From contig NZ_FRAX01000005.1 in the NCBI RefSeq assembly GCF_900142465.1, positions 1 through 64,000 on the forward strand: a stretch of DNA of 64,000 nt, read 5' to 3'. Below are positions 1-64,000 of this stretch, piece after piece. A program made the position numbers and the translations under genes. The stretch's first letter is position 1. Every line of letters begins with the position of its first letter. Under the pieces are notes generated by a model. The model did not search any database. It had not been told where the DNA came from and worked only from the letters and a program-made list of their open reading frames with translations. The stretch is from Fibrobacter sp. UWH6. Its GTDB lineage: Bacteria; Fibrobacterota; Fibrobacteria; Fibrobacterales; Fibrobacteraceae.

Positions 1-1500
1 ATCGTTAACAGTGCGGTGACCCTTGATGGAAAGGAGCTTGGAAATCTTTTCTGCGGTCTGCTTCTTGCAGTCTTCGAAAGCAGGATCAGATTCGGAAACC
101 TTTTCCAGCTTGGTGCCTGCGAAGTAGCCACCGATGGTGAACGGAATCACGAAGTAACCATCGGAAAGACCCTGCATCAAAGCAGAAGCACCGAGACGGT
201 TAGCACCGTGGTCAGAGAAGTTTGCTTCACCGAGAACGAAGCAACCCGGGATGGTGGACATCAGATCGTAGTCAACCCACAGACCACCCATGGTGTAGTG
301 GATGGCCGGGAAGATGCGCATCGGAACCTTGTACGGGTCTTCGTCAACGATCTTTTCGTACATCTGGAAGAGGTTACCATACTTAGCAGAAACACCTGCA
401 ACGCCCATGCGCTTGATAGCGTCTGCGAAGTCCAGGTAAACTGCGAGGCCGGTGTTGCCTACGCCGAGACCGGCGTCGCAAACCTGCTTAGCGTTACGGG
501 AAGCCACGTCACGAGGAACGAGGTTACCGAAGCTGGGGTACTTTTCTTCGAGGTAGTAGTAACGATCTTCTTCAGGAATCTGGTCCGGAGAACGCTTGTC
601 GCCAGCCTTACGGGGAACCCAAATACGGCCATCGTTACGGAGAGATTCAGACATCAGAGTCAGCTTGGACTGCAGGTCTCCATGACGGGGCAAGCAGGTC
701 GGGTGAATCTGAGTGTAGCAGGGGTTAGCAAATGCGGCACCCTTCTTGTAAGCGCGGAATGCTGCAGTAACGTTAGAACCCTGAGCGTTGGTGGACAGGT
801 AGTAAACGTTACCGTAACCACCGGTGCAAAGGCAGACTGCGTCGCCAACGTGGCTTTCAAGTTCGCCAGTCACCAGGTTACGAACGATAATACCGCGAGC
901 CTTGCCATCGACAACCACGAGGTCCATCATTTCGCGACGAGGAAGGAGAGTTACCTTGCCTGCTGCAACCTGGCGCATGAGAGCCTGGTATGCACCGAGG
1001 AGGAGCTGCTGACCGGTCTGACCGCGAGCGTAGAAGGTACGAGAAACCTGGGTACCACCGAAGGAGCGGTTGTCCAGGAGGCCACCGTATTCACGGCCGA
1101 AGGGAACACCCTGAGCGACGCACTGGTCGATGATCAGGTTGGAGTTTTCGGCGAGACGATGAACGTTGGCTTCACGAGCGCGGAAGTCACCGCCCTTAAC
1201 GGTATCGTAGAAAAGACGATAGACAGAGTCACCATCGTTCTTATAGCTCTTAGCAGCATTGATACCACCCTGGGCAGCAATGGAGTGAGCACGACGGGGA
1301 GAGTCCTGAATGCAGAAGGACTTCACATTGTAGCCCAGTTCTGCGAGAGAAGCTGCAGCGGAAGCACCAGCAAGACCGGTACCCACCACGAGAACGGTGA
1401 ACTTACGCTTGTTAGCGGGGTTCACGAGCTTCAGTTCAAACTTATGCTTGGTCCACTTTTCTTCAATGGAACCACCAGGAATTTTAGAATCGAGAATCAT
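1..1500 (-). CDS. sdhA: Succinate dehydrogenase/fumarate reductase flavoprotein subunit (3'-truncated by window edge)
   Basis: Catalytic FAD subunit of complex II, interconverting succinate and fumarate at the inner face of the cytoplasmic membrane. The first 500 residues are present; the C-terminus lies beyond base 1. Near the N-terminus is a dinucleotide-binding motif ([13 protein letters not shown]), then [12 protein letters not shown], where the His is the expected covalent FAD site, and later the substrate-site stretch [12 protein letters not shown]. The start ATG at 1500 has GGAGA about 9 nt upstream and follows sdhC by 15 nt, so the two are one operon; sdhB is expected just outside the window. 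Fibrobacter makes succinate as a main fermentation product, so the enzyme may run as a fumarate reductase (frdA is an equally valid name). The direction of catalysis is inferred from that, not visible here. Confidence 0.95.
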
Positions 1501-1515
1501 TAGTTATGGTCTCCA

Positions 1516-2352
1516 TTAAACGTTGGTGGAAATGATGCCGACAGAGGGAACGACGAAAGAAGTCTTAGCTTCGGAAGCGGCCTTCTTCTGTTCCAGCTGC
1601 TGCTGGAGTTCATGAGACTTGGCGCGGAGAGCTTCGGTTTCCGGCTGATGAGCGATGTAGCAGGAGAATGCAGCTTCAACAGCAAAGCCGATTGCAATCA
1701 CGATGCTGTATGCAATGCCGATAACTTCGATAACCGGAGTCCACTTCTGGTGAGCAAGGCCGAGAGTCTGGAAAGCAGAAGAAATGGCATGGAACAGGTG
1801 GATGCCGATAACGAGCATGGCAACCAGGTAGAACACGGTCCAAACCGGGTTAGCAAACATGTCGATGGTGGTGAGCCACATGTCGCGGACGATTTCGCCG
1901 GCAGCGTTCTGGTACAGGTAGTGAGCACCGAACTTGAGGTTAGCGAGATGCTGGATGCCAAAGCCGAGAATGATAAGGCCGGTCCAGATCATGGTGAAGG
2001 TAGCGAAGGACTTGTTACCCTTGCGAGCGTTGACTTCGTAACCCACAGCGCCACGAGCCTTCTTGTTTTCGAGCTTCAGCAAAACGCCGAGACCGATATG
2101 GAGACCGAATGCAGCAACCATGCCCAGTTCCATGAGGTAAATCAACTTTACCGGGAAGTGGAGCGGGTTGAAGCTGGTCAGGAATTCAGTATAGGCATTG
2201 TAGGATGCCTGTGCTGCAGACTGATCAAAGTTCAGCAACTGGAGGTTGCCGCACATGTGGACGAGGATGAACAGAGCGAGGAACGCACCAGAGCATCCCA
2301 TGATCTGTTTCTTACCAATGGAAGAGGTAAGGTACTTAATGATCCATTGCAT
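1516..2352 (-). CDS. sdhC: Succinate dehydrogenase cytochrome b558-type membrane subunit
   Basis: Membrane anchor of complex II, 278 residues. About five hydrophobic segments (near residues 20-40, 70-93, 116-136, 167-195, 208-232) and well-placed His residues (LVHMCGN, LHIGLG, GIQHL, GIHLFHAISS) match the dihaem b558 family, where one polypeptide serves as the whole anchor and no SdhD is needed. A hydrophilic tail of about 40 residues rich in Glu, Gln and Lys follows the last helix. The start ATG has a good AAGGAGA 8-9 nt upstream. It is the first gene of the sdhC-sdhA pair and sits 63 nt after ndk on the same strand with no clear terminator between, so co-transcription with ndk is possible. 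Confidence 0.92.
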   Translation of the reverse strand: MQWIIKYLTSSIGKKQIMGCSGAFLALFILVHMCGNLQLLNFDQSAAQASYNAYTEFLTSFNPLHFPVKLIYLMELGMVAAFGLHIGLGVLLKLENKKARGAVGYEVNARKGNKSFATFTMIWTGLIILGFGIQHLANLKFGAHYLYQNAAGEIVRDMWLTTIDMFANPVWTVFYLVAMLVIGIHLFHAISSAFQTLGLAHQKWTPVIEVIGIAYSIVIAIGFAVEAAFSCYIAHQPETEALRAKSHELQQQLEQKKAASEAKTSFVVPSVGIISTNV

Positions 2353-2415
2353 TGTTTTGTGTCTCCTTGAGGGGGTCTTTTTTTGTTTGTAATTCTAACA
2401 GACCTTAAACTGCCG

Positions 2416-2868
2416 TTAGAGGATGCAGCAAGCCTTCTTGCTTGCAGCTTCGTAGGCGTAGCGGTCTTCCTTCTTGAACCAGAAGTCCAGTTCGCGTTCT
2501 GCGGATGCAGGACTGTCGGAGCTATGGACAACATTTTCGGTCATGGAAGGAGCAAAATCGTAGCGGAGGGTACCGGGTTCTGCCTTAGCCGGATTGGTAG
2601 CACCGTTGATAGCGCGAACCTTGGCAATGGCATTTTCGCCACCCAGAGCGAGCATCACGGAAGGACCCTTAGTCATGTAGGCTTCCAGTTCCGGGAAGAA
2701 AGGCTTCTCGACGTGTTCGGCATAGAAACCGCGAGCGTCAGCAGAAGTCATCTGATGCATCTTGATAGCGCAGACGGAGAGGCCTGCAGCTTCGTAACGG
2801 GCAATAATTTGACCAATCAGGCCGCTCTTCACGGCGTTGGGCTTGATCATAGCGAATGTCATTTCCAT
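2416..2868 (-). CDS. ndk: Nucleoside diphosphate kinase
   Basis: Transfers the gamma phosphate of ATP to NDPs through a phospho-histidine. The 150-residue protein has the family start (MTFAMIKPNA) and the active-site His in ENVVHSSDS. Length is typical of the short bacterial Ndk. I place the start at the ATG of MEMTFAMIKP because AAAGGTGG lies about 8 nt upstream; an in-frame GTG 12 nt earlier would overlap that ribosome site. The C-terminus ends in a short Ala/Lys/Cys stretch (KKACCIL). It lies just upstream of sdhC on the same strand. Confidence 0.95.
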   Translation of the reverse strand: MEMTFAMIKPNAVKSGLIGQIIARYEAAGLSVCAIKMHQMTSADARGFYAEHVEKPFFPELEAYMTKGPSVMLALGGENAIAKVRAINGATNPAKAEPGTLRYDFAPSMTENVVHSSDSPASAERELDFWFKKEDRYAYEAASKKACCIL

Positions 2869-2911
2869 AGGGTATACCACCTTTTATTGTGAGTGCGTTA
2901 AATATAACTCT

Positions 2912-4990
2912 TTATTCTTCGGCGCTGATCTTCTTGAGCAGGTCGTCGGCAAGTTTTCCGTCTGATTCAATGTTCTGCACCAGCCAGTCCACCGACTCCT
3001 TCAGTTCGCTGTTCGGATATTTCTGTTGGAAAGTCTTGAGGACCTGGAGAGCCTCATCGTTCTTATTGAGATTCTCGCTCAAGATAAAACCGCGGCTGAA
3101 CAAGGACTTTTCCGCTTCAGGGCTATCGGGGAAGATTTCGTAGCAAGCCTGATACTCCGCTTCAGCTTCTTCAAAGCGGCCAGTCTCGTTATAAATTTGA
3201 GCGCTTTCGTAGATAGCCAACTTCACAAGAGAATCGTTTTCGCCATAGGCAAAAATCAAATTGCGATAGGCTTCCAGTGCTTCATCATTCAAGCCTTCCT
3301 TACGCAAGGAATCAGCGTTGGCCACCAGTCGATCAGCCAAGATCGTAGGCTCCCATTCCTGGATACTGCTATCGTAGAAGTGAAGCACAGCAGACTGGTA
3401 ACTTTCAGCAGCAAAGCGGGCTTCACTCATATCGCTCTGCATCCTCCAGTTCTGTCTGAAGAGGACCGGAAGAGTTTGTTTGAAATCAAGTTTAAAGTAG
3501 CTAGATTTTTTACTCAGGAAATATTCGTGTCTAAGGATATTCATCGGGAACATTGCTGCGGCACGAACCTCACTGCGTCCCTGTTCAAAGGAATATTCCT
3601 GATGCACGGGGCTTCCATAACGTTCGTAGAAAGCCTTCAGGGAATCTTCGCTAACTTCTACGTTCTGACGTTTCTTAAAGAAGTAGTTATCGAAGATGAA
3701 ATTTCGACGGGCTGCACGCACCAAGGCGCGGTATTCCCAGGTTTTATCCAGTTTCAAATTCAGGGCAGCCTTGCTGAACAGCAGTCTTTCTACAACCATG
3801 CTAAACAAGTGCTGATGGTTGCGAGCATTGACCTCGGCCATGAAATCCCTTTTGCAAATACGCTTCAGTTCCCCTTCAGTCAGCAAAGTTTCACCATTTT
3901 CAGACAGGAGAACATAGGAAGAATCCACATCAAAGAATTCTCCGCTAGCCAACCCCTGCTTGATAGAGGCTTCAACGCGATCAAAAGTCTTTTGTTTCGG
4001 CTGAACCAGGGAAGACAGATAGAATACGTGGTAGGCATTACCGACATCGGCCTTGATTACAGGCGATACAAAGCCTGCATCCTTGCCATTCAAGGCGGCA
4101 CTCAAACCAGAAACCATGCCAATACCGTACGGCATGGCAAAGCCGTCCTTGACGTAGCCGACAAAGCCGCCTTCCTTGGCGGTAGCTTTATTTGCACTCT
4201 TTGTGGAAGCGATTTTCTTGAAATTTTCAAGGTCAGTGGTTTCGTTAAACAGGGCTGCCAGGGCAACGGAATCTGTTCCCTGCACATGATACAGTTCATA
4301 ACCGGGGGCAGTCATGAACATATCCATATGCTTTTCGTAGAAAGCCTTCGGTTCCGGCTTAGGCAATTCATGGAACGTCACATGAAGGTCTGAGGCGAGG
4401 TTCCTTGCAATCTGTTCCTTGAGTTCAGAACGGTGGAGTTCAACGAACTTGGTCTTCCAAGTTATGGAATCTTCTCTGGACGTAGAGCCCATCAAGTGTT
4501 CTTTCAAGTAAGCATTCAAGGCTTCCTTGGAATGAGACATATAGTATTCGCAGGCAACAATTCCCTGAATGACACTAAAATCAGGAAGGGGCGCCTCTTC
4601 AAACAGGCTGCGATGTTCGTCATAGAAATGACGAAGTTCCGGTTCGGAATAAGTAAGGCGTTCATTCAGGTAGAAACGCTGATAGACGGAAGCAAGCAGC
4701 TTGGGCTCAATCAAACCGAGAAATTCTTCCCATTCCTTGTTCAACTCGGGGAACTGTGTCAAAGCCTTGGAAACGACGGCTTCCTTCGCATAAACATTTT
4801 CGTAGAGACGCTTGTTCAAAGGTTCCTTGGAGGAAATGGAATTTTTCATCAAGAGAACAAGGTCTTCTCGATAGACGACTTCCTTATCAATGCGAGCAAG
4901 AATGGTATCCTTATCCCCCACACTGTTGCAGCCAGTCAAGGCAAACAGATTTAGGAGACTCACAGTAAAAAAGGCAAAGCGGAGTTTCAT
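2912..4990 (-). CDS. Lipoprotein with SurA/parvulin-like PPIase region and C-terminal TPRs
   Basis: 692 residues with a lipoprotein signal peptide (lipobox LTGC, Cys21). The N-terminal part resembles SurA/PrsA chaperones (DTILARIDKEVVYREDL is typical of the segment before a PPIC domain). Around residues 220-345 is a parvulin-like segment with EGGFVGYVKDG and a later FVSPVIKADVGNAYHVF. The last 130 residues contain tetratricopeptide-like repeats (NDEALEAYRNLIFAYGEND, RFEEAEAEYQACYEIFPDS). Such lipoproteins assist envelope protein folding; this is family knowledge. It is divergent from tamB across a 228-nt region, which fits a role in outer-membrane protein biogenesis. SD GAGG lies just upstream of the ATG. 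Whether the PPIase is catalytically active cannot be judged from the reading. Confidence 0.75.
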   Translation of the reverse strand: MKLRFAFFTVSLLNLFALTGCNSVGDKDTILARIDKEVVYREDLVLLMKNSISSKEPLNKRLYENVYAKEAVVSKALTQFPELNKEWEEFLGLIEPKLLASVYQRFYLNERLTYSEPELRHFYDEHRSLFEEAPLPDFSVIQGIVACEYYMSHSKEALNAYLKEHLMGSTSREDSITWKTKFVELHRSELKEQIARNLASDLHVTFHELPKPEPKAFYEKHMDMFMTAPGYELYHVQGTDSVALAALFNETTDLENFKKIASTKSANKATAKEGGFVGYVKDGFAMPYGIGMVSGLSAALNGKDAGFVSPVIKADVGNAYHVFYLSSLVQPKQKTFDRVEASIKQGLASGEFFDVDSSYVLLSENGETLLTEGELKRICKRDFMAEVNARNHQHLFSMVVERLLFSKAALNLKLDKTWEYRALVRAARRNFIFDNYFFKKRQNVEVSEDSLKAFYERYGSPVHQEYSFEQGRSEVRAAAMFPMNILRHEYFLSKKSSYFKLDFKQTLPVLFRQNWRMQSDMSEARFAAESYQSAVLHFYDSSIQEWEPTILADRLVANADSLRKEGLNDEALEAYRNLIFAYGENDSLVKLAIYESAQIYNETGRFEEAEAEYQACYEIFPDSPEAEKSLFSRGFILSENLNKNDEALQVLKTFQQKYPNSELKESVDWLVQNIESDGKLADDLLKKISAEE

Positions 4991-5218
4991 GTAACCTCTT
5001 GTTTCCGGCGGGCTCCAAAGCCCAATAATAGCGCACTGAATATAGTAATAATAATAGGTAAAAAAGCAAAATTTCCGCTCAAATTACAGGTGTGCGCCCG
5101 ATATCGGAAAGCGACAATAAAACACTACACAAAAAAGCACTTGTGTACAAATTACGAGCCGTTTTCATAACTTGTTGACCATCAACGAATTATCGCATTT
5201 TCTATACTTGGACTCAGT
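4991..5218. promoter_or_regulatory. Divergent promoter region between PPIase lipoprotein and tamB
   Basis: 228 nt, AT-rich near both ends. On the plus strand TATACT (5203-5208) is a good -10 candidate; the TTG start of tamB lies 10 nt after it, giving a leader of only a few nucleotides. A TTGACC at 5175-5180 is 22 nt upstream, too far for a classical -35, so the -35 assignment is open. No coding potential was seen. Confidence 0.45.
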
Positions 5219-8200
5219 TTGAAAAAACGCAAACAGACATTCTTTGGAACAGCATTTTTTGCAACTGCTGCAGTAGGCGCCATCGCTCTTGGCGTCTGGT
5301 TTGTTCATGCGTTTGTGGAACGCTACCTTTCCACCCCACACACTTTTTCCGGGGTAACGATTACCCCCTACGGCCACAACGCGCAGTCCCTGTTAGAGCA
5401 TTCCTTCGATTCCCTTTTCATTTCGACGGACTCTACCGAAGTAAAAATCATAAACCCTAACCTGGACATCACCATTCTTGGAGAAAACCGGGGGCTAAGC
5501 CTGAAAATGGACCATGTGGATGCATTCATCGCCATTCCACAAAGCGACACCCTTTCCGCGACAAAAGATACCACCAACCCTGCATTCCCCGACAACCTTA
5601 GATTCCCGGCAAACGTTTCAGTCAACATCGAGGACGCAAACATCAAGCTGTCCGACGGAAAGTCCTGGAACGCCAAGGGGCTCAGCGTACAGAACAACGG
5701 GGAATACGCGCTCAACGTAGGAATCAGGCAAGTCAACGGAGACTTCGTAAGCAACCCCGCCTCAGTCAAGATGAAAGGGGACTTCGCAGGGGCAAAGCTG
5801 ACTTTAGAGGCAAGCGTAAAAACAAGCAAGGATTCCGTCCAGATCAAGGCAAACGTTCCCAAGAAGGACATGAGCCGAATCAAGGCGAAGACCAACATTT
5901 CTGTAAAGAACCCCGCCGAATGGTTGCCGTTCAAGCTCCCCGAAGAGATTCCTGAAATCGGTAAAATCGATGTCGTTGCCGAGGCAACCTTAGACACCCG
6001 AAAGGAAACTGTCTTCTACAACAGCACCATCCGCACACGAGTCGGAGCCCTGTGGCCACTGGAACCGGAACGAGTGACAATCAAGGTCCAGGGAAATCAG
6101 GAAAAGATTAACGCAGACATTCTTCTGCAAAACGACGAAGGCGGCTCCATCCACCTTGCCGGAGATTTCGACACGAATCTTAACGGACACGTAGAAGGCA
6201 AGGTCGAAAACATGAGCGCCCTGTACGGACCGCAGATGATGCCTATGGACGTAGACATTCGTTCCGCCGACATAAACGACATGGTCATCCGAGCCTCCCT
6301 GGAAACAAGACAGGGGTCCTACGTCAATGGAACAATCGACTTGAGGGATTCCCTGATGATTACATTCATCGGAGACATCTCCCCTTACGAACCTTGGGCT
6401 CTGGACTGGACTCACGGAAACTTGACCTTGGGCGGAAGACCGCAACTTTACGGAACCTGCGACGGACACAAGCTCCGAATTCTGGCGAAGTTCGACACCG
6501 TTGCCTACGCCTATCACATGACGGCCGATTCCATGCAAGTCACCCTGGATCTTGACACCAAGGGAATTGATTTTTCAAAGGGTGTCATCTACACCCCGAA
6601 TGAAACGTTCGATTTCGATGGCGACGTAAAATGGAATCATGAACGTCCTCACACCTCATGGAACATCACTCAACGACATGGCGGTAAGGCCAGCGCCTAT
6701 ATCGACATCGGAGATTCTATCGCAATTGATGTCAGCGCAGACAAGGCCATCATTGCAACAATACCCTTTGCGGATTTGTCCATATCAGACCGAATTAGAG
6801 GCCGCGTGAGCGGAATGTGGCATTGGAATATCGACGACTCCACTGGATTCGCCAACGTTACCATTGACGGCGAAGTGGCCGAATACAACATGGTTGCAGA
6901 CGTAATCGCAAGACAGAATAAGGACACGATTTTCATTGACAGAGCCCATAGCATTTACAACAGGAATGAAGTAAACGCATACGGTTCATTCATATTGCCC
7001 AATGATTCGAACCCGGATTTCAAGCCCACTCCCTTCCTTCCCATCCAGGTTCTCGAAGCAAGTATTTCCTCAAATGACTTCAGTATTCCGCTCCTGCTAG
7101 AGCCACTAAACGACAGCACCTTCGCCTCCGGTATGCTCTCGGGCCAATTGTCGTTCAACCAGAATACAGGCGTTATGGGGAACCTGGACTTCTCCAATAT
7201 CGAGTTTAACGACCTCTCGCCAGATTTGCTCCGAATCAAGAAGTTGAACATCTTTGCAGAAAAAGACAAGGTCGAGCTAAATTCCTATCTGGACATTGGC
7301 CGTGGTGGTTGGACAGGAAACACGCAGATAATCATCGATCATATTTTTGACGACAGGCGACACCTCAGTTTCTCTCATGGAAGTGACAATGGTGGCACTT
7401 TATGGTCGGAAGGCTTCATCGACAACGACTTGAAGTTCAAGGGTACCGTTGACGCAAACGGTTCCTGGTACATTCCCGGAACTATCAGCGAAATCACCAA
7501 CACGGACCTCCATGTCGACATTACCGCAGACATCCGCAAGGGATTCAAGGGAATTACTGCAGACATCACCGCAGATTCCACTCGATATAACCCGCCCAAG
7601 ATGAACGTTTCCTTCCCCATCAGTTTAAGAGGACGCATTGAAAACGGTCTACTGGACATTTCCTCCGCCAAGACAACCAATCGCAATAACGAAACTATCG
7701 AAGCTACATTAAAATTCCAACTTGACAGTCTAAAGCTTAATGCCATTGACGTTAGGTCAGACCGCTACACGATTGAGATGGACCAGCACAAGCTGGTTCT
7801 GGAAGGTATCAGCGGGCACCTTGAAGATGGAGACGAAAATCTCACCATAACCGCAGACATTCCAAAGATCACCTACAATTTTAACGATGACGTTATTGGA
7901 CAGGCTGAAGCATTAGCCAGAGGCGACATTGCCTACATTATCCCCCATAGCAAGGCGGGCCAGATTCAAAACAACACCATCGCAGGAAACATCCTTATAG
8001 ACAAACTCGTTTATTATCGCGATCTTGATATCGAAGTTACACCTTCGGCCATTGACAAATACATCGCCATGTTCAACAACGGCGTCGCCAAGTTAAAGAA
8101 AAAAGAAGTTCAAGAAGAAAAGCTCTCTACGGCAAGCCCAATCAATCTTTCACTTCATATTAGCGATTCCCAAAGGGATTCTGTTGGTATCGTGACACCG

Positions 8201-9115
8201 TTCGCTACCTTCCCCGTTACTTTGGACATCTGGGTCTTGGGCAATACCACAAGGCCCTTGCTCAGAGGTGACATTGCAAATACGAACAACGGATTTATCG
8301 GCATCCACGAAGTCTACGAATTCAACTTGAACTCCTTCCAAATTTCTTGGAACGATGTGCCCTGGCAAAAGGGCGTTATCGACGTAACCAGTAGCCAGGA
8401 TCTTCCCTATTGTAACGAAAATTCAGAAAGCGTTAACGAAACCTGTCCTATCAATTTGGACATTCAGGGAACAATTACCAATCCCCAGCCCATGCCATCT
8501 TCGAATTGCGGTATCGAATCATCCCCTGCGGTAATTTACTACAACGTTCTCCTAGGCTGTATTGCAGACAAAGGCGGCGAATCCGCAGACTGGAACCGAA
8601 TCGCAGGCAAGGCAATCGGCAAGGTTATTTCAACAACGGCAAACAAGACTCTTGGCGGCGACTACATTGGCGACATTGACATGAAGGTGATGCTGTTTGA
8701 AAACACCACCACCAGCGACAAGGATTCCAGCTACTTCAAGATTCCGGTTTCATTAGACCGCTGGGTAAAAAATTTGAGTCTGGTATTCGGCTATACCAAG
8801 GACCAGAGCGTAAACCCCACCTACGAACAATCCGTTCAGTTCGGAGCTAACTACACACTTCCTGTATTCCAGGAAGCTGAATACTCCCACAAGAACCACA
8901 TTGCACCGGCATTATCACTTAACGCCCTATTAACCAGAAAGCAATACCTGACCAACTCCGGTACAGAACGCGACGATGACCGACTTGAAAAGAATATCGG
9001 CATCAACTATGTCTACCGTTATTGGAACCCCTGCTTGCTAGGAATCGGCCGTTGTGAAAGCATAGGTAGCCAGCATACCCAAAATCAGGATTCCAGGGAG
9101 GACACATCCAAATGA
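5219..9115 (+). CDS. tamB: TamB-like translocation and assembly module protein (DUF490/AsmA-like)
   Basis: 1298 residues. One N-terminal membrane anchor (about residues 6-32) is followed by a very long beta-rich periplasmic region of short repeating strands and a TamB C-terminal domain (roughly residues 950-1270). TamB-type proteins span the periplasm and work with an Omp85 partner in outer-membrane assembly or lipid transport; this follows from the family and from the partner encoded immediately downstream with an ATGA overlap. The start is TTG: no ATG or GTG occurs in frame between the upstream stop (5168) and the membrane segment, and no Shine-Dalgarno is visible. Length is close to that of proteobacterial TamB. 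Confidence 0.88.
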   Translation: MKKRKQTFFGTAFFATAAVGAIALGVWFVHAFVERYLSTPHTFSGVTITPYGHNAQSLLEHSFDSLFISTDSTEVKIINPNLDITILGENRGLSLKMDHVDAFIAIPQSDTLSATKDTTNPAFPDNLRFPANVSVNIEDANIKLSDGKSWNAKGLSVQNNGEYALNVGIRQVNGDFVSNPASVKMKGDFAGAKLTLEASVKTSKDSVQIKANVPKKDMSRIKAKTNISVKNPAEWLPFKLPEEIPEIGKIDVVAEATLDTRKETVFYNSTIRTRVGALWPLEPERVTIKVQGNQEKINADILLQNDEGGSIHLAGDFDTNLNGHVEGKVENMSALYGPQMMPMDVDIRSADINDMVIRASLETRQGSYVNGTIDLRDSLMITFIGDISPYEPWALDWTHGNLTLGGRPQLYGTCDGHKLRILAKFDTVAYAYHMTADSMQVTLDLDTKGIDFSKGVIYTPNETFDFDGDVKWNHERPHTSWNITQRHGGKASAYIDIGDSIAIDVSADKAIIATIPFADLSISDRIRGRVSGMWHWNIDDSTGFANVTIDGEVAEYNMVADVIARQNKDTIFIDRAHSIYNRNEVNAYGSFILPNDSNPDFKPTPFLPIQVLEASISSNDFSIPLLLEPLNDSTFASGMLSGQLSFNQNTGVMGNLDFSNIEFNDLSPDLLRIKKLNIFAEKDKVELNSYLDIGRGGWTGNTQIIIDHIFDDRRHLSFSHGSDNGGTLWSEGFIDNDLKFKGTVDANGSWYIPGTISEITNTDLHVDITADIRKGFKGITADITADSTRYNPPKMNVSFPISLRGRIENGLLDISSAKTTNRNNETIEATLKFQLDSLKLNAIDVRSDRYTIEMDQHKLVLEGISGHLEDGDENLTITADIPKITYNFNDDVIGQAEALARGDIAYIIPHSKAGQIQNNTIAGNILIDKLVYYRDLDIEVTPSAIDKYIAMFNNGVAKLKKKEVQEEKLSTASPINLSLHISDSQRDSVGIVTPFATFPVTLDIWVLGNTTRPLLRGDIANTNNGFIGIHEVYEFNLNSFQISWNDVPWQKGVIDVTSSQDLPYCNENSESVNETCPINLDIQGTITNPQPMPSSNCGIESSPAVIYYNVLLGCIADKGGESADWNRIAGKAIGKVISTTANKTLGGDYIGDIDMKVMLFENTTTSDKDSSYFKIPVSLDRWVKNLSLVFGYTKDQSVNPTYEQSVQFGANYTLPVFQEAEYSHKNHIAPALSLNALLTRKQYLTNSGTERDDDRLEKNIGINYVYRYWNPCLLGIGRCESIGSQHTQNQDSREDTSK

Positions 9116-11115
9116 ATAAATTTCTAATCCTCCTCTTGGCAATGATTGCGTTTTCATGGGCAGCAGACGATGTAAAGCATCCCTGGTTTGTACAAATCTC
9201 CGGAAACAAGGCGTTCTCTAATTACCAGTTAGAAGAACAGCTCGACGTTCCCGAAGAGTTCGGCCAGATGGACACCACAAAGCAAGACTTCCTCATGAGA
9301 CTTTCTATAGAGAACATCAAGGCTCTCTATTACTCTAGAGGTTACTACAGCCTTGACATGGCACTCAACATCCGCAAGGACACAACCTCGGAAGGTATTG
9401 TCCAGAGAGGTTATATCATCCACATCCGAGACGGCGAACGTTACAAATTTAGCGGTGCAAAAATCATCGTTCCCGAAGAAGCAAAATTGGAAATTGACGA
9501 AAGCAAATTGAACATTTCAAAGGAAAACTATTACAACCAGGAAGACATCTCAGAAGACCTGCAGGAAATCCAGCGCGTATACCGCAAGGAAGGCTATCTT
9601 CACGCCTATCTTTCTTCCATTGAAATGTTGGATTCCCTACACAAGAAGATATTTGTCGAGATTACAATTACCCCAGGTGCCAAAGTCCTGATGGGAAACA
9701 TGATCAGCACCAGCTTCCGTTCCGCCGACAAAAAACTGCAGGGGCCAACGGAAGCAGGACTTACGGATACCGCCTGGCTTTCAAGCCTATGGAAAATCGA
9801 ACAAGGCGAACTGATTGACGGAAACCAGTACAATTCATTCAAGTCGAAACTGTTCTCGACCCAGTTGTTCACTCAGGTAAAAATGAGCGACACCCTCCGC
9901 GAAGACGGTCTGTCTGACGTATATCTAAACGTAACGGAGCGTGTACCCGGCGAAACTCGTTACGGATTCTTCTATGAAGAAATCTACGGATTCGGAGCCT
10001 TGGCCTACGCTCGTCACAAAAACTTCTTCGGTCACTTCCACGAATTTTCATCAAGTGTTCAAATTGCACAACACAAGCAGGAAGCCTCCATCGGTTACGC
10101 AAACCCGCTACTTTTCGGAACATCCGTAAGCTTTATTCCCACAGCAATCCGTTTCGACAACCGACTGACATTAAACCACGAAAAAATCACGCAGCCCGCC
10201 TACGATGACCGATACGAAGAACGCTACGAAATCATCAACCGAGGAGACATTACCTTCGGCATTACCAACCATATTAGATTCCGCGGTACGATCGATACCC
10301 GATACGTTTCCAAAGCCAAGGATACCGTACTTGTCGTAAGCAAGGAGAATTCAGGCACCGCAGACATCAGCGATACAGCAAGCCTCTCAAGTTCACAGGA
10401 CTCTTTGCTAGAAACGCAAAATAAAGATAAGTTGCTTAAGCTAAAGGGTGAAATTGCCCTTACATTTGACTTTACCAACGACTATTTCAACCCCACCAAG
10501 GGAATCCGCCTTGCCCCCACATTCGGCGCAGGAACGAACTGGGACGGCGATCTGAAATCATTCAACATGAGAGGCGATCCCTACACCTACGGCGAAATAA
10601 CAGCAAACGCCTACCTCCCCCTATTCTGGACATTTTTCGGAGCAATTAGTGGAAGTACGGGCCGCTTCTTCGCAAAGGCCCTGGAAGAAGACGCACGCAT
10701 TTTCTACCAGGGCGGTTCCCGATCCGTTCGCGGTTATAAATTCAGACATATTTTTGCCAGCCGAGATTCTATCATCTACACAGGGCAAGAATCTTCCATC
10801 AAGGCAGACACAATCATCAACACGGGCCTTACCCCCACCTACTTCAGATTCAACGAAGAAATCCGCTGGATGTTCCCCTGGAAAGGATGGAGACACTGGC
10901 AACTCGTACAATTCTACGACTGGGCTAAAGTAACCGACGATGAAGACGACATCTACACATCAGCCCGAAATGAAAGCCTTGGCCTCGGAATTCGCTATAG
11001 TTGGCAATTCCTGACTTTCCGACTTGATTACGCCTTCAAGAAAAATTTGACCGATTGGAGTGCAGAAGGATTCGCCTGGAGCAGATTCGCCTTCGACCTA
11101 TCCCACACGTTCTAA
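9112..11115 (+). CDS. Omp85/BamA-family outer membrane protein, partner of TamB (TamA/TamL-like)
   Basis: 667 residues: signal peptide (about 1-17, ending SWA), POTRA-like repeats over roughly residues 25-290, then a 16-strand-type beta barrel. The barrel carries the Omp85 loop-6 signature in SRSVRGYKF and ends with a C-terminal Phe (LSHTF), as expected for BAM-inserted barrels. Its ATG overlaps the tamB stop (ATGA), indicating translational coupling. Family knowledge: TamA/TamB form an envelope-spanning assembly machine. It could also be named TamL, BamA-like or a surface antigen D15 protein; no distinguishing feature beyond the operon was seen. Confidence 0.88.
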   Translation: MNKFLILLLAMIAFSWAADDVKHPWFVQISGNKAFSNYQLEEQLDVPEEFGQMDTTKQDFLMRLSIENIKALYYSRGYYSLDMALNIRKDTTSEGIVQRGYIIHIRDGERYKFSGAKIIVPEEAKLEIDESKLNISKENYYNQEDISEDLQEIQRVYRKEGYLHAYLSSIEMLDSLHKKIFVEITITPGAKVLMGNMISTSFRSADKKLQGPTEAGLTDTAWLSSLWKIEQGELIDGNQYNSFKSKLFSTQLFTQVKMSDTLREDGLSDVYLNVTERVPGETRYGFFYEEIYGFGALAYARHKNFFGHFHEFSSSVQIAQHKQEASIGYANPLLFGTSVSFIPTAIRFDNRLTLNHEKITQPAYDDRYEERYEIINRGDITFGITNHIRFRGTIDTRYVSKAKDTVLVVSKENSGTADISDTASLSSSQDSLLETQNKDKLLKLKGEIALTFDFTNDYFNPTKGIRLAPTFGAGTNWDGDLKSFNMRGDPYTYGEITANAYLPLFWTFFGAISGSTGRFFAKALEEDARIFYQGGSRSVRGYKFRHIFASRDSIIYTGQESSIKADTIINTGLTPTYFRFNEEIRWMFPWKGWRHWQLVQFYDWAKVTDDEDDIYTSARNESLGLGIRYSWQFLTFRLDYAFKKNLTDWSAEGFAWSRFAFDLSHTF

Positions 11116-11135
11116 AGTCAAAACTTATATCGGGA

Positions 11136-11960
11136 TTAGACGTTCTCTTTATAGATATCCGCAAGAGAGGATCCCGCATACCTTATAGAAACCGAAGGAA
11201 GGCCAGCGCTTTCTAAAGCACGCTGAATCAGCTCCTGGGAAACATCCTGTTCAAAGGACAAGTCAAAATTTTTGCCCTTTTGCAAAGGAGAGTGCGCATT
11301 AGAAGGAACTGCCCCCGCCTTCAGAATCTTGCCATGGTTCACAATGGCATAATCTGTAGCTTCCTGATCCATTTCGGCAAGGATATGGGAACACACAATG
11401 GCGGTGCCACCATCCCGTTTACGCCAATCCGCAATAAGGCGCCAAACCGTTTCGCGGGACATTGGGTCCAGATTAGCTACAGGTTCATCAAGAATCAATA
11501 ACTTTGGATTATGAATCAGGGCTCGCAGGATTTGAACCTTCTGACGGTTCCCCAAGGAAAGAGCGGAAAGTTTCGTCGACAAGGCAGGCAACTCCAAGTC
11601 CCTGGCAAGGGATTGCAAACGGGTACCGCATTCGCCACAGCCGTACATGCCCGCAAAATACTTCACATATTCTTCAACGGAAAGCTTCGGGTAGACGCCA
11701 GGATTTTCAAGGAGAATTCCATAGGACTTGGGGTCAAGAAAGCCGTTAGGCCCGCGGAATCCTTCCGCAATATTCAAGGTTCCCTCATAAGACGCGAAAC
11801 GACCGCAAAGCAATCGCAACAAGGTCGTCTTCCCCGCCCCATTGGGGCCCAGCAACGCAAAGAAACTCCCCTGGGGAATTTGAAGATTCACCTGGGAAAG
11901 AGCCTCTACAGCCGCCCTCGGATAGCGAAAGGAAACGTTTTCAAGCTTGATTGCGTCCAT
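11136..11960 (-). CDS. ABC transporter ATP-binding protein (orphan, ABC-2 type)
   Basis: 274 residues with a complete nucleotide-binding domain: Walker A GPNGAGKTT, signature LSLGNRQ, Walker B LLILDEPVANLDP and the switch His in IVCSHIL. Best match is the ABC-2/CcmA class that energises export or membrane processes; no permease gene is adjacent, so the partner must be elsewhere. I start at the ATG of MDAIKLENVSF: an earlier in-frame ATG (11996) lies inside the glyA terminator hairpin. There is no Shine-Dalgarno, but TATATT ends 6 nt before the ATG, suggesting a leaderless mRNA made from a promoter at the terminator. It converges on the Omp85 gene with 20 nt between. Confidence 0.85.
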   Translation of the reverse strand: MDAIKLENVSFRYPRAAVEALSQVNLQIPQGSFFALLGPNGAGKTTLLRLLCGRFASYEGTLNIAEGFRGPNGFLDPKSYGILLENPGVYPKLSVEEYVKYFAGMYGCGECGTRLQSLARDLELPALSTKLSALSLGNRQKVQILRALIHNPKLLILDEPVANLDPMSRETVWRLIADWRKRDGGTAIVCSHILAEMDQEATDYAIVNHGKILKAGAVPSNAHSPLQKGKNFDLSFEQDVSQELIQRALESAGLPSVSIRYAGSSLADIYKENV

Positions 11961-11973
11961 GTTCAGAATATAG

Positions 11974-12015
11974 AAAAAAGACCCCAAGTCGCTCATAGAC
12001 GACTTGAGGTCTTTT
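11974..12015 (-). terminator. Rho-independent terminator of glyA
   Basis: Inverted repeat with a 16-bp stem around an 8-nt loop (arms 11976-11991 and 12000-12015; one G-U pair in the minus-strand RNA), followed on the minus strand by six T. It sits 17 nt after the glyA stop and overlaps the 5' region of the downstream ABC gene. Confidence 0.9.
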
Positions 12016-12031
12016 CAAAAGCGCGAAGCGC

Positions 12032-13315
12032 TTATGCGTAAAGCGGGTGCTTCTTGCAGAGGTCGATGATTTCCTGACGGATAGCCTTCAGGCCTTCTTC
12101 GTTGTCCTTGTTCTGGATGCAACGGTCTATGATCTGAGCTACCAGGCGGGAATCGTTTTCGTCGAAGCCACGGGTAGTGATGGCAGCGGTGCCAAGACGT
12201 ACGCCGGACGGATCCATGGGCTTGCGAGTGTCGAACGGGATGGTGGAACGGCTGCAGGAGATGCCAACCTTTTCCATTGCGATTTCGGCATCCTTACCAC
12301 CGATACCCTTGGAAGTCATGTCCACAACCATGAGGTGGTTATCGGTACCGTCGGAAATGATCTTGTAACCGAGCTTCATCAATTCGTCGGCCATAGCCTT
12401 TGCGTTCTTGATGATGTTCTGGGCATAGGTCTGGAATTCCGGCTGGAGAGCTTCGAGGAAGGCAACAGCCTTACCAGCGTTGATGTGGTCATGGGGACCA
12501 CCCTGCATACCCGGGAACAGACCTGCGTCGATTGCCTTGGGCAGGGAGACTTCCTTTTCTTCACCCTTGACGATCTTCTTGATCATCTTGTCCTTGCACA
12601 TGATGATTGCAGAACGGGGACCGCGGAGAGTCTTATGGGTGGTGGTGGTGACGATATCGAAGTAGGGAACCGGAGATTCGATAGCCTTACCAGCGATGAG
12701 GCCAGCAACGTGAGAAATGTCAGCCATGGTGAGAGCGCCAACTTCGTCGGCGATTTCCTTGAACTTCTTCCAGTCCAGGTTGCGGCTGTAAGCGGAGAAG
12801 CCAGCGAGGATCAAGCGGGGCTTTTCCTTAAGGGCGATTTCACGGACCTTGTCCATGTCGATGCGGCCAGTTTCCTTATCCACTTCGTACTGGACGAAGT
12901 TGTAGAGCATACCGGAGAAGTTCACCGGATGGCCGTGAGAAAGGTGTCCACCGTGGTCCAGCTTGAGGCCGAGAACCTTGTCACCCGGCTTGAGAACGCC
13001 CATGTAGACAGCGGCGTTTGCAGGAGAACCGGAAAGGGGCTGGATGTTTGCGTGGTCACAACCAAAGAGCTGCTTGCAACGTTCGATTGCCAGGGCTTCC
13101 ATCTTGTCGATCACTTCGTTACCACCGTAGTAGCGCTTGCCAACGTAGCCTTCGCTGTACTTGTTGGTCAGCACGGAACCCATAGCTTCCATGACGGCCT
13201 TGGAGGTGTAGTTTTCGGAGGCGATCAGTTCGATGCCATATTCCTGACGTTCGGCTTCTTCCTTGATGATGTCGAAGATTGCCGGATCGGTCTGCTGCAG
13301 AGTAGATTTAAGCAT
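12032..13315 (-). CDS. glyA: Serine hydroxymethyltransferase
   Basis: 427 residues, full family length. Converts serine and tetrahydrofolate to glycine and 5,10-methylene-THF in the cytoplasm, using PLP. The PLP lysine lies in VTTTTHKTLRGPRSA; other hallmarks are YGIELIASENYTS, SGSPANAAVYMG, LDHGGHLSHG and the GLFPGMQGGPH loop. SD AAAGGAG lies about 7 nt before the ATG. It is a single gene, terminated by a strong hairpin downstream and preceded by the cellulase terminator region. Confidence 0.97.
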   Translation of the reverse strand: MLKSTLQQTDPAIFDIIKEEAERQEYGIELIASENYTSKAVMEAMGSVLTNKYSEGYVGKRYYGGNEVIDKMEALAIERCKQLFGCDHANIQPLSGSPANAAVYMGVLKPGDKVLGLKLDHGGHLSHGHPVNFSGMLYNFVQYEVDKETGRIDMDKVREIALKEKPRLILAGFSAYSRNLDWKKFKEIADEVGALTMADISHVAGLIAGKAIESPVPYFDIVTTTTHKTLRGPRSAIIMCKDKMIKKIVKGEEKEVSLPKAIDAGLFPGMQGGPHDHINAGKAVAFLEALQPEFQTYAQNIIKNAKAMADELMKLGYKIISDGTDNHLMVVDMTSKGIGGKDAEIAMEKVGISCSRSTIPFDTRKPMDPSGVRLGTAAITTRGFDENDSRLVAQIIDRCIQNKDNEEGLKAIRQEIIDLCKKHPLYA

Positions 13316-13484
13316 TAGTAGCTCCTTTGAGTTTACGGACGTAAAAATAGTATTTTAAGGCCGTTTTTTAAAGATTTTTGCCGTTTTTTGCTTCATTTCG
13401 CCTATCGCTTTCGTAATCCATTGACTTTCAACAAGTTACGAAAAATTAGACGTTCCTAGGGATTTTCAATACACCACCTAAAAG
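13316..13484. promoter_or_regulatory. glyA upstream region
   Basis: About 170 nt upstream of glyA. On the minus strand, TACTAT lies about 30 nt before the SD and could be the -10. No riboswitch-like fold was recognised and no small ORF is supported. Confidence 0.3.
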
Positions 13485-13508
13485 CAAAAAAGCGCCCTTT
13501 CGGGCGCC
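13485..13508 (-). terminator. Rho-independent terminator of the GH5 cellulase gene
   Basis: GCGCCC/GGGCGC stem (13492-13497 and 13502-13507) with a TTTC loop, followed on the minus strand by six T. It lies 17 nt after the cellulase stop codon. Confidence 0.88.
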
Positions 13509-13524
13509 ATTTTAGCAAATCGTA

Positions 13525-15390
13525 TTATCGGAGGTTCACCTTTCGGGTCATGTTCACCGCACCGGAACGGACTCTGACAATGTAGTTGCCACTGGGAACT
13601 GCGGACAAGTCAGCAGAACCAACCACATTCTTCAGGCGGACCATGGGACGACCTTGCAGGTCAAACAAATCCACATCGGCGGAGGTTACGCCAGCGATGT
13701 TCAGCATGCGGCCAGCCACAGCCACGGTGATATTGGACTTCTGGACAGCAGCCAGGGCCGCTGTAGCAGAGCTTGCCGGAGCCTGGGAATCACTGGAAGC
13801 GATTTCTGTACCGGCGGCAACGACCTTCACGTTCAAGGTCAGCTTTTCACCGTTAACGGTAAAGGTATCCGAGTAATCACCCGTATTCAAATACTGATCG
13901 ATTGCACCACCCTGGGTACTGATAGTCACCTTATCCCCTTCCTGTTTGACCTGGAGGAAGTAAGCTGAGTAAGTATCGCGATTGAAGCTGCTCACGCCAG
14001 TAATGGTAATGGTGTTAAAGGTACCGCCCTGAGCCACAGTCTGATTCAGGCTACCGGAAACATTTGCGCCGCCGGTAACAGTCTGGCTAGCACTGGAAGT
14101 AATCTGCTGCTGGGCGCTGGAGTTTGCGACCTGCTGTTGAGCGCTGCTTGACTGAGCCTGCTGCTGAGCACTAGAACTTGCGATCTGCTGCTGGCTGCTG
14201 GAGCTGGCAATCTGCTGCTGGCTAGAAGAAGAGGCGTTCTGCTGCTGGCTATCAGAAGACGGAGCAGAAGAACCGTCGCAAGCCTTATAAGTTGCCGGCA
14301 ATGCAGCAAATACGTTCTCGTTTGTCCAGCTACCGCTTTCGGTATAGCTCCACTGGCTAGAAGGAGTACTTGCAGAAACACCGGTAGTGAAGTAGGAAGC
14401 CGTTTCAGCCTTGTTGGACACAGACCAGTTGGCACCGGAGAGCTGGTTGGTCTTCATCCAATTGTACCATTCGGCACTATAGGATTTTGTAAAGCCACCA
14501 TCACCGCTGGGAGCGGAGTTTCCCCATTCCGTTACGAAAACGGAATAGCCGGCAGCCATCATCTTTTCAGGATTCTTGCCAAGTACATCCACCTTGTGAG
14601 TCCATTCGGAATTCTGGACTTCTTCACCTGCGTAATAATGAAATGTATAGGCAACATTCTTGTCGTTAATAGGCTGAACGGCCGCAGCATCTACGTACTG
14701 ATCGTAATATGGCGTACCAACAACAACCAGGTTGTCGGAATATTTACGAATCTCAGAAATGACGGCATTTGCATAGGGATAGATGTTAGATTTCCAGTAA
14801 TTCTTTGCTTCTGCAGCATCGTACCAAGGATTTTCTTCGTTGCAATCACCATGCTTGGGTTCGTTATAAATTTCGAAGATTACGTTGTCGTACTTGCCCC
14901 ACTTCTGAGCCATCTTGCCAAAGAACTGAGTTGCACCTGCGGTATTCTTTTCGGCGCAATGGGAATGATAGTCGATAAGCACGTAGATATCGTTATCGAT
15001 AGCAGCCTGGACAACGGCATTCATGGCGGTTTCGTGCATGGCATTGGTGTAGTAGTTGCCAACATCATCTTCCCAGGAGCCATCAACACCCATGGGAGCA
15101 CGAATCAGCTGGATCTTGTGCTTATCCACCAGGCCCTTGATGACGTCTCCGTTCCAGAAATTAATACCGGCAGTTTTCGTCATGGACCAGAAAAGGCTCA
15201 TACCCTGAACAGCGACTTCGTTGCCGCTGGTGCTGTAAGCCGGGCAGCTACCGTAAATACGGCCCTTGCCTGCGGCGTTCTTGCCAGCCTGAAGCTGACC
15301 ATACTGAGAAACGGGACCGACGCGATTTGCGCCAAATGCCATAGTGGCAAGACCTGCGGTCATAAGACCCAATGCGATAATCTTCTTCAT
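13525..15390 (-). CDS. Secreted GH5 cellulase with Ser/Gln-rich linker and C-terminal sorting-like domain
   Basis: 621 residues. Signal peptide (about 1-22), then a glycoside hydrolase family 5 catalytic domain: acid/base Glu in FEIYNEPKHG and nucleophile Glu in VFVTEWGNS. GH5 endoglucanases cut beta-1,4-glucan. After the catalytic domain comes a low-complexity linker built from repeats such as SSSAQQQ, a beta-rich domain, then a C-terminal module (VDLFDLQGRPMVRL, GNYIVRVRSG, TRKVNLR) of the kind used for surface sorting in T9SS-bearing bacteria; that function is inferred. I start at the ATG of MKKIIALG, with GAGGA 5 nt upstream; an in-frame ATG 30 nt earlier lacks this. A stand-alone gene bounded by terminators. 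Confidence 0.92.
   Translation of the reverse strand: MKKIIALGLMTAGLATMAFGANRVGPVSQYGQLQAGKNAAGKGRIYGSCPAYSTSGNEVAVQGMSLFWSMTKTAGINFWNGDVIKGLVDKHKIQLIRAPMGVDGSWEDDVGNYYTNAMHETAMNAVVQAAIDNDIYVLIDYHSHCAEKNTAGATQFFGKMAQKWGKYDNVIFEIYNEPKHGDCNEENPWYDAAEAKNYWKSNIYPYANAVISEIRKYSDNLVVVGTPYYDQYVDAAAVQPINDKNVAYTFHYYAGEEVQNSEWTHKVDVLGKNPEKMMAAGYSVFVTEWGNSAPSGDGGFTKSYSAEWYNWMKTNQLSGANWSVSNKAETASYFTTGVSASTPSSQWSYTESGSWTNENVFAALPATYKACDGSSAPSSDSQQQNASSSSQQQIASSSSQQQIASSSAQQQAQSSSAQQQVANSSAQQQITSSASQTVTGGANVSGSLNQTVAQGGTFNTITITGVSSFNRDTYSAYFLQVKQEGDKVTISTQGGAIDQYLNTGDYSDTFTVNGEKLTLNVKVVAAGTEIASSDSQAPASSATAALAAVQKSNITVAVAGRMLNIAGVTSADVDLFDLQGRPMVRLKNVVGSADLSAVPSGNYIVRVRSGAVNMTRKVNLR
14099..14270 (-). repeat. 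Ser/Gln tandem-repeat linker inside the cellulase gene
   Basis: About seven imperfect 24-nt units encode S/A-rich octamers with QQQ cores (for example SSSAQQQ). Most copies differ by a few bases. It separates the GH5 domain from the C-terminal domains. Confidence 0.8.
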
Positions 15391-15479
15391 AACATCCTCA
15401 TACACTAGGGTGAATCCCAATCATCCTAACAAAAAGATAAACGTACAAAGAAAATTTCGCACGGGTTATCAAAAAGCAA

Positions 15480-15513
15480 ACTCAAACAACTGTACTAGCT
15501 GTTTGAGTATTTT
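15480..15513 (-). terminator. Hairpin downstream of the M32 carboxypeptidase gene
   Basis: Inverted repeat ACTCAAACA/TGTTTGAGT (15480-15488 and 15500-15508). T-rich sequence flanks both sides: on the minus strand TTTGCTTTTTG follows, on the plus strand TATTTTTTG. Only minus-strand genes flank it, so it probably terminates the carboxypeptidase transcript before the cellulase promoter. Confidence 0.6.
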
Positions 15514-15563
15514 TTGATACACATCACATTTCAAAAACGCATTTGATACAAATTGTACCAAAA

Positions 15564-17078
15564 TTACAGTTCATAAATCTCGCTGTATTTGCTTTCCAGA
15601 TAGTCCAGGAAATCCGTGGGAGTAAAATCACGGCCCGTAATGTTCTTAATCCAGGTCTTTGGCGACTCCCTATCGGCGCGTGCCCACACGTTTTCGGTCA
15701 TCCACCTGTTGATTTTTTTGAAATCGCCGGCAAGGACAGCAGACTTTATATCGAACTGCTTATTCATGGTGTTATAGTACATGGCATTATACATATTGCC
15801 CAGGGCGTACGTGGGGAAATAGCCAAATCCGCTGGTCCAGTGAACATCCTGAAGAATACCCTCCGCATCATGAGCCGGACGGATTCCCAGATATTCGGCA
15901 TACTTGTCGTTCCACAATTTCGGCAAGGCGGCAACATCCACGTCGGCACCACCATTCACAATCATCTTCTCGATTTCATAACGGATAATGATGTGGAAAG
16001 TGTAGGTAAATTCATCCGCTTCAGTACGGATCAGGCTAGGCGTTACCGTATTCATGGATTCATAGAATTCCTGTTCAGAAACGCCTTCAAAAACATTGGG
16101 GAAAAGTTCACAGCACTTGGGGTAAATCAGCGAAATGAATTCACGGCTGCGGCCAATGCGATTCTCATAAAATCTGCTGGTACTTTCATGCATTCCCATA
16201 GTCTTATTGAATTCAATAAAGTGGCTATAGTTTTCCTTAGGCTGGTTCTGTTCAAACAGCGCATGACCACCTTCATGAATAATACTGAAGATGTTGGAAT
16301 AGAACATATCCGGGTAATAATGGGTCGTCACGCGAATATCATTCTTGCCAATTTCCGTAGTAAAGGGATGTTCCGTAGTGGCAAAGGCTCCGCGGTTAAA
16401 ATCGAAGCCCATGGTTTCCAGCAGATACTGAGTACAAGTTTTCTGGGCCTCATCCTTTACAGGGCGGCTCAAGAAATCCGTGCGGATCTTTTTCTTGCTG
16501 TTCATGACGCGCTTAAGCAGCGGCACCAGGCGAGCCTTGCATTCGTTAAAACAATCATCCAGGTCTCGAGAAGACAAGCCCTGTTCATAACCGTCGAACA
16601 GAGTATCGTAGGGCGTTTCCTTACGTTCTTCATTGAGGTTCGCTTCACGAACCTGAATCTTCTGCACCTCGGCAAGACTTGGAGCAAAAATGCCAAAATC
16701 CTTCGACTTTTTCGCCTCAAGCCAATTAACATAAGCCTTGTTGTACGTCAGGGAACGTTCGTGCTGCATTTCGGGAGTCACGTTTTTTTCGCGGGCATAA
16801 TCACGATGAAGACTTTCGGCCAGGCAGCGGTCAAATTCGTCAGTCAGTTCATCCCGATGATCATAGATGTACAGACAAGCCTCGATATAGGCGGCATCCT
16901 TCTGAAGGACAAAGGCCTTATTACTCAAGAAGGCATCCACCTCGCCTTGAGCATTCATCCCCTCCTTGGGGCAAATAGTCTGCATATCAAAATTCAATAC
17001 AGCCGATGCCTGATTATACATGCGAACTTCAGACAGGACTTTTTTTACCAGAGACAAGGATTCGGAAAGTTTGGACAT
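15564..17078 (-). CDS. Thermostable carboxypeptidase Taq (M32 metallopeptidase)
   Basis: 504 residues, normal for family M32. The zinc-binding motif is HEGGH in IIHEGGHALFEQ, with further family motifs VTTHYYPDMF, GMHESTSRFYENRIGRS and YTFHIIIRYEIEKM. It removes C-terminal residues from peptides in the cytoplasm; no signal peptide is present. AGAGG lies about 7 nt before the ATG. It is flanked upstream by 143 nt without a gene and downstream by a hairpin, so it is likely monocistronic. Confidence 0.93.
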   Translation of the reverse strand: MSKLSESLSLVKKVLSEVRMYNQASAVLNFDMQTICPKEGMNAQGEVDAFLSNKAFVLQKDAAYIEACLYIYDHRDELTDEFDRCLAESLHRDYAREKNVTPEMQHERSLTYNKAYVNWLEAKKSKDFGIFAPSLAEVQKIQVREANLNEERKETPYDTLFDGYEQGLSSRDLDDCFNECKARLVPLLKRVMNSKKKIRTDFLSRPVKDEAQKTCTQYLLETMGFDFNRGAFATTEHPFTTEIGKNDIRVTTHYYPDMFYSNIFSIIHEGGHALFEQNQPKENYSHFIEFNKTMGMHESTSRFYENRIGRSREFISLIYPKCCELFPNVFEGVSEQEFYESMNTVTPSLIRTEADEFTYTFHIIIRYEIEKMIVNGGADVDVAALPKLWNDKYAEYLGIRPAHDAEGILQDVHWTSGFGYFPTYALGNMYNAMYYNTMNKQFDIKSAVLAGDFKKINRWMTENVWARADRESPKTWIKNITGRDFTPTDFLDYLESKYSEIYEL

Positions 17079-17221
17079 ACGAGACCTCTAAAAAAAGACG
17101 TACTATACAGGGAATGTAATAGAAAAACGTCTAACCTTGAAAGACAGACAGATAATGGAAAATTCCAATAGTCAAAAACAACATGTTCCTGTTAATGCAA
17201 GAACCATGCCAACCATTGAAT

Positions 17222-17527
17222 TCAGGAATTTTCGTCCTTGACGTTTTCGTTGTTCTTTTCGGCGGACTTTCTGGAGAATTCCTCTTCCGAGGCCTTGCGG
17301 GTCGCTTCCTGCAGTTCCTTCAGTTCCTGCCAGGTTGACTTTTCTTCTCCAGATTTTTCCTTAGTATTGAACAGGACACACAGCACGGCAAAAACGGCCA
17401 TATAAAAGCCCATGGCCGCCACCACACCAAGAAGTTCATGTCCGGAAAGTTCAGCCACCTTCAGGTAGACAACCACAGAAAAGCCGGTTGATATCAGGAA
17501 CAGAATTGCAGGAAGTTTTTGTTTCAT
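17222..17527 (-). CDS. Small two-helix membrane protein of unknown function
   Basis: 101 residues: two predicted membrane helices (about residues 5-27 and 33-53) and a charged cytoplasmic-type tail rich in Glu, Lys and Asn (roughly residues 58-101). No family recognised. It starts immediately after the stop of the PL1 lyase gene with no gap, so it belongs to the same transcript and closes the pectin operon. A role linked to the lyase is suggested only by position. Confidence 0.65.
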   Translation of the reverse strand: MKQKLPAILFLISTGFSVVVYLKVAELSGHELLGVVAAMGFYMAVFAVLCVLFNTKEKSGEEKSTWQELKELQEATRKASEEEFSRKSAEKNNENVKDENS

Positions 17528-19717
17528 TTAACGAGGTCCAGTTTTATCCTTGAGGGTCCAGGCAAGGTCTGCATCGGCAGGCTCTGCCAAATAACCATAG
17601 TCCGGTTTGTATTCCAGGGATGAAACTGAGACTTTCAGAGGATCACCGCCAACCGTATACCAGTTACCGACCATCTTGGGGAAGCCAACTGAAGTATCGA
17701 TCGGAGCGCCTTCGTCATCAAAGAAACTGTAAACGAGCACAGGATCATCCATGTTGAACACGTTGCCTTCAATATAGCAACTGGCGGAGTCCGTGCATTC
17801 TACGGCATAGCGATCCAGGTTCTTAAAGAAGTTATTGAATGCATGCAGGCGACCGCGTCTTGCAAAAGCGCCAGACCAGCTCATATTATCAAAGAAATTG
17901 TGATGCAACGTCAAAGTCTGAGTTGATTCATCGATCAAATCCGGAGTCAGGCCAAAAAGGACACCCGTTTCTGCATTTTCAAAACGAGACCATGAAATAG
18001 TTACGTCATGGGAACCGCGTTTCACATCAACTTCGACAATGGGATATTCTTCAAAGGAGCAATGGTCAATCCACACATGATGGGTGTTATTGTGAAGAGA
18101 AATGGCCCTGCGATTTGCTGTATCGGAAACAACTGTCGACGGAGCAGAGAACGTCAGATTTTCAAAAATCAGGTTAGACGATTCCTCCGTCATAATTCCC
18201 ATACCAGAAATGCGGATATCTCGACCGCGACCATCAAAAGTCTTGTTGGACTTAATTCGAAGAGATGCCGTCAAATTATAAGTTCCGCTTTTCTCGAAAA
18301 GAATCCAGGTCGGTCCATCACGATAGGCGCAATCCCGCAAGGAACCGGGAGCGATTACGGCGGTAGTGGCCGCCTTTCCGGTAGAGTCCACATTGGTGGT
18401 ATCTTCTACAATGATGTAATCCTCTGTTGTCGTAACAAGGCAAATTTCACCCTGGATAGAATCTGCAGCCAGGCTGTCGATGTAGCCTTCACCGCCACGA
18501 ACACCCGATGCATAGCCGACAACTTCCCTCAATAAGGCCGCGTGATCCTTCCAGTCTGCAGGATAAGTTGAGCGATCCTCGCCTACGCCCATTGAAATCT
18601 TTTTCAGGGATTCTTCAGAAACGCCGCCCAGGAACACATCATCCAGGAAGACAGTATCCCCAGCATTCACACTAAAGTCAATTCGGTTTACAGCAACTTT
18701 CTTCGACCCCACAGGAAGAGCGAATCCTTGCCAAACCTTTGACAGATCCACGTCAAACTCTATGCTCTTGGCAGAGCTATCATAAGCCGAAAGAGCCACA
18801 TGCAAGGTTCCATGGCCACGGGCACTGAACATCAGGGAATCAAAGCCAGGCAATTCGTAATCAGTTCGATATCCGCCCAGCAAGAAACCCAAGTGCGTCG
18901 AAGAACGAGAGGATTTACCTTCTCCAAAAATTCGGGCGCAACCACCCGACGCACAGCCATCATTACCAGAGAATGTCTGCGTCAGGGATTCATCCCAGAG
19001 GGGCATCAAGTTCTGGCCATCGGCATCCATGGTAAACCACCAGCCATCACCAAGAATAGCTCCCGTGGCAGAAATTCCGCTAAAGCTTTCGAAATCTTCC
19101 ACAGCAAAACCACGGGGAGCGCCCAGGTTTATTTCGGGCACGGTTTCACCGGCAGATGCGCTCAACTTGATTGTACCGCGGTTGCTTCGGCTCTCGATAA
19201 GAACTTCAAAATTTCCGGCAGGAAGGGAATCAATTACAAAATGTCCAGCGCTATCGGGAACTACAAAACGTTCCAAGCCAGGAATTCTAATGACAGAAGG
19301 ACCTTGCCCAGGTGCAACAAAGCCCTCGATGGTAGTGAGTGCGCCAAGTGCAATGGAATCAACAGCAGACACTTCCTGCAGCTCTACGGACTTGGTAAAT
19401 ACGGCACCTAATGCAGAGGAATCACTTTCTCCACGGATTTCTACAGAGTATTCACCAGGATCCACAGTTAGCTTTACATAACCGCGGTCATCCGTATCAG
19501 ACCATTCTTCCTGAGACAAGCCGTCAGACAAATATCCTACCGGCAACACGCGAATACGGGACTTGGCAGCAGGCGCACCATCCGCCAATTGGATCTGCAA
19601 GGCAATTGTAGATTCAGCTTCGGTACCACCGGCAACTTCATCCTTGTCATTGGAACAGGATGTTGTCAATGCAGCGAGAGCTCCACCCAAAATCAACCAG
19701 AAGGGCTTTTTAATCAT
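17528..19717 (-). CDS. Pectate lyase (PL1) lipoprotein with N-terminal beta domains
   Basis: 729 residues. Lipoprotein signal with lipobox LTTSC, then two carboxypeptidase-regulatory/CnaB-like beta sandwiches (about residues 35-205), a jelly-roll-like module (about 210-370), and a PL1 right-handed beta helix to the end. PL1 features seen: TFDGRGRDIRISG, HHVWIDHCSFEE (the vWiDH signature) and RRGRLHAFNNFF. It cleaves polygalacturonate by beta-elimination, probably tethered to the cell envelope. The start ATG overlaps the last codons of the upstream TIGR02147 gene by 8 nt, with its GGAGG inside that gene; an upstream in-frame start is therefore unlikely. Confidence 0.9.
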   Translation of the reverse strand: MIKKPFWLILGGALAALTTSCSNDKDEVAGGTEAESTIALQIQLADGAPAAKSRIRVLPVGYLSDGLSQEEWSDTDDRGYVKLTVDPGEYSVEIRGESDSSALGAVFTKSVELQEVSAVDSIALGALTTIEGFVAPGQGPSVIRIPGLERFVVPDSAGHFVIDSLPAGNFEVLIESRSNRGTIKLSASAGETVPEINLGAPRGFAVEDFESFSGISATGAILGDGWWFTMDADGQNLMPLWDESLTQTFSGNDGCASGGCARIFGEGKSSRSSTHLGFLLGGYRTDYELPGFDSLMFSARGHGTLHVALSAYDSSAKSIEFDVDLSKVWQGFALPVGSKKVAVNRIDFSVNAGDTVFLDDVFLGGVSEESLKKISMGVGEDRSTYPADWKDHAALLREVVGYASGVRGGEGYIDSLAADSIQGEICLVTTTEDYIIVEDTTNVDSTGKAATTAVIAPGSLRDCAYRDGPTWILFEKSGTYNLTASLRIKSNKTFDGRGRDIRISGMGIMTEESSNLIFENLTFSAPSTVVSDTANRRAISLHNNTHHVWIDHCSFEEYPIVEVDVKRGSHDVTISWSRFENAETGVLFGLTPDLIDESTQTLTLHHNFFDNMSWSGAFARRGRLHAFNNFFKNLDRYAVECTDSASCYIEGNVFNMDDPVLVYSFFDDEGAPIDTSVGFPKMVGNWYTVGGDPLKVSVSSLEYKPDYGYLAEPADADLAWTLKDKTGPR

Positions 19718-20633
19718 TGGAAGCCTCCATCTGTTCGCCTGCAACTTCGTCGTTAACTTCGTTGCGGATTTCTTCACCGATAATACGACGCTTACGTCCA
19801 CGCCTTACGGGAGGTGGATAAGGATCGCTTAAAGGGAACAACTGCATCCCCAACTGGAAAACTCGATTGGGTTTCTGGCATTGATTCACCTTGGCCAGAA
19901 CTTCGCGACGAAAACGGCGAACCATTTCAACCAATTCCTTATAGGTATCTTCATCGCAACCAAATGCCAAAGTAGAGAGGTTTCGTTCCTCTCGTTCAAA
20001 GCGGTCAATAGCCGATGTAGCCACATCCAGATTCTGCTGGATGTAAGAATTAACCGCCGTGCTATAGGATTCGCTTCCGCTAGAAATCAAGCCCTGGGTC
20101 TGTTCATAAAAACCAGTTTCCGGATTCTTGCGGATCATGGAAAGACGTTCCAGCAAGGCCACAGAGGATTTCACCTGACTAGCGGAAATCGGCGGACGGA
20201 CCATGAGGCCCAAGGCCGCATCATCCCCCACATAAGGGTAGAAGGTAATCAATTCGCGAATAACCGCATGATACCAGTGATCAAAATATTCAAACTGGTC
20301 GCGGGCCACATTTTCAACTTTGCATTCCTTGGTGGCCACCAACTTTTCGAGGTACTGGCGACTTTCGGAATGGTTTTTGGCCTGATTGAAAGAGACCATG
20401 TCCGCGAAATACTGTTTTTCGCGACCGTCATTGCAGAACAGGTCTGCAAAAACTTGAACCAGACGCGGAGTCAAGTTGCGTTTGCCCTGAAGAATCTTAT
20501 TGAACATGGAGCCATCGATTCCGGCCTTTTCTGCGATAAAACGGTGGCTGAAACGCCATTCAGCCGCATGCCGTTCTTCGTAGGCATCCTTCAGGAAATC
20601 GCGATAGTTCAAGTATTCAAAAAGATTCACCAT
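19710..20633 (-). CDS. TIGR02147-family protein, candidate transcription regulator of the pectin locus
   Basis: 307 residues. The N-terminus (MVNLFEYLNYRDFLKDAYEE, then FSHRFIAEKAGIDGSMFNKILQGKRNLTP) is the diagnostic start of the TIGR02147 family, abundant in Fibrobacter; the second stretch looks like a helix-turn-helix. The C-terminal region ends in a basic patch (RRGRKRR). DNA binding is inferred. There is no Shine-Dalgarno; TATATT ends 7 nt before the ATG, so the mRNA may be leaderless. Two direct GTCTACAGTTTA repeats lie just upstream and the nearer one covers the -35 position, suggesting autoregulation. Its 3' end overlaps the PL1 lyase start by 8 nt. Confidence 0.82.
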   Translation of the reverse strand: MVNLFEYLNYRDFLKDAYEERHAAEWRFSHRFIAEKAGIDGSMFNKILQGKRNLTPRLVQVFADLFCNDGREKQYFADMVSFNQAKNHSESRQYLEKLVATKECKVENVARDQFEYFDHWYHAVIRELITFYPYVGDDAALGLMVRPPISASQVKSSVALLERLSMIRKNPETGFYEQTQGLISSGSESYSTAVNSYIQQNLDVATSAIDRFEREERNLSTLAFGCDEDTYKELVEMVRRFRREVLAKVNQCQKPNRVFQLGMQLFPLSDPYPPPVRRGRKRRIIGEEIRNEVNDEVAGEQMEASND

Positions 20634-20640
20634 AATTTAC

Positions 20641-20699
20641 AATATACAAAAATGACGACCGAAGTCTACAGTTTAAACATTAAAGATGTCTACAGTTTA
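20641..20699 (-). promoter_or_regulatory. Promoter and paired operator-like repeats upstream of the TIGR02147 gene
   Basis: On the minus strand the -10 is TATATT (20646-20641). Two identical 12-mers GTCTACAGTTTA (plus-strand 20664-20675 and 20688-20699) are spaced 24 bp apart, about two helical turns, and the proximal one occupies the -35 position. A near-identical inverted pair is found at the PL11 promoter (27110-27146). Confidence 0.65.
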
Positions 20700-20703
20700 G
20701 AAT

Positions 20704-20730
20704 AACCGTAGCGCAACAAGCACTACGGTT
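20704..20730 (-). terminator. Hairpin between the second esterase gene and the TIGR02147 promoter
   Basis: AACCGTAG/CTACGGTT inverted repeat with an 11-nt loop, 22 nt after the esterase stop. No T-run follows on the minus strand, so it is a weak terminator or an RNA-processing/stabilising stem at the end of the PL11-CE12-CE12 transcript. Confidence 0.4.
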
Positions 20731-20751
20731 GTTCCAAATCACAACTAAGAA

Positions 20752-22551
20752 TTACTTAGCTTTCTTGTTAAGGTATACGCCGTGAGAAGCCTTGGATCTG
20801 ACAGTACGACCAAGCAGATTCACCTGTTCGGTGCGGCCATTTATCTGAACATTCTGGCGGACAGTTCGACGAATGGATACATTGCAATCTTCATCGCCTT
20901 CGGCACAGACAGAACTGCTGGACTGATCGGAACTACTGGAGCTTTCAGGAGCAGGTTCTGCACCAATACGGTAAACGTCCTTGATGTCAAAGCCAACCAT
21001 ATCAATATTGGGGCCGCCGTCAGAAGTTAAAGACGTAAACTTCAGATCGAAATCGCAAGCATCCAGCCACACGTCGTCTACGTAGACCGTATCCCAGGTA
21101 TCCCAGTTTGCACTAGGCGGAAATTCCACTTCGTACGTTTTAGCATCCACCTGAACACTCATCTTACTTGTAGTGGTTTTACCATTGCAGTAACGAATAA
21201 ACATTCTTGCATTGGAGGCAGACTGATAAGAAGTCATCTTGTAGGTAGCGTAACGGCCCGTAGCATTGTCAAAGTTGAAGAAGCCCTTTCCACTAAAGCC
21301 TACATGGTTTGCTTCAGTCCAACCCTGAACATCCTCCCCCACGTTGGGATAAGACAAGTCGCTTACGCTAGGCCATTCTTTTGAGCCTTCAAGAATTTCA
21401 AACTTGATTATTTCACTACTAGAAGAAACGCTCGGCCCCTCGCTAGCACTGGATCCCGGCACAGGAATATTTTCTTCGCCGTGAGCCGTCGTGACGCAGT
21501 TTGCACCACCTTCGAACATCGCGGTAAAGGTGATATCGCGGTAGGGCATTTTGACCTTGTAATAGTTGGAATCAGCAGTTACCTTATTGCAATCATCATC
21601 AGCCCAGTACTGGAATTTCTTGCCGAAACTTCCCGGAGAAACATGAAGATTCAAGGCGGCGCCACCAGGCAAATTCTGGTTATGGGTAATAAGGCCACTG
21701 CCTGAAACATTGGCCTTTACGGTCAACTTGTAGGTCGGAGCAATTGCGCCCACCAAAGTAGTCAAGGCGGCCTTTTCAGAAGCATTTACAGAAGAACTAT
21801 TCAAGTTTTCACGAAGGCCATCCATGATAAGCTGCGCATGAACTACAGAACCGGATTCCTGGAAATGGGTGGTACCGTCATTGGTAACGCCATTGGGATA
21901 ATTGGGGTATTCTCCTGGCAGGAACATCTTGAAAACGTAACGGGAAATGTAGGCGGAGCTTAGCTGCGTATACAGATTATAAGTCTTTGTGGTAAGGTCA
22001 ACAAAGGGAACACCATTCTTCTGGGCGACTTCCTTAATCTTATCCTTTACAGGATATTCCTTATTCTTGTGGGCAGCATCCGTAAGATTATTATCGAATA
22101 CGTTACGAGGGTAAGTATTCAGCATCAGGGGGCTCATGAGAACAATGTGAGCACCCTTGCTTTTAGCCCCGTCAACATATTTCTGGAACCAATAAGCACT
22201 GGAATCAATGGGAACGTAGCGATCCGCCTTGGAGTAGTCACGATCATTGGTTCCCATCTGAACAAAGATGTAATCACCTGGTTGTGTCGCAGCCAAAACT
22301 GAATTTAGACGACCATCGTTAATAAAGGATTTGGAACTACGACCACCAATGGCGTAGTTAATCACCTTTACACGGGACTGATCAAAGAAGGGAGCCAGAA
22401 CCTGGCCCCAACCGGTCTGCGGATAAGCATTTTCCTTGTAATCGCAAACCGTGGAGTCTCCAATCACGTGAATGGTAAAACTCGTCGTATCGCTAACGGC
22501 AACACTTGTAAAAAGAGCAGCAGCAGAAAAATACTTCAAAAGTTTATTCAT
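20752..22551 (-). CDS. Secreted SGNH esterase (CE12-like, rhamnogalacturonan/pectin acetylesterase) with CBM35-like module and basic tail
   Basis: 599 residues. Signal peptide, then an SGNH hydrolase with block I GDST, block II GGRSSKSF, block III GTNDRD and the catalytic Asp-His region NDGTTHFQESG. CE12 enzymes remove acetyl groups from rhamnogalacturonan or pectin. A short InlB-like repeat (about 280-345) and a CBM35-like module (about 410-530, ending TSDGGPNIDMVGFDI) follow, then a Ser linker and a basic tail (SIRRTVRQNVQINGR) resembling the Fibrobacter basic terminal domain. The start ATG has GGGGTGG about 5 nt upstream and follows the preceding esterase gene by 10 nt. Confidence 0.87.
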   Translation of the reverse strand: MNKLLKYFSAAALFTSVAVSDTTSFTIHVIGDSTVCDYKENAYPQTGWGQVLAPFFDQSRVKVINYAIGGRSSKSFINDGRLNSVLAATQPGDYIFVQMGTNDRDYSKADRYVPIDSSAYWFQKYVDGAKSKGAHIVLMSPLMLNTYPRNVFDNNLTDAAHKNKEYPVKDKIKEVAQKNGVPFVDLTTKTYNLYTQLSSAYISRYVFKMFLPGEYPNYPNGVTNDGTTHFQESGSVVHAQLIMDGLRENLNSSSVNASEKAALTTLVGAIAPTYKLTVKANVSGSGLITHNQNLPGGAALNLHVSPGSFGKKFQYWADDDCNKVTADSNYYKVKMPYRDITFTAMFEGGANCVTTAHGEENIPVPGSSASEGPSVSSSSEIIKFEILEGSKEWPSVSDLSYPNVGEDVQGWTEANHVGFSGKGFFNFDNATGRYATYKMTSYQSASNARMFIRYCNGKTTTSKMSVQVDAKTYEVEFPPSANWDTWDTVYVDDVWLDACDFDLKFTSLTSDGGPNIDMVGFDIKDVYRIGAEPAPESSSSSDQSSSSVCAEGDEDCNVSIRRTVRQNVQINGRTEQVNLLGRTVRSKASHGVYLNKKAK

Positions 22552-22561
22552 TTTGCCACCC

Positions 22562-24430
22562 CTACTTTGTCTTTGCCATAGTCTGATGAATAAGCTGGGA
22601 ACCCTTGCGGATAACCACATGGTAAAGGCCAGAAGTTTTTACCATTCCGTCAAATTCAGCAGAAGAAATTTTGTTGCCCACAACCATCTGCTTCTTGGCA
22701 ACAAGCTTACCATGCATATCGAAAACGCTAACCGAGGCTTCGCCCATCTGCGGAAGATTCAGGGAGGCATTCACAAATCCAATAGAGGAATCGTTCTTCA
22801 GGGAATCTGCAGCGGCAATGGAATCCTTTTCAGCCTGTTCCTTGGCAATGACTTCTGCAACACATGCTGTATCAGAAACTCGACAAACATCATCAATGCT
22901 GAAACCGAAGGCGTCAATATTGGGAGCACCATCAGATGTCAAGCTGATAAACTTCAAATCGGCTTCACCAAGGGGTGCATCCATAACAACATATGCGGTA
23001 TCCCACTTGTCCCAGCCACCAGTTGGAGGAGCATTCAGGTAGTAGTCATGATCCAGATAAGCGTTAAACATACGGTCAGAAGTTCCGCCATTAGCATAAC
23101 GCACGGCAAGAGTCACATAGCCTGCCCCCGGGAAACGCATTCTATAGGTGCAAAAGGAATTCTTCTCGTTGGCAAAGTTAAAGAAGCCTTCACCCGTATG
23201 GGCCCAGTTGTCTTCAGAGAAACCAACACCTGTATCCGGCTTAAAGGCATCAAAATATTTCTTGATGTCCTTATTTACAGCCACTCCATTAGTATCGCTT
23301 CCGCCAATGGGAGTGAACGGTTCAAAAGTCACATCATCAAGACTCGTAGGAGTTGTTGTGGGGAAGCTAGTCAAAGCCTTTCCGTCACCCTCATACTTTA
23401 CGGCAGAACCACCTTCATAAACGGCTGTATACTGGGTAGACTTATTGCCCATCTTGAAAGTATAGATGTACTGAGATTTAACGGTAGAAATGGCATTACC
23501 GCTAACCTTATTTCCATTACCATCATACCAGCCCAGGAATTTCTTGCCGCTCTTGGGAATGGTCTTCAACATGACAGTCATACCTTCGGGATAATAGGCA
23601 CCAATAGATGTTGCTTCAGCAGCACCTTCCGGAGAAACCTTCACGTCCACCTGGTACATAGGAGTCATATAATTGCCCAACTTCTTTACCACAGGGTCGG
23701 AATGAGCACGCATCTGTTCGGTAATAATACGGCCAAAGGCATTGGCTCCATTCATCTGCAGATGAACGGCATCAGTCTGGTCAGACTTCAAATTGCTGTA
23801 TTCAGCAGAAGTGGCGTAGTTGAAGATAAACTGCTGGGCGTAATATTCACCCACAGAAATCATGTAGTTTGCCACCAGTTCACTCATGTCGATAAATGGA
23901 ATATCAAGGCTATCGGCAATGGCCTTGGCACGAGCAGGATAACCGCGGTAGCTGTTATGGATCTGCGTCGGAGAATCGTAATAGAGTCGACGAATAGGGC
24001 TCATGATAATGGGATAAGCCCCCTTTGCACGAGCTTCCTTTGCCATGGTGGCCATAGCTACGGTAAACTTAGCTTCGTCACTCTTGCTCACATCATTGAT
24101 ACCGAACTGAATTACCGCATAGTCGCCAGCCTTCAGCTTGCTCACAATGCAGTTGCCCTGAGTACAATCGCTCTTCCAGAAAAGTTCGTAATAGCCATCG
24201 GCCGCCATACCGCCCTGACCGCGATTAACCACGGTAGCCAAGCCAGAATCAAACCAATAATGGAAATCCTGCCCCTGGCCCTGCTTGGGGCAGTAACCAC
24301 TAGCCCAGTCCTGCATGGTGGAGTCTCCACACATATAGATAACAACCTGAGCCAAAGCGGCAGGAGCCGCTAACATAGAAGCCACGACGGCGCCCTGCCA
24401 AAACTTACCAGAAAAGAACTTCATACCCAT
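22562..24430 (-). CDS. Secreted SGNH esterase (CE12-like) with CBM35-like module and C-terminal sorting-like domain
   Basis: 622 residues, paralogous to its downstream neighbour. Signal peptide, SGNH domain with GDSTMQDW, GQGGMAADG, FGINDVS and catalytic SDQTDAVHLQ; InlB-like repeat (about 260-335); CBM35-like module (about 395-500, TSDGAPNIDAFGFSI); then a T9SS-type C-terminal module (ASVSVFDMHGKLVAKK, GLYHVVIRKGSQ). It differs from the paralogue in this tail, which may mean a different export or anchoring route. The gene follows the PL11 stop by 7 nt. Two ATGs lie two codons apart (24430, 24424); neither has a strong SD, consistent with translation coupled to PL11. Confidence 0.87.
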   Translation of the reverse strand: MGMKFFSGKFWQGAVVASMLAAPAALAQVVIYMCGDSTMQDWASGYCPKQGQGQDFHYWFDSGLATVVNRGQGGMAADGYYELFWKSDCTQGNCIVSKLKAGDYAVIQFGINDVSKSDEAKFTVAMATMAKEARAKGAYPIIMSPIRRLYYDSPTQIHNSYRGYPARAKAIADSLDIPFIDMSELVANYMISVGEYYAQQFIFNYATSAEYSNLKSDQTDAVHLQMNGANAFGRIITEQMRAHSDPVVKKLGNYMTPMYQVDVKVSPEGAAEATSIGAYYPEGMTVMLKTIPKSGKKFLGWYDGNGNKVSGNAISTVKSQYIYTFKMGNKSTQYTAVYEGGSAVKYEGDGKALTSFPTTTPTSLDDVTFEPFTPIGGSDTNGVAVNKDIKKYFDAFKPDTGVGFSEDNWAHTGEGFFNFANEKNSFCTYRMRFPGAGYVTLAVRYANGGTSDRMFNAYLDHDYYLNAPPTGGWDKWDTAYVVMDAPLGEADLKFISLTSDGAPNIDAFGFSIDDVCRVSDTACVAEVIAKEQAEKDSIAAADSLKNDSSIGFVNASLNLPQMGEASVSVFDMHGKLVAKKQMVVGNKISSAEFDGMVKTSGLYHVVIRKGSQLIHQTMAKTK

Positions 24431-24437
24431 AACACTA

Positions 24438-27089
24438 CTACTTCAAGGAGAAACTGGACTTAGCAATAGTCTTGCCGTTCAACATAACCTTCACAACGTA
24501 ATTGCCCTTAGGCAGCAAATCTCGATCGATATTCAGCACAGACTGACCTGCAGGAACCTTAGCATCCATGCTACCCACAATCTGGCCGCGCATATCGTAA
24601 ATGCGAACTTCTGCATAACCAGAAAGATTGGTGCGCAAGATACCTGTATTGGGATTATAGGCATTCACGCCAGCAGCAAAGGGAACGGGAGCAAGAACAG
24701 TACCCGGATTTTCAGGATCCGTCGGCTCAGGAACTTTCTGGTTATTATAGAGTTCAATGCCATCCATACCAAAGGTAAAGGTATCCACATTGGGACCACC
24801 ATCAGAAGTGGTAGAAGACAATTTCAGAGTATTCTTACCGGCCTTGAGCGCTACATTTACAGTTACTTCCGTGTAGGTTGTCCAACCACCGGGAACAAAT
24901 TCCACGGTACCTGCAGACTTGCCATTTACAATAAGAGTCATGTTACGATTGGAATTTCCACCATTGGCAAATCGAATGGTCAAGGTAGTCTTTACATCCT
25001 GGGGAGAGTAGATTTCCCACACGCCATAACTGCCAATGCTGTTATCAAAATTGTAGAAGCCATCCTGTTCAAAGCCTGCATTATCCGTCTGACATTCAAA
25101 GCCAACACCTTCTACAGGTTTGCAGATTTCCAGCGCAGACGTTCCATCCTTAATAACCGGATATTCATCGGTTTCATCAGGAACAGAAACAATGGGTTCG
25201 CCCACAATCTGAATTTCAGGAGCAGTTAATTTCTTGACAGCATCCGGCAGGTAATAACCCAGGTGAGGCGGCTGATTGTAGGCAGTATTCTGCCAAGCAA
25301 TAGCTGTACGATAAACCGGATCATGCATCAAGGTGTACACACGATAAGGTGAGGTCACCGGAGTGCCGATGATGTAGAGAACGGACGGGTCTTCGGAATT
25401 ACGAACCACCAGTTCTTCGCGCCAGTCACCAAAGAGGTCTGCCACCAGACTGGGAGTGTTCTTGGTGCCGTTACAACCTGTTGCGCCAAGAGCCTTTGAG
25501 CCATCGAAATAAGTTTCAGATTCTCTCTTAGTGATGTTAAACTTCGTTACATAAGCGCCATCAAGAAGTTCGTCCTGCAAGTCACCATCAAAGTAAATAC
25601 GGAAGTTAGTGGAAACCGCAGGAGAGCCCATGGACTTGCCCTTGATATCATGCATGCCGCCACTATAGCTGGACCACACTTCGAAGCCACGATGAGTAGA
25701 ATCAATGTCAGCAGCCATGCCGCGACCATTATCCTTACCCGGCTGCGGAGTACCCCAAATAATGGTTCCATCGGGTGCGCGAACTTCATCGGTATACTTG
25801 GCATCAGTATGTTCATGCACATCAAAGAATTCCAGGCCAGGAAGATCCGGATCCAAGTCAGACAAATGACCTGCATCCCCATGGCCCAACTGAGTAGAAT
25901 AACGAAGAGTACCGTCGTGGTTCAAAGCGGCACCACCGAAAACAATTTCATCGTAGCCATCGCCATCGATATCGCCGGTAACAATATTGTGGTTGCCCTG
26001 GGCATAAAAACCCTTGCCCGGATCTTCGGACTTATGATACCAACGCTGCTTCAGTTCCTTACCATTAAAATCCCAAGCGACGATGTAGGAGGAACTATAG
26101 TATCCACGAATAAAGATCGCACTGGGATGAACTCCATCTAGGTAAGCAGTGGCGGCAATATAGCGTTCGCAACGGTTTCCATAGTTATCGCCCCAGTAGC
26201 CCTTCTTATCCACGCCCTTTACGTGCTGGTTGATATTACGGCTGGGAACAAAATCAATGGTAGTGATGGCGGCTCCATCTACACCACGGAAGACTGTCAG
26301 GTATTCGGGGCCATCAAGAACAGTTCCACCGGAATTACGGTAATCCTTGGACTTGTCGCCAATGGCCTTGCCCGTACCGTCAATGGTTCCGTCGGCAGTC
26401 TTCACGATCATTTCGGCCTTGCCGTCACCATCGTAGTCATAGACCTGGAACTGGGTATAATGGGCGCCAGCACGGATATTCTTACCCATGTCGATACGCC
26501 ACAAACGGGTTCCATCCAACTTATAGGCATCAATGAATACGGTGCCTGTGTAACCACCCTGGGAGTTATCGTGGGCATTGGACGGATCCCACTTCAAAAT
26601 CAATTCAAGTTCGCCGTCACCATCCAGGTCAGCAGCGCTCATGTCGTTAGGAGTATATGTGCAGATTTCACCATCAGGCATGGTCTGCTTTGCGGGAACT
26701 TCAAGTTTAATGGTCTTGTAGGGGAAAGACTTTCCGCTATTAGAAACGGTCTGGCCCAAAACTACAGATAATCCAGATTTGGCACTTTCCTTACCATTCA
26801 AGACAGCAGTCACCTGATATCCGGAAGAAGTCTTACCTTCTGCATCCAGATAGTTTGTGCCATCGGTTCCCTTGATGGACGCAATCTTTGTACCATCCCT
26901 ATAAAGATTAAACTCCGTTTGCGGATCATCAGAGCCTAGTAAGCGCCAGCTTACCAGCATACCCTTACCCACATTCGCAGCAACAAGACCGCGAGTCAAA
27001 TTTTCCATCTGCTTGGGAGCAGCGAAAACCAAACCATTCATGCTCAAAAGAGCAGACCCAATAAGTAATGCCTTTGAAATATTACGCAT
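24438..27089 (-). CDS. Secreted rhamnogalacturonan lyase (PL11) with CBM35-like module
   Basis: 883 residues. Signal peptide, PL11 catalytic propeller (about 25-640) with calcium-loop repeats of the DxDGDG type (AADLDGDGELELILKWD, YDYDGDGKAEMIVK, GDIDGDGYDEIVFGG), a CBM35-like module (about 660-790) and a C-terminal sorting-like module (AEVRIYDMRGQIVGS, GNYVVKVMLNGK). PL11 enzymes cleave the rhamnogalacturonan-I backbone by beta-elimination. It heads the operon with the two CE12 esterases (gaps of 7 and 10 nt). I choose the ATG at 27089, with AGGTG about 10 nt upstream; an in-frame GTG 9 nt earlier is the alternative. Confidence 0.92.
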   Translation of the reverse strand: MRNISKALLIGSALLSMNGLVFAAPKQMENLTRGLVAANVGKGMLVSWRLLGSDDPQTEFNLYRDGTKIASIKGTDGTNYLDAEGKTSSGYQVTAVLNGKESAKSGLSVVLGQTVSNSGKSFPYKTIKLEVPAKQTMPDGEICTYTPNDMSAADLDGDGELELILKWDPSNAHDNSQGGYTGTVFIDAYKLDGTRLWRIDMGKNIRAGAHYTQFQVYDYDGDGKAEMIVKTADGTIDGTGKAIGDKSKDYRNSGGTVLDGPEYLTVFRGVDGAAITTIDFVPSRNINQHVKGVDKKGYWGDNYGNRCERYIAATAYLDGVHPSAIFIRGYYSSSYIVAWDFNGKELKQRWYHKSEDPGKGFYAQGNHNIVTGDIDGDGYDEIVFGGAALNHDGTLRYSTQLGHGDAGHLSDLDPDLPGLEFFDVHEHTDAKYTDEVRAPDGTIIWGTPQPGKDNGRGMAADIDSTHRGFEVWSSYSGGMHDIKGKSMGSPAVSTNFRIYFDGDLQDELLDGAYVTKFNITKRESETYFDGSKALGATGCNGTKNTPSLVADLFGDWREELVVRNSEDPSVLYIIGTPVTSPYRVYTLMHDPVYRTAIAWQNTAYNQPPHLGYYLPDAVKKLTAPEIQIVGEPIVSVPDETDEYPVIKDGTSALEICKPVEGVGFECQTDNAGFEQDGFYNFDNSIGSYGVWEIYSPQDVKTTLTIRFANGGNSNRNMTLIVNGKSAGTVEFVPGGWTTYTEVTVNVALKAGKNTLKLSSTTSDGGPNVDTFTFGMDGIELYNNQKVPEPTDPENPGTVLAPVPFAAGVNAYNPNTGILRTNLSGYAEVRIYDMRGQIVGSMDAKVPAGQSVLNIDRDLLPKGNYVVKVMLNGKTIAKSSFSLK

Positions 27090-27109
27090 ACACACCACAC
27101 CTATCTTAA

Positions 27110-27146
27110 AACTGTAGACAAATATATACTAAAATTGTCCACAGTT
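27110..27146 (-). promoter_or_regulatory. PL11 promoter with imperfect inverted operator
   Basis: Arms AACTGTAGACAA (27110-27121) and TTGTCCACAGTT (27135-27146) are inverted repeats matching at 11 of 12 positions around a 13-nt AT-rich spacer. On the minus strand the spacer contains the -10 candidate TATATT (27126-27121), so a bound protein would cover the promoter core. Each arm matches the GTCTACAGTT core of the direct repeats at the TIGR02147 promoter. Confidence 0.65.
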
Positions 27147-27168
27147 ACACTTTTGTAAGATATTTTTA

Positions 27169-27183
27169 TTGACATTCTGTCAA
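27169..27183 (+). promoter_or_regulatory. TTGACA-TTC-TGTCAA palindrome upstream of the first hybrid kinase gene
   Basis: A perfect 6-bp inverted repeat with a 3-nt spacer in the divergent region. It may be a regulator site; its left half is also a consensus -35 hexamer on the plus strand, though no well-spaced -10 follows. The start of the kinase gene lies 109 nt downstream. Confidence 0.4.
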
Positions 27184-27291
27184 CATCCCTTTAAAAAATA
27201 CCCCGATATGGAATGATAAAATCGTTTAACATTTTTCATTTTTTCTTACAAAAAACTATCATTTATGATTGAATAGACTCTAGAGTGCCCT

Positions 27292-30200
27292 ATGAAAAGA
27301 TTTTTCTCATATTTTTTCGCAATTATTCTGGCTTTCGCCTACACAGCAAACGCCCAACCTGGGCCTAAAAATGTCCACAATCGTGGAGACAAGAAGCCAA
27401 AGACTGTCCGTGTAGGATACTATCAGAACGAAAGTTTTCAGGAAGGCGGACAGGGATCTCCGCTGTATGGCTTCGGTTACGAATATTACCAACGCATCGC
27501 CCAGTACTCTGGCTGGCGTTACGAGTATGTCTACGGACCCTATGAAGAACTCTATCAGAAATTCATTGACGGCGAAATAGACCTGTTTGCAGGTCTCGCC
27601 CGCACCCCGGAACGAGAGGCCAAAATGTTCTTCCCTCAAGCTCCCATGGGCCGCGACATCTACCACTTGATCAAGAAATCCAACAACACGTCTATTCACG
27701 AGGATCCTACCTCCCTCCAGGACAAGAAAATCGGGACACTCCGCGGAGCTATGGAACTGGCACTCATTACGCTTCTGCAATCCAGACATGTCAAAGCCAA
27801 CATTATCGTATTCGATGACATTAGTTCCCGAGACCAGGCCCTGAGCACAAATTCCATTGACGCCGCCATCGTTGAAAACGCAGGATCCAGTGTTCAGGAA
27901 GGTACAGAAACTTTCTTGAGAATGGGAAATACAAATTTTTATCTGTGCGTTACCAAGAAACGCCCCGACCTATTTGGTGAGTTAAACCGGGCCATCGGAC
28001 AGTTAATGACCGACGACCCGATTATCATGGCCAAACTGTACGACAAGTACATGCGCGCCGGTGCCGCCTCAAAAACATTGACATTGCCAGAAAAGATTTG
28101 GCTTGCAAACCACGACACCATCAGGATCGGCTATCTCCGCAACATGCTCCCCTACAGCGACGACAGGGATAACGACAAAAACGCGGAACAAAACCACTCA
28201 GACCGCATCGTAGCAAGCAGCGACAAGCCCTCAGGCATCGTGAGCGAAATATTCCCTGAAATGGCAGGTCACATCACTTCAAAAAAATTATTCCTCAAGT
28301 ATAAGGGATACGATTCCTACGATGAAATGATTTCCGCCCTTGTCAAGGGCGAACAGGACGTAGCCTTCCCTGCAGGAGGCAGTCTATATAGGGCAGAACA
28401 GGCGGGAATCCGAGAATCAGCCCCAGTCATACGATCCGAATTGAACCTAGTCTACAAGAACGTCTTCAACAAGAATACGGTTTCCAGTTTTGCAGTCAAC
28501 AAGAACAACAGGGTCATGGATTACAACATCCAGGACAACTTCCCCAATGCAAAAATCGTTTATTACAATTCAATCCAGGAGTGCCTTGACGCCGTACAGA
28601 AAGGCCAGGTCAATGCAACAATTCTAGGAAATCTCCGATCCATCCACCTACTAAAGAACCGCCAATATTCTAACCTGTCGGTTAAGTTGCTAAACATCCC
28701 CGACGACAAGTATTTCGGCGTTGCCAACGGAAACGAACCTTTCCTGAAGATATTGAATCGAGGAATTGCATTGACAGGCGCAGAATATACGTTAAACCTG
28801 GCCTATCAGTACGCAGAAAAACTGTATCAGCCGAGTCTAGTAGAAACAATTTCCGACCATGCAGCGCTCTTCTTCTCGCTGCTTGCCGCATTTTTCGTAT
28901 TGATATCCGCATTCATCATCAGCCGCTACAGACGAATCAAGAGGGAAACCGCCAGGGAAAAGGAACAAAACGAACGACTCAGTATGCAGTTGGACGTGAT
29001 TAACTCCATTAGCGACTTGTACCATAGTGTATTCCTGGTCAACATTCCCCAAAATACCTTCACCATTCTACATACATTCGAATCCATTGAAAAAGCCGTC
29101 GGACATTTAAGAAATGACGCCCAGCAGGCATTGAACCTGATGGCTGAGAACATGATTCAGGACAAGTTCAAGCCTATTATACGAGAATTCAACAATATCG
29201 CCAGCTGGAAAAACAAACTGGCAAATTCAGATTCCATTTATGAAGAGTACGTCGGTAAAATTCAAGGTTGGTGCGGAGTCAGCATCATTGTAGCCCGTCG
29301 CAACGAAAAGGGCGAGCCGACGCACGTACTCTACATTTCACAGGAAATCAACCGTCAGAAAAAGACGGAACAGAACCTGCAGGAAGCTCTTGAACAGGCG
29401 GAACAGGCAAACAAGGCCAAGACGTTCTTCCTGAACAACATGAGCCACGATATCCGCACCCCCATGAATGCCATTATCGGTTTCACGACACTCGCCGCCA
29501 CTCACATGGACGACAAGGAAAAACTTTCTGACTACCTCGGAAAGATTACCACCTCCAGTGAACATCTCCTGTCCCTGATTAACGACGTTCTTGACATGCG
29601 CCGCATCGAAAGCGGGAAGGTCAAGTTGGAAGAACGCGAATGTCATCTGCCTGACCTGCTCCACGACATCAAGACTATCGTACAGGCAAACATCCTCCGC
29701 AAACAGCAGGAGCTGTTTATCGACGCCATGGACGTAGTCAACGAAGACGTCATTGTAGACAAACTCCGTCTAAACCAGGTCTTGTTAAACCTTCTGAGCA
29801 ATGCAATCAAGTTCACCCATAACGGAGGCACAATTAGCCTGAGGGTTCTTGAAAAGCCTTGCACCACTAAGGATTACGCCCGATACGAGTTCAGCGTCAA
29901 GGACAACGGTATCGGTATTAGCGAAGAATTCCAGAAGCATATTTTTGATGCTTTCTCCAGAGAAGAATCCTCCACTGTTTCCGGCATCCAGGGAACTGGC
30001 CTGGGTATGGCCATTACCAAGAACATCGTCAATATGATGAACGGAAACATCGAAATCGTTTCTGCAGAAGGTAAAGGCACAGAATTTATCGTCTCCCTGG
30101 AATTTAAACTGTGTAAGGGTCCCACAAGAAACGTTTCCGTATCTCAGCTTATGGGCTTGAGAGCCCTGATTGTCGATGACGATTCCAACACCTGCCTAAG

Positions 30201-30945
30201 TGTAAGCAAGATGTTGAGAACTATCGGCATGCGCCCGGAATGGACAATATCCGGAAGAGAAGCTGTCCTTAGAACCCAAGACGCAGTGGATCAGGGAGAA
30301 GACTTCCACACGTTCATTATTGACTGGCAGATGCCGGACATGAACGGCATTGAAACCGTACGCCGAATCCGCAAGATTATCGGAGAAGGAAAACAGATTA
30401 TTATCCTTACCGCATATGACTGGAGCGAAATTGAAGAAGAAGCACTTAAGGCTGGCGTAACCGCGTTCTGTTCTAAGCCGCTATTCATGTCGGAACTGCG
30501 CGATGTATTGACCAGACCGGCCGGAACTGCCAAGAATAAAACTGTCAACGGATACGACTTCGAGGGAGCACCCATCTTACTGGCAGAAGACAACCCGCTT
30601 AACCAGGAAATCGCTTCTACGCTGCTTACCGAAGCCGGCTTTGAAGTGACCGTAGTGAACAACGGTAAAGAAGCTGTCGATAAAATCAACGAAGTTCCGG
30701 CAAACACTTTCAAGCTGATCCTGATGGACATCCAGATGCCCATTATGGACGGTTACGAAGCTTCCAGACAAATTAGAAGTCTAGCCGATTCCGAGAAGTC
30801 TACTATTCCTATTGTCGCCATGACGGCGAATGCCTTTGACGAAGACCGCAAGAAGGCCTTTGACGCAGGAATGAACGGACATGTGGCAAAGCCCATCAAC
30901 GTGGAAAAGCTGATGGAGACTCTCAAGATCATCTTGAAAAATTAA
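27292..30945 (+). CDS. Hybrid histidine kinase with two periplasmic solute-binding domains and two receiver domains (EvgS/BvgS-like)
   Basis: 1217 residues. Signal peptide (1-21), two periplasmic solute-binding (SBP_bac_3) domains (about 38-262 and 275-515), one membrane helix (about 521-547), a PAS-like segment (about 565-690), HisKA with phospho-His in [15 protein letters not shown] (about 716), HATPase (N box [11 protein letters not shown] boxes DNGIGI and GTGLGM), then two receivers with Asp in FIIDWQMP (about 1008) and LILMDIQMP (about 1143). There is no HPt and no DNA-binding output, so the phosphate must pass to proteins encoded elsewhere. First of three tandem kinases, divergent from the pectin operon; sensing of pectin-derived ligands is only a positional inference. 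Confidence 0.93.
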
Positions 30946-31029
30946 TCAGCAGACCTTTCTAAAAGGGCTTTAGTAATATTTAAATAAGATTTCTATTCTA
31001 TATTTCAAACCAAGCTGTAAAGGTTTGGT

Positions 31030-33855
31030 ATGATTCGTAGTAAAGTTGAGCCCCTGTCTATTGTAAGACTCTTATTACTCGTGGCAACATTCGTCGTGAT
31101 GTTCGCCAGTAGCCCGGCCGTCGCCGATTCCGCGGAAAAAATCGTCAAGGTCGGCTGGTACCATAGCGATATGTTCCAAGAGGGAATGAGCGACGATGAG
31201 CCCAAAAGAGGTTACGCCTACGAATACCTTCTAAAAATCGCAGACTACAGCGGTTGGCAGTTCTCTTACGAGTACGGCCAATGGGTCGACCTATTAGAAA
31301 AACTTGAAAACGGCGACATCGACGTCCTTGCCGGAGTTTCGTACACCAAGGAACGTAGCTCCAAGATGCTGTTTCCCATTCATGCCATGGGAACCGACAG
31401 ATACTACCTGTATCAGCACGACAAAAAGCGGACCATGGACGTTTCCGACATCACGACCTTTATCGGGAAAAAAATCGGTTGTATCAACAACAACCGCATG
31501 ACCACGCACCTGATCCAATGGGCCGAAGAAAACCAGGCAAGCCTAGACTACATCTACTATGACGGATTCCGCGGACGAGACGAAGATTTCACCAACGGTA
31601 AACTAGACGGCATTGTCGCAACAGACAACAACATCAACACCACCGTTGGTTACTCGCCCGTAGCCAAAGTGGGTGAAGAACCATTCTACCTGGCCGTTGC
31701 CAAGAAGCGCAAGGACCTCTTGACCGACTTAAATCGATCTCTTGAAATTTTGCAAGAGATGAACCCCTATTTTCTTCAAAGTCTACAGTACAAAAGCTAT
31801 GGGGCCACCATGGCCAATAGCCAACTTTCTGAAGAAGAGTTGCAGTGGGTTTCTACCCATGACACACTGCGCATCGGATATCTAGGAGACTACCTCCCCT
31901 ACAGCAAGAGCGATAAGGACGGAAACGCCTACGGGCTGATCACCGAAGTTATGGACGCCGCTCTCGACCATCTAAAACTAAGGGATTCGCTCGTCGTATC
32001 CTACCAGTCGTTCTACAGTTTCCAGCCAATGATCGACGCACTGACCGAAAATCAAATTGACGCAATTTTCCCCATCGGAGGGCAAATCTGGGATATTGAC
32101 AGAAGTGGAATGAACACTACCACCGCAGTGGTTTCAACAGGGTTAGACCTTGTCTACCAGGGTAACTTAAGTCAAGAAAAGATCAAACTTTTTGCAATCA
32201 ACAAGAACAACGAACTGCAAGAAAAATTCGTCAAGAGAAACTACCCCGACGCAGAAATTCTTTACAAGAATTCAATCGAAGATGCTCTTTATGCAGTCAA
32301 GAACGAAAACGCGGTCACCATCATCAACGGCCTTCGCGTAAATTTGATTCGCAGCAACAGCGAATTCAACAACCTCTCATTGATGCAATTGAACGCCTCC
32401 GGCAACAGCTACCTGGGCGTCAAGAAGGGGAATGTGGGCCTGCTCCTCCTACTGAACCGAGGTCTAAAGTTGACCGGCCGAGATTTTGGCATCAATACAG
32501 CCTACAAATACATGGACGAATTCTACAACGTCACATTCATTGATTTTGTAAAAAGCCGCATTATTTCCATCGGTTCAATTTTCCTTGGAATTATGTTGCT
32601 CATCATAATTCTTCTTAACAGAAACATCTACCACACCAAAAAAGATGCACTTGAAAAAGAAAGGCTGAACAAAAAACTGGAATTTTCTCGCAAACAGGCA
32701 GAAGAAGCGAATAACGCCAAAACAACGTTCCTGTTCAACATGAGCCATGACATTCGAACCCCCATGAATGCCATCATAGGCTTCACAGACCTTCTGCAAA
32801 AATACCAGGAAGATCCAGAGAAACGAAACAATTACCTCAAGAAAATCCAAGACTCCAGTACAACACTCCTGTCCATCATTAACAACGTGTTGGAAATGGC
32901 TCGCATTGAAAAGGGCGCCGAAAAAATTGAAGAAAACGCCTGGAGTACGGAACAGTTTAACGACACCTTATTTTCCGTTTTTCAGGAAATGATGAAGAAC
33001 AAGGGAATCAAGTTCACCCGAACCATAGAAGTCCAGCACCACAACGTGTTGTGTGACACTATCAAAATGCGTGAAATATTCCTGAACATTCTTTCCAACG
33101 CCTACAAATACACCACCTACGGTGGCAGTGTCCATATGAACTTGAAGGAACTGCCCTACAATACCGAGGGATGGTGTCTCTATCAAACCACAATTACCGA
33201 CACCGGTTGTGGTATGTCCAAGGAATTCCTCCCCCATGTATTTGAAGAATTCGCTCGAGAAAATACCTCTATCGGAAATAGGATTGAAGGTTCTGGTCTT
33301 GGCATGTCAATCGTCAAGAGACTTGTGGATCTGATGAACGGAACCATAGAAGTCCATAGCGAAAAGGGAATCGGAACCACATTCATTGTTACGGTTCCCC
33401 ACAAGATTGCACGCGAAGAGGATTTGCTAGTTCATGCAAATAAAAAATTCAGTCAGGAATCCTTCAAGGGTTATAGAGTTCTTCTGGCCGAAGACAACGA
33501 TCTAAATGCAGAAATCACCACAACACTTCTGACGGAGGTGGGATTCGCTGTAGATCGCGCCGTAGACGGGCATTGTTGTGCAGAACTGTTAAGCAAGGCA
33601 AGCGACAATTACTACAACATAATCCTTATGGACATCCAGATGCCCAAAATTAACGGTTATGAAGCAACTCGCATTATCCGCAGTCTGAGCGACACCAAGA
33701 AAGCGACAATTCCAATTATTGCTCTCACAGCTAACGCATTCGAAGAAGATAAACGAGCCGCATTTATGGCAGGCATGAACGGCCACCTATCCAAGCCAAT
33801 CAATGTCAAAATGCTCTTGCAGGAACTTACGAGAATTCTCGGTAACCAAAACTAG
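31030..33855 (+). CDS. Hybrid histidine kinase with two periplasmic solute-binding domains and one receiver
   Basis: 941 residues; paralogue of the upstream kinase. Signal peptide (about 1-34), two solute-binding domains (about 38-262 and 275-500), membrane helix (about 510-532), a short coiled linker directly into HisKA (phospho-His in MSHDIRTP, about 570), HATPase (NILSNAYKYT, DTGCGM, GSGLGM) and a single receiver with Asp in IILMDIQMP (about 866). It lacks the PAS-like segment and the first receiver of its neighbour. AAAGG lies about 8 nt before the ATG, and 84 nt separate it from the upstream gene. Confidence 0.93.
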   Translation: MIRSKVEPLSIVRLLLLVATFVVMFASSPAVADSAEKIVKVGWYHSDMFQEGMSDDEPKRGYAYEYLLKIADYSGWQFSYEYGQWVDLLEKLENGDIDVLAGVSYTKERSSKMLFPIHAMGTDRYYLYQHDKKRTMDVSDITTFIGKKIGCINNNRMTTHLIQWAEENQASLDYIYYDGFRGRDEDFTNGKLDGIVATDNNINTTVGYSPVAKVGEEPFYLAVAKKRKDLLTDLNRSLEILQEMNPYFLQSLQYKSYGATMANSQLSEEELQWVSTHDTLRIGYLGDYLPYSKSDKDGNAYGLITEVMDAALDHLKLRDSLVVSYQSFYSFQPMIDALTENQIDAIFPIGGQIWDIDRSGMNTTTAVVSTGLDLVYQGNLSQEKIKLFAINKNNELQEKFVKRNYPDAEILYKNSIEDALYAVKNENAVTIINGLRVNLIRSNSEFNNLSLMQLNASGNSYLGVKKGNVGLLLLLNRGLKLTGRDFGINTAYKYMDEFYNVTFIDFVKSRIISIGSIFLGIMLLIIILLNRNIYHTKKDALEKERLNKKLEFSRKQAEEANNAKTTFLFNMSHDIRTPMNAIIGFTDLLQKYQEDPEKRNNYLKKIQDSSTTLLSIINNVLEMARIEKGAEKIEENAWSTEQFNDTLFSVFQEMMKNKGIKFTRTIEVQHHNVLCDTIKMREIFLNILSNAYKYTTYGGSVHMNLKELPYNTEGWCLYQTTITDTGCGMSKEFLPHVFEEFARENTSIGNRIEGSGLGMSIVKRLVDLMNGTIEVHSEKGIGTTFIVTVPHKIAREEDLLVHANKKFSQESFKGYRVLLAEDNDLNAEITTTLLTEVGFAVDRAVDGHCCAELLSKASDNYYNIILMDIQMPKINGYEATRIIRSLSDTKKATIPIIALTANAFEEDKRAAFMAGMNGHLSKPINVKMLLQELTRILGNQN

Positions 33856-33866
33856 AGAAGGAGTCC

Positions 33867-35942
33867 ATGACACAACCATCTAACAAAAATTCAAGATCCG
33901 ACAAGATTCATGTTTATCTGCCCCTAGTTTTCATTTGCGTTGTACTGGAATCGATATTCATCATTTCCACCTATTTCTCCGTAGAAAAACAAATCAAGAC
34001 AGAAGCCAAGGCCCACGCAGAAGAGATTGTGGCCAGCATCCAGAGCGAGCTCAACAAGAGTTTTGAAACGACCAAGTTGTTGATTGACCTCCACAAAGTT
34101 TATGGGGACGTATTCCTTAAAGACTTTAACGAAATCTGCCTAGAACTGACCCGCGACAATCTGGCCATCGGTAGCATGTACTTTGCACCCAAGGGAATCA
34201 TCAAGTATGCATTCCCCGACGAAGTGGATTCTGCTACGGCGAATTTCAATATGTTAGAAGATCCCGTTCAGGGATTAAAGTCACAAAAAGCCCTAGAAGA
34301 CCGCAAGGCAACCATTGCCGGCCCCCACAACCTGATAGAAGGCGGCGAAGGCTTTATCCTACGAAATCCTGCCTTTATCAACGAAGAATTCATTGGATTT
34401 TCCATTGTCGTTCTGGACAAAGGTTTACTTCTGAACCAGATATCGAACAATCTCCATTTTTCTAATTACAATTTTGCCGTATGGAAGGAACCGGACTCCA
34501 CTGCAGTTCTAGATAAAAATGGATTTATCCTGACCAATTTCAACAACGGAAAGATTGGTAAGGATGTTCAGCTATCATTTGACATTCTTAACGATACCTG
34601 GCACATTACCTTGGAACCTATAGGTGGTTGGAACACCCTAAAGGCAATGAGGGGATCCCTTCTCACATCGTTCCTGATTTTAGCAACACTACTTTTCCTG
34701 TTATACATGCATTCCCTTGCAGCAGTCCGCAAAAGAGAACTGCAGATGCAGATTTTTGCTAACAAGGCAAAAAGCAGTTTCCTCTTTAGCATGAGCCACG
34801 ACATTCGTACACCCATGAACGCCATCATCGGCTTTGCCAACCTGATGCAAAAGAATTTAGGCAATCCAGAAAAAATCGCAGACTATCTAAACAAGCTTCA
34901 GGCCTCCAGCAAATTTCTCCTTTCCCTAATCAACAATGTTCTTGAAATGGCCCGCATCGAAAGCGGTAAGATGACTCTTGAAGAAGACATCATCTATGTA
35001 AAGAATTTCCAGAATGTTACCGATGCCGTATTCACCGATCTCGCACACGAAAAAGGGCTGGATTTTCGCAACGATTCTAACCTGATCAACGATTACGTCA
35101 TCGGCGACGAAATGAAGATTAGGGAACTAGTGTTAAATATCGTAAGCAACGCCATCAAGTACACCCCTTCTGGCGGCTTTGTTCACCTATCCCTGACAGA
35201 ATCTAAATGCGATCGACCCGGCTACACCATGTATACAGCCATCGCAGAAGATTCAGGCATCGGCATCAACAAGGATTACCTCCCCCACATCTTCGAGGAA
35301 TTCTCTCGAGAAAAAAATTCCACGGAGAGCAAGATTAGCGGAAGTGGTCTTGGCATGCCCATTGTCAAGCGCCTGATCGATTTAATGAACGGCACCATAG
35401 ACATTCAGAGTAAAGTCGGCAAAGGAACGAAGATAACCATCGTTCTTTACCTGCGTCTCCCCACGGCCGAACAAATTTACGCCGCAAAACAGGTAAACGA
35501 GAACGCCAACGGGAAAGTCCACGAAGAATCAACCTCGGAATCCAAATCCTTCCAGGGGAAGCGAATTCTCCTCGTAGAAGATAACGACCTAAACGCAGAA
35601 ATTGCAGAAGCACTCCTTGAAGAACTAGGATTCACCATAGAACGAGCAGCCGACGGGCAATCCTGTATCAAGATGATAGAGGCCCAGGATTACAATTATT
35701 ATGACATAGTTCTCATGGACATTCAAATGCCGATTATGGATGGGTATGAAGCCACTCGACATATTAGGCAATTCAAGAATAAAAACAAGCGAAAAATTCC
35801 CATTGTGGCCATGACAGCAAACGCCTTTGACGAAGATCGTCAGAAAGCACTGAATATCGGTATGAATGGGCATGTCGCAAAACCAATCAACACCGCTGAT
35901 TTGGTAAAGGCATTGACCAACGCACTTTCGGACAGGCAATAA
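33867..35942 (+). CDS. CHASE-domain hybrid histidine kinase with one receiver
   Basis: 691 residues. Two membrane helices (about 12-32 and 265-285) flank a periplasmic CHASE-like domain, recognised by MYFAPKGIIKYAFP, ATIAGPHNLIEGGEGF and FIGFSIVVLDKGLLL. Then come HisKA ([19 protein letters not shown], about 308), HATPase (NIVSNAIKYT, DSGIGI, GSGLGM) and a receiver with Asp in DIVLMDIQMP (about 615). The kinase half is closely related to the two upstream kinases, but the sensor is a different type. AGAAGGAG precedes the ATG and the gap to the upstream gene is only 11 nt, so it is co-transcribed with it. Confidence 0.92.
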   Translation: MTQPSNKNSRSDKIHVYLPLVFICVVLESIFIISTYFSVEKQIKTEAKAHAEEIVASIQSELNKSFETTKLLIDLHKVYGDVFLKDFNEICLELTRDNLAIGSMYFAPKGIIKYAFPDEVDSATANFNMLEDPVQGLKSQKALEDRKATIAGPHNLIEGGEGFILRNPAFINEEFIGFSIVVLDKGLLLNQISNNLHFSNYNFAVWKEPDSTAVLDKNGFILTNFNNGKIGKDVQLSFDILNDTWHITLEPIGGWNTLKAMRGSLLTSFLILATLLFLLYMHSLAAVRKRELQMQIFANKAKSSFLFSMSHDIRTPMNAIIGFANLMQKNLGNPEKIADYLNKLQASSKFLLSLINNVLEMARIESGKMTLEEDIIYVKNFQNVTDAVFTDLAHEKGLDFRNDSNLINDYVIGDEMKIRELVLNIVSNAIKYTPSGGFVHLSLTESKCDRPGYTMYTAIAEDSGIGINKDYLPHIFEEFSREKNSTESKISGSGLGMPIVKRLIDLMNGTIDIQSKVGKGTKITIVLYLRLPTAEQIYAAKQVNENANGKVHEESTSESKSFQGKRILLVEDNDLNAEIAEALLEELGFTIERAADGQSCIKMIEAQDYNYYDIVLMDIQMPIMDGYEATRHIRQFKNKNKRKIPIVAMTANAFDEDRQKALNIGMNGHVAKPINTADLVKALTNALSDRQ

Positions 35943-35963
35943 TTTTTTAAATTTGCCCCCACT

Positions 35964-36956
35964 ATGCCCGAATGGTTTAAAAATTTTTCCTGGGAACGAA
36001 TATTCGACGCATTGGCCGCCGTTTCTCCGACCCCTATAAAGATTGCAGTAATCGCTGGCAAGTCTTTCCTGTATTTCCATGGTCTTACCCGTGCAGCAGC
36101 CTTGACCTACACCAGTTTCTTGGCTGTGGTCCCCATGCTGATCCTGCTGACTTCCATAACTATTTCTGCCGGCTTTGGTAGTTTCTTCTCTGATTACCTC
36201 CCCCACCTCTTTGACATTCTTGATTTGGACTGGCCCACAGAACCCCTGGTAGCCATCGTGCAGAATGCAGAACACGTACCTATCGGTCGACTGGGCTTCA
36301 TCGGCGCATTGGGTCTTTTCGTCACCTTCATTCTGTCTTTCGGAAGTCTGGAATCCAATTTCAACGTCGTTTGGGAAAACAAGACTTCTCGCCCCCTCCA
36401 CAAGCAGATCCGTATCGCCATCCCCCTGTTGCTGGTATATGCAGGCATCATCGGCATTTACGCAGGTCTTGTAAACCAGCTGCAGGAAGCCCTTTCCCTG
36501 ATCGTGGTAGATGGTTTGCATTTCCCGCCCTCTGTCATCAAGACCCTCATTAATGCATTCTGGTTCTCTTCTTTCCAGTTTGCTGTAATCTTGATGATTT
36601 TCATGGTATTGTACGCCTTGCCGGCCCGGCCCGCAGAAAAGCGATCCTACACCAAGAAGCAACTGATATTGACCTCTATCGGAGTATCCCTGCTGGCCTG
36701 GATCTGCATTATCGCCTATGTGAAGATTTTGGTGCTCATCCAGACCGCACTGGTCACAAGAATGTCTATTTTCTATGGGTCCTTAGCTTTTATTCCCCTG
36801 GTGCTTTTCCTCGTTTTCGGAATCTGGATTATCATCTTGTGCGGCAACAGTCTGGTATGGACCATTTGCAACTGGCCCGAAGCCGCAAACCGTACCTGGA
36901 ACTGGGATGGAATTACAGCCGAAGGGCACGGACTTACAACGGAGGATCGTCTATGA
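35964..36956 (+). CDS. YihY/BrkB-family inner membrane protein
   Basis: 330 residues with about six membrane helices. Family hallmarks include GLTRAAALTYTSFLAVVPMLILL near the N-terminus and the aromatic-rich SIFYGSLAFIPLVLFLVFGIWIIILCGN near the end. Function is not settled; older names (RNase BN, BrkB) are misleading. No SD is seen; TAAATT ends 10 nt before the ATG, giving at most a very short leader. Its stop overlaps the next start (ATGA). Confidence 0.88.
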   Translation: MPEWFKNFSWERIFDALAAVSPTPIKIAVIAGKSFLYFHGLTRAAALTYTSFLAVVPMLILLTSITISAGFGSFFSDYLPHLFDILDLDWPTEPLVAIVQNAEHVPIGRLGFIGALGLFVTFILSFGSLESNFNVVWENKTSRPLHKQIRIAIPLLLVYAGIIGIYAGLVNQLQEALSLIVVDGLHFPPSVIKTLINAFWFSSFQFAVILMIFMVLYALPARPAEKRSYTKKQLILTSIGVSLLAWICIIAYVKILVLIQTALVTRMSIFYGSLAFIPLVLFLVFGIWIIILCGNSLVWTICNWPEAANRTWNWDGITAEGHGLTTEDRL

Positions 36957-37552
36957 TTTTCAAGAAGATTTTGATTACGGGCCTTGCCCTCATGGGTCTG
37001 GCATCCACCGCCAACGCCGAACTGCAATCAGTCAAGTTCACCCCCGAAGAAAAGGTGAATGACGGTTGGAAGGCCTTCCTTGGCATCGGTGGAGGTAATT
37101 CCCTGGTTGCTGACGACGGAGCCATCTTCGCCAATCTGCGAATCGGTATCCAGTGGAACAACCTGCTGGCCTCCGGCCTTTTCGCCAACTTCCTCATCAG
37201 CGACATTCGCAATTATAATGTGTCCCAGAAGCAGATGTTGGACTACAATTCCTTTGGAGCCTTCATCGAACTGTTCCCGGTGCGCATCAATGAAGCATTC
37301 AGCATTTCCGTTCCCATCGAAGTGGGTGGCGGCGCCATCAATGTCATCGAAAATGGCGACAACAATTTTTCTTCCGAAGATTACTTCTTTGTAGCCGATA
37401 TGGCCGTTCACTTCAACTACCGCGTTACCAAGATGCTGGAAGTTTCTGTGGGTGGCGGTTATCGCATGTTCAACGGCATCGAAGAAAACGGATTGGAAAA
37501 TCTGGACTTCTGCACCCCCTTTGGCGAACTCCGCTTTACCATTAAGGAATAG
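36953..37552 (+). CDS. Small secreted outer-membrane-barrel-like protein
   Basis: 199 residues: signal peptide (about 1-22, ending STANA) followed by alternating hydrophobic strands with Gly and aromatic residues (AFLGIGGGN, IGIQWNNLLASGLFANFL, LEVSVGGGYRMF, FGELRFTIKE), the pattern of a small beta barrel. No named family recognised. The start ATG overlaps the upstream stop and has GGAGG 7 nt upstream inside the yihY-like gene; earlier in-frame starts would run through that gene without a signal peptide. Confidence 0.75.
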   Translation: MIFKKILITGLALMGLASTANAELQSVKFTPEEKVNDGWKAFLGIGGGNSLVADDGAIFANLRIGIQWNNLLASGLFANFLISDIRNYNVSQKQMLDYNSFGAFIELFPVRINEAFSISVPIEVGGGAINVIENGDNNFSSEDYFFVADMAVHFNYRVTKMLEVSVGGGYRMFNGIEENGLENLDFCTPFGELRFTIKE

Positions 37553-37611
37553 GGTTCAGTACGTCTGACTTTATAACACTTCGTGGATGCAGACTCCACA
37601 ACCTAAGGAAT

Positions 37612-39996
37612 GTGGATGTCCAATTCCCCTTGGGGAAGATTACGGTTGTCTGCGGACCTTCGGGGTGTGGAAAGTCGACCCTGGTCCTTGATACATTACA
37701 CGGAGAATCCAAGCGCAGGTATCTAGAAACCCTATCGCCCTACGCAGCCGAAATGCTGGGCGGTCGTAAGGTTATACCCCTTGACAGTGCTGACGGTCTG
37801 CCCGCTAGCCTTGCCATTGGCCCAAGCCACGGAGAAGCCAGCGCCAAGTCCTACGCCTTAAGCATTTCTGAATGCGACAGCAGTTTGCGAACTCTATTCG
37901 CAGCTTTCGCCAAACCGGCCTGCCCTGTTTGCGGCAAGCCCATGGAAAGCACTAGCCGCGAAGACATTATCCGCCAGGTTGCGAGCCTTCCCGAAGGAAC
38001 CAAACTGCAATTTTTCGCCCGAATCGACACCGGTGCAAGTGAGGACGCCTCCGGTCGCAAACGTAGCGGCCAATCGCTAGACAAACTTTCAGCCGCTTTC
38101 CTGGCCCAGGGTTTTACCCGTGCCGTTGCTGACGACCAAGTCATTTCTCTAGCAGACCTAACAGACGATCAACGAGCAATCTGCCCCAGTGAATTCTTTA
38201 TCGTTGTGGACAGAATCATAGTCCGTTCCAACACCCGCACGAGAATTGCCGAAGCCGTTGACGGAGTCCTTAAGCTAACTCACACCGAAGTTACACTAGA
38301 TGAAAACGGCAATCGCCGAGTATTTAGCACAGTCCCCAGCTGTAAGGAACACGGTGCTGCGGACTTTCACGCCTTGGACGCCTCGGACTTCTCCCCCTAC
38401 TGCAGAAGTTCCGTCTGCCCCACCTGTGGTGGAACCGGCACCTGCGAAAAAGACGGCAACATCGAAGATTGCACGGAATGTAAAGGTCTCCGTCTCAAGA
38501 AAGGTCTGCTCAACGCCACAGTTCAGGGAACCCGCTGGAGCGACTTGCTGACGACACCCTTCACAAACCTGGAAGAAAAAATCCACGCGGTTTTTGACGG
38601 TCCCATACAAGAAAGTAGGCAGGCAACTTTGTCCCGTCTTACGGCATCCCTGTCCGAACGAATTCAGGCCATCAACGAACTTGGCATCGGTTACTTGACT
38701 CCGGGCCGCGCAGGCACCACCCTTTCCGGAGGCGAAATCCAGCGTCTCCGTTTGGCAAGCCTTTCTACAGGTCATTTAAACAATTTGCTGATTGCGCTAG
38801 ATGAACCGGCAAGTGGTCTCCACAAAAACGACGTGGAAGCCCTCTGGAACGTCCTTAAAAAAGTGCAGGCCCGCGGGAATACTCTAGTCCTTATAGAACA
38901 CAATCCAGCCATTATCGAGAAAGCTGACTGGATAATAGAAATGGGACCGGGCGCAGGAGAAAAAGGCGGAGAAGTGCTGCACATGGGATCCGCCGCAGAG
39001 ATTTTGAACAACCCCGTCTCCCCCACCGGAAACTGGATTAAGTATTTGAAAGGCACGAGGCGCGAGACTGAACGTCATTCTGAGCCGAAGGCGATATATG
39101 AAACTAGGGACTTTAGTCCCCTAGTTGAATTAGGTTCGAAGGAGCAGAATCCAGGAGCATCCATTCTCGTTCGCGATTTTGCCCTCTTCGATATGAAATC
39201 CGTTTCGGCAGATTTCCCTTTAAAGAAGTTCAGCGTGATCACAGGCCAGAGCGGTAGCGGTAAGTCTACCCTCATGTTCAAGAATCTGGCACCTCGCGCA
39301 GAAGCCGGCGAATTCGCCCCCTTGGGAATCGATGCCCTATCCATACTTTCTACAGGCGATTTTCATGGAAACCGTCGCAGTACGGTATTAAGCGCCACCA
39401 ACATGAGCAACCTTTTGCGGGACCTTTTCGCAAAAATGCCCGAAAGCAAAGTCCGTGGTTACAACGCCGCCAAATTCGCCACCCACGCTGCTGGCGGACG
39501 CTGCGAAAACTGCAAGGGAGAAGGCGTCATCCTGGACCCCTCCGGCTATGAAGAAAACGAATGCCCCGTTTGTCTGGGCAGACGTTTCAAGGATGAAGTC
39601 CTAGACATCCGTTTCAAGAGCAAATCCATCGCCGACATTCTGGATATGGAAATCGGGAACGCCTACAAGCTTTTCTACGACATGAAGCCTTTCGCCGATA
39701 AGTTGAAACCTCTTGTAGACACAGGCCTCGACTACATCCGTCTGGGGCAAAGCACGGCCCACATTTCCGGTGGCGAACGAGCCCGTTTACGTTTGTCTAT
39801 CGCCCTGGCCAGAGCCAAGGCTCCCAACACATTATTCTTGTTCGATGAGCCCGCACGCGGCCTCCATCAGGTCGATATCAATCACCTGCTAGAGCTGATC
39901 CGCGGCCTCACGGAAGCGGGCCACACCATAGTGGCCATCGAACACGCCCAGGATTTTGTAAACGCCGCCGACTACGTGGTGGAATTAAGCAGATAG
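37612..39996 (+). CDS. UvrA-like ABC ATPase (UvrA paralogue, UvrA2-like)
   Basis: 794 residues from the first canonical start (GTG); classic UvrA is about 940. Two ABC modules: Walker A GPSGCGKST and GQSGSGKST; signatures LSGGEIQRLRLAS and ISGGERARLRLSIAL; Walker B LIALDEPASGLH and LFLFDEPARGLH. Zn-finger-type Cys sets occur (CPTCGGTGTC, CTECKG; CENCKGEG, CPVCLGRRF). UvrA recognises DNA lesions; shorter paralogues have uncertain roles including drug tolerance. Homology continues 5' of the GTG: the in-frame codons 37570-37611 read FITLRGCRLHNLRN, the normal UvrA first strand, but no ATG/GTG/TTG occurs there. A repeat-derived insertion (about residues 487-514) sits between the two modules. Confidence 0.85.
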   Translation: MDVQFPLGKITVVCGPSGCGKSTLVLDTLHGESKRRYLETLSPYAAEMLGGRKVIPLDSADGLPASLAIGPSHGEASAKSYALSISECDSSLRTLFAAFAKPACPVCGKPMESTSREDIIRQVASLPEGTKLQFFARIDTGASEDASGRKRSGQSLDKLSAAFLAQGFTRAVADDQVISLADLTDDQRAICPSEFFIVVDRIIVRSNTRTRIAEAVDGVLKLTHTEVTLDENGNRRVFSTVPSCKEHGAADFHALDASDFSPYCRSSVCPTCGGTGTCEKDGNIEDCTECKGLRLKKGLLNATVQGTRWSDLLTTPFTNLEEKIHAVFDGPIQESRQATLSRLTASLSERIQAINELGIGYLTPGRAGTTLSGGEIQRLRLASLSTGHLNNLLIALDEPASGLHKNDVEALWNVLKKVQARGNTLVLIEHNPAIIEKADWIIEMGPGAGEKGGEVLHMGSAAEILNNPVSPTGNWIKYLKGTRRETERHSEPKAIYETRDFSPLVELGSKEQNPGASILVRDFALFDMKSVSADFPLKKFSVITGQSGSGKSTLMFKNLAPRAEAGEFAPLGIDALSILSTGDFHGNRRSTVLSATNMSNLLRDLFAKMPESKVRGYNAAKFATHAAGGRCENCKGEGVILDPSGYEENECPVCLGRRFKDEVLDIRFKSKSIADILDMEIGNAYKLFYDMKPFADKLKPLVDTGLDYIRLGQSTAHISGGERARLRLSIALARAKAPNTLFLFDEPARGLHQVDINHLLELIRGLTEAGHTIVAIEHAQDFVNAADYVVELSR
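39073..39154 (+). repeat. Fibrobacter-type GTCATTCTGAG repeat inserted in frame in the UvrA-like gene
   Basis: The element runs from CGTCATTCTGAGCCGAAG to AAGGAGCAGAATCCAG and has a central imperfect palindrome (ACTAGGGACT, TT, AGTCCCCTAGT). It adds about 27 codons, in frame, in the linker between the two ABC modules. The translated stretch (around RHSEPKAIYETRDFSPLVEL) has no counterpart in UvrA as far as I know the family. The same end sequences occur in the FISUMP lipoprotein gene at 42046-42074. Confidence 0.7.
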
Positions 39997-39999
39997 AAA

Positions 40000-42258
40000 C
40001 TAGTCTTGGAGACAACGAACCGACTTTGCGAAGTTCTTGTTGCTGTAGTTGAGTATCGCACTCTCCTCAGCGGAGTCCAGGTCCAAGAAGAAGGCGTTGT
40101 TACTATAGTCCTCACCCGACGACCAGAAGTTAGCGTCGTAACCGATATAGTCGAATTCACCGGCGATTTCTCTGCCGCCACCGGGGAGCGCAGAGAAACC
40201 ATAGGTATCCGTTCCGTTGCCTCCAAATTTCCAACCGGACTTGGACTTCAAGAACTCGCCCGCAGTAGATGAACTGACGTTACTGGCATGTCCATATCCG
40301 AATGACGGATCAATGTAATTGATCAATGTTTCAAATTCCCTATAGCTCGGCAAGTGCCAGCCCTGGGGGCAAACACCGCGAACCGGAGTTGTTGGATTAA
40401 GGGAAACTCCGCAGGTTTTGCCATAAGTACAGGCAGCTTCATCCATGGCAACTTCCCAAGTATACAGACGACCGTATGTTGTACAATTTGCAGCAATTTC
40501 TTCAGCAGTCAAATTTTTATTACTGGAATAATCGTAGCCTCCGTCACCGTAACAGCCGCTCCATGCGTAGGAGCCCATACTAGAGACATCGCCCGGGTTA
40601 TAGTTCAAGTTCTCCGCCATCCAGGTCTGGGTTCCGATGGTTATTGTCTTGTAATTTTGACCGTCGCGAGAATCAGTTAACGATCCATATTCAACGCTGG
40701 AGGAAGAGGAAGTTTCGCTCCCCTCGCTAGAGTCCCTGAGACAACGAACGTAAGCACCGGAGTTCAGCTTATTGAGCCATGCGTCGGGCACGTCGTCGAT
40801 GTTGTAGTTGAAGAACCAACCGTACGCATAGTTTCTATAGAGTTCAGTAGAACTCCAGAAGATTGTGCTTTCGCCTTCGTCGTAGGAATGTTCATCATCG
40901 CCGCGATAGCCTGCCGGCAGAACCGCGAAGTCGAAGGAATCGGTACCATTGCCACCACTAAACCAACCACTGGTAGATTTCAGTGACCTACCGGCAGAAC
41001 TGATTCCACCTACGGCAGTCCACAGAGTATCCCATTCCGTGTAACTTGGTAAGTGCCAACCTGTAGGGCAAGCATCCATAGCAGCAGACCATTCATATAA
41101 ACGGCCATACTTAGAACAATTTCTTGTTTCACTTTCATAGCAGTAACTTTTGTTTGTATTGTAGTTCAAGTTCTCCGCCATCCAGGTCTGTGTACCGATG
41201 GAAACGGTCTTGTAAGTTCGACCGTCGCGAGAATCGTTTAACGAACCATATTTGACGCTGGAGGAAGAGTTCGTCGGCTTCGCCTGCGAGCTCGACGAGG
41301 AGGCTCCGACCCCCTCGTCGGAATCCCTGAGACAACGTACGGAATAACCTTCGTACTTATCGACGCGGATACGGGCCACGTCGCCGTAGTCGCAGTGGAA
41401 TGTCCAAGAGTACGCGGAGTAGCTCTTGTACTCACCAGAACTCCAGAAGTCAGCGATGTCTTCCTCTCTCATGAAATCGCCATCATCGATGCCGCGGAGG
41501 CCTGCCGGAAGAACAGTGAAACCGAAGGAATCAGTACCGTTACCTTTATGGTACCAGCCGCTGGTAGATTTTAGTTTTGCTGCGGCAATCCTGGTTCCAC
41601 CTACCACAGTCCACAGAGTATTCCATTCAGCATCGTTGGGCACATGCCAGCCTTCGGGACAAATACCGCGGTGGGGGCTGTTGGGGGTGCAGGTCTTGCC
41701 ATAGCCACACTTGGTTCCTGCATTTACATTAAACTGGGCAGCACTATCCATCACGGCACTCCAGGTATAAAGGCGACCGTACTTGTCGCAGTTGGAAGCC
41801 TTGTTTTCGTAGCACCAGCTGGTGGAATCGGAAGTGTAACCTTCGTAGTTGAACTTCACGCCAGTGTATGCGTAGTTCAGGTTTTCGGCCATCCAGGTCT
41901 GGGTGCCGATGGTGACTGTCTTGTAAACTTGACCGTCGCGTTCATCAGTAAACTCGCCGTAGTCAATGTTTGGATTCAAGTATGCCCAAGCAGCTTTGAC
42001 ACTGCTACTGTTCTTAGCGCTTGACGAACTTGCAACAGAGCTGCTGGATCCTTCGCTATCGCTCAGGATGACACTAGAGGAGGAGCTCAGGATGACACTA
42101 GAGGAGGAGCTCAGGATGACACTGGAGGAAGAAGAGTCGTCATCATTAGCCGGTCCGTTTGAAGATTCGCCGTCGCCACAGGCGGCAAGACCCAAAGCCA
42201 TGGCAAAAGCACCAACTGCAATCGCACTAAATCCAAAATTCGGCTTCATATTTTTCAT
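40000..42258 (-). CDS. Lipoprotein with three FISUMP domains
   Basis: 752 residues. Lipobox LGLAAC (Cys27), a Ser-rich linker (about 35-80), then three copies of the Fibrobacter succinogenes major paralogous domain. Each begins with a DxRDGxxYKTxxIGTQTWMAENLNY core, has YGRLYxW and CPxGWHxP motifs, and ends in VRCL(R/Q)D. They are separated by short Ser-rich linkers. The function of FISUMP proteins is unknown; they are presumed surface-exposed. The start is the ATG at 42258, with GAGGA 6 nt upstream. The gene converges on the UvrA-like gene with 3 nt between stops. Confidence 0.9.
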   Translation of the reverse strand: MKNMKPNFGFSAIAVGAFAMALGLAACGDGESSNGPANDDDSSSSSVILSSSSSVILSSSSSVILSDSEGSSSSVASSSSAKNSSSVKAAWAYLNPNIDYGEFTDERDGQVYKTVTIGTQTWMAENLNYAYTGVKFNYEGYTSDSTSWCYENKASNCDKYGRLYTWSAVMDSAAQFNVNAGTKCGYGKTCTPNSPHRGICPEGWHVPNDAEWNTLWTVVGGTRIAAAKLKSTSGWYHKGNGTDSFGFTVLPAGLRGIDDGDFMREEDIADFWSSGEYKSYSAYSWTFHCDYGDVARIRVDKYEGYSVRCLRDSDEGVGASSSSSQAKPTNSSSSVKYGSLNDSRDGRTYKTVSIGTQTWMAENLNYNTNKSYCYESETRNCSKYGRLYEWSAAMDACPTGWHLPSYTEWDTLWTAVGGISSAGRSLKSTSGWFSGGNGTDSFDFAVLPAGYRGDDEHSYDEGESTIFWSSTELYRNYAYGWFFNYNIDDVPDAWLNKLNSGAYVRCLRDSSEGSETSSSSSVEYGSLTDSRDGQNYKTITIGTQTWMAENLNYNPGDVSSMGSYAWSGCYGDGGYDYSSNKNLTAEEIAANCTTYGRLYTWEVAMDEAACTYGKTCGVSLNPTTPVRGVCPQGWHLPSYREFETLINYIDPSFGYGHASNVSSSTAGEFLKSKSGWKFGGNGTDTYGFSALPGGGREIAGEFDYIGYDANFWSSGEDYSNNAFFLDLDSAEESAILNYSNKNFAKSVRCLQD
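42046..42136 (-). repeat. Triplicated 24-nt linker unit joined to a GTCATCCTGAG repeat in the FISUMP gene
   Basis: Three copies of a 24-nt unit (42065-42088 and 42089-42112 identical, 42113-42136 with a few changes) encode SSSSSVIL-type octamers. The innermost copy runs into GTCATCCTGAGCGATAGCG and AAGGATCCAG (minus strand 42074-42046), encoding VILSDSEGSS. The latter matches the ends of the repeat at 39073-39154, so the linker appears to have grown from an intergenic-type repeat. Confidence 0.75.
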
Positions 42259-42312
42259 AGATTCCTCAAACCACCCGTTTTTCAAGATTTATTCTACAAA
42301 CAAATCCATAAA

Positions 42313-43488
42313 TTACTTTCTCAAATACCCTGCGTATTGGAACAAACTAAGTCCGAATTCAGGCAGCACAGCAATCAGGTGGTCAAATATGTCAGACTGG
42401 ATTCCTTCGTAGGCCACCCACTGGGTAACATTAGCGAATGCATAAATTTCAAGAGGCAAGCCTTCGGGAGTTGGCGCCAGCTGGCGTGTCATCAAGGTCA
42501 TGTCCTGCGCCACATTTTTTAGAGAGCGTAAGTACGCCGTACAATAAGCGCGGAAAGTTCCGATGTTAGTCATGTGACGACTATTCACCATGTCTAATTC
42601 TGTAGGCACGGCATTTTCCCCATACTTGGCGGTAAATTCCGAAGCCAACTCTACGCGCTTTTCATCCATGTAGGGTTTCAAGATTTCAATCTTAGACAAT
42701 CGTTCGATTTCTTCTTCAGTCAAGAAGCGAATGCTCTGCTGATCAATGAAAAGTGAACGCTTGATTCGGCGACCACCGGATTCTTCCATTCCGCGCCAGT
42801 TCTTGAAACTGTTGGTAATGAGGTCATAAGCAGGAATTACCGAAATGGTCTTGTCCCAGTTTCTGATTTTCACAGAGGTAAGAGTAATGTCGATGACTGT
42901 ACCATCAGTATGGTGACGTTCAATCTCAATCCAATCCCCTTTGCGGAGCAAGTCAGACAAATTAATCTGGATACCCGAAACTACGCCCAGAATGGAATCC
43001 CTAAAGATCAACATCAAGATGGTTGCGGCGGCACCCATAGCGGAGAGTATGAATACGGGGCTCTTGCCAATGACCTGCGATATGACAACAATGGCACAAA
43101 CGCAGAACAAAATCAGTTTAACCGCCTGGAATGTTCCGTGGAAAGATTTGTTCTTTCGTCTTTGGTTCTGGTCGTTCAAGGTTTCGACCACATCAAAGAA
43201 GGAGCTTCCCGCCGCAAAGGCAATCAGGGCAAACCATACTGCAGAAACACGGGTACAAATATCGTACACAAGGGACTGCTGCTCCACAAAGCGGGCAAAG
43301 GCTGCGCTAAAAATTGTTGCGGGAACAAGCTGCAAAGCCCTAGAAAAGAACCGTTTTTCTACAAGGAGATCGTCAAACTTGTTGGGAGTCTTTTCTGCAA
43401 TTTTTCGGGCAATAGGATTCACCACGAACATGCAGAGTAGAAGAACAACGAGAACTATGCTTAAAAAGATTACAAAATTCAAGCTCAT
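42313..43488 (-). CDS. MscS-family mechanosensitive ion channel (YbdG-like)
   Basis: 391 residues. Several N-terminal membrane helices, a pore helix and beta domain recognised in SAMGAAATILMLIFRDSILGVVSGIQI and DLLRKGDWIEIERHHTDGTVIDITLTSVKIRNWD, and a long C-terminal cytoplasmic domain like YbdG/YnaI. It would release solutes on hypo-osmotic shock. I start at ATG 43488 (MSLNFVIF); a TTG 15 nt earlier is the alternative. Upstream of the ATG is TATTTT-AGGGCT, which could be read either as a -10 with a leaderless start or as a weak AGGG ribosome site. Divergent from the CobW gene (79 nt). Confidence 0.9.
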   Translation of the reverse strand: MSLNFVIFLSIVLVVLLLCMFVVNPIARKIAEKTPNKFDDLLVEKRFFSRALQLVPATIFSAAFARFVEQQSLVYDICTRVSAVWFALIAFAAGSSFFDVVETLNDQNQRRKNKSFHGTFQAVKLILFCVCAIVVISQVIGKSPVFILSAMGAAATILMLIFRDSILGVVSGIQINLSDLLRKGDWIEIERHHTDGTVIDITLTSVKIRNWDKTISVIPAYDLITNSFKNWRGMEESGGRRIKRSLFIDQQSIRFLTEEEIERLSKIEILKPYMDEKRVELASEFTAKYGENAVPTELDMVNSRHMTNIGTFRAYCTAYLRSLKNVAQDMTLMTRQLAPTPEGLPLEIYAFANVTQWVAYEGIQSDIFDHLIAVLPEFGLSLFQYAGYLRK

Positions 43489-43567
43489 AGCCCTAAAATA
43501 CAAAAATGAAAACAGCCTAAACGGTATGCTCTAGCCTGGAAAAGAATAAATTGCTAGATTTTCGGCC

Positions 43568-44911
43568 ATGAAAAAGTCAGTACCTATTACAGTGCTCACC
43601 GGTTACTTAGGAGCCGGAAAAACTACTCTTCTCAATTACGTTCTTAACAACCAGCAAGGCTATCACGTCGCCGTTATCGTTAACGACATTGGTGAAGTGA
43701 ATATCGACCAGACCCTGATTGAAAAGGGCGGAAACATCACTAAGGCCGACGACGGCACCGTGGTTCCCCTTTCCAATGGTTGCATCTGCTGTTCCCTGAA
43801 GCAGGACATGCTGGAACAGATTGCCGAAATTCTCGAAACCGGCAAGTTCGACTACATTCTTATTGAAGCAAGCGGTATTTGCGAACCGGTACCTATCGCA
43901 CAGACCATCTGCATGGCCGGCATGCAGCTCCAGAGCACCAAGGGCGAACCTCTCCCCTGCCACCTGGACAACGTGGTTTCCGTGGTTGACGTCTGCCGTC
44001 TGGCCGACGAATTTGGCGGTGGCCAGAAGCTCCTTCAGAAGGATCTTGAAGAAACCGACATCGCAAACCTTCTGATCCAGCAGATCGAATTCTGCAATAC
44101 CATCATCATGAACAAGGTGGATCAGCTTTCCAAGAACGATCTCGAAAAGGTGAAGGCTGTGGTTCGCGCCCTCCAGCCCGAAGCCAAGATGATCGAGACC
44201 AACTTCGGTAAGGTTGAAATGTCTGACATTCTGGACACCAAGCAGTTTGACTTCGAAAAGGTGGCAAATTCTGCTGCCTGGGCTAAGGAACTGGGTAAGT
44301 CCGTAGACGAAGAAGACATCGACGAAGACGATGACGATCACGACGATCATCACCATCACGACCACGACGAAGACCATAGCGACTGCGACCATGAACATGG
44401 CGTCTGCCATCACCACCATGATGATGACGATGATGACGAACATGAACATCATCATGACCATGACGAAGACCACAGCCACTGCGACCACGAACATGGTGTT
44501 TGCCACTGCGGCCATCACCACGACAAGGATCATCCCCATGGCGATGAATACGGCATTTCTACCTTCGTGTATGAACGCCGTCGTCCGCTGATCCGCGAAC
44601 GTTTCGAAGTGTTCCTGGATAACTATCCCAACAGCATCATCCGCACCAAGGGTCTCCTGTGGTTCGAAGACGAAAGGGATACCAGCTACCTGTTTGAACA
44701 AGCCGGCAAGCAAGCCTCTGCCCAGAATTTCGGCCCCTGGTTCGCCTCTGAACCCGAAGCCGAACAGAAACGAATCCTCAAGGAAAATCCGGACCTGTTG
44801 AAGGTCTGGGACGAAAAGTACGGCGACCGCATTGTCCGCCTGGTCTTCATCGGCCAGCACATGGAAAAGAAGAAGGTCATCGCCGCCATGGACGCTTGTC
44901 TCGGCGAATAA
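43568..44911 (+). CDS. CobW/COG0523-family GTP-binding metallochaperone with long His/Asp-rich loop
   Basis: 447 residues. G domain with Walker A GYLGAGKTT (11-19), metal-binding CxCC motif in NGCICCSLK (about 73-77), Walker B-type ILIEASGICEP and NKVD; a His/Asp/Glu/Cys-rich insert of about 75 residues (about 254-330); then a CobW C-terminal domain (STFVYERRRPLIRERF, GLLWF). COG0523 GTPases deliver metals such as zinc to target proteins; the insert suggests zinc or nickel storage. The insert contains a duplicated unit (CDHEHGVCH twice). No SD; TAGATT ends 7 nt before the ATG, so probably leaderless. No Zur-like box was recognised. A strong terminator follows. Confidence 0.92.
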   Translation: MKKSVPITVLTGYLGAGKTTLLNYVLNNQQGYHVAVIVNDIGEVNIDQTLIEKGGNITKADDGTVVPLSNGCICCSLKQDMLEQIAEILETGKFDYILIEASGICEPVPIAQTICMAGMQLQSTKGEPLPCHLDNVVSVVDVCRLADEFGGGQKLLQKDLEETDIANLLIQQIEFCNTIIMNKVDQLSKNDLEKVKAVVRALQPEAKMIETNFGKVEMSDILDTKQFDFEKVANSAAWAKELGKSVDEEDIDEDDDDHDDHHHHDHDEDHSDCDHEHGVCHHHHDDDDDDEHEHHHDHDEDHSHCDHEHGVCHCGHHHDKDHPHGDEYGISTFVYERRRPLIRERFEVFLDNYPNSIIRTKGLLWFEDERDTSYLFEQAGKQASAQNFGPWFASEPEAEQKRILKENPDLLKVWDEKYGDRIVRLVFIGQHMEKKKVIAAMDACLGE

Positions 44912-44931
44912 TCTCGCAAAACCAATCCATT

Positions 44932-44976
44932 AAAAAATCCGGTTTCGTTCGTCGCGAAATCGGATTTTCATTTTTT
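44932..44976 (+). terminator. Strong, probably bidirectional terminator between cobW-like and lipoprotein genes
   Basis: 14-bp stem (44934-44947 with 44955-44968, one G-T pair) and 7-nt loop, followed by CATTTTTT on the plus strand and preceded by six A. It serves the CobW gene and the convergent lipoprotein gene, whose stop codon lies just at its edge. Confidence 0.9.
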
Positions 44977-46000
44977 AAAGTTTCGGTGGATTACCCCAAA
45001 TTCTTACATTGTTGCGATACACTGCAACATACGGATTTATAGGAACATCAGCAACGTCTCCATAATCCTTATCTTCTTGCGGCATTCCCACATAATCAAT
45101 TCCATCTACATCAGCAGAATGGGGCATCCACGACCAGTCCTTTTCATTGGGAATCAAGAAACGTTTCTTTGCAGGTTGTCTTAACGTTTCACACCAATCA
45201 TTCGCATAAATACCATAAGAAAAACCAACATCAAGTCTCATCGAAGATTTCGAATTTATCACCGCAGAAGCTAAAGGTACTGTTATGACCCAAACGGACT
45301 CTCCTGTTACAGGATCATAAGAATTCGTTAAAGGAAGAGGAACAACTTCACGCATCGCACCTCTCATAGAAGCATCTGCATATTCGCCATTCTTTCCTAA
45401 GCAAGGTTGATTAAATCCGTTTTCATCATAGGCTTGGCAAATATCAGCATCTACAAGCAAAGGGCATGAACCAATTTTATCGTCAACACCCGCTACAACT
45501 TTAATCTCTTCAGGTTTTGCTTTTGCATACAATCTCAACTCAACACTATCCAATATAAATTCTTCATTATTTACAATTCTTAACTGAAGAAAATCAAGAC
45601 CACCAAATTCATATTGATAGGAACGGACTTCCATATCATAAAGTTTTTCCGCAACAAGTTCCCCAGACGAAGAGGAAACTACGTCATTTGAACTAGAACT
45701 ATAATCCTGTAAAGAAATTTCAGATGATGATGACGTTCCAATCGTCTCCGGAATTGAATCGGTAGAAGATTCGATCTTACTTTTTTCTGAGGAAGACGAT
45801 TCCGCCTCATTTAATTCGGAAGAAGATTCAGCTTCAATTTGCCCGGAAGAACCAGTATTTTGTTTATGCGAAGATGAAGAAAGCTCTTCGACAATCACAT
45901 TTTCATTGGCATCGAGATTGACGTCCGAGCAGCCGGTCAAAAAAGCCAGTCCACAAAGGGCAGCACTCAAGGTACGTTTACTTTTAAACAAACAGTTCAT
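44975..46000 (-). CDS. Ser-rich linker lipoprotein of unknown function
   Basis: 341 residues. Lipobox LTGC near residue 24, a low-complexity Ser/Glu linker (about residues 40-118, runs of SSSS) typical of Fibrobacter surface lipoproteins, and a C-terminal globular domain rich in beta strands (FLQLRIVNNEEFILDSVEL, SVWVITVPLASAV, SMRLDVGFSYG) with a Cys pair (GSCPLLVDADIC). The globular part resembles a CBM-like beta sandwich but no family is certain. I start at ATG 46000 (MNCLFK) with AAGGA about 9 nt upstream; a TTG two codons earlier is possible. Confidence 0.75.
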   Translation of the reverse strand: MNCLFKSKRTLSAALCGLAFLTGCSDVNLDANENVIVEELSSSSHKQNTGSSGQIEAESSSELNEAESSSSEKSKIESSTDSIPETIGTSSSSEISLQDYSSSSNDVVSSSSGELVAEKLYDMEVRSYQYEFGGLDFLQLRIVNNEEFILDSVELRLYAKAKPEEIKVVAGVDDKIGSCPLLVDADICQAYDENGFNQPCLGKNGEYADASMRGAMREVVPLPLTNSYDPVTGESVWVITVPLASAVINSKSSMRLDVGFSYGIYANDWCETLRQPAKKRFLIPNEKDWSWMPHSADVDGIDYVGMPQEDKDYGDVADVPINPYVAVYRNNVRIWGNPPKL

Positions 46001-46060
46001 TTGCAAAATCCTTCATCCTTTATCATACCAATCTAGCTTAATTATTGTTATTAGTGTCCG

Positions 46061-46348
46061 GTAAAAAATATAGCCAAAAATAAAAATGGCAGGCTCCTCA
46101 GACGAAGAACCCGCCTCAACGGGCTGCCCGGATGGCTGGGACGGCTCAAAATCATCGATTCCACAACGGTGACGCTGTTCTCCAACCTGGTTTTCAGGGG
46201 TGTCGGCAGGGACCCGAAAATTGGAAAGAAGAAAGGCGGTATAAAGGTCCATACAGTCATCATCGCGAACCTTCTCCTGACCCTTGTGCAGCGCAGCCTT
46301 GAACGGTACTGGGAACGCATGCTGCAGCATCCACCTTGCACATCGTAG
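46061..46348 (+). pseudogene. Remnant of an IS4-type transposase with internal deletion
   Basis: Reading the plus strand in one frame gives LKIIDSTTVTLFSNLVF followed by RGVGRDPKIGKKKGGIKVHTVI, the region around a catalytic Asp of IS4-family DDE transposases common in Bacteroidetes and Fibrobacteres. It then jumps to IANLLLTLVQRSLERYW, which in intact proteins lies near the C-terminus, so the middle is deleted; it ends at a TAG. No start codon and no N-terminus are present. TTAGTGTCCGGTAAAAA at 46051-46067 resembles an insertion sequence end. A minus-strand frame across the same bases is not supported as a gene. Confidence 0.65.
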
Positions 46349-46488
46349 CACCCAAATTTCTAGGGAGGGGGCTTGCAACGGCAAAATAAAAGTCTAGACC
46401 GCGTAAAATCTGGAGTCTAGACGTTTTGAAAATTTTCTCCGTACACTAATAAAATATTATATTTCCCGTACGTATGGAGGATACGACT
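46349..46488. promoter_or_regulatory. Upstream region of the paired lipoprotein genes with two GTCTAGAC palindromes
   Basis: Two copies of the perfect 8-bp palindrome GTCTAGAC (46392-46399 and 46415-46422) are 23 bp apart. They could be operator sites or pair to form a stem. AT-rich -10 candidates (TAATAA, TATTAT) lie at 46447-46460. No gene is seen in this stretch beyond the transposase remnant to its left. Confidence 0.4.
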
Positions 46489-46977
46489 GTGATTTTCAAA
46501 GCAAATTTTTCTTGTTTAGGAATATTCATTATTTCCTTAATCTGTGCCTGTTCAGATAATTCAAGCGGACCGTCTACCGAAAGTTGGGTATCCAATCCAG
46601 CAAATGCAGGCGAAGAGGTTTATTCAAACAAGAACGGAGACCGACTTAACGGCATTGAATGCAGCATTTACGCAAGCGAAAATGCTGTATACGAAGTTTC
46701 AACAACAAATTCTTCGGGTTTTCATGTAACAACGACTGTCCAAACGATAATAAAGTACCCAACAGCCAGTACCACTGTTTACGTTGAAGCGGATCCATCC
46801 TCAGAAGACGTCATGGAGGCACTTTGTTTATCCGTCAAAAAGGATAACCAAGATGCAGACATTGAATGCACCAGGAACTACGTAAAGCTAAACAATAGCG
46901 GAGCAGTCAATGGACCTTTTAAAGATATTTTTGATTACGTAATTCAAAACGCAATCAGCCGTTGTTCCAACATATAA
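46489..46977 (+). CDS. Small lipoprotein with a four-Cys domain, paralogue of the next gene
   Basis: 162 residues. Lipobox LICAC, then a WVSNPANAGEEVYSN segment and one domain with Cys at the pattern ECSIY ... ALCLSV ... IECTRN ... ISRC. The same pattern occurs in the downstream gene (SCSIY ... SLCEQA ... IDCEDN ... SLC). No known family recognised. I prefer the GTG at 46489 (MIFKANFSCLG) because GGAGG sits 8 nt upstream; the ATG at 46474 would place that site inside the gene. Confidence 0.7.
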   Translation: MIFKANFSCLGIFIISLICACSDNSSGPSTESWVSNPANAGEEVYSNKNGDRLNGIECSIYASENAVYEVSTTNSSGFHVTTTVQTIIKYPTASTTVYVEADPSSEDVMEALCLSVKKDNQDADIECTRNYVKLNNSGAVNGPFKDIFDYVIQNAISRCSNI

Positions 46978-47023
46978 AAAGATATTTCATACTAAATTTT
47001 TTCGAAAAAACAATGGGGGTTCT

Positions 47024-47989
47024 ATGAAAATGAATAAGCGTCCTTTTTTCCTTGGTGCACTGTCCTTGGGAGCAATTCTATGCGCCTGCACATCAGAAAA
47101 TTCTTCCAACGCAACAGCTTCTTCTGTTACCGAGGAAAACTGGTTCAAGGATCCTGCCAGCACAGGCAGGGAAGTGTACACAAGTTCCAATCAGAAGGGC
47201 GATAAAAGTTACAGCTGTTCCATCTACGCTACAGAAAATACTTTTACAGTTGTTTCAAGGACTAGCCAACCCAGAGAAACAACAACCTCAACCGGCCACT
47301 CCACCTACACCCCAGGCTATCTTGAAACCACCTCTTATACAGAGTCTTCATTAGCATCTTCGCCAACTATGAAATCACTGTGCGAACAAGCCAAGACCAT
47401 GTATGAAGCCATGATTAAATCTGGAAAGGCAAATATTGATTGCGAAGACAACCATGTCCAGATCTACTCCAGTGCAAATACATCCATGGATATGAATCAA
47501 ATTATTCAAGTCCAGATTAGCCTTTGCAAAGCGGGGGAGCAAGAGTTCTTGGCAGGTTCCAGCACAAGCGATACTGTCACAAATGACGTGCCAGTAACAA
47601 ACGATCCTCTGCCAGAAACATCACCGAATGGTGGAAATTCAACGACTCAGGAAAATTCCATTTCCTGTCAAATATCGCCCAGCGACCCCTATACTATGCA
47701 AATTGTCACTGCAGACGGCCGGTCGGAAACTTCATATATGACGATAAACAGTAATGGAGCATCCATAACCGACACCTATACCGGCATTGACGCAGAAACA
47801 TTTACAAAAATCTGCCAGAAAGTCCAGGAAGAATTCAACGCTCAATGCGAAGACTATACAATTTACATAACCGATCCAGAAATGACTCCGGACCTGCTTT
47901 CTCCCTCAACCATCGTTGAAATGATGGAACAGGACTGCATCGATTTGTTGAGTGGAGCCATCACGTTTGATGAATACATCCTGGACTAA
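47024..47989 (+). CDS. Lipoprotein with two copies of a four-Cys domain
   Basis: 321 residues. Lipobox LCAC, an N-terminal NWFKDPASTGREVY segment matching the upstream paralogue, then two related domains: residues about 60-180 (CSIYATENTF ... SLCEQAKTMYEAM ... NIDCEDNHVQIY ... SLC) and about 210-310 (CQISPSDPYT ... KICQKVQEEF ... AQCEDYTIYI ... QDC), joined by a Thr/Pro/Asn linker. The spacing of four Cys suggests two disulphides per domain. Function unknown. GGGGG lies a few nt before the ATG, and the gene follows its paralogue by 46 nt. Confidence 0.78.
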   Translation: MKMNKRPFFLGALSLGAILCACTSENSSNATASSVTEENWFKDPASTGREVYTSSNQKGDKSYSCSIYATENTFTVVSRTSQPRETTTSTGHSTYTPGYLETTSYTESSLASSPTMKSLCEQAKTMYEAMIKSGKANIDCEDNHVQIYSSANTSMDMNQIIQVQISLCKAGEQEFLAGSSTSDTVTNDVPVTNDPLPETSPNGGNSTTQENSISCQISPSDPYTMQIVTADGRSETSYMTINSNGASITDTYTGIDAETFTKICQKVQEEFNAQCEDYTIYITDPEMTPDLLSPSTIVEMMEQDCIDLLSGAITFDEYILD

Positions 47990-48060
47990 AGTTTCGTGAG
48001 CAGGCTTGGCATAAATTTTGCAAGATTTTTCTAGATTTTTAGCCGAAAAATCTAAACACA

Positions 48061-48160
48061 AAACCACCATAGCAGTGAGTTATGAGTAGTGAGTGATGAG
48101 TTTAAGTTAGGCGCCCTCGGTGCGACTATTTAGCTCACAACTCAAGACTCGTAGCTGATA
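48061..48160. repeat. Intergenic ATGAGT-type repeat upstream of aconitase
   Basis: A run of near-repeated GAGT units (GTGAGTTATGAGTAGTGAG, TGATGAGT), then a small GCGCC/GGTGC stem, then complementary CTCACAACTCAAGACTC. The two halves can pair as a long imperfect hairpin. It resembles the structured region at 62877-63033 in layout. A GGAG ribosome site for aconitase follows immediately (CAGGAGACACT). Confidence 0.5.
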
Positions 48161-48175
48161 GCTTCAGGAGACACT

Positions 48176-50449
48176 ATGCTTTTCAATTTCGACATGATCC
48201 AGAAGGTCTATGCCAAGATGCCAGCCCGCGTTGACGGCGCCCGCAAGCTCCTTGGCCGCCCCCTCACCCTTGCAGAAAAGATTCTCTACACCCATTTGAT
48301 CGACGGTGCAGAATCCAAGCAGTATGTTCGTGGTACTGATTTTGCCGAATTTAACCCGGACCGCGTTGCCATGCAGGACGCAACCGCCCAGATGGCACTC
48401 CTCCAGTTTACAACTGCTGGAAAATCCAAGGTCGCTGTTCCAAGTTCTGTACATTGCGACCACTTGATCATCGCCAAGGAAGGTGTAGAAGTCGACCTTC
48501 CCAAGGCAAAGCAGGACAGCAAGGAAGTGTATGACTTCCTCCAGTCCGTTTCCGCAAAGTATGGCATCGACTGCTGGCTCCCGGGCGCAGGCATCATTCA
48601 CCAGGTGGTTCTCGAAAACTACGCATTCCCCGGTGGCATGATGATCGGTACCGACTCCCACACTGTGAACGCAGGTGGCCTCGGCATGCTGGCTATCGGT
48701 GTTGGCGGTGCTGACGCTGTGGATGCCATGGTTGGCCTCCCCTGGGAATTGAAGTACCCGAAGATGATCGGTGTGAAGCTCACCGGTAAGCTCCAGGGCT
48801 TCGCCACCGCTAAGGACATCATCCTGAAGCTCGCTGGCATCCTTACTGTTAAGGGTGGCACCAACGCTATTATCGAATACTTCGGCGAAGGCGCTCGCAG
48901 CCTCTCCGCTACCGGCAAGGCAACCATCGCCAACATGGGTGCAGAAGTGGGCGCTACCTGCTCCACCTTCAGCTACGATGATTCCATGAGCCGTTACCTC
49001 AAGGTCACCGGCCGTGCAGAAGTTGCCGAAGCCGCCGACAAGATCGCTTCTTACCTCCAGGCTGACCCGGAAGTTGAAGCAGAACCGGAAAAGTACTTTG
49101 ACCGCGTTGTGGAAATCGATCTTTCCACTCTCGTTCCCCATTACAATGGCCCCTTCAGCCCGGACCGCGCATTTGCCGTTACCGACATGGCTGAATCCAT
49201 CAAGGCTACTGAAGCCAAGCCGGAATCTACCCCGGTGGTTTCCGCAGCTCTCATCGGTTCCTGCACCAACTCCAGCTACGAAGACCTCTTCATGGCTGCA
49301 AGCATGATCAAGCAGGCTCTCGCCAAAGGTCTCGGCCCCAAGTGCCCGCTGATCATCAACCCGGGTTCCGAACAGGTTCGCTACACCGCTGAACGCGATG
49401 GCCTCATCGACATCTTCAAGCAGTTCGGCGCTGTGATCATGACCAACGCTTGCGGTCCTTGCATTGGCCGTTGGGACCGTGCAGGTGCCGACAAGAAGGA
49501 ACTGAACACCATCGTTCACTCCTTCAACCGTAACTTTGCAAAGCGCGCCGATGGCAACCCGAATACTCATGCATTCGTGGCTTCCCCGCTGATGGCTGTG
49601 ATCGCCGCCCTCTCTGGCGACATCCGCTTCAACCCCATGACCGACACTCTCACCAACATGGAAGGCAAGGCTGTTAAGCTGGATCCTCCTGAAAAGTGCG
49701 AACTCCCGGTCAACGGCTTCGAAGTGAAGGACGCAGGCTTCCAGGCTCCGGCAGAAGATGGTTCCTCCATCACCGTGACCATCAATCCGGAAAGTAAGCG
49801 CCTCCAGGCTCTGGCTCCGTTTGCAGCATGGGATGGCAAGGACATCATGGGTGCTCCGATCCTGATCAAGGCCAAGGGCAAGTGCACCACCGACCACATT
49901 TCCATGGCTGGTCCGTGGCTCAACTACCGCGGTCACCTGGAAAACATTTCCAACAACATGCTCATCGGCGCTGTGAACGCTTTCAATGGCGAAACCAACA
50001 AGGTTCTCTGCCAGTGCGGCGAATACAAGGAAGTTCCGGAACTTGCCAAGGTTTACAAGAATAAGGGCATCGGCTCCATCGTTATCGGTGACGAAAACTA
50101 CGGTGAAGGCTCCAGCCGCGAACACGCCGCTATGGAACCCCGCTTCCTGGGCGTCAAGGCCGTGATCGTGAAGAGCTTCGCCCGTATTCACGAAACCAAC
50201 CTGAAGAAGCAGGGCATGCTGGCCCTCACCTTCGCAAATCCTGCCGACTACGACAAGATTCAGGAACAGGACGTGTTCGACATTATCGGTCTTACCGAAT
50301 TTGCTCCGGGCAAGCCTCTGACCCTCGCAATCCACCACAAGGATGGCTCTGAAGAAAAGATCCAGCTGAACCACACCTACAACGAACAGCAGTGGGCATG
50401 GTTCAAGGCAGGCTCCGCCCTGAACTTGATCAAGCTGAACAACAAGTAA
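48176..50449 (+). CDS. acnA: Aconitate hydratase (mitochondrial/AcnA-like type)
   Basis: 757 residues. Isomerises citrate to isocitrate with a 4Fe-4S cluster in the cytoplasm. Cluster ligands are in [10 protein letters not shown] and [11 protein letters not shown]; other signatures include [33 protein letters not shown] and [19 protein letters not shown], the swivel-domain substrate site. Length and motifs fit the mitochondrial-like aconitase group rather than AcnB. GGAG lies 7 nt before the ATG. Codon choice is strongly biased (CTC, GGC, AAG, GTT), as in highly expressed genes. A strong terminator follows. A minus-strand frame spanning the whole gene is a by-product of this codon bias. Confidence 0.96.
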
Positions 50450-50490
50450 GCCGAGCGCAGCGCGGTGCTCCCGTGCGTCCATAAAAATTC

Positions 50491-50529
50491 AAGAGTCATT
50501 TCCTTAGGGAAATGGCTCTTATTTTTTTA
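50491..50529 (+). terminator. Rho-independent terminator of aconitase
   Basis: 13-bp stem AAGAGTCATTTCC/GGAAATGGCTCTT (one T-G pair) with a 4-nt loop, followed by ATTTTTTT. Confidence 0.92.
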
Positions 50530-50560
50530 CAAATCAGCATTACTTTACTTATATACATTA

Positions 50561-51156
50561 ATGAAGATAAGCAACCCTTTCTACAGTTTCTATGCAATCT
50601 TTTTTGCATTGGCGATGTTAAATGCTCCCCCCCCTCGAAAAAGACATCAACTGCTACCGATACAAAGCCGAAGCCTACATTGTTATTGAGACTTCCATCC
50701 CAGAACAGGTGGAGGACACAGTCACACATCACCCTGCCGGTTTCAAATGCTTTAAAGACAGTTTAACTTGCGAAAAATCCTTAACATTCCCTGCCCCCCA
50801 AAGAAAATGGAATCTATTCTTTAGAGAACGCCCAAAAAATTCTTCCCAATTTTACGGGCAGCGTTTCCGCGGAAGTCAAAGCGAAACCAATTGCAACACA
50901 AGCAAAACAAAACGCACCGAGCAGGAATTTGATGTTCTGCTTATGGGCTTCTGCGAAAAAAACGATCCCGGTAGCCCACTACTGCGTACACGAAGGAAAA
51001 AAGCCTGCCCTACAACGGACCGAAGTTTTTGAATGGATTACTGTAAAAGTAAATAACCCACTTAAAAGGCCTAAATACGTCAAAAAAGCCCAAAAAGAAC
51101 GTGCAGAACCACATCTTTGCAGTTTTTTTTTGCCATATCTTGACCGAATAACTTAA
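50561..51156 (+). pseudogene. Possible frameshifted remnant of a small secreted protein gene
   Basis: An ATG at 50561 opens a convincing signal-peptide-like segment (MKISNPFYSFYAIFFALAML) that runs into a run of eight or more C near 50627. Continuing in another frame gives EKDINCYRYKAEAYIVIE and FKCFKDSLTCEK, and near 50830 yet another frame reads NFTGSVSAEVKAKPIATQ to an end at 51156. No single frame covers the region and no family is recognised, so it is either a gene broken by two frameshifts or non-coding sequence. The 775 nt between the aconitase and LPP20-like genes hold nothing else I can support. Confidence 0.3.
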
Positions 51157-51225
51157 TTATCATATTTTTGTTACAAAGTTTGACATCGCAGTCAAAAACC
51201 ACGTTTTTGCAAGGAGATTATTAAA

Positions 51226-51771
51226 ATGAAAAAGTTTTTTGTCGCCGCATTGTCTGTTGCAGCTCTTTTGATTGGTTGTTCCAGCACTCCCCAGCAGAAA
51301 GCAGCAAGCGCCATGACCGAAATGCAGAACCTCAAGACCAAGTACATCAAGTCTGAACACAAGGTTGCTGGCCTCGGTAAGGGCGTTTCCTCTGACGAAC
51401 AGGTTGCATACGAAAAGGCAGACCAGAATGCCCGCGTTGACCTGGCTCGCGCTGTGGACATTCAGGTCAAGGCAATCACCAAGAACTTCAAGGAACAAGT
51501 TGACGTCGAAGGAAAGGAAGCCCTGGTGGAACACTTCCAGACCACTTCCAAGACCAAGATCGACACCCACCTGAACGGCGCTACCTTTACCGATGTGAAG
51601 GTTGAAGTTTCCGAAGACGGTAAGTTCAACGTCTATGGCGTGATGGTCCTGGACGTAAACCTGGTTGACGAACTGATTGCTTCCATGAAGGAACGTAACG
51701 ACAAGCTGGATGAAGCCACTGTGCAGAAGGTTCGCGCCCTGGCAGAAAAGTCCTACGCAGAACTGGACTAA
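51226..51771 (+). CDS. LPP20-family lipoprotein
   Basis: 181 residues. Lipobox LIGC (Cys18); the mature part resembles LPP20/FlgO-type lipoproteins: VAGLGKGVSSDEQVAYEKADQNAR then LARAVDIQVKAITKNF, and a late strand FNVYGVMVLDVNLVDELIAS. Such proteins sit in the outer membrane; their function is poorly defined. AAGGAG lies about 10 nt before the ATG. Codon use is strongly biased, suggesting high expression. A strong terminator follows, so it is monocistronic. Confidence 0.82.
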   Translation: MKKFFVAALSVAALLIGCSSTPQQKAASAMTEMQNLKTKYIKSEHKVAGLGKGVSSDEQVAYEKADQNARVDLARAVDIQVKAITKNFKEQVDVEGKEALVEHFQTTSKTKIDTHLNGATFTDVKVEVSEDGKFNVYGVMVLDVNLVDELIASMKERNDKLDEATVQKVRALAEKSYAELD

Positions 51772-51797
51772 TCCTTTAGGTTTAAAAGTCTAAATTC

Positions 51798-51830
51798 AAA
51801 AGCCTTGCAGTTTATCTGCAAGGCTTTTTT
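51798..51830 (+). terminator. Rho-independent terminator of the LPP20-like gene
   Basis: 13-bp perfect stem AAAAGCCTTGCAG/CTGCAAGGCTTTT with a 5-nt loop and a T-run on the plus strand. It may also serve folC from the other side, where a shorter T-run is present. Confidence 0.93.
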
Positions 51831-51857
51831 CATAGGCTTACCTAAATAATAAAAGAA

Positions 51858-53177
51858 TTAACGATGCTCGTTGGTCGTAGGTTCAAGACCGCGGAAGAAC
51901 GCCAGGCCATCACAGTCATTCTTTAGTGCCTGCACACATTCGCCAATCATGTAGAGACTCCCCGTAATCAGCACGGGAGCCGCATCATCAGCAGAAGCAG
52001 CAGCGCTCACCTGATCCAGGAACTCACGAGAAAGTAAGCCCTCACTGGCCACATTCAAACCGAGCCCGGCAAGAAGTTCACGCAGGTCATCCAGTTCTCT
52101 AAACCTAGGATAAGGTGTCTTGGTAATATGCCAATGACTTACATGGGGTGCCATCAGCTTCAGCATTTCACCAACATCCTTGTCTTTCAGGGCTCCAAAA
52201 ACACAATGGAACTTCTGCCCCGGATAATACTGCGACAGCGTTTCCACCAGGCGTTTAACGGCATGGGAATTGTGAGCTCCATCCAAGATGAAACGCACCT
52301 GACCATTTGAGTCAGACAGGGTCTGCATACGACCAGCCCAGCTGCGGGTCGCCAAGGTTCGTACCGCCAGAGCATCATCAAAAGCCATGCGTCCAGCCAT
52401 TGAATTGCAGAACATCTTCGCCGCCATCATCGACAGGCTGGCATTTTCCACATAATGACGTCCAAGATTCGGAAGCACAATGTCTCCACGGATTTCAGGC
52501 ACGGCTAAAGTGGCACCACGATTTTCGGCAAATAGACGAGCCTCTGCCAAAAGTTCCTGCGACAAGCCTCCAACTACAAATGTCTTTCCGGGAAGGTCGC
52601 CCTCCCCCAGCACAGCCATCTTTTCTTTCAAGATTGCCGATTCCGTTGTCCCGAGAACCTCCGTATGTTCTAGACCGATGCTGGTCACCACGGCAATATC
52701 GCCCTCGGCAACGGCAGTGCTATCCAGTCGACCGCCCATACCCGCTTCCAGAACAACCACATCTATTTTCTGTTCCGCATAATAGAGGAATGCCACAAGC
52801 GTAAGCACTTCAAAGAAGGTGGGTTCGATTACCACTTCCGCGGCACCGGCGTTAATGGACTCTGCAGCAGACTTTACCTTCAGAAGCAGGCGATCCAGAT
52901 CTTCGGCACCAATGGGCAAATCGTTTATGCGAATACGCTCCTGCAAACTCACCAAATGAGGGCTGGTATACAAGCCCGTTCTATAGCCATGGGCCTGAAG
53001 GATTCCCGCCAGATAGAAACTGGTAGAGCCCTTGCCGTTAGTACCCACCACATGGATGGTCTTAAACTTTTCCTGAGGGTTGCTTAAGGCCTCGCAAAGT
53101 CTACGAGTCGATTCGAGCCCCGGCATCATCCCGAACATCAGTCGGGAATTCAAGTATTCCATACCTGCGTTTTGCAT
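51858..53177 (-). CDS. folC: Folylpolyglutamate synthase/dihydrofolate synthase
   Basis: 439 residues, normal FolC length. Adds glutamate to folates in the cytoplasm. Mur-ligase-type features: P-loop VVGTNGKGSTSFYLA, TSPHLVSLQERIRIN (folate-binding region), VLEAGMGGRLDSTAV, TSIGLEHTEVLG and FILDGAHNSHAVKRL. There is no SD; TAAATT ends 6 nt before the ATG, so the mRNA is probably leaderless. No accD or other usual partner is adjacent; it stands alone, divergent from the endonuclease gene. Confidence 0.95.
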   Translation of the reverse strand: MQNAGMEYLNSRLMFGMMPGLESTRRLCEALSNPQEKFKTIHVVGTNGKGSTSFYLAGILQAHGYRTGLYTSPHLVSLQERIRINDLPIGAEDLDRLLLKVKSAAESINAGAAEVVIEPTFFEVLTLVAFLYYAEQKIDVVVLEAGMGGRLDSTAVAEGDIAVVTSIGLEHTEVLGTTESAILKEKMAVLGEGDLPGKTFVVGGLSQELLAEARLFAENRGATLAVPEIRGDIVLPNLGRHYVENASLSMMAAKMFCNSMAGRMAFDDALAVRTLATRSWAGRMQTLSDSNGQVRFILDGAHNSHAVKRLVETLSQYYPGQKFHCVFGALKDKDVGEMLKLMAPHVSHWHITKTPYPRFRELDDLRELLAGLGLNVASEGLLSREFLDQVSAAASADDAAPVLITGSLYMIGECVQALKNDCDGLAFFRGLEPTTNEHR

Positions 53178-53242
53178 GCGCCAAATTTAAAAATTAATGT
53201 ACCTTTATAGCACATCCATTTTTTATATCGAGTATTCTTTAT

Positions 53243-53995
53243 ATGTCCAGAAAAAAAGCGGGAGCACGCCATTTTTTTACGTTTATACTGCTGGCCGTAA
53301 TTTGCGGTCTAGCCATAATTGCCCAGGCCAAGGTCGATCCGGAGGCCAAACCCAGGCATTATAATTATCGCGAAGCAGGCAAGCAGATGCGCCGCATCTA
53401 TTATGGGGAACTGCAGGAAACCCTGTACTGCGGCTGTCGATACCTAGACAAGAAAACCGTAGACTTTTCCTCCTGCGATTTCGAGCCCCGCCACAACCCC
53501 AACCGCAAAAGCCTGAAACGCGCCCACTCCATCGAATGGGAACACATCGTGACCGCCCATAACATGGGCCACTTTCTCCCCTGCTGGAAAGATGGGGGCC
53601 GCAAGAACTGCAGCGCCAATGATTCCACATTCAAGATCATGGAAGGGGACCTTCATAACCTCTACCCGGCCATCGGCGAAGTGAATGGGGACCGCAACAA
53701 CTTCATGTACAGCCAGTGGACCAACAATCCCGAACCCATGTACGGCAAGTGCAAGACCATCGTCGACTTCAAGGAGAAAAAAGCCCAGCCTAGAGAAGAA
53801 GCGAGAGGCATTATTGCACGAGTCAGTTTCTACATGGAAAAGACTTATGGGATTAATTTGTCTAAACAAGACCGCAAACTTTTTGAAGCCTGGGACAAAA
53901 TGTACCCAGTCACAGAAAAAGAATGCGAAAGAGACCGTCGAATCTTCAAAGTCCAGGGCGACCACAACCCATTCGTCTACGAAAAATGCCGGTAA
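53243..53995 (+). CDS. Secreted endonuclease I (EndA/Vvn family)
   Basis: 250 residues. Signal peptide (about 10-30, ending AQA), then the endonuclease I fold: RAHSIEWEHIVTAHNMG with the catalytic His, GDLHNLYPAIGEVNGDRNNF (metal/DNA site), ARGIIARVSFYM and WDKMYPVTEKECERDRRI. Family enzymes degrade DNA outside the cytoplasm, for nutrient use. Cys residues are arranged as expected for periplasmic disulphides. No clear SD; AT-rich sequence with TATTCT lies directly upstream of the ATG. Confidence 0.93.
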   Translation: MSRKKAGARHFFTFILLAVICGLAIIAQAKVDPEAKPRHYNYREAGKQMRRIYYGELQETLYCGCRYLDKKTVDFSSCDFEPRHNPNRKSLKRAHSIEWEHIVTAHNMGHFLPCWKDGGRKNCSANDSTFKIMEGDLHNLYPAIGEVNGDRNNFMYSQWTNNPEPMYGKCKTIVDFKEKKAQPREEARGIIARVSFYMEKTYGINLSKQDRKLFEAWDKMYPVTEKECERDRRIFKVQGDHNPFVYEKCR

Positions 53996-54113
53996 AGCCT
54001 AAACATTGTATGTTTTTGGTAAGAAATGCTCCATTTTGAGCCTTCCTTAAATAGGTGTTTTTTTTACTTATGTAAATTTCTAGTTATATTGTATAACATA
54101 CGAGGTTTTAAGT

Positions 54114-57100
54114 ATGTGTAGAGGTTTTAGGTTTATTCTGGCGGTTTCCGCCCTATTTGCAAGCAATATTTTTGCCCAGGTGGAATTTCCCCTGGGTTCC
54201 AAGGTCATCAACGTCACCAAGGATCCGTATCACGCCAAGGCAGACGGCAAGACCGACGACACCGAAGCCATTCAGAAGGCATTGAACGACCATCCGGATG
54301 GAGACTACATCATCTATCTCCCCCATGGCATCTATAAAATTACCGACCAGCTGGTTTGGCCCACCACAGAAAAGGCAGAAAATTCCAGCAGACGAACCAT
54401 TCTTCAAGGTCAGAGCATCGGCGGAACCATTCTCCAGTTAGCTGATAGTACCTACGGCTTTGACAATCCGGACTTCCCCAAGGCAGCCATTAACACGGGT
54501 ATGGGTCCCGAACCCAGAATCCGTAACGCCATCCGCGATATGACCATCCGTACCGGCAAGGGCAACCCCGGCGCCATCGGTATCCAGTTCAACGCCTCCA
54601 ACCAGGGCGCCATCAACAATGTAAAGATTTACTCCGGCGACTCTACCGGTGTGTATGGTATTGACCTGGGCTTTAGCGAAGGCGTTGGTCCCCTGCTCCT
54701 GAAGAACGTGGAAATCCGCGGTTTCCAGGTCGGCGTTTACGCCAAGGGCGAACAGGGAACGGTCACCATGGAACACGTCACCCTGGGCGGACAGACCAAG
54801 TACGGTCTGGAAAATGAAGACATGAACCTGGCAATTAGAGCCCTACGTTTCAAGGGATATGTTCCTGCAGTCTACAACCACGGCCCTTATGCCATCATGA
54901 GCCTTGTAGACGGAACCCTGGAGTTTGACAACGAACAGAAGAAGGGCAAGCCCACAACCGCAATCAAGAACGAAAGCGAACTGTTCGCAAGATCCATGAA
55001 GGTCAGCCGTTTCAAGACCATGCTGACCTCCAAGAAAAAAGGCGTCATGGACGCCCTGTCTAACAGCGAAATCATTGAATTTACCACTCAGGAAAGCCGC
55101 CAGCTCTGCCATAGTCCCAAGCAGACTATGCGTGTTGCCGTGGCAGAAACCCCCAACTACGCAGAACAGAAGGCCGATAACTGGATTACCATCGCAGGCG
55201 ACTACGGTGGACGCTCCAATACCGGTTCCGATGACTCCAAGGCCATTCAGGAAGCCATTGATGACGGTGCAGAAACTCTGTACTTTCCCCCGGGAGGCCG
55301 CTGGACCATCAACCGTGACATTTATATTCGTAACCGAATCCGCAGAATTATCGGTATCGAAGGTCGAATCGACGGCAAGGGCAAGTTCATCGTAGAAAAC
55401 GGAGCCTTCAATGAGTTGACCATCGAACGATTCTCTGAATTCGGTAGCGGCATCATCCAGAAGTCCACCCGAAGCATTTTGATCAAGAACACCATGCTCC
55501 GTTCCCTGGAAACCGATGAACACGGCCGAGGCGACTTCTTCCTGGAAGACGTGGCTGTTGGAACAATCCAGCTGAACCACAACCAGAAGTTGTGGGGCCG
55601 TCAGGTTACCATGATGGGCGACACCAAGGGTCCCAAGATTACCAACAATGGCGGTACAATCTGGATTTTAGGTCTTACTGCCAAGAAGGGTAACACCATC
55701 CTTCAGAACTTCAACAAGGGTTCCGCAGAACTAATCGGCGTGCAGGTGGTGGATAGCGACAAGGCCAAGGACCGCCCCATGTTCATCAATGACAACGCAG
55801 GCCTTTCTATTGTTGGCCTCCGTGAAACATTGACTCGAGGCAACCCCTTCCACAAGGTTATCGAGGAATCTCGACAGGGATCTGCAATCAAGTCCCTCCT
55901 GGGCACAGAACTTTCCCGAACCGAAAGCGGCGGTGCATTGTTGCCCGTGTTTGTGGGCTATGCTCCTAAGCAGGGTTCCAACGAAAAACCCATCGCCAAG
56001 ATCCCCGACGAATTGCTGATTGTTCAGCCGAACCGCATCCGCGTTACCGGCACGATTATCGATGACGGCCGTGGCGACGGTCTTTGCGAAGTGCCGGTCC
56101 ACTGGAAAAAAGGCGCCGGTCCGGGTAAGATTATTTTCTCTGACAGTTCCGCATACGAAACCGACATTTCCTTTACGGCAAGTGGACGTTACAATGTGAT
56201 TTTCTCTGGCGATGACGGTTACCAGATTGGATACGATACCGCAAAGGTTTACGTGTTCGACAAGCGCTACACCACTCTCGACAACGATGGAGACAACATC
56301 CCCAGCGGTCGCGGAGCAGCCACCTGGATTTCTGAATTCGACAACTATAGCCCCCACAACACAGACCCTGAACTGCGAGTTTCAAACACCGCCGGTTCCG
56401 TGGGAAAGATTTACCTCAAGTTCGACCTTTCCGCATTGCCCGGTCCTCTGTTTGACGCAGCCCTTAAGTTGGAATTCGATCCAGCAACCGTGGACTCCAT
56501 CAAGAAGCCCATGCAACTGAACATCTTTGGTCTCAAGGAAACTGGAAAGGACATGAAGTTCGGCGACCAGAAGCTAGGCGTTGACTGGCCCGACTACGAA
56601 CTTACCTGGGAAAACGCTCCCGCCAACCTTCCCCAGCCCGGTGGTCAATTCAACATCCGCAAGAATTCTGGTGGCGGTGTCGACACCAAGTATGCAGACT
56701 TCCTTGGCATTATCACCTTGAATCCCAAGGCTCCTCTTGGTGCATTCCTCCGTACACCTACACTTACAGAATTCTTCAAGCGCAAGCATCCTTCCAACCT
56801 GTACACCTTGATCCTAACCGCAGTCGACACCAACGACGTCGTTCTTCCGTCTCATAACGCAGGCAAAAACTTTGCTCCGTCCCTGATGGTCGGCTACTTC
56901 GACAACACCAAGTCCGTAGGTGGTGACGCCATGGATGGTGGTTATACCTTGACCAAGGTCGTTGTAGATATTTATACTCTCGAATGCAGCTTTGACTTGA
57001 CCGTCGGTTACCCGCAGTTTGTTCAAATTGAAATCTTGAACGAATTCGGCAAACGTATGCTTACCGTTGCCGCCCGCGAACTGGACGGCGAAAAGAAGAC

Positions 57101-57203
57101 CACGATCAAATTCAAGGCAAAGGCCTTCCCCACCGGCAAGTACGTTCTTAAGGTGGTTGGCGAAGCATTCTCTGCCGAACAGAAATTCTATATCTTGAAC
57201 TAG
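54114..57203 (+). CDS. Large secreted beta-helix protein with two pectate-lyase-3-like domains, CBM96/DNRLRE-like module and sorting-like tail
   Basis: 1029 residues. Signal peptide (about 1-22), a first pectate lyase 3/GH55-like beta helix (opens DPYHAKADGKTDDTEAIQKA, about 28-290), a second one (GGRSNTGSDDSKAIQEAIDDG, about 360-600), a PKD-like segment (about 640-720), a CBM96/DNRLRE-like module (LRVSNTAGSVGKIYLKFDLS, about 725-930) and a C-terminal sorting-like module (VQIEILNEFGKRMLTV, GKYVLKVVGEAF). This resembles beta-helix carbohydrate-active proteins but no catalytic residues could be assigned, so substrate is unknown. GAGG lies about 8 nt before the ATG, with TATATT further upstream. 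It is followed by a lipoprotein gene after 9 nt. Confidence 0.75.
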   Translation: MCRGFRFILAVSALFASNIFAQVEFPLGSKVINVTKDPYHAKADGKTDDTEAIQKALNDHPDGDYIIYLPHGIYKITDQLVWPTTEKAENSSRRTILQGQSIGGTILQLADSTYGFDNPDFPKAAINTGMGPEPRIRNAIRDMTIRTGKGNPGAIGIQFNASNQGAINNVKIYSGDSTGVYGIDLGFSEGVGPLLLKNVEIRGFQVGVYAKGEQGTVTMEHVTLGGQTKYGLENEDMNLAIRALRFKGYVPAVYNHGPYAIMSLVDGTLEFDNEQKKGKPTTAIKNESELFARSMKVSRFKTMLTSKKKGVMDALSNSEIIEFTTQESRQLCHSPKQTMRVAVAETPNYAEQKADNWITIAGDYGGRSNTGSDDSKAIQEAIDDGAETLYFPPGGRWTINRDIYIRNRIRRIIGIEGRIDGKGKFIVENGAFNELTIERFSEFGSGIIQKSTRSILIKNTMLRSLETDEHGRGDFFLEDVAVGTIQLNHNQKLWGRQVTMMGDTKGPKITNNGGTIWILGLTAKKGNTILQNFNKGSAELIGVQVVDSDKAKDRPMFINDNAGLSIVGLRETLTRGNPFHKVIEESRQGSAIKSLLGTELSRTESGGALLPVFVGYAPKQGSNEKPIAKIPDELLIVQPNRIRVTGTIIDDGRGDGLCEVPVHWKKGAGPGKIIFSDSSAYETDISFTASGRYNVIFSGDDGYQIGYDTAKVYVFDKRYTTLDNDGDNIPSGRGAATWISEFDNYSPHNTDPELRVSNTAGSVGKIYLKFDLSALPGPLFDAALKLEFDPATVDSIKKPMQLNIFGLKETGKDMKFGDQKLGVDWPDYELTWENAPANLPQPGGQFNIRKNSGGGVDTKYADFLGIITLNPKAPLGAFLRTPTLTEFFKRKHPSNLYTLILTAVDTNDVVLPSHNAGKNFAPSLMVGYFDNTKSVGGDAMDGGYTLTKVVVDIYTLECSFDLTVGYPQFVQIEILNEFGKRMLTVAARELDGEKKTTIKFKAKAFPTGKYVLKVVGEAFSAEQKFYILN

Positions 57204-57212
57204 GGAACAATT

Positions 57213-58934
57213 ATGAGCATCAAGAACATCTTTACTCTAGGACTTAAGTTAGCCGCCATTGCCGGCACCACTTGTCTCCTTTTCGCATGCGGAGACGATT
57301 CCAGTTCCAATTCAGAACCGGAAGAATTCGGTTATGTACCTTCCAGTTCATCCATCAGCACCCGAGCCGACATCGACTACGGTGACACTATCGTTTTGAA
57401 CAAGAAGATGGACTTGAACATCGAACTGATCAAGGATACAGCCGATGCAAAAGACAGTAGCGAAATCTACATCGACAGTCTCGCCACAAAAGTTCCTCTG
57501 TACATCGGTGAACTCACCCGAGGCAGCCGCATCAGAGTCAAGGCTTCCGTGGCAAACATTGCCAGCGAAAAAATCCGCATTAGAAGCGAATACGGCGAAG
57601 CACTGAAGGCTCTTACGGCAATTCCTCGTAACGATGCCCATCGTGATTCCATTTATGACAACTACATGGTACCCAGTCTGGGAACAAAGCCGGACTCCAC
57701 CTATAGGGACTCCAACCAGTTTGTCGTATTCACCCCCAACCACTACTACCTGGAAATCGAGGGTGAATTCACGAACGAATCTACGGCACGTCTTTTTGTT
57801 CAGATTGACACATCCTATTACAAATACACCGGCGAAAACGATTCCGTTTCCATGGAAATGAGCGACACCTTGCGTGGCATCATCCTTATGGGTGATGACG
57901 CTCCCGAAAACATCACGATTGATTTCTCCGCCAGCGAAGGCCACAGCCTGAACCTGACCACCGAAGGAACCAACCTGAACAAGTGCGAACTTTTCGAAAA
58001 CGATTCCCTGCTGAGCGAAGCCGTATCCGAAATCGACACCATGATGATTCCCAACGACACCACAAGCTGGTCTCTGAAGATTACTCCGGAAACTTTCTCC
58101 AGCGTGTGGAGCGGTCCTTTCGCATTCTTTACCACAACCACCCGTTCCCGCGAACTCGAAAAGGGCGAATACTTCGCCAACCCGGATTCCATCAAGTATC
58201 CTGGCGAAACCTTCCAGACGGACCGTCCCAAGGATCTCCCCGAAGCAGAAATCTACCGTTACAACCTGCGTCAGGAACAGTTCGTTTGGATTGGTAATTA
58301 CGAGAAGGGCGATTCCCTGATGGTAAAGCACTGGATAGCAAACTACAGTGAAGACAATTTCAACAGCCCCTCCACCTGCGAAATCCTGAACAAGGACAAG
58401 AAAGTGGTCGCCTCCATCAGCTGCACCTATGGTGGGGAACTGAAGGTTCCTGCAAAGGGACCCTACTACCTGCACTACCTGCGTCTGAATTCCTACGCCC
58501 TTTCCGGTGTATCGGATTCCCTGAAATACGTGCTGCAGCTTTTCGTGATGGTTCAGCAGCCCGGCCTTCTGAAGAGCATGAACTTCTACGACCTCGAAAA
58601 GGATGAACCAATGACTCTCATTAAGAAGTCTGCCGGTTCCGTCCTCCGCTTCAAGGACATTAACAACTTCAACTTCGAAGCAAAGAGTTCCTCCCAGTGG
58701 AAGGAAATTGGTTCCGATGTGAGCTGGTTCGTTCCCTGCGAATCCCTGAACTACATCAACCGCGACAACTTGTACCGTTGTAGCGATGATGATGATGAAC
58801 AGGAAATTTCTTCTGATTACCTGATGATCCAGGAAAGCGGTATTGGAGAAACAGCCGAGATTATTGCCCAGAGCAAGGCTGACCCCTCTATGCGCGACAC
58901 CCTGAAGATTTCGATCATCAAGGCCGCAGACTAA
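57213..58934 (+). CDS. Lipoprotein of unknown function co-transcribed with the beta-helix protein
   Basis: 573 residues. Lipobox LLFAC, a short Ser-rich linker, then an all-beta body with several repeated strand patterns and an acidic patch (SDDDDEQE near residue 527). No family recognised. It begins 9 nt after the upstream stop, with AGGGAA before the ATG, so both are one transcript; it may hold or present the beta-helix protein at the surface, which is inference from position. It converges on the Phd-like gene with 6 nt between. Confidence 0.75.
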   Translation: MSIKNIFTLGLKLAAIAGTTCLLFACGDDSSSNSEPEEFGYVPSSSSISTRADIDYGDTIVLNKKMDLNIELIKDTADAKDSSEIYIDSLATKVPLYIGELTRGSRIRVKASVANIASEKIRIRSEYGEALKALTAIPRNDAHRDSIYDNYMVPSLGTKPDSTYRDSNQFVVFTPNHYYLEIEGEFTNESTARLFVQIDTSYYKYTGENDSVSMEMSDTLRGIILMGDDAPENITIDFSASEGHSLNLTTEGTNLNKCELFENDSLLSEAVSEIDTMMIPNDTTSWSLKITPETFSSVWSGPFAFFTTTTRSRELEKGEYFANPDSIKYPGETFQTDRPKDLPEAEIYRYNLRQEQFVWIGNYEKGDSLMVKHWIANYSEDNFNSPSTCEILNKDKKVVASISCTYGGELKVPAKGPYYLHYLRLNSYALSGVSDSLKYVLQLFVMVQQPGLLKSMNFYDLEKDEPMTLIKKSAGSVLRFKDINNFNFEAKSSSQWKEIGSDVSWFVPCESLNYINRDNLYRCSDDDDEQEISSDYLMIQESGIGETAEIIAQSKADPSMRDTLKISIIKAAD

Positions 58935-58940
58935 AAAGGA

Positions 58941-59141
58941 TTATTCTTCCCAAATCTGATTGGGAAGTTTTCCGATATCGCGAAAGTCCAGCTTGCCGGC
59001 TGCGGGTGCAGCGACACTCACCAGGCGAGCCAAGGGCTTACCGGCACGTTCAATAACAATCTCTTCGTCCTTAATGGCAACCTGGTTCAACAGGTTGCCA
59101 AAATTTTGACGTGCTTCCATTGCAGATACAACTTTTGCCAT
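58941..59141 (-). CDS. Phd/YefM-family antitoxin without adjacent toxin
   Basis: 66 residues starting MAKVVSAMEARQNFGNLLNQ, the N-terminal DNA-binding fold of the Phd/YefM antitoxins, followed by DEEIVIERAGKPLARLV, the family's conserved second half. The C-terminal toxin-binding tail is short. No RelE-, Doc- or PIN-type toxin ORF follows: the next gene downstream is the convergent lipoprotein. It could act as a stand-alone regulator or on a distant toxin. I use the ATG at 59141; a longer in-frame reading lacks homology. Divergent from xseA with 51 nt between starts. Confidence 0.82.
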   Translation of the reverse strand: MAKVVSAMEARQNFGNLLNQVAIKDEEIVIERAGKPLARLVSVAAPAAGKLDFRDIGKLPNQIWEE

Positions 59142-59192
59142 AGTTCTATAAAAATAAAATTTTGGTCTGCATAAATAATTATATTCTGCCCC

Positions 59193-60491
59193 ATGGCGCA
59201 AGAAATCAAGTCCTTTACCGTTACCCAGTACCTGACATCCCTAAAAAAGAGGGTTGAAGAAACCCCTTCTGTATGGGTTCGCGGGGTTATTACCCGAATG
59301 ACGGTAAAACCCAACATTGTCTACATCAGTATCGCCGACTTTGTGGAAGGAAGTGTCAAGCCCGTTGCCGCCCTGGACTTGACTTGTTTTGCCAGCCGTT
59401 TTGCCTACATCCTCGCCAAGATCCAGAGTTTTGAACAACCCTTCGAATTACGGGAAGAATTAAAGGTAAGCTTACAGATTAAAGCAGACCTTTATATTCC
59501 CACCGGGAGATTACAAGCCCAGATTCTGGACATTGACCCGGTATACACCGTTGGAGAACTGGCCCTTACAAAGAGTGCCATTCTAAAACGTCTGGCCGTA
59601 GAAGGCTTGCTAGAAAAAAACAAGAGTCTGGATCTTGCCGAAATGCCCATGCGCATCGGTTTAATTACCGGCGAAAAGACAGCCGCCTTTAAGGATTTTA
59701 CATCAAAGCTATCAGACTCCCCTTTCGCATTTAAGGTCATGACCGTTTACGCCAAGATGCAGGGAGAAGAAACAGAAAAGTCGGTATTGGCTGCGCTTGA
59801 AAAACTTGCCCGCGAGCCTTCTCTCGATGTAGTTTGCATCGTCCGTGGAGGAGGTTCTAAAACAGACCTGAATTACTTCGATAGCGAAGCCCTCTGCCGT
59901 GCTGTAGCCAACTATCACATTCCCGTTTTCACCGGCATCGGCCACGAAATTGATAAAAGTTTGCTGGACGAGGTGGCCTACCAAAGTTGCATCACGCCTA
60001 CAGATACCGCCAAGCGCATTATTGACCGAGTCAATGATGGCTGGAACAAAATGCTTGTAGCCGCCCAAAATGTAGCCATCGGCGCCAAGGACGCAATCCT
60101 TCGGGAAAACCAGACCTTGGCCAATGCAGGTGCCCGCCTACAGCAAAAAGTAACAGCTAAAATTCAGAACGAAAAAACAAAGTTAGCCGTTTGCGGAAGC
60201 AATTTAAAACGAGACCTGAATTACATCATTCGAGACGAGAGTGCCCGACTGGACCGAAACACCGAAGGTTTAAAACAAGGATCCCGCAAAATTCTTGACC
60301 TCGCCAAATCCAAATTTACTCTATCCGAAGTACGTGTAAAAGCGGCAGACCCGGCAACCACCTTAGCCAAGGGATATTCCCTCACTCTGGACGCCGCAGG
60401 TAAGTTTATACGTAACGCAAGTCAGTTAAAAGCTGGCGACAAGATGACCACTCGCCTTCGCGACGGAGAAGTCACCTCCGTGGTGCAGTGA
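59193..60491 (+). CDS. xseA: Exodeoxyribonuclease VII large subunit
   Basis: 432 residues. N-terminal OB fold (about 1-105), then the catalytic domain with MRIGLITGEKTAAFKDF, DVVCIVRGGGSKTDLNYFD and FTGIGHEIDKSLLDEVAYQS, a coiled-coil region and the C-terminal DPATTLAKGYSLT motif. Degrades single-stranded DNA with XseB in the cytoplasm. No xseB lies next to it in this window. There is no SD; TATATT ends 7 nt before the ATG, so a leaderless transcript is likely. Confidence 0.95.
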   Translation: MAQEIKSFTVTQYLTSLKKRVEETPSVWVRGVITRMTVKPNIVYISIADFVEGSVKPVAALDLTCFASRFAYILAKIQSFEQPFELREELKVSLQIKADLYIPTGRLQAQILDIDPVYTVGELALTKSAILKRLAVEGLLEKNKSLDLAEMPMRIGLITGEKTAAFKDFTSKLSDSPFAFKVMTVYAKMQGEETEKSVLAALEKLAREPSLDVVCIVRGGGSKTDLNYFDSEALCRAVANYHIPVFTGIGHEIDKSLLDEVAYQSCITPTDTAKRIIDRVNDGWNKMLVAAQNVAIGAKDAILRENQTLANAGARLQQKVTAKIQNEKTKLAVCGSNLKRDLNYIIRDESARLDRNTEGLKQGSRKILDLAKSKFTLSEVRVKAADPATTLAKGYSLTLDAAGKFIRNASQLKAGDKMTTRLRDGEVTSVVQ

Positions 60492-60513
60492 CATCAAAAT
60501 CAAGAACAGCCAC

Positions 60514-60930
60514 TTATTGGAATATTGGCATAGTCTCAATTTTTTCGAAACGTTTTGTTGTTCCGTCTAGCTTAAAATAACGGACCCCATCCCCAAGGGA
60601 TAGCATCACATAATTGGGAGTCAAAATCTGCAGGTACTTGTTTAACTGCTGCTGTAAAGCAGGCCAGTTGTATTCCCCGGGAGCCTTGCACTCCACCAGA
60701 AGCCAAGGTTTGTCTATCGTAGCACCGTCACGGAAGTTATGGACCATAATGTCCACACGGTCGTCCGTCTTCGGATCAACGACATTCAACGAAAACTCTA
60801 CCGCAATCAAATGTTCCGGAACTTTCACCTGGTCCAGCAAATAACGGATAGTCGCCTGGCGCACGTGTTCTTCGGGCGTTGCGGGAACATCCTTCTTGCG
60901 GATTGGGTCATATATGGTTTCTGTTGACAT
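60514..60930 (-). CDS. HsdR N-terminal-like nuclease domain protein (HSDR_N_2)
   Basis: 138 residues. Opens IYDPIRKKDVPATPEEHVRQ and contains VEFSLNVVDPKTDDRVDIMV and WLLVECKAPG, the PD-(D/E)xK-type pattern (D...ExK) of the type I restriction enzyme R N-terminal domain. It is a stand-alone domain, with no HsdM, HsdS or helicase nearby; similar single-domain proteins are common in this phylum group and their role is unknown. No SD; TATTTT ends 7 nt before the ATG, suggesting a leaderless mRNA. It converges on xseA. Confidence 0.82.
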   Translation of the reverse strand: MSTETIYDPIRKKDVPATPEEHVRQATIRYLLDQVKVPEHLIAVEFSLNVVDPKTDDRVDIMVHNFRDGATIDKPWLLVECKAPGEYNWPALQQQLNKYLQILTPNYVMLSLGDGVRYFKLDGTTKRFEKIETMPIFQ

Positions 60931-61019
60931 GAGCAGAAAAATAGAAAACAGGCGACATTGCGTTAGAGAGTTTCCCTAAAACAGACCTTTTTTCATTTTT
61001 TGGGCTCCACACGCCCGCA

Positions 61020-61215
61020 TTTTGCAGATTTGGAGTCCAATATTACGCACAAACTAACAATAAAATTCACTTTAACTGAATCCAATGGACTCCATATTCA
61101 CAACAACTCCCATTTTGGAGTCCATTTCAATGAGCGTCCTCTCAAAAACATCTCATACAAACTAAAAAACACAGGCTCCAAATCGGGAAAAATCTTAATT
61201 TGGAGTCCAATTTTC
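61020..61215. repeat. Cluster of four TGGA(G/C)TCCA palindromes
   Basis: Perfect odd palindromes at 61030-61040 (TTGGAGTCCAA), 61086-61094 (TGGACTCCA), 61116-61124 (TGGAGTCCA) and 61200-61210 (TTGGAGTCCAA), plus partial copies (GGGCTCCA at 61002, GGCTCCAAA at 61174). They lie in AT-rich non-coding DNA between the hsdR-N-like gene and the promoter at 61239. They look like protein-binding sites. Confidence 0.65.
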
Positions 61216-61238
61216 CCCAAAAAAAGACTTTTTATGCC

Positions 61239-61267
61239 TTGACTTACATAAAATCCAGAAGTATATT
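61239..61267 (+). promoter_or_regulatory. Sigma70-type promoter of the short transcription unit
   Basis: TTGACT (61239-61244), 17-nt spacer, TATATT (61262-61267). Predicted start of transcription is at or next to the ATG at 61275. Confidence 0.7.
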
Positions 61268-61274
61268 TTAGGAC

Positions 61275-61379
61275 ATGAACAAGATCTTTGAACAGAACAT
61301 CATCGCAGCAGCAATTGCGGCAGGCGCGGCGGAAGCACGAGCCTGTGTTGAATCATACGCGACTGTTCAAGAATTGTAA
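61275..61379 (+). CDS. Putative leaderless 34-residue peptide
   Basis: ATG 61275 to TAA 61379. The peptide opens MNKIFEQNIIAAAIAAGAAE and ends CVESYATVQEL; the middle is Ala-rich and could form one amphipathic or membrane-associated helix. The ATG lies exactly 7 nt after TATATT of a well-formed promoter, the same geometry as several other genes of the window without SD, and a terminator follows 45 nt after the stop. No family recognised. The alternative is that the roughly 185-nt transcript is a regulatory RNA and the frame is incidental. Confidence 0.5.
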   Translation: MNKIFEQNIIAAAIAAGAAEARACVESYATVQEL

Positions 61380-61424
61380 AGGGTCTATACGCAACCAACA
61401 AGCGAATCAGACAAAAAGGAATTC

Positions 61425-61460
61425 AAAGGGCAGTCCCGCAAGGACAGCCCTTTTTATTTT
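61425..61460 (+). terminator. Rho-independent terminator of the short transcription unit
   Basis: AAAGGGCAGTCC and GGACAGCCCTTT pair with one A-A mismatch around a CGCAA loop, followed by TTATTTT. Confidence 0.85.
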
Positions 61461-61567
61461 AGCCAATTTTAAACCAAAAACAACAAACAAGGAAAATTCA
61501 AAATCATTTTTTATCTATTATTAAGCGGTAAATTATTTGAATTTTCAATACGATACAGGAGTATAAA

Positions 61568-62872
61568 ATGAGAAAGCGTTTGCTTACCGAAGGTGCCAAG
61601 GAACTGTCTTACGAAATTCGTGAGATCGTTAAGAAGGCGAACCTCCTGAAAACGCTGGGTATGTCCAAGATTCATTGGGAAAATATTGGCGACCCCATCG
61701 AAAAGAAGTGTGAAGTCCCTGAATGGATCAAGGACATCGTTGTGGACCTTTCCAAGGAAAACCGTTCCTATGGTTACTGCCCGTCCAAGGGTATGCTGGA
61801 AACCCGCGAATTCATCGTGAAGGAAACCAACAAACTGGGCGGCGCCCAGATTACCGTTGACGACATCCTGTTCTTCAACGGCCTCGGTGATGCAATCGCC
61901 ACATTGTACAGCCTCCTGTCCATGACCACCCGTATCATTGGACCGTCTCCTGCATACAGCACCCACAGCTCTGCAGAAGCAGCACATGCACACTCTGCTC
62001 CTATCACCTACAGCATGAAGCCGGAAAACCACTGGTATCCGGACCTGGAAGAACTTGAAAACAAGGTGAAGTACAACCCCTCCATCGCTGGCATCCTGAT
62101 TCTGAATCCGGACAATCCCACTGGCATGGTCTATCCTCTTGAAATTCTCCAGAAGATCGTTGATATCGCAAAGCGTTACAACCTGTTCATCATCTGCGAC
62201 GAAATCTACAACAAGATTACCTACAATGGAGCAAAGGCTTACGCTCTGGCCGAATACATCGGCGACGTTCCGGCTATCGCTCTCAAGGGTATCTCCAAGG
62301 AATATCCGTGGCCGGGCGCACGTTGCGGCTGGGCTGAATACTACAACCGCGACAAGGACGAACAGTTCGACGCCTTCTGCCGCGCTCTTGACAACGCCAA
62401 GATGGTTGAAGTCTGCTCCACCACCCTTCCCCAGATGACCATTCCTCGCGTGCTGGGCGATCCTCGCTTCATGGAACACCGCCAGGCTCTGAACGAAAAG
62501 ATTGGCCGTCGTAGCGCTATTATTAACGAAATTCTTTCCGACATTCCGGAACTGTATTTCAACCCCACTTACGGTGCATTCTACAACACCATCATCTTCC
62601 GTGAAGGTGTTCTGAACAACCACCAGAGCCTGAAGATCGACAATCCGCAGATCAAGGCCAAGGTTGAAGAATGGTGCTCCAAGACCGAAAATCTGGACTA
62701 CCGCTTCGTGTACTATCTGTTGGGAGCAAAGGGTATCTGCGTGGTGCCCAGCACCAGTTTCTGCACAGACCTCAAGGGCTTCCGCGTGACGCTGCTTGAA
62801 GAAGACGAAGCAGAACTGCGCAGCGTGTTCACCACCATCCACGACGCCATCATCGAGTACCTGCATAGTTAG
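61568..62872 (+). CDS. PLP-dependent aminotransferase, class I/II (alanine/aspartate transaminase-like)
   Basis: 434 residues. Fold-type I features: SKGMLETREFIV, ILILNPDNPTGMVY, IICDEIYNKITY and the PLP lysine region IALKGISKEYPWPGARCGW; C-terminal FRVTLLEEDE supplies the carboxylate-binding Arg. Likely an alanine- or aromatic-type transaminase like AlaA; substrate cannot be fixed by reading. A weak GGAGTATAAA precedes the ATG. Codon use is biased as in highly expressed genes. The hairpin cluster after it may act as its 3' end. Confidence 0.92.
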   Translation: MRKRLLTEGAKELSYEIREIVKKANLLKTLGMSKIHWENIGDPIEKKCEVPEWIKDIVVDLSKENRSYGYCPSKGMLETREFIVKETNKLGGAQITVDDILFFNGLGDAIATLYSLLSMTTRIIGPSPAYSTHSSAEAAHAHSAPITYSMKPENHWYPDLEELENKVKYNPSIAGILILNPDNPTGMVYPLEILQKIVDIAKRYNLFIICDEIYNKITYNGAKAYALAEYIGDVPAIALKGISKEYPWPGARCGWAEYYNRDKDEQFDAFCRALDNAKMVEVCSTTLPQMTIPRVLGDPRFMEHRQALNEKIGRRSAIINEILSDIPELYFNPTYGAFYNTIIFREGVLNNHQSLKIDNPQIKAKVEEWCSKTENLDYRFVYYLLGAKGICVVPSTSFCTDLKGFRVTLLEEDEAELRSVFTTIHDAIIEYLHS

Positions 62873-62876
62873 CAGG

Positions 62877-63033
62877 TCGCCTTGCAAAGCAAGGCTTCGA
62901 GGTTCGAGGTCGGCCTACGGCCTTCGAGGTATGAGTTTTATTAATGACGCCAAAGGCGTTTCATTATAAGTCGCGTAGCGACATGCTCAGACCTCAAGGC
63001 GAGCTTCGCGAGTGCCCTCGTACCTCATACCTC
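62877..63033. repeat. Cluster of five short hairpins inside a long-range inverted repeat
   Basis: In order: GCCTTGC-AAA-GCAAGGC, CGGCC-TA-CGGCC, AATGACGCC-AAA-GGCGTTTCATT, GTCGC-GTA-GCGAC and GCGA-GCT-TCGC. Outer sequences GAGGTATGAG (about 62926-62935) and CTCATACCTC (about 63023-63032) are exact reverse complements. No T-run follows, so it is not a simple terminator. It fills the whole gap between the aminotransferase gene and the decayed ABC gene. Confidence 0.65.
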
Positions 63034-63868
63034 TATGAAATTTTTCGATCTTCAGGTCAAGAACGTTTCCAAGAGCTTCGGCTAAAAGGCAGTGCTCGAG
63101 GGAATTGACGTATTCATCAAGGACGGCCAGTTCGTGACTTTGCGTGGTCCTTCCGGTTGCGGAAAGACCACGCTCCTTCGCATTGTCGCAGGCTTCGAAA
63201 AGGCCGACGCAGGCGAAGTGATTCTCAGTGGTGAAGTCATTTCCAGCAAGTCTCCGGCACACCGCCCCATCAATACGGTGTTCCAGAGTTACGCCCTGTT
63301 CCCCATCTGAACGTTTTTAACAACATCGCTTTCGGCCTCAAGAGTCATAAGGTTCCTTAGGACGAAATCGAGAAGCGCGTAAACGCCATGATGGAAATGG
63401 TGAACATCACCGACCTGAAAAACGAAATGCCCGCGCCTTGGTGAACGAGCCCGACATTCTTTTGCTGGACGAGCCTCTTTCCGCATTGGACGCAAACCTT
63501 CGCAAGAAACTCCAGGTGGAACTGAAGGAAGTCCAGAAGAAGACGGACACCACATTTATCATGGTGACTCACGACCAGGACGAAGCCATCGCCGTAAGCG
63601 ACCGCGTGCTGGTGATGTACAAGGGCCAGATTGTGCAGGATGGTTCTCCCGAAGATGTTTACGAACATCCGGTGAATCGCTTTGTGGCCACCTTCATGGG
63701 CGAGTGCAATATTCTGGAATGCAAGCGTGCTTCCGATGACAAGGTAACTTGTGCATTCGGTGAACTGATTGCAGAACTTCCCGGTGTAGGCAACGCAGAA
63801 AGCCTTAAGCTCCGCGTCATGACCGACCCCGACGAAATCTACAACCCAGGCGACCTCGTCAAAAGCCC
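63034..63868 (+). pseudogene. Decayed PotA-like ABC transporter ATPase gene (spermidine/putrescine type)
   Basis: From the ATG at 63034 the frame reads MKFFDLQVKNVSKSFG then a TAA at codon 17, followed by KAVLEGIDVFIKDGQF and Walker A GPSGCGKTTLLRI. Near 63302 one C is missing (TTCCCC-ATCTG), shifting the frame from FP to HLNVFNNIAFGLK; a TAG follows at 63358. Near 63432 a deletion removes the ABC signature (between KNEMP and ALVNEPDILLLDEP). After that Walker B, THDQDEAIAVSDRVLVM and EDVYEHPVNRFVATFMGECN are intact, but the C-terminal domain is cut short at a terminator. No permease or binding-protein genes accompany it. The number of lesions argues against simple sequencing error. Confidence 0.88.
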
Positions 63869-63904
63869 TTGCAAATTTTCCTTAAGTAATTTTCCCATAA
63901 AAAG

Positions 63905-63936
63905 AAAAAGTCCCGCACAAAGTGCGGGACATTTTT
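63905..63936 (-). terminator. Strong terminator at the 3' end of the right-edge gene
   Basis: Perfect 9-bp stem GTCCCGCAC/GTGCGGGAC (63910-63918 and 63922-63930), AAA loop, T-runs on both strands. It serves the minus-strand gene entering from the right and may also have ended the potA-like transcript. Confidence 0.92.
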
Positions 63937-63954
63937 CCTTAAGAAGTAAAAGAA

Positions 63955-64000
63955 CTACTTACCAATCTTTGCGGCGGCTTTTTTCTTAAAACCTTCCACA
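63955..64000 (-). CDS. C-terminus of a minus-strand gene (partial)
   Basis: Only the last 14 codons are in the window, reading VEGFKKKAAAKIGK then a stop, followed by a strong terminator. The Lys/Ala-rich end is the only clue; the product cannot be named. Confidence 0.55.
   Translation of the reverse strand, partial: VEGFKKKAAAKIGK

Follow-up and report, generated by a model that had tools for sequence, protein, structure and literature searches.

Promoter repeats suggest a TIGR02147 protein as autoregulator of rhamnogalacturonan-I breakdown in Fibrobacter

The window analysed here, a stretch of 64,000 nucleotides, is part of contig C5 of a 3.92-Mb Fibrobacter genome (G000) and encodes a TIGR02147 protein which we propose, with a probability of roughly 0.8, to be the autoregulator of a rhamnogalacturonan-I (RG-I) regulon. 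The proposal is drawn from sequence comparison; there are no data on binding, on the sign of the regulation or on the inducer. According to the model, the protein would be a local one-component transcription regulator of RG-I breakdown whose N-terminal helix-turn-helix (HTH) reads AAAnTGTRGACTTTTWAT. It would sit on two or more copies of this unit near the -35 and -10 elements of its own promoter, which serves the regulator and a PL1 lipoprotein, and also on the promoter of a PL11-esterase-esterase operon and, at other genomic locations, at GH43 arabinan-type genes. If the protein is a repressor, which we favour only weakly, repression would be lifted by a signal derived from RG-I.

The genes for the PL11 lyase, the two esterases, the TIGR02147 protein and the PL1 lyase were confirmed to lie on one strand, the minus strand (Table 1). 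PL11 contains both an RGI_lyase and an RGL11_C domain according to Pfam and is kept at the corresponding position in most relatives. The esterases had been called CE12-like in a first-pass annotation; GDSL lipase domains were indeed present in both, but in the CE12 subfamily check the PaeY-type match was far below the cut-off. The assumed division into two transcripts fits the strong hairpin (-24.2 kcal/mol) between esterase B and the TIGR02147 promoter. The start of the PL1 gene overlaps the stop of the TIGR02147 gene by 11 bp. Divergent from PL11, a hybrid sensor kinase that combines an SBP_bac_3 sensor with two receivers is encoded on the plus strand (27292-30945), for which Pfam gave only SBP_bac_3, HisKA, HATPase_c and receiver domains.

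Table 1 Features of the pectin locus; positions refer to the window.
Feature	Position	Strand	Basis and remarks
PL11 rhamnogalacturonan lyase, transcript 1, gene 1	24438..27098	-	RGI_lyase, RGL11_C, CBM-like; Pfam PF21348, 652 bits
GDSL/CE12-like esterase A	22562..24430	-	PF13472, CBM_6
GDSL/CE12-like esterase B	20752..22551	-	PF13472; PaeY similarity below cut-off
Hairpin, putative transcript end, between esterase B and TIGR02147 promoter	20697..20738	-	RNA fold -24.2 kcal/mol, z -7.0
TIGR02147/DUF4423 regulator	19710..20633	-	NCBIfam TIGR02147, 349.8 bits; predicted HTH residues 30-48
PL1 pectate lyase lipoprotein, partner gene of the regulator	17528..19720	-	PF00544; lipobox TSCSNDKDEVAGG
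101-aa membrane protein, no function assigned	17222..17527	-	3' of PL1, kept in some relatives
Putative operator copy 1, distal TGTAGAC, TIGR02147 promoter	20688..20694	-	sequence pattern; no binding data
Putative operator copy 2, proximal TGTAGAC, TIGR02147 promoter	20664..20670	-	overlaps -35 (TAGACT); no binding data
-10 TATATT, TIGR02147 promoter	20641..20646	-	promoter scoring
Putative operator copy TGTGGAC, 5' of PL11 -10	27137..27143	-	sequence pattern; no binding data
Putative operator copy TGTAGAC, inverted, just 3' of PL11 -10	27113..27119	+	24 bp from other copy
-10 region TATATATT, PL11 promoter	27121..27128	-	sequence

The TIGR02147 promoter, which scores as TAGACT-16-TATATT, contains exact GTCTACAGTTTA twice, starting at 20664 and 20688, and the PL11 promoter carries AACTGTAGAC (27110-27119) and GTCCACAGTT (27137-27146) on either side of TATATATT; thus, the direct repeats 24 bp apart and the inverted pair around the PL11 -10 were both found as described in the first-pass annotation. 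Within the window TGTRGAC occurs 23 times, and the only four intergenic copies are all at these two promoters (intergenic DNA accounts for 6% of the window). AACTGTAGAC is present five times in 3.92 Mb, three times at this locus, and GTCTACAGTTTA with up to two mismatches was matched 11 times compared to 3.0 expected, a number reached in none of 100 shuffles. With one mismatch allowed, the core 10-mer was not enriched genome-wide (191 matches, control 210); the core by itself is uninformative without spacing, flanks or position.

An ortholog of the regulator with 80-90% identity is encoded in most Fibrobacter genomes (other paralogs are ~30% identical), and the gene order PL11-esterase-esterase-TIGR02147-PL1 is kept in most relatives. 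Despite diverged surrounding sequence, the ortholog promoters nearly always contain two direct TGTRGAC repeats 23-24 bp apart; exceptions are promoterless orthologs inside the esterase operon and some promoters with a single recognisable copy. PL11 promoters of relatives mostly have two or three copies. In the F. succinogenes group, PL11 lies at a different genomic location, yet two copies of TGTRGACTTTTTAT are present in its promoter, 64-66 bp apart, and in two other genera, with orthologs of 66% and 57% identity, the motif pair is retained at PL11, where one copy reads TGTTGAC in the genus with the 57% ortholog. A lack of enrichment near these genes in relatives had been named beforehand as a result that would refute the idea; when this was examined, the motif was present at both promoters. 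The full unit reads AAAnTGTRGACTTTTWAT and usually occurs as a pair with a spacing of 23-24 or 63-67 bp. Judged from these promoters, the conserved unit is TGTRGACTTTTWAT and not GTCTACAGTTTA, and the inverted pair at PL11 is a peculiarity of this clade; pairs are more often in tandem. The spacings between units fall into clusters at 23-24, 53-54, 63-67, 76-77 and 87 bp and the distances from the motif to the -10 at ~14-15, 25-26 and 36-39 bp, about one helical turn apart, with both sets of counts inflated by shared ancestry.

The extent of the regulon was mapped by pattern matching and inspection of individual genome stretches. In 80 Fibrobacter genomes, TGTRGACTTTTWAT was matched 136 times and the reversed control pattern 8 times; for TGTRGAC-W3-N13-16-TATATT the numbers were ~105 and 12. 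The genes behind the inspected sites mostly encode PL11, two GH43 families, GH30/GH43-like enzymes and TIGR02147 itself, and in the window's genome a third motif pair is flanked by a GH5 gene and two GH43 genes (C4:210730, L198). The predicted regulon is wider than proposed in the first-pass annotation, extending to GH43 and GH30-type enzymes. A divergent site at LuxR/radical SAM genes (L192) was discarded as probably due to chance. The extended motif was present in 51 of 63 genomes with the ortholog and in 2 of 17 without it (Fisher p 2e-7, uncorrected for phylogeny). The latter two are MAGs with ~70% completeness, and the 12 ortholog-bearing genomes lacking the strict extended motif include the window's genome, in which the core has other flanks. 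A scoring matrix trained solely on TIGR02147 promoters revealed two strong sites in every tested PL11 promoter of ortholog-bearing genomes and two at GH43 of the window's genome, equalled in 0 of 500 shuffles. With the same matrix, PL11 promoters from genomes lacking the ortholog gave nothing comparable (best scores 8.6 and 9.5 vs 16-22), nor did those of PL11 paralogs. The earlier suggestion that the TIGR02147 protein controls itself and the enzymes is supported in silico, since the motif is conserved at both promoters and tracks the ortholog; direct DNA binding is an inference for which neither binding nor expression data exist.

The regulator matched the TIGR02147 model over residues 1-270 with 349.8 bits (cut-off 50) and DUF4423 with 92 bits (cut-off 30). 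Its recognition segment, DGSMFNKILQGKRNLT, lies within the predicted HTH (residues 30-48), where AlphaFold placed helices at 30-37 and 41-48 (pLDDT 81-91 over residues 1-80). Foldseek related the N-terminus to HTHs of the HigA type (HigA antitoxin in complex with operator DNA, PDB 6lb3, 7csy, 6chv) with probabilities of 0.96-0.99 but E-values >0.05; a Pfam match to HTH_31 (E 0.013) was below the cut-off and 11 of 28 family members gave weak matches. A sequence search of the PDB for a solved relative gave none that was convincing. With modest confidence, an N-terminal HigA/XRE-like HTH followed by a MarR-like middle part is predicted. In the literature searched TIGR02147 was not mentioned and DUF4423 appeared only in a proteomics table. 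The window's genome encodes 22 full-length TIGR02147 paralogs, and well-assembled Fibrobacter genomes ~20 to 34 each. A TIGR02147 fragment interrupted by two in-frame TGA codons (C21:35302-35553, L023) is likely a pseudogene.

Repeat scores of the paralog promoters in a single genome were better than those of shuffles in only 4 of 22 cases and, therefore, footprinting across orthologs was used. One paralog group has TTTGTATCAT-N14-ATGATACAAA across a consensus promoter, TTGACT-17-TATATT, in 23 of 24 orthologs, a second has GTGTAAAAA, mostly at about -26, at its own promoter in 26 of 30 orthologs, and a third CTATATGATTCA...TGAATCATATAG, again at its own promoter. Recognition helices and operators were compared in 27 protein clusters; the motif classes were partly picked after viewing the sequences and the p values are descriptive. 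An SSPxYLK segment was accompanied by TTTGTAT in 8 of 10 clusters, as against 2 of 17 of the others (p 0.0007), and a D-A/S-S segment by TGTRGAC or GGAC..GTCC in 3/3 vs 3/24 clusters (p 0.007); SSSSY..IRGR goes with GTGTAAAA and SSSGF..RGR with GTGTTC. On this evidence the sequence of the recognition helix seems to predict the operator word of TIGR02147 groups. The most telling case is a paralog that is ~30% identical to the pectin regulator and has the common segment DAS...KILQGKR; it carries TGTGGACAAAAATGTCCAC, that is TGTGGACA-N4-TGTCCAC, at its own promoter (L425-L430). Cross-talk between the two proteins is possible.

Palindromes of the GTTGTCTNNNGACAAC type were found at PL11 paralogs (L178, L179, L180, L171, L172) and at PL11 in genomes lacking the ortholog, and also 5' of TIGR02147 genes of the KDFISR group, namely L009 in the window's genome and a gene in G103 (L179) that adjoins a PL11 paralog. 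Since PL11 paralogs and KDFISR-type TIGR02147 promoters have this palindrome in common, a second TIGR02147 pectin regulon is suggested. The PL11 promoters of the F. succinogenes group also contain GTTGTCTAAAGACTACAA 3' of the -10, ~150 bp before PL11 (L158-L163, L168, L176), and the promoter sequences suggest dual control of PL11 by two TIGR02147 proteins in this group.

AAAnTGTRGACTTTT is an imperfect palindrome, which makes binding of one dimer per unit plausible; this would explain why direct and inverted 24-bp pairs are both in use. The dimers may bind cooperatively, as inferred from unit spacings that differ by roughly one helical turn. We lean only weakly to repression. The reasons are that the -35 is overlapped by operator copies, that copies also occupy the -35/-10 spacer or lie over the start site, and that the conserved operator of a paralog straddles the consensus promoter TTGACT-17-TATATT. 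The helical phasing relative to the -10 is compatible with either sign. As an activator, with the proximal copy replacing the -35 box (class II, a PhoB-like placement) and RG-I products activating the protein, the regulator would account for the distance of 25-26 bp that separates the proximal copy from TATATT in promoters unrelated to each other, with further modes about one helical turn off, for the imperfect -35 hexamers (TRGACT) at motif promoters and for GH43 promoters with copies well 5' of a TTGACT -35. It fits less well with the copy over the start region of the window's PL11 promoter, the spacers filled by a copy in many TIGR02147 promoters and the paralog operator astride a consensus promoter in 23/24 orthologs; activation is a tentative but serious possibility.

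That TGTRGACTTTT is merely the ordinary -35 element of Fibrobacter (TRGACT resembling TTGACT), with no dedicated regulator, is very improbable. The proximal copy could in part be a -35 box, TAGACT-16-TATATT does give a promoter score and the 25-26 bp mode corresponds to a spacer of 17-18 bp, but a plain -35 leaves unexplained the second copies 23-67 bp upstream, the confinement of the motif to RG-I genes, its disappearance from PL11 promoters of ortholog-less genomes and the occurrence of two distinct PL11 operators within a single genome. The motif might also be read by another regulator. The DAS...KILQGKR paralog of close specificity, with its TGTGGAC half-site, is one candidate, and the response path of the hybrid kinase, the gene of which is divergent from PL11, is the other. 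The kinase was rejected, having no DNA-binding domain and being missing at this position in most relatives, and the co-occurrence with the motif was demonstrated for the ortholog, albeit in a test that took in no paralogs; we regard a different regulator as improbable. The preferred reading remains that of the TIGR02147 protein acting on its own operator.

A lipoprotein gene follows directly 3' of 20 of the 22 TIGR02147 genes in the window's genome (L001-L022; lipobox by pattern match) and of 24 of 27 further ones (L396-L424), a sample mostly from Fibrobacter with few other genera and very small outside the Fibrobacteraceae. The two genes often overlap by 1-4 bp. The partner lipoproteins show the pattern CSxxKxVAGG... 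and carry CarboxypepD_reg-like, LamG or Fib_succ_major domains; the partner of the window's TIGR02147 protein is the PL1 lyase. It is conceivable, but doubtful at present, that TIGR02147 proteins are phylum-wide autoregulators (some 20-34 per Fibrobacter genome) whose recognition helix sets the operator, and that each, jointly with a translationally coupled surface lipoprotein, senses and answers one particular plant polysaccharide, without two-component or SusR-type sensors.

Fibrobacter is a leading cellulose degrader in herbivore guts. The genome paper on F. succinogenes reported few recognisable regulators near cellulase genes, the control of which has been called an unanswered question, and that pectin is hydrolysed but not used (PMC3079729). 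The TIGR02147 genes are a large pool of unrecognised regulator candidates, and with operator, regulon and helix-to-operator rule the proteins become testable individually. The findings suggest that pectin removal is controlled separately in a bacterium that hydrolyses pectin without using it. Local one-component control as such is known already; for the operators of the family, the helix-operator rule and the pairing with lipoproteins, no description was found in the literature searched.

In sum, the window protein is, like TIGR02147 (Fsuc_second)/DUF4423 proteins of the Fibrobacterota, a full-length match above the cut-off, and a member of a family for which no function or target was found in the literature searched is now assigned a putative operator and regulon. 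It may resemble XRE/HigA autorepressors in its N-terminal helices (as far as the Foldseek matches given above go) and in the putative site at its own promoter, but differs in its long C-terminal DUF4423 part, which includes a winged-helix-like stretch, in the absence of a toxin partner and in the proposed control of distant enzyme genes. KdgR is a local sugar-responsive repressor of pectin genes. A local one-component mode of control, acting on pectin lyases and on the regulator's own gene, would be common to KdgR-type repressors and the TIGR02147 protein, which belongs to an unrelated protein family and has a different putative operator. Polysaccharide loci of Bacteroidetes are regulated by hybrid two-component systems or SusR; the regulator gene likewise lies inside the polysaccharide locus but, unlike these systems, the TIGR02147 protein has no membrane sensor and is paired with a lipoprotein gene.

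Follow-up and report, generated by a model that had tools for sequence, protein, structure and literature searches.

Leader-peptide attenuation is a textbook mechanism for Trp, His, Leu, Ile/Val, Phe and Thr. Among the described systems, the trpL leader transcript of Sinorhizobium meliloti (rnTrpL/peTrpL) begins at its start codon (PMC7298713). Attenuators have also been predicted by comparative genomics in Actinobacteria (PMC1262725) and for hisS/hisZ in Firmicutes (PMC2965389). In a limited search of the open-access literature, neither an alanine attenuator nor any attenuator in Fibrobacter or its phylum was found.

The window is the whole stretch of DNA analysed here, 64,000 nucleotides (64 kb) from contig NZ_FRAX01000005.1 of Fibrobacter sp. 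UWH6. Positions 61239-61460 very probably constitute a ribosome-mediated, alanine-responsive attenuator of an AlaA-like aminotransferase gene, and an adjoining palindrome array is a separate, lineage-restricted repeated element. The unit resembles the classical trp, his, leu and ilv attenuators in having a short ORF, clustered codons for a single amino acid (here the likely product), 1:2, 2:3 and 3:4 hairpins, and a terminator before the gene. It differs from them in its Ala codons, its AlaA-like aminotransferase target, the control of a single gene, its host phylum Fibrobacterota, and a start codon predicted to lie at or adjoining the 5' end. With the S. meliloti trpL leader it would share the start-codon 5' end and a short RNA, released by attenuation, that carries a peptide ORF, while that system differs in responding to tryptophan, having 14 codons, preceding trpE(G), and having known trans functions (PMC7298713). 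The Actinobacteria and Firmicutes predictions likewise place leader peptides outside Proteobacteria, but they concern Trp, Leu, Ile/Val, Cys and His, and alanine is mentioned in neither (PMC1262725, PMC2965389). The anatomy of the unit, its gene linkage, the competing hairpins and their covariation were computed here. The features are as follows.

61239..61267, plus strand: sigma-70-type promoter TTGACT-17-TATATT; the same promoter-to-start layout occurs in 55 distinct leaders of the genus
61275..61379, plus strand: Ala-rich leader peptide ORF of 34 codons, from Ala-codon density and conservation in the genus
61286..61295, plus strand: attenuator region 1, CUUUGAACAG, which pairs with region 2 and is conserved in the genus
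61359..61375, plus strand: attenuator region 2, GCGACUGUUC AA GAAUU, which pairs with region 1 or region 3
61420..61437, plus strand: attenuator region 3, AAUUC AAA GGGCAGUCCC, from covariation with region 2
61425..61460, plus strand: intrinsic terminator (3:4), AAAGGGCAGUCC-CGCAA-GGACAGCCCUUU and then a U-run, from RNAfold and conservation in the genus
61568..62872, plus strand: aminotransferase gene, PRK06855 (NCBIfam), from the profile match and the best solved relative

The promoter consists of a -35 box TTGACT (61239-61244) and a -10 box TATATT (61262-61267) separated by 17 nt. The ATG at 61275 is 7 nt 3' of the -10 box in a near-leaderless arrangement, and the transcript is predicted to start at or adjoining this ATG. 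The peptide (MNKIFEQNIIAAAIAAGAAEARACVESYATVQEL) contains 10 Ala among its 34 codons, and from 61305 onward 9 of 13 codons are Ala, the densest stretch of Ala codons in any frame of the 64-kb window. Region 1 lies inside the ORF directly 5' of the Ala codons, region 2 is the 3' end of the ORF, and region 3 doubles as the 3' arm of the antiterminator and the 5' arm of the terminator. The terminator segment has a folding energy of -18.3 kcal/mol (RNAfold) and its stem includes one A.A mismatch, owing to which a terminator scanner overlooked it. A preliminary description of this DNA had reported the promoter, the position of the ATG, the 34-codon frame and a good terminator, and all are present as described, the last as a hairpin with a T-run at 61425-61460. 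The intergenic gap was also recognized there, but it measures 637 nt between the flanking genes rather than 635 nt. No Pfam or NCBIfam match was obtained for the peptide, and no Rfam family, T-box and metabolite riboswitches included, reached the gathering score across the whole 64-kb window.

In the proposed mechanism, RNA polymerase would initiate at or adjoining the ATG, and the Ala-rich leader would be translated by ribosomes. When Ala-tRNA is scarce, a ribosome would stall in the Ala run and mask region 1, so that region 2 would pair with region 3, the terminator would be blocked, and the aminotransferase gene would be transcribed. When Ala-tRNA is abundant, the ribosome would proceed, region 2 would be hidden by the ribosome or by region 1, and pairing of regions 3 and 4 would end transcription ahead of the gene. 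The stalling and the alanine signal are inferred. The placement of the regulatory codons fits a stalled ribosome that covers region 1 and leaves region 2 free: region 1 occupies codons 4-7, the Ala codons start at codon 10-11, and region 2 is 58-88 nt from region 1.

Three hairpins that exclude one another are possible in the leader RNA: 1:2, 2:3 (the antiterminator) and 3:4 (the terminator); region 2 is common to the first two and region 3 to the last two. In the genus, region 1 UUGRACAG pairs with region 2 GGGGCUGUCC (GCGACUGUUC in the window), which can pair alternatively with region 3 GGGCAGCCCC (GGGCAGUCCC in the window). The mean energies of 1:2, 2:3 and 3:4 are -35, -29 and -16 kcal/mol, with mean z values of -3.6, -5.8 and -3.8 against mononucleotide shuffles. 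The 3:4 terminator hairpin is present in 55/55 distinct leaders (mean -15.7 kcal/mol), and the 2:3 antiterminator is the structure that RNAalifold selected unprompted. In alignment A1, 97.3% of the cells of the 2:3 helix are paired, and the pairing falls to 31-53% when the partner is moved by 1-3 columns. Five pairs of this helix are altered on both sides against 1.6 in shuffles, and 0 of 500 shuffles reach five, these counts coming from sequences related by descent and hence not being independent events. The changes include G-C to A-U at pair 4 in the window clade, G-C to A-U at pair 2 in one leader (L057), and GAAAC:GUUUC to GAAUU:AAUUC in the middle helix. One C.C mismatch is retained in the 2:3 helix of the clade-A genomes.

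The reading frame of region 2 differs between eight leaders (the window clade) and the 47 others, while the CTGTYC core is retained together with its pairing. Nucleotides kept despite a change of frame are expected of an RNA element, not of a peptide. Because related sequences share ancestry, the slid controls and the frame change are stronger arguments than the counts of covarying pairs. When region 1 was blocked in silico in two window-type leaders, the equilibrium fold still favoured the terminator; antitermination in those two leaders would therefore be kinetic, with 2:3 formed before region 4 is made. Formation of 2:3 before the synthesis of region 4 is the usual kinetic assumption for attenuators.

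A search of relatives with the region covered 41 genomes of the genus; the terminator, and the stretch that starts at the -10 box and spans the ORF, were both conserved 5' of the same gene. A covariance model was built on the second half of the leader. It matched 58 of the 80 Fibrobacter genomes, with exactly one copy in each, and had no match in the 46 genomes taken from elsewhere in the class. The remaining 22 of the 80 gave no match, so the switch is dispensable. At every locus examined the aminotransferase gene is downstream of the leader, with the terminator 48-414 nt 5' of its ATG (55 distinct leaders); the gene upstream, by contrast, varies among genomes. The Ala share of the peptide is 25-34% in each of the 55 distinct leaders, versions with inserted codons such as AADARIAAHAAMAAS included. 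In relatives, the upstream neighbour is often a small stand-alone protein with an HSDR_N_2 domain (PF13588), which in the window is encoded at 60514-60930 on the minus strand, divergent from the palindrome array.

The preliminary description had taken the unit for a tightly regulated small peptide or regulatory RNA. A leaderless regulatory unit that yields a small peptide and a short RNA is indeed predicted, but its role would be attenuation in cis of the next gene. It appears highly improbable that the unit is instead an independent gene, with no switch for the next one, encoding a small functional peptide or a small RNA that acts in trans. Such a gene would agree with the unit having its own promoter and terminator, with a possible proximal promoter for the aminotransferase, and with the peptide ending GLSRETKICKA, which is well preserved in the main clade; rnTrpL/peTrpL, an attenuator RNA and peptide acting in trans, offers a precedent (PMC7298713). 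However, the linkage to a single gene is invariant, the antiterminator, which a stand-alone peptide does not need, covaries, and clade A reads the C-terminal half of the ORF in another frame with the RNA kept.

The gene downstream encodes a pyridoxal-phosphate enzyme of the aminotransferase class. Its best solved relative is the E. coli glutamate-pyruvate aminotransferase AlaA (E = 5e-41), a distant relative from which an alanine-forming reaction is inferred. Between the terminator and the gene there is a conserved TATAAT-like box, suggestive of another promoter from which transcription would escape attenuation, and attenuation may therefore govern only part of the expression. Directly 5' of the gene, at 61492-61546, an 11-bp inverted repeat (GAAAATTCAAA / TTTGAATTTTC) surrounds a TATTAT/TATAAT-like box. 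Judged by eye, its arms co-vary in relatives (AAGAATTTTC, GTGAATTTTC), also at loci without the leader, and it is possibly a hairpin of the 5' UTR or else a second promoter together with an operator.

The leader is absent 5' of the aminotransferase gene at L056, L071, L075, L077, L078, L082, L083, L085 and L087-L089, and a genome-wide search with the model found no copy elsewhere in these genomes. From these sequences, the switch is lost (or was never gained) several times in a minority of Fibrobacter genomes. At L055/L091 (G063:C55) the -10 box, the ORF and regions 1-2 are deleted, and the -35 box, the terminator and the palindrome array remain; the aminotransferase gene there would have to depend on a proximal promoter.

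If the attenuator is confirmed, alanine would be a new amino-acid specificity for leader-peptide attenuators, and its occurrence in Fibrobacter would widen both the amino-acid and the phylogenetic range of the mechanism. It would also provide, in a gut genus of major importance for fibre degradation, a ready-made alanine sensor, and would assign a likely role with alanine to an aminotransferase whose specificity is open.

Clusters of intergenic palindromes repeated around a genome are known as REP or BIME. The array upstream of the leader is likewise an intergenic cluster of palindromes that recurs around the genome. It differs from REP/BIME in having exactly three pairs in a fixed register of 29-30, 84-86 and 95-96 bp, in spacers that are unlike between places, and in its few copies. 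The motif TGGA(G/C)TCCA occurs five times in the 64-kb window against 0.34 expected, and four of the copies, at 61031, 61086, 61116 and 61201, fall within 180 bp. These are the four perfect palindromes of the preliminary description, which had also mentioned partial copies; with the imperfect partners TGGGCTCCA at 61001 and CAGGCTCCA at about 61172, the array is really one of six palindromic sites in three pairs.

61001..61039, strand not assigned: palindrome pair 1, TGGGCTCCA-N21-TGGAGTCCA, from sequence and array comparison
61086..61124, strand not assigned: palindrome pair 2, TGGACTCCA-N21-TGGAGTCCA, from sequence and array comparison
61172..61209, strand not assigned: palindrome pair 3, CAGGCTCCA-N20-TGGAGTCCA, from sequence and array comparison

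Pair 3 ends 30 bp 5' of the -35 box of the leader. This proximity, together with palindromic sites clustered far above chance, would suit operators of the leader promoter that form one regulatory unit with it, as had been proposed at first. That reading is nevertheless unlikely: the attenuator is found in 58 of 80 genomes, and among the 55 distinct leaders compared, that of the window's genome alone has the array upstream. Moreover, G063 retains the array beside its deleted leader, and arrays of identical type adjoin unrelated genes, one of them lying between convergent genes. The array is set apart from the attenuator because it is absent 5' of the other intact leaders examined and because the G063 array adjoins a deleted leader. 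Conservation in relatives, suggested earlier as a check, holds for the promoter, the ORF and the terminator independently of the palindromes, which are present in a few close relatives. Multiple sites for one factor is still a fair guess for the array taken alone; a role as operators of the leader is not supported.

The window's genome has this three-pair array at six intergenic places, G063 has it at nine or more, and G085, G095, G024 and G011 have it at fewer; one pair is left in G009. The close relatives G025, G036 and G096 are free of arrays. In the other genomes of the genus that match a loose two-pair pattern, the matches lie outside such arrays and are about as frequent as chance predicts. 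Beyond those few genomes, scanning 85,000 species gave only isolated matches, again about as many as chance predicts, and no match was found in viral contigs. In 16 arrays, the distance within a pair is 29 or 30 bp and that between pairs is 84-86 or 95-96 bp, the two between-pair spacings differing by about 11 bp, one helical turn. Copies of TGGACTCCA at C2:303959 and C7:150639, considered as array members, are isolated single sites outside arrays.

In each pair the two arms form inverted repeats, and one strand could tolerate G.U wobbles, so that the pairs could be read as three hairpin stems of a structured RNA. This has a low probability, since the arms do not covary: of the 48 pairs in the 16 arrays, 6 have imperfections in both outer halves, and independent arms would give 6.2. 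An earlier impression that every pair has at least one perfect arm was disproved by the addition of more arrays, and only the independence of the arms stands. Of 96 arms, 91 have an intact facing half and 59 an intact outer half, and a difference of one helical turn between the two spacings fits DNA. Binding of a protein to DNA is likelier than RNA folding because the palindromes outlast their spacers and the pair arms lack covariation. From these sequence comparisons, the array most likely consists of phased DNA sites to which a single dimeric or tetrameric protein would bind.

The arrays are scattered, intergenic and limited to few related genomes, and they are present or absent at orthologous places; at the coaBC-rpsA place, for example, the array is missing in G024. 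Decaying non-autonomous mobile repeats (REP/BIME- or MITE-like) without a cellular function would show such a distribution, and this origin has an appreciable, though minor, probability. It is opposed by the diverged orthologous arrays, in which identity is 91-93% in the arms but 61-73% in the inner spacers and 64-74% in the gaps, and by a spacing that stays fixed while the intervening sequence varies. Arrays at different places share no long sequence; only their arms align, and spacers are at background, unlike the whole-element similarity of MITE or REP copies. Alignment of the window locus with array-free relatives by MAFFT was mostly too diverged to define insertion ends.

As phased protein sites, the arrays would be a well-defined bait for the capture of a DNA-binding protein. 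A broader proposal is put forward tentatively, at somewhat less than even chances: that the locus combines the first alanine-specific leader-peptide attenuator, also the first described in the phylum, with a lineage-specific array of exactly three palindrome pairs, phased in whole turns of the helix across about 210 bp, which would be the wrapping or looping platform of a DNA-binding factor employed at 6 to 9 or more places in each genome.

Two arrays in G063:C44 (L164), at 2012-2230 and 3350-3568, are 1.2 kb apart and flank a trpS-like gene. The gaps of the arrays at L001, L003, L004, L029 and L166 have short motifs in common in addition to the palindromes: on the 95-96 bp side one pair is followed by ACAAACTAAC or GAATAAATTAAC, and on the 84-86 bp side the outer pair is preceded by ACAAAGTAAT. 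Proteins may bind these motifs as well.
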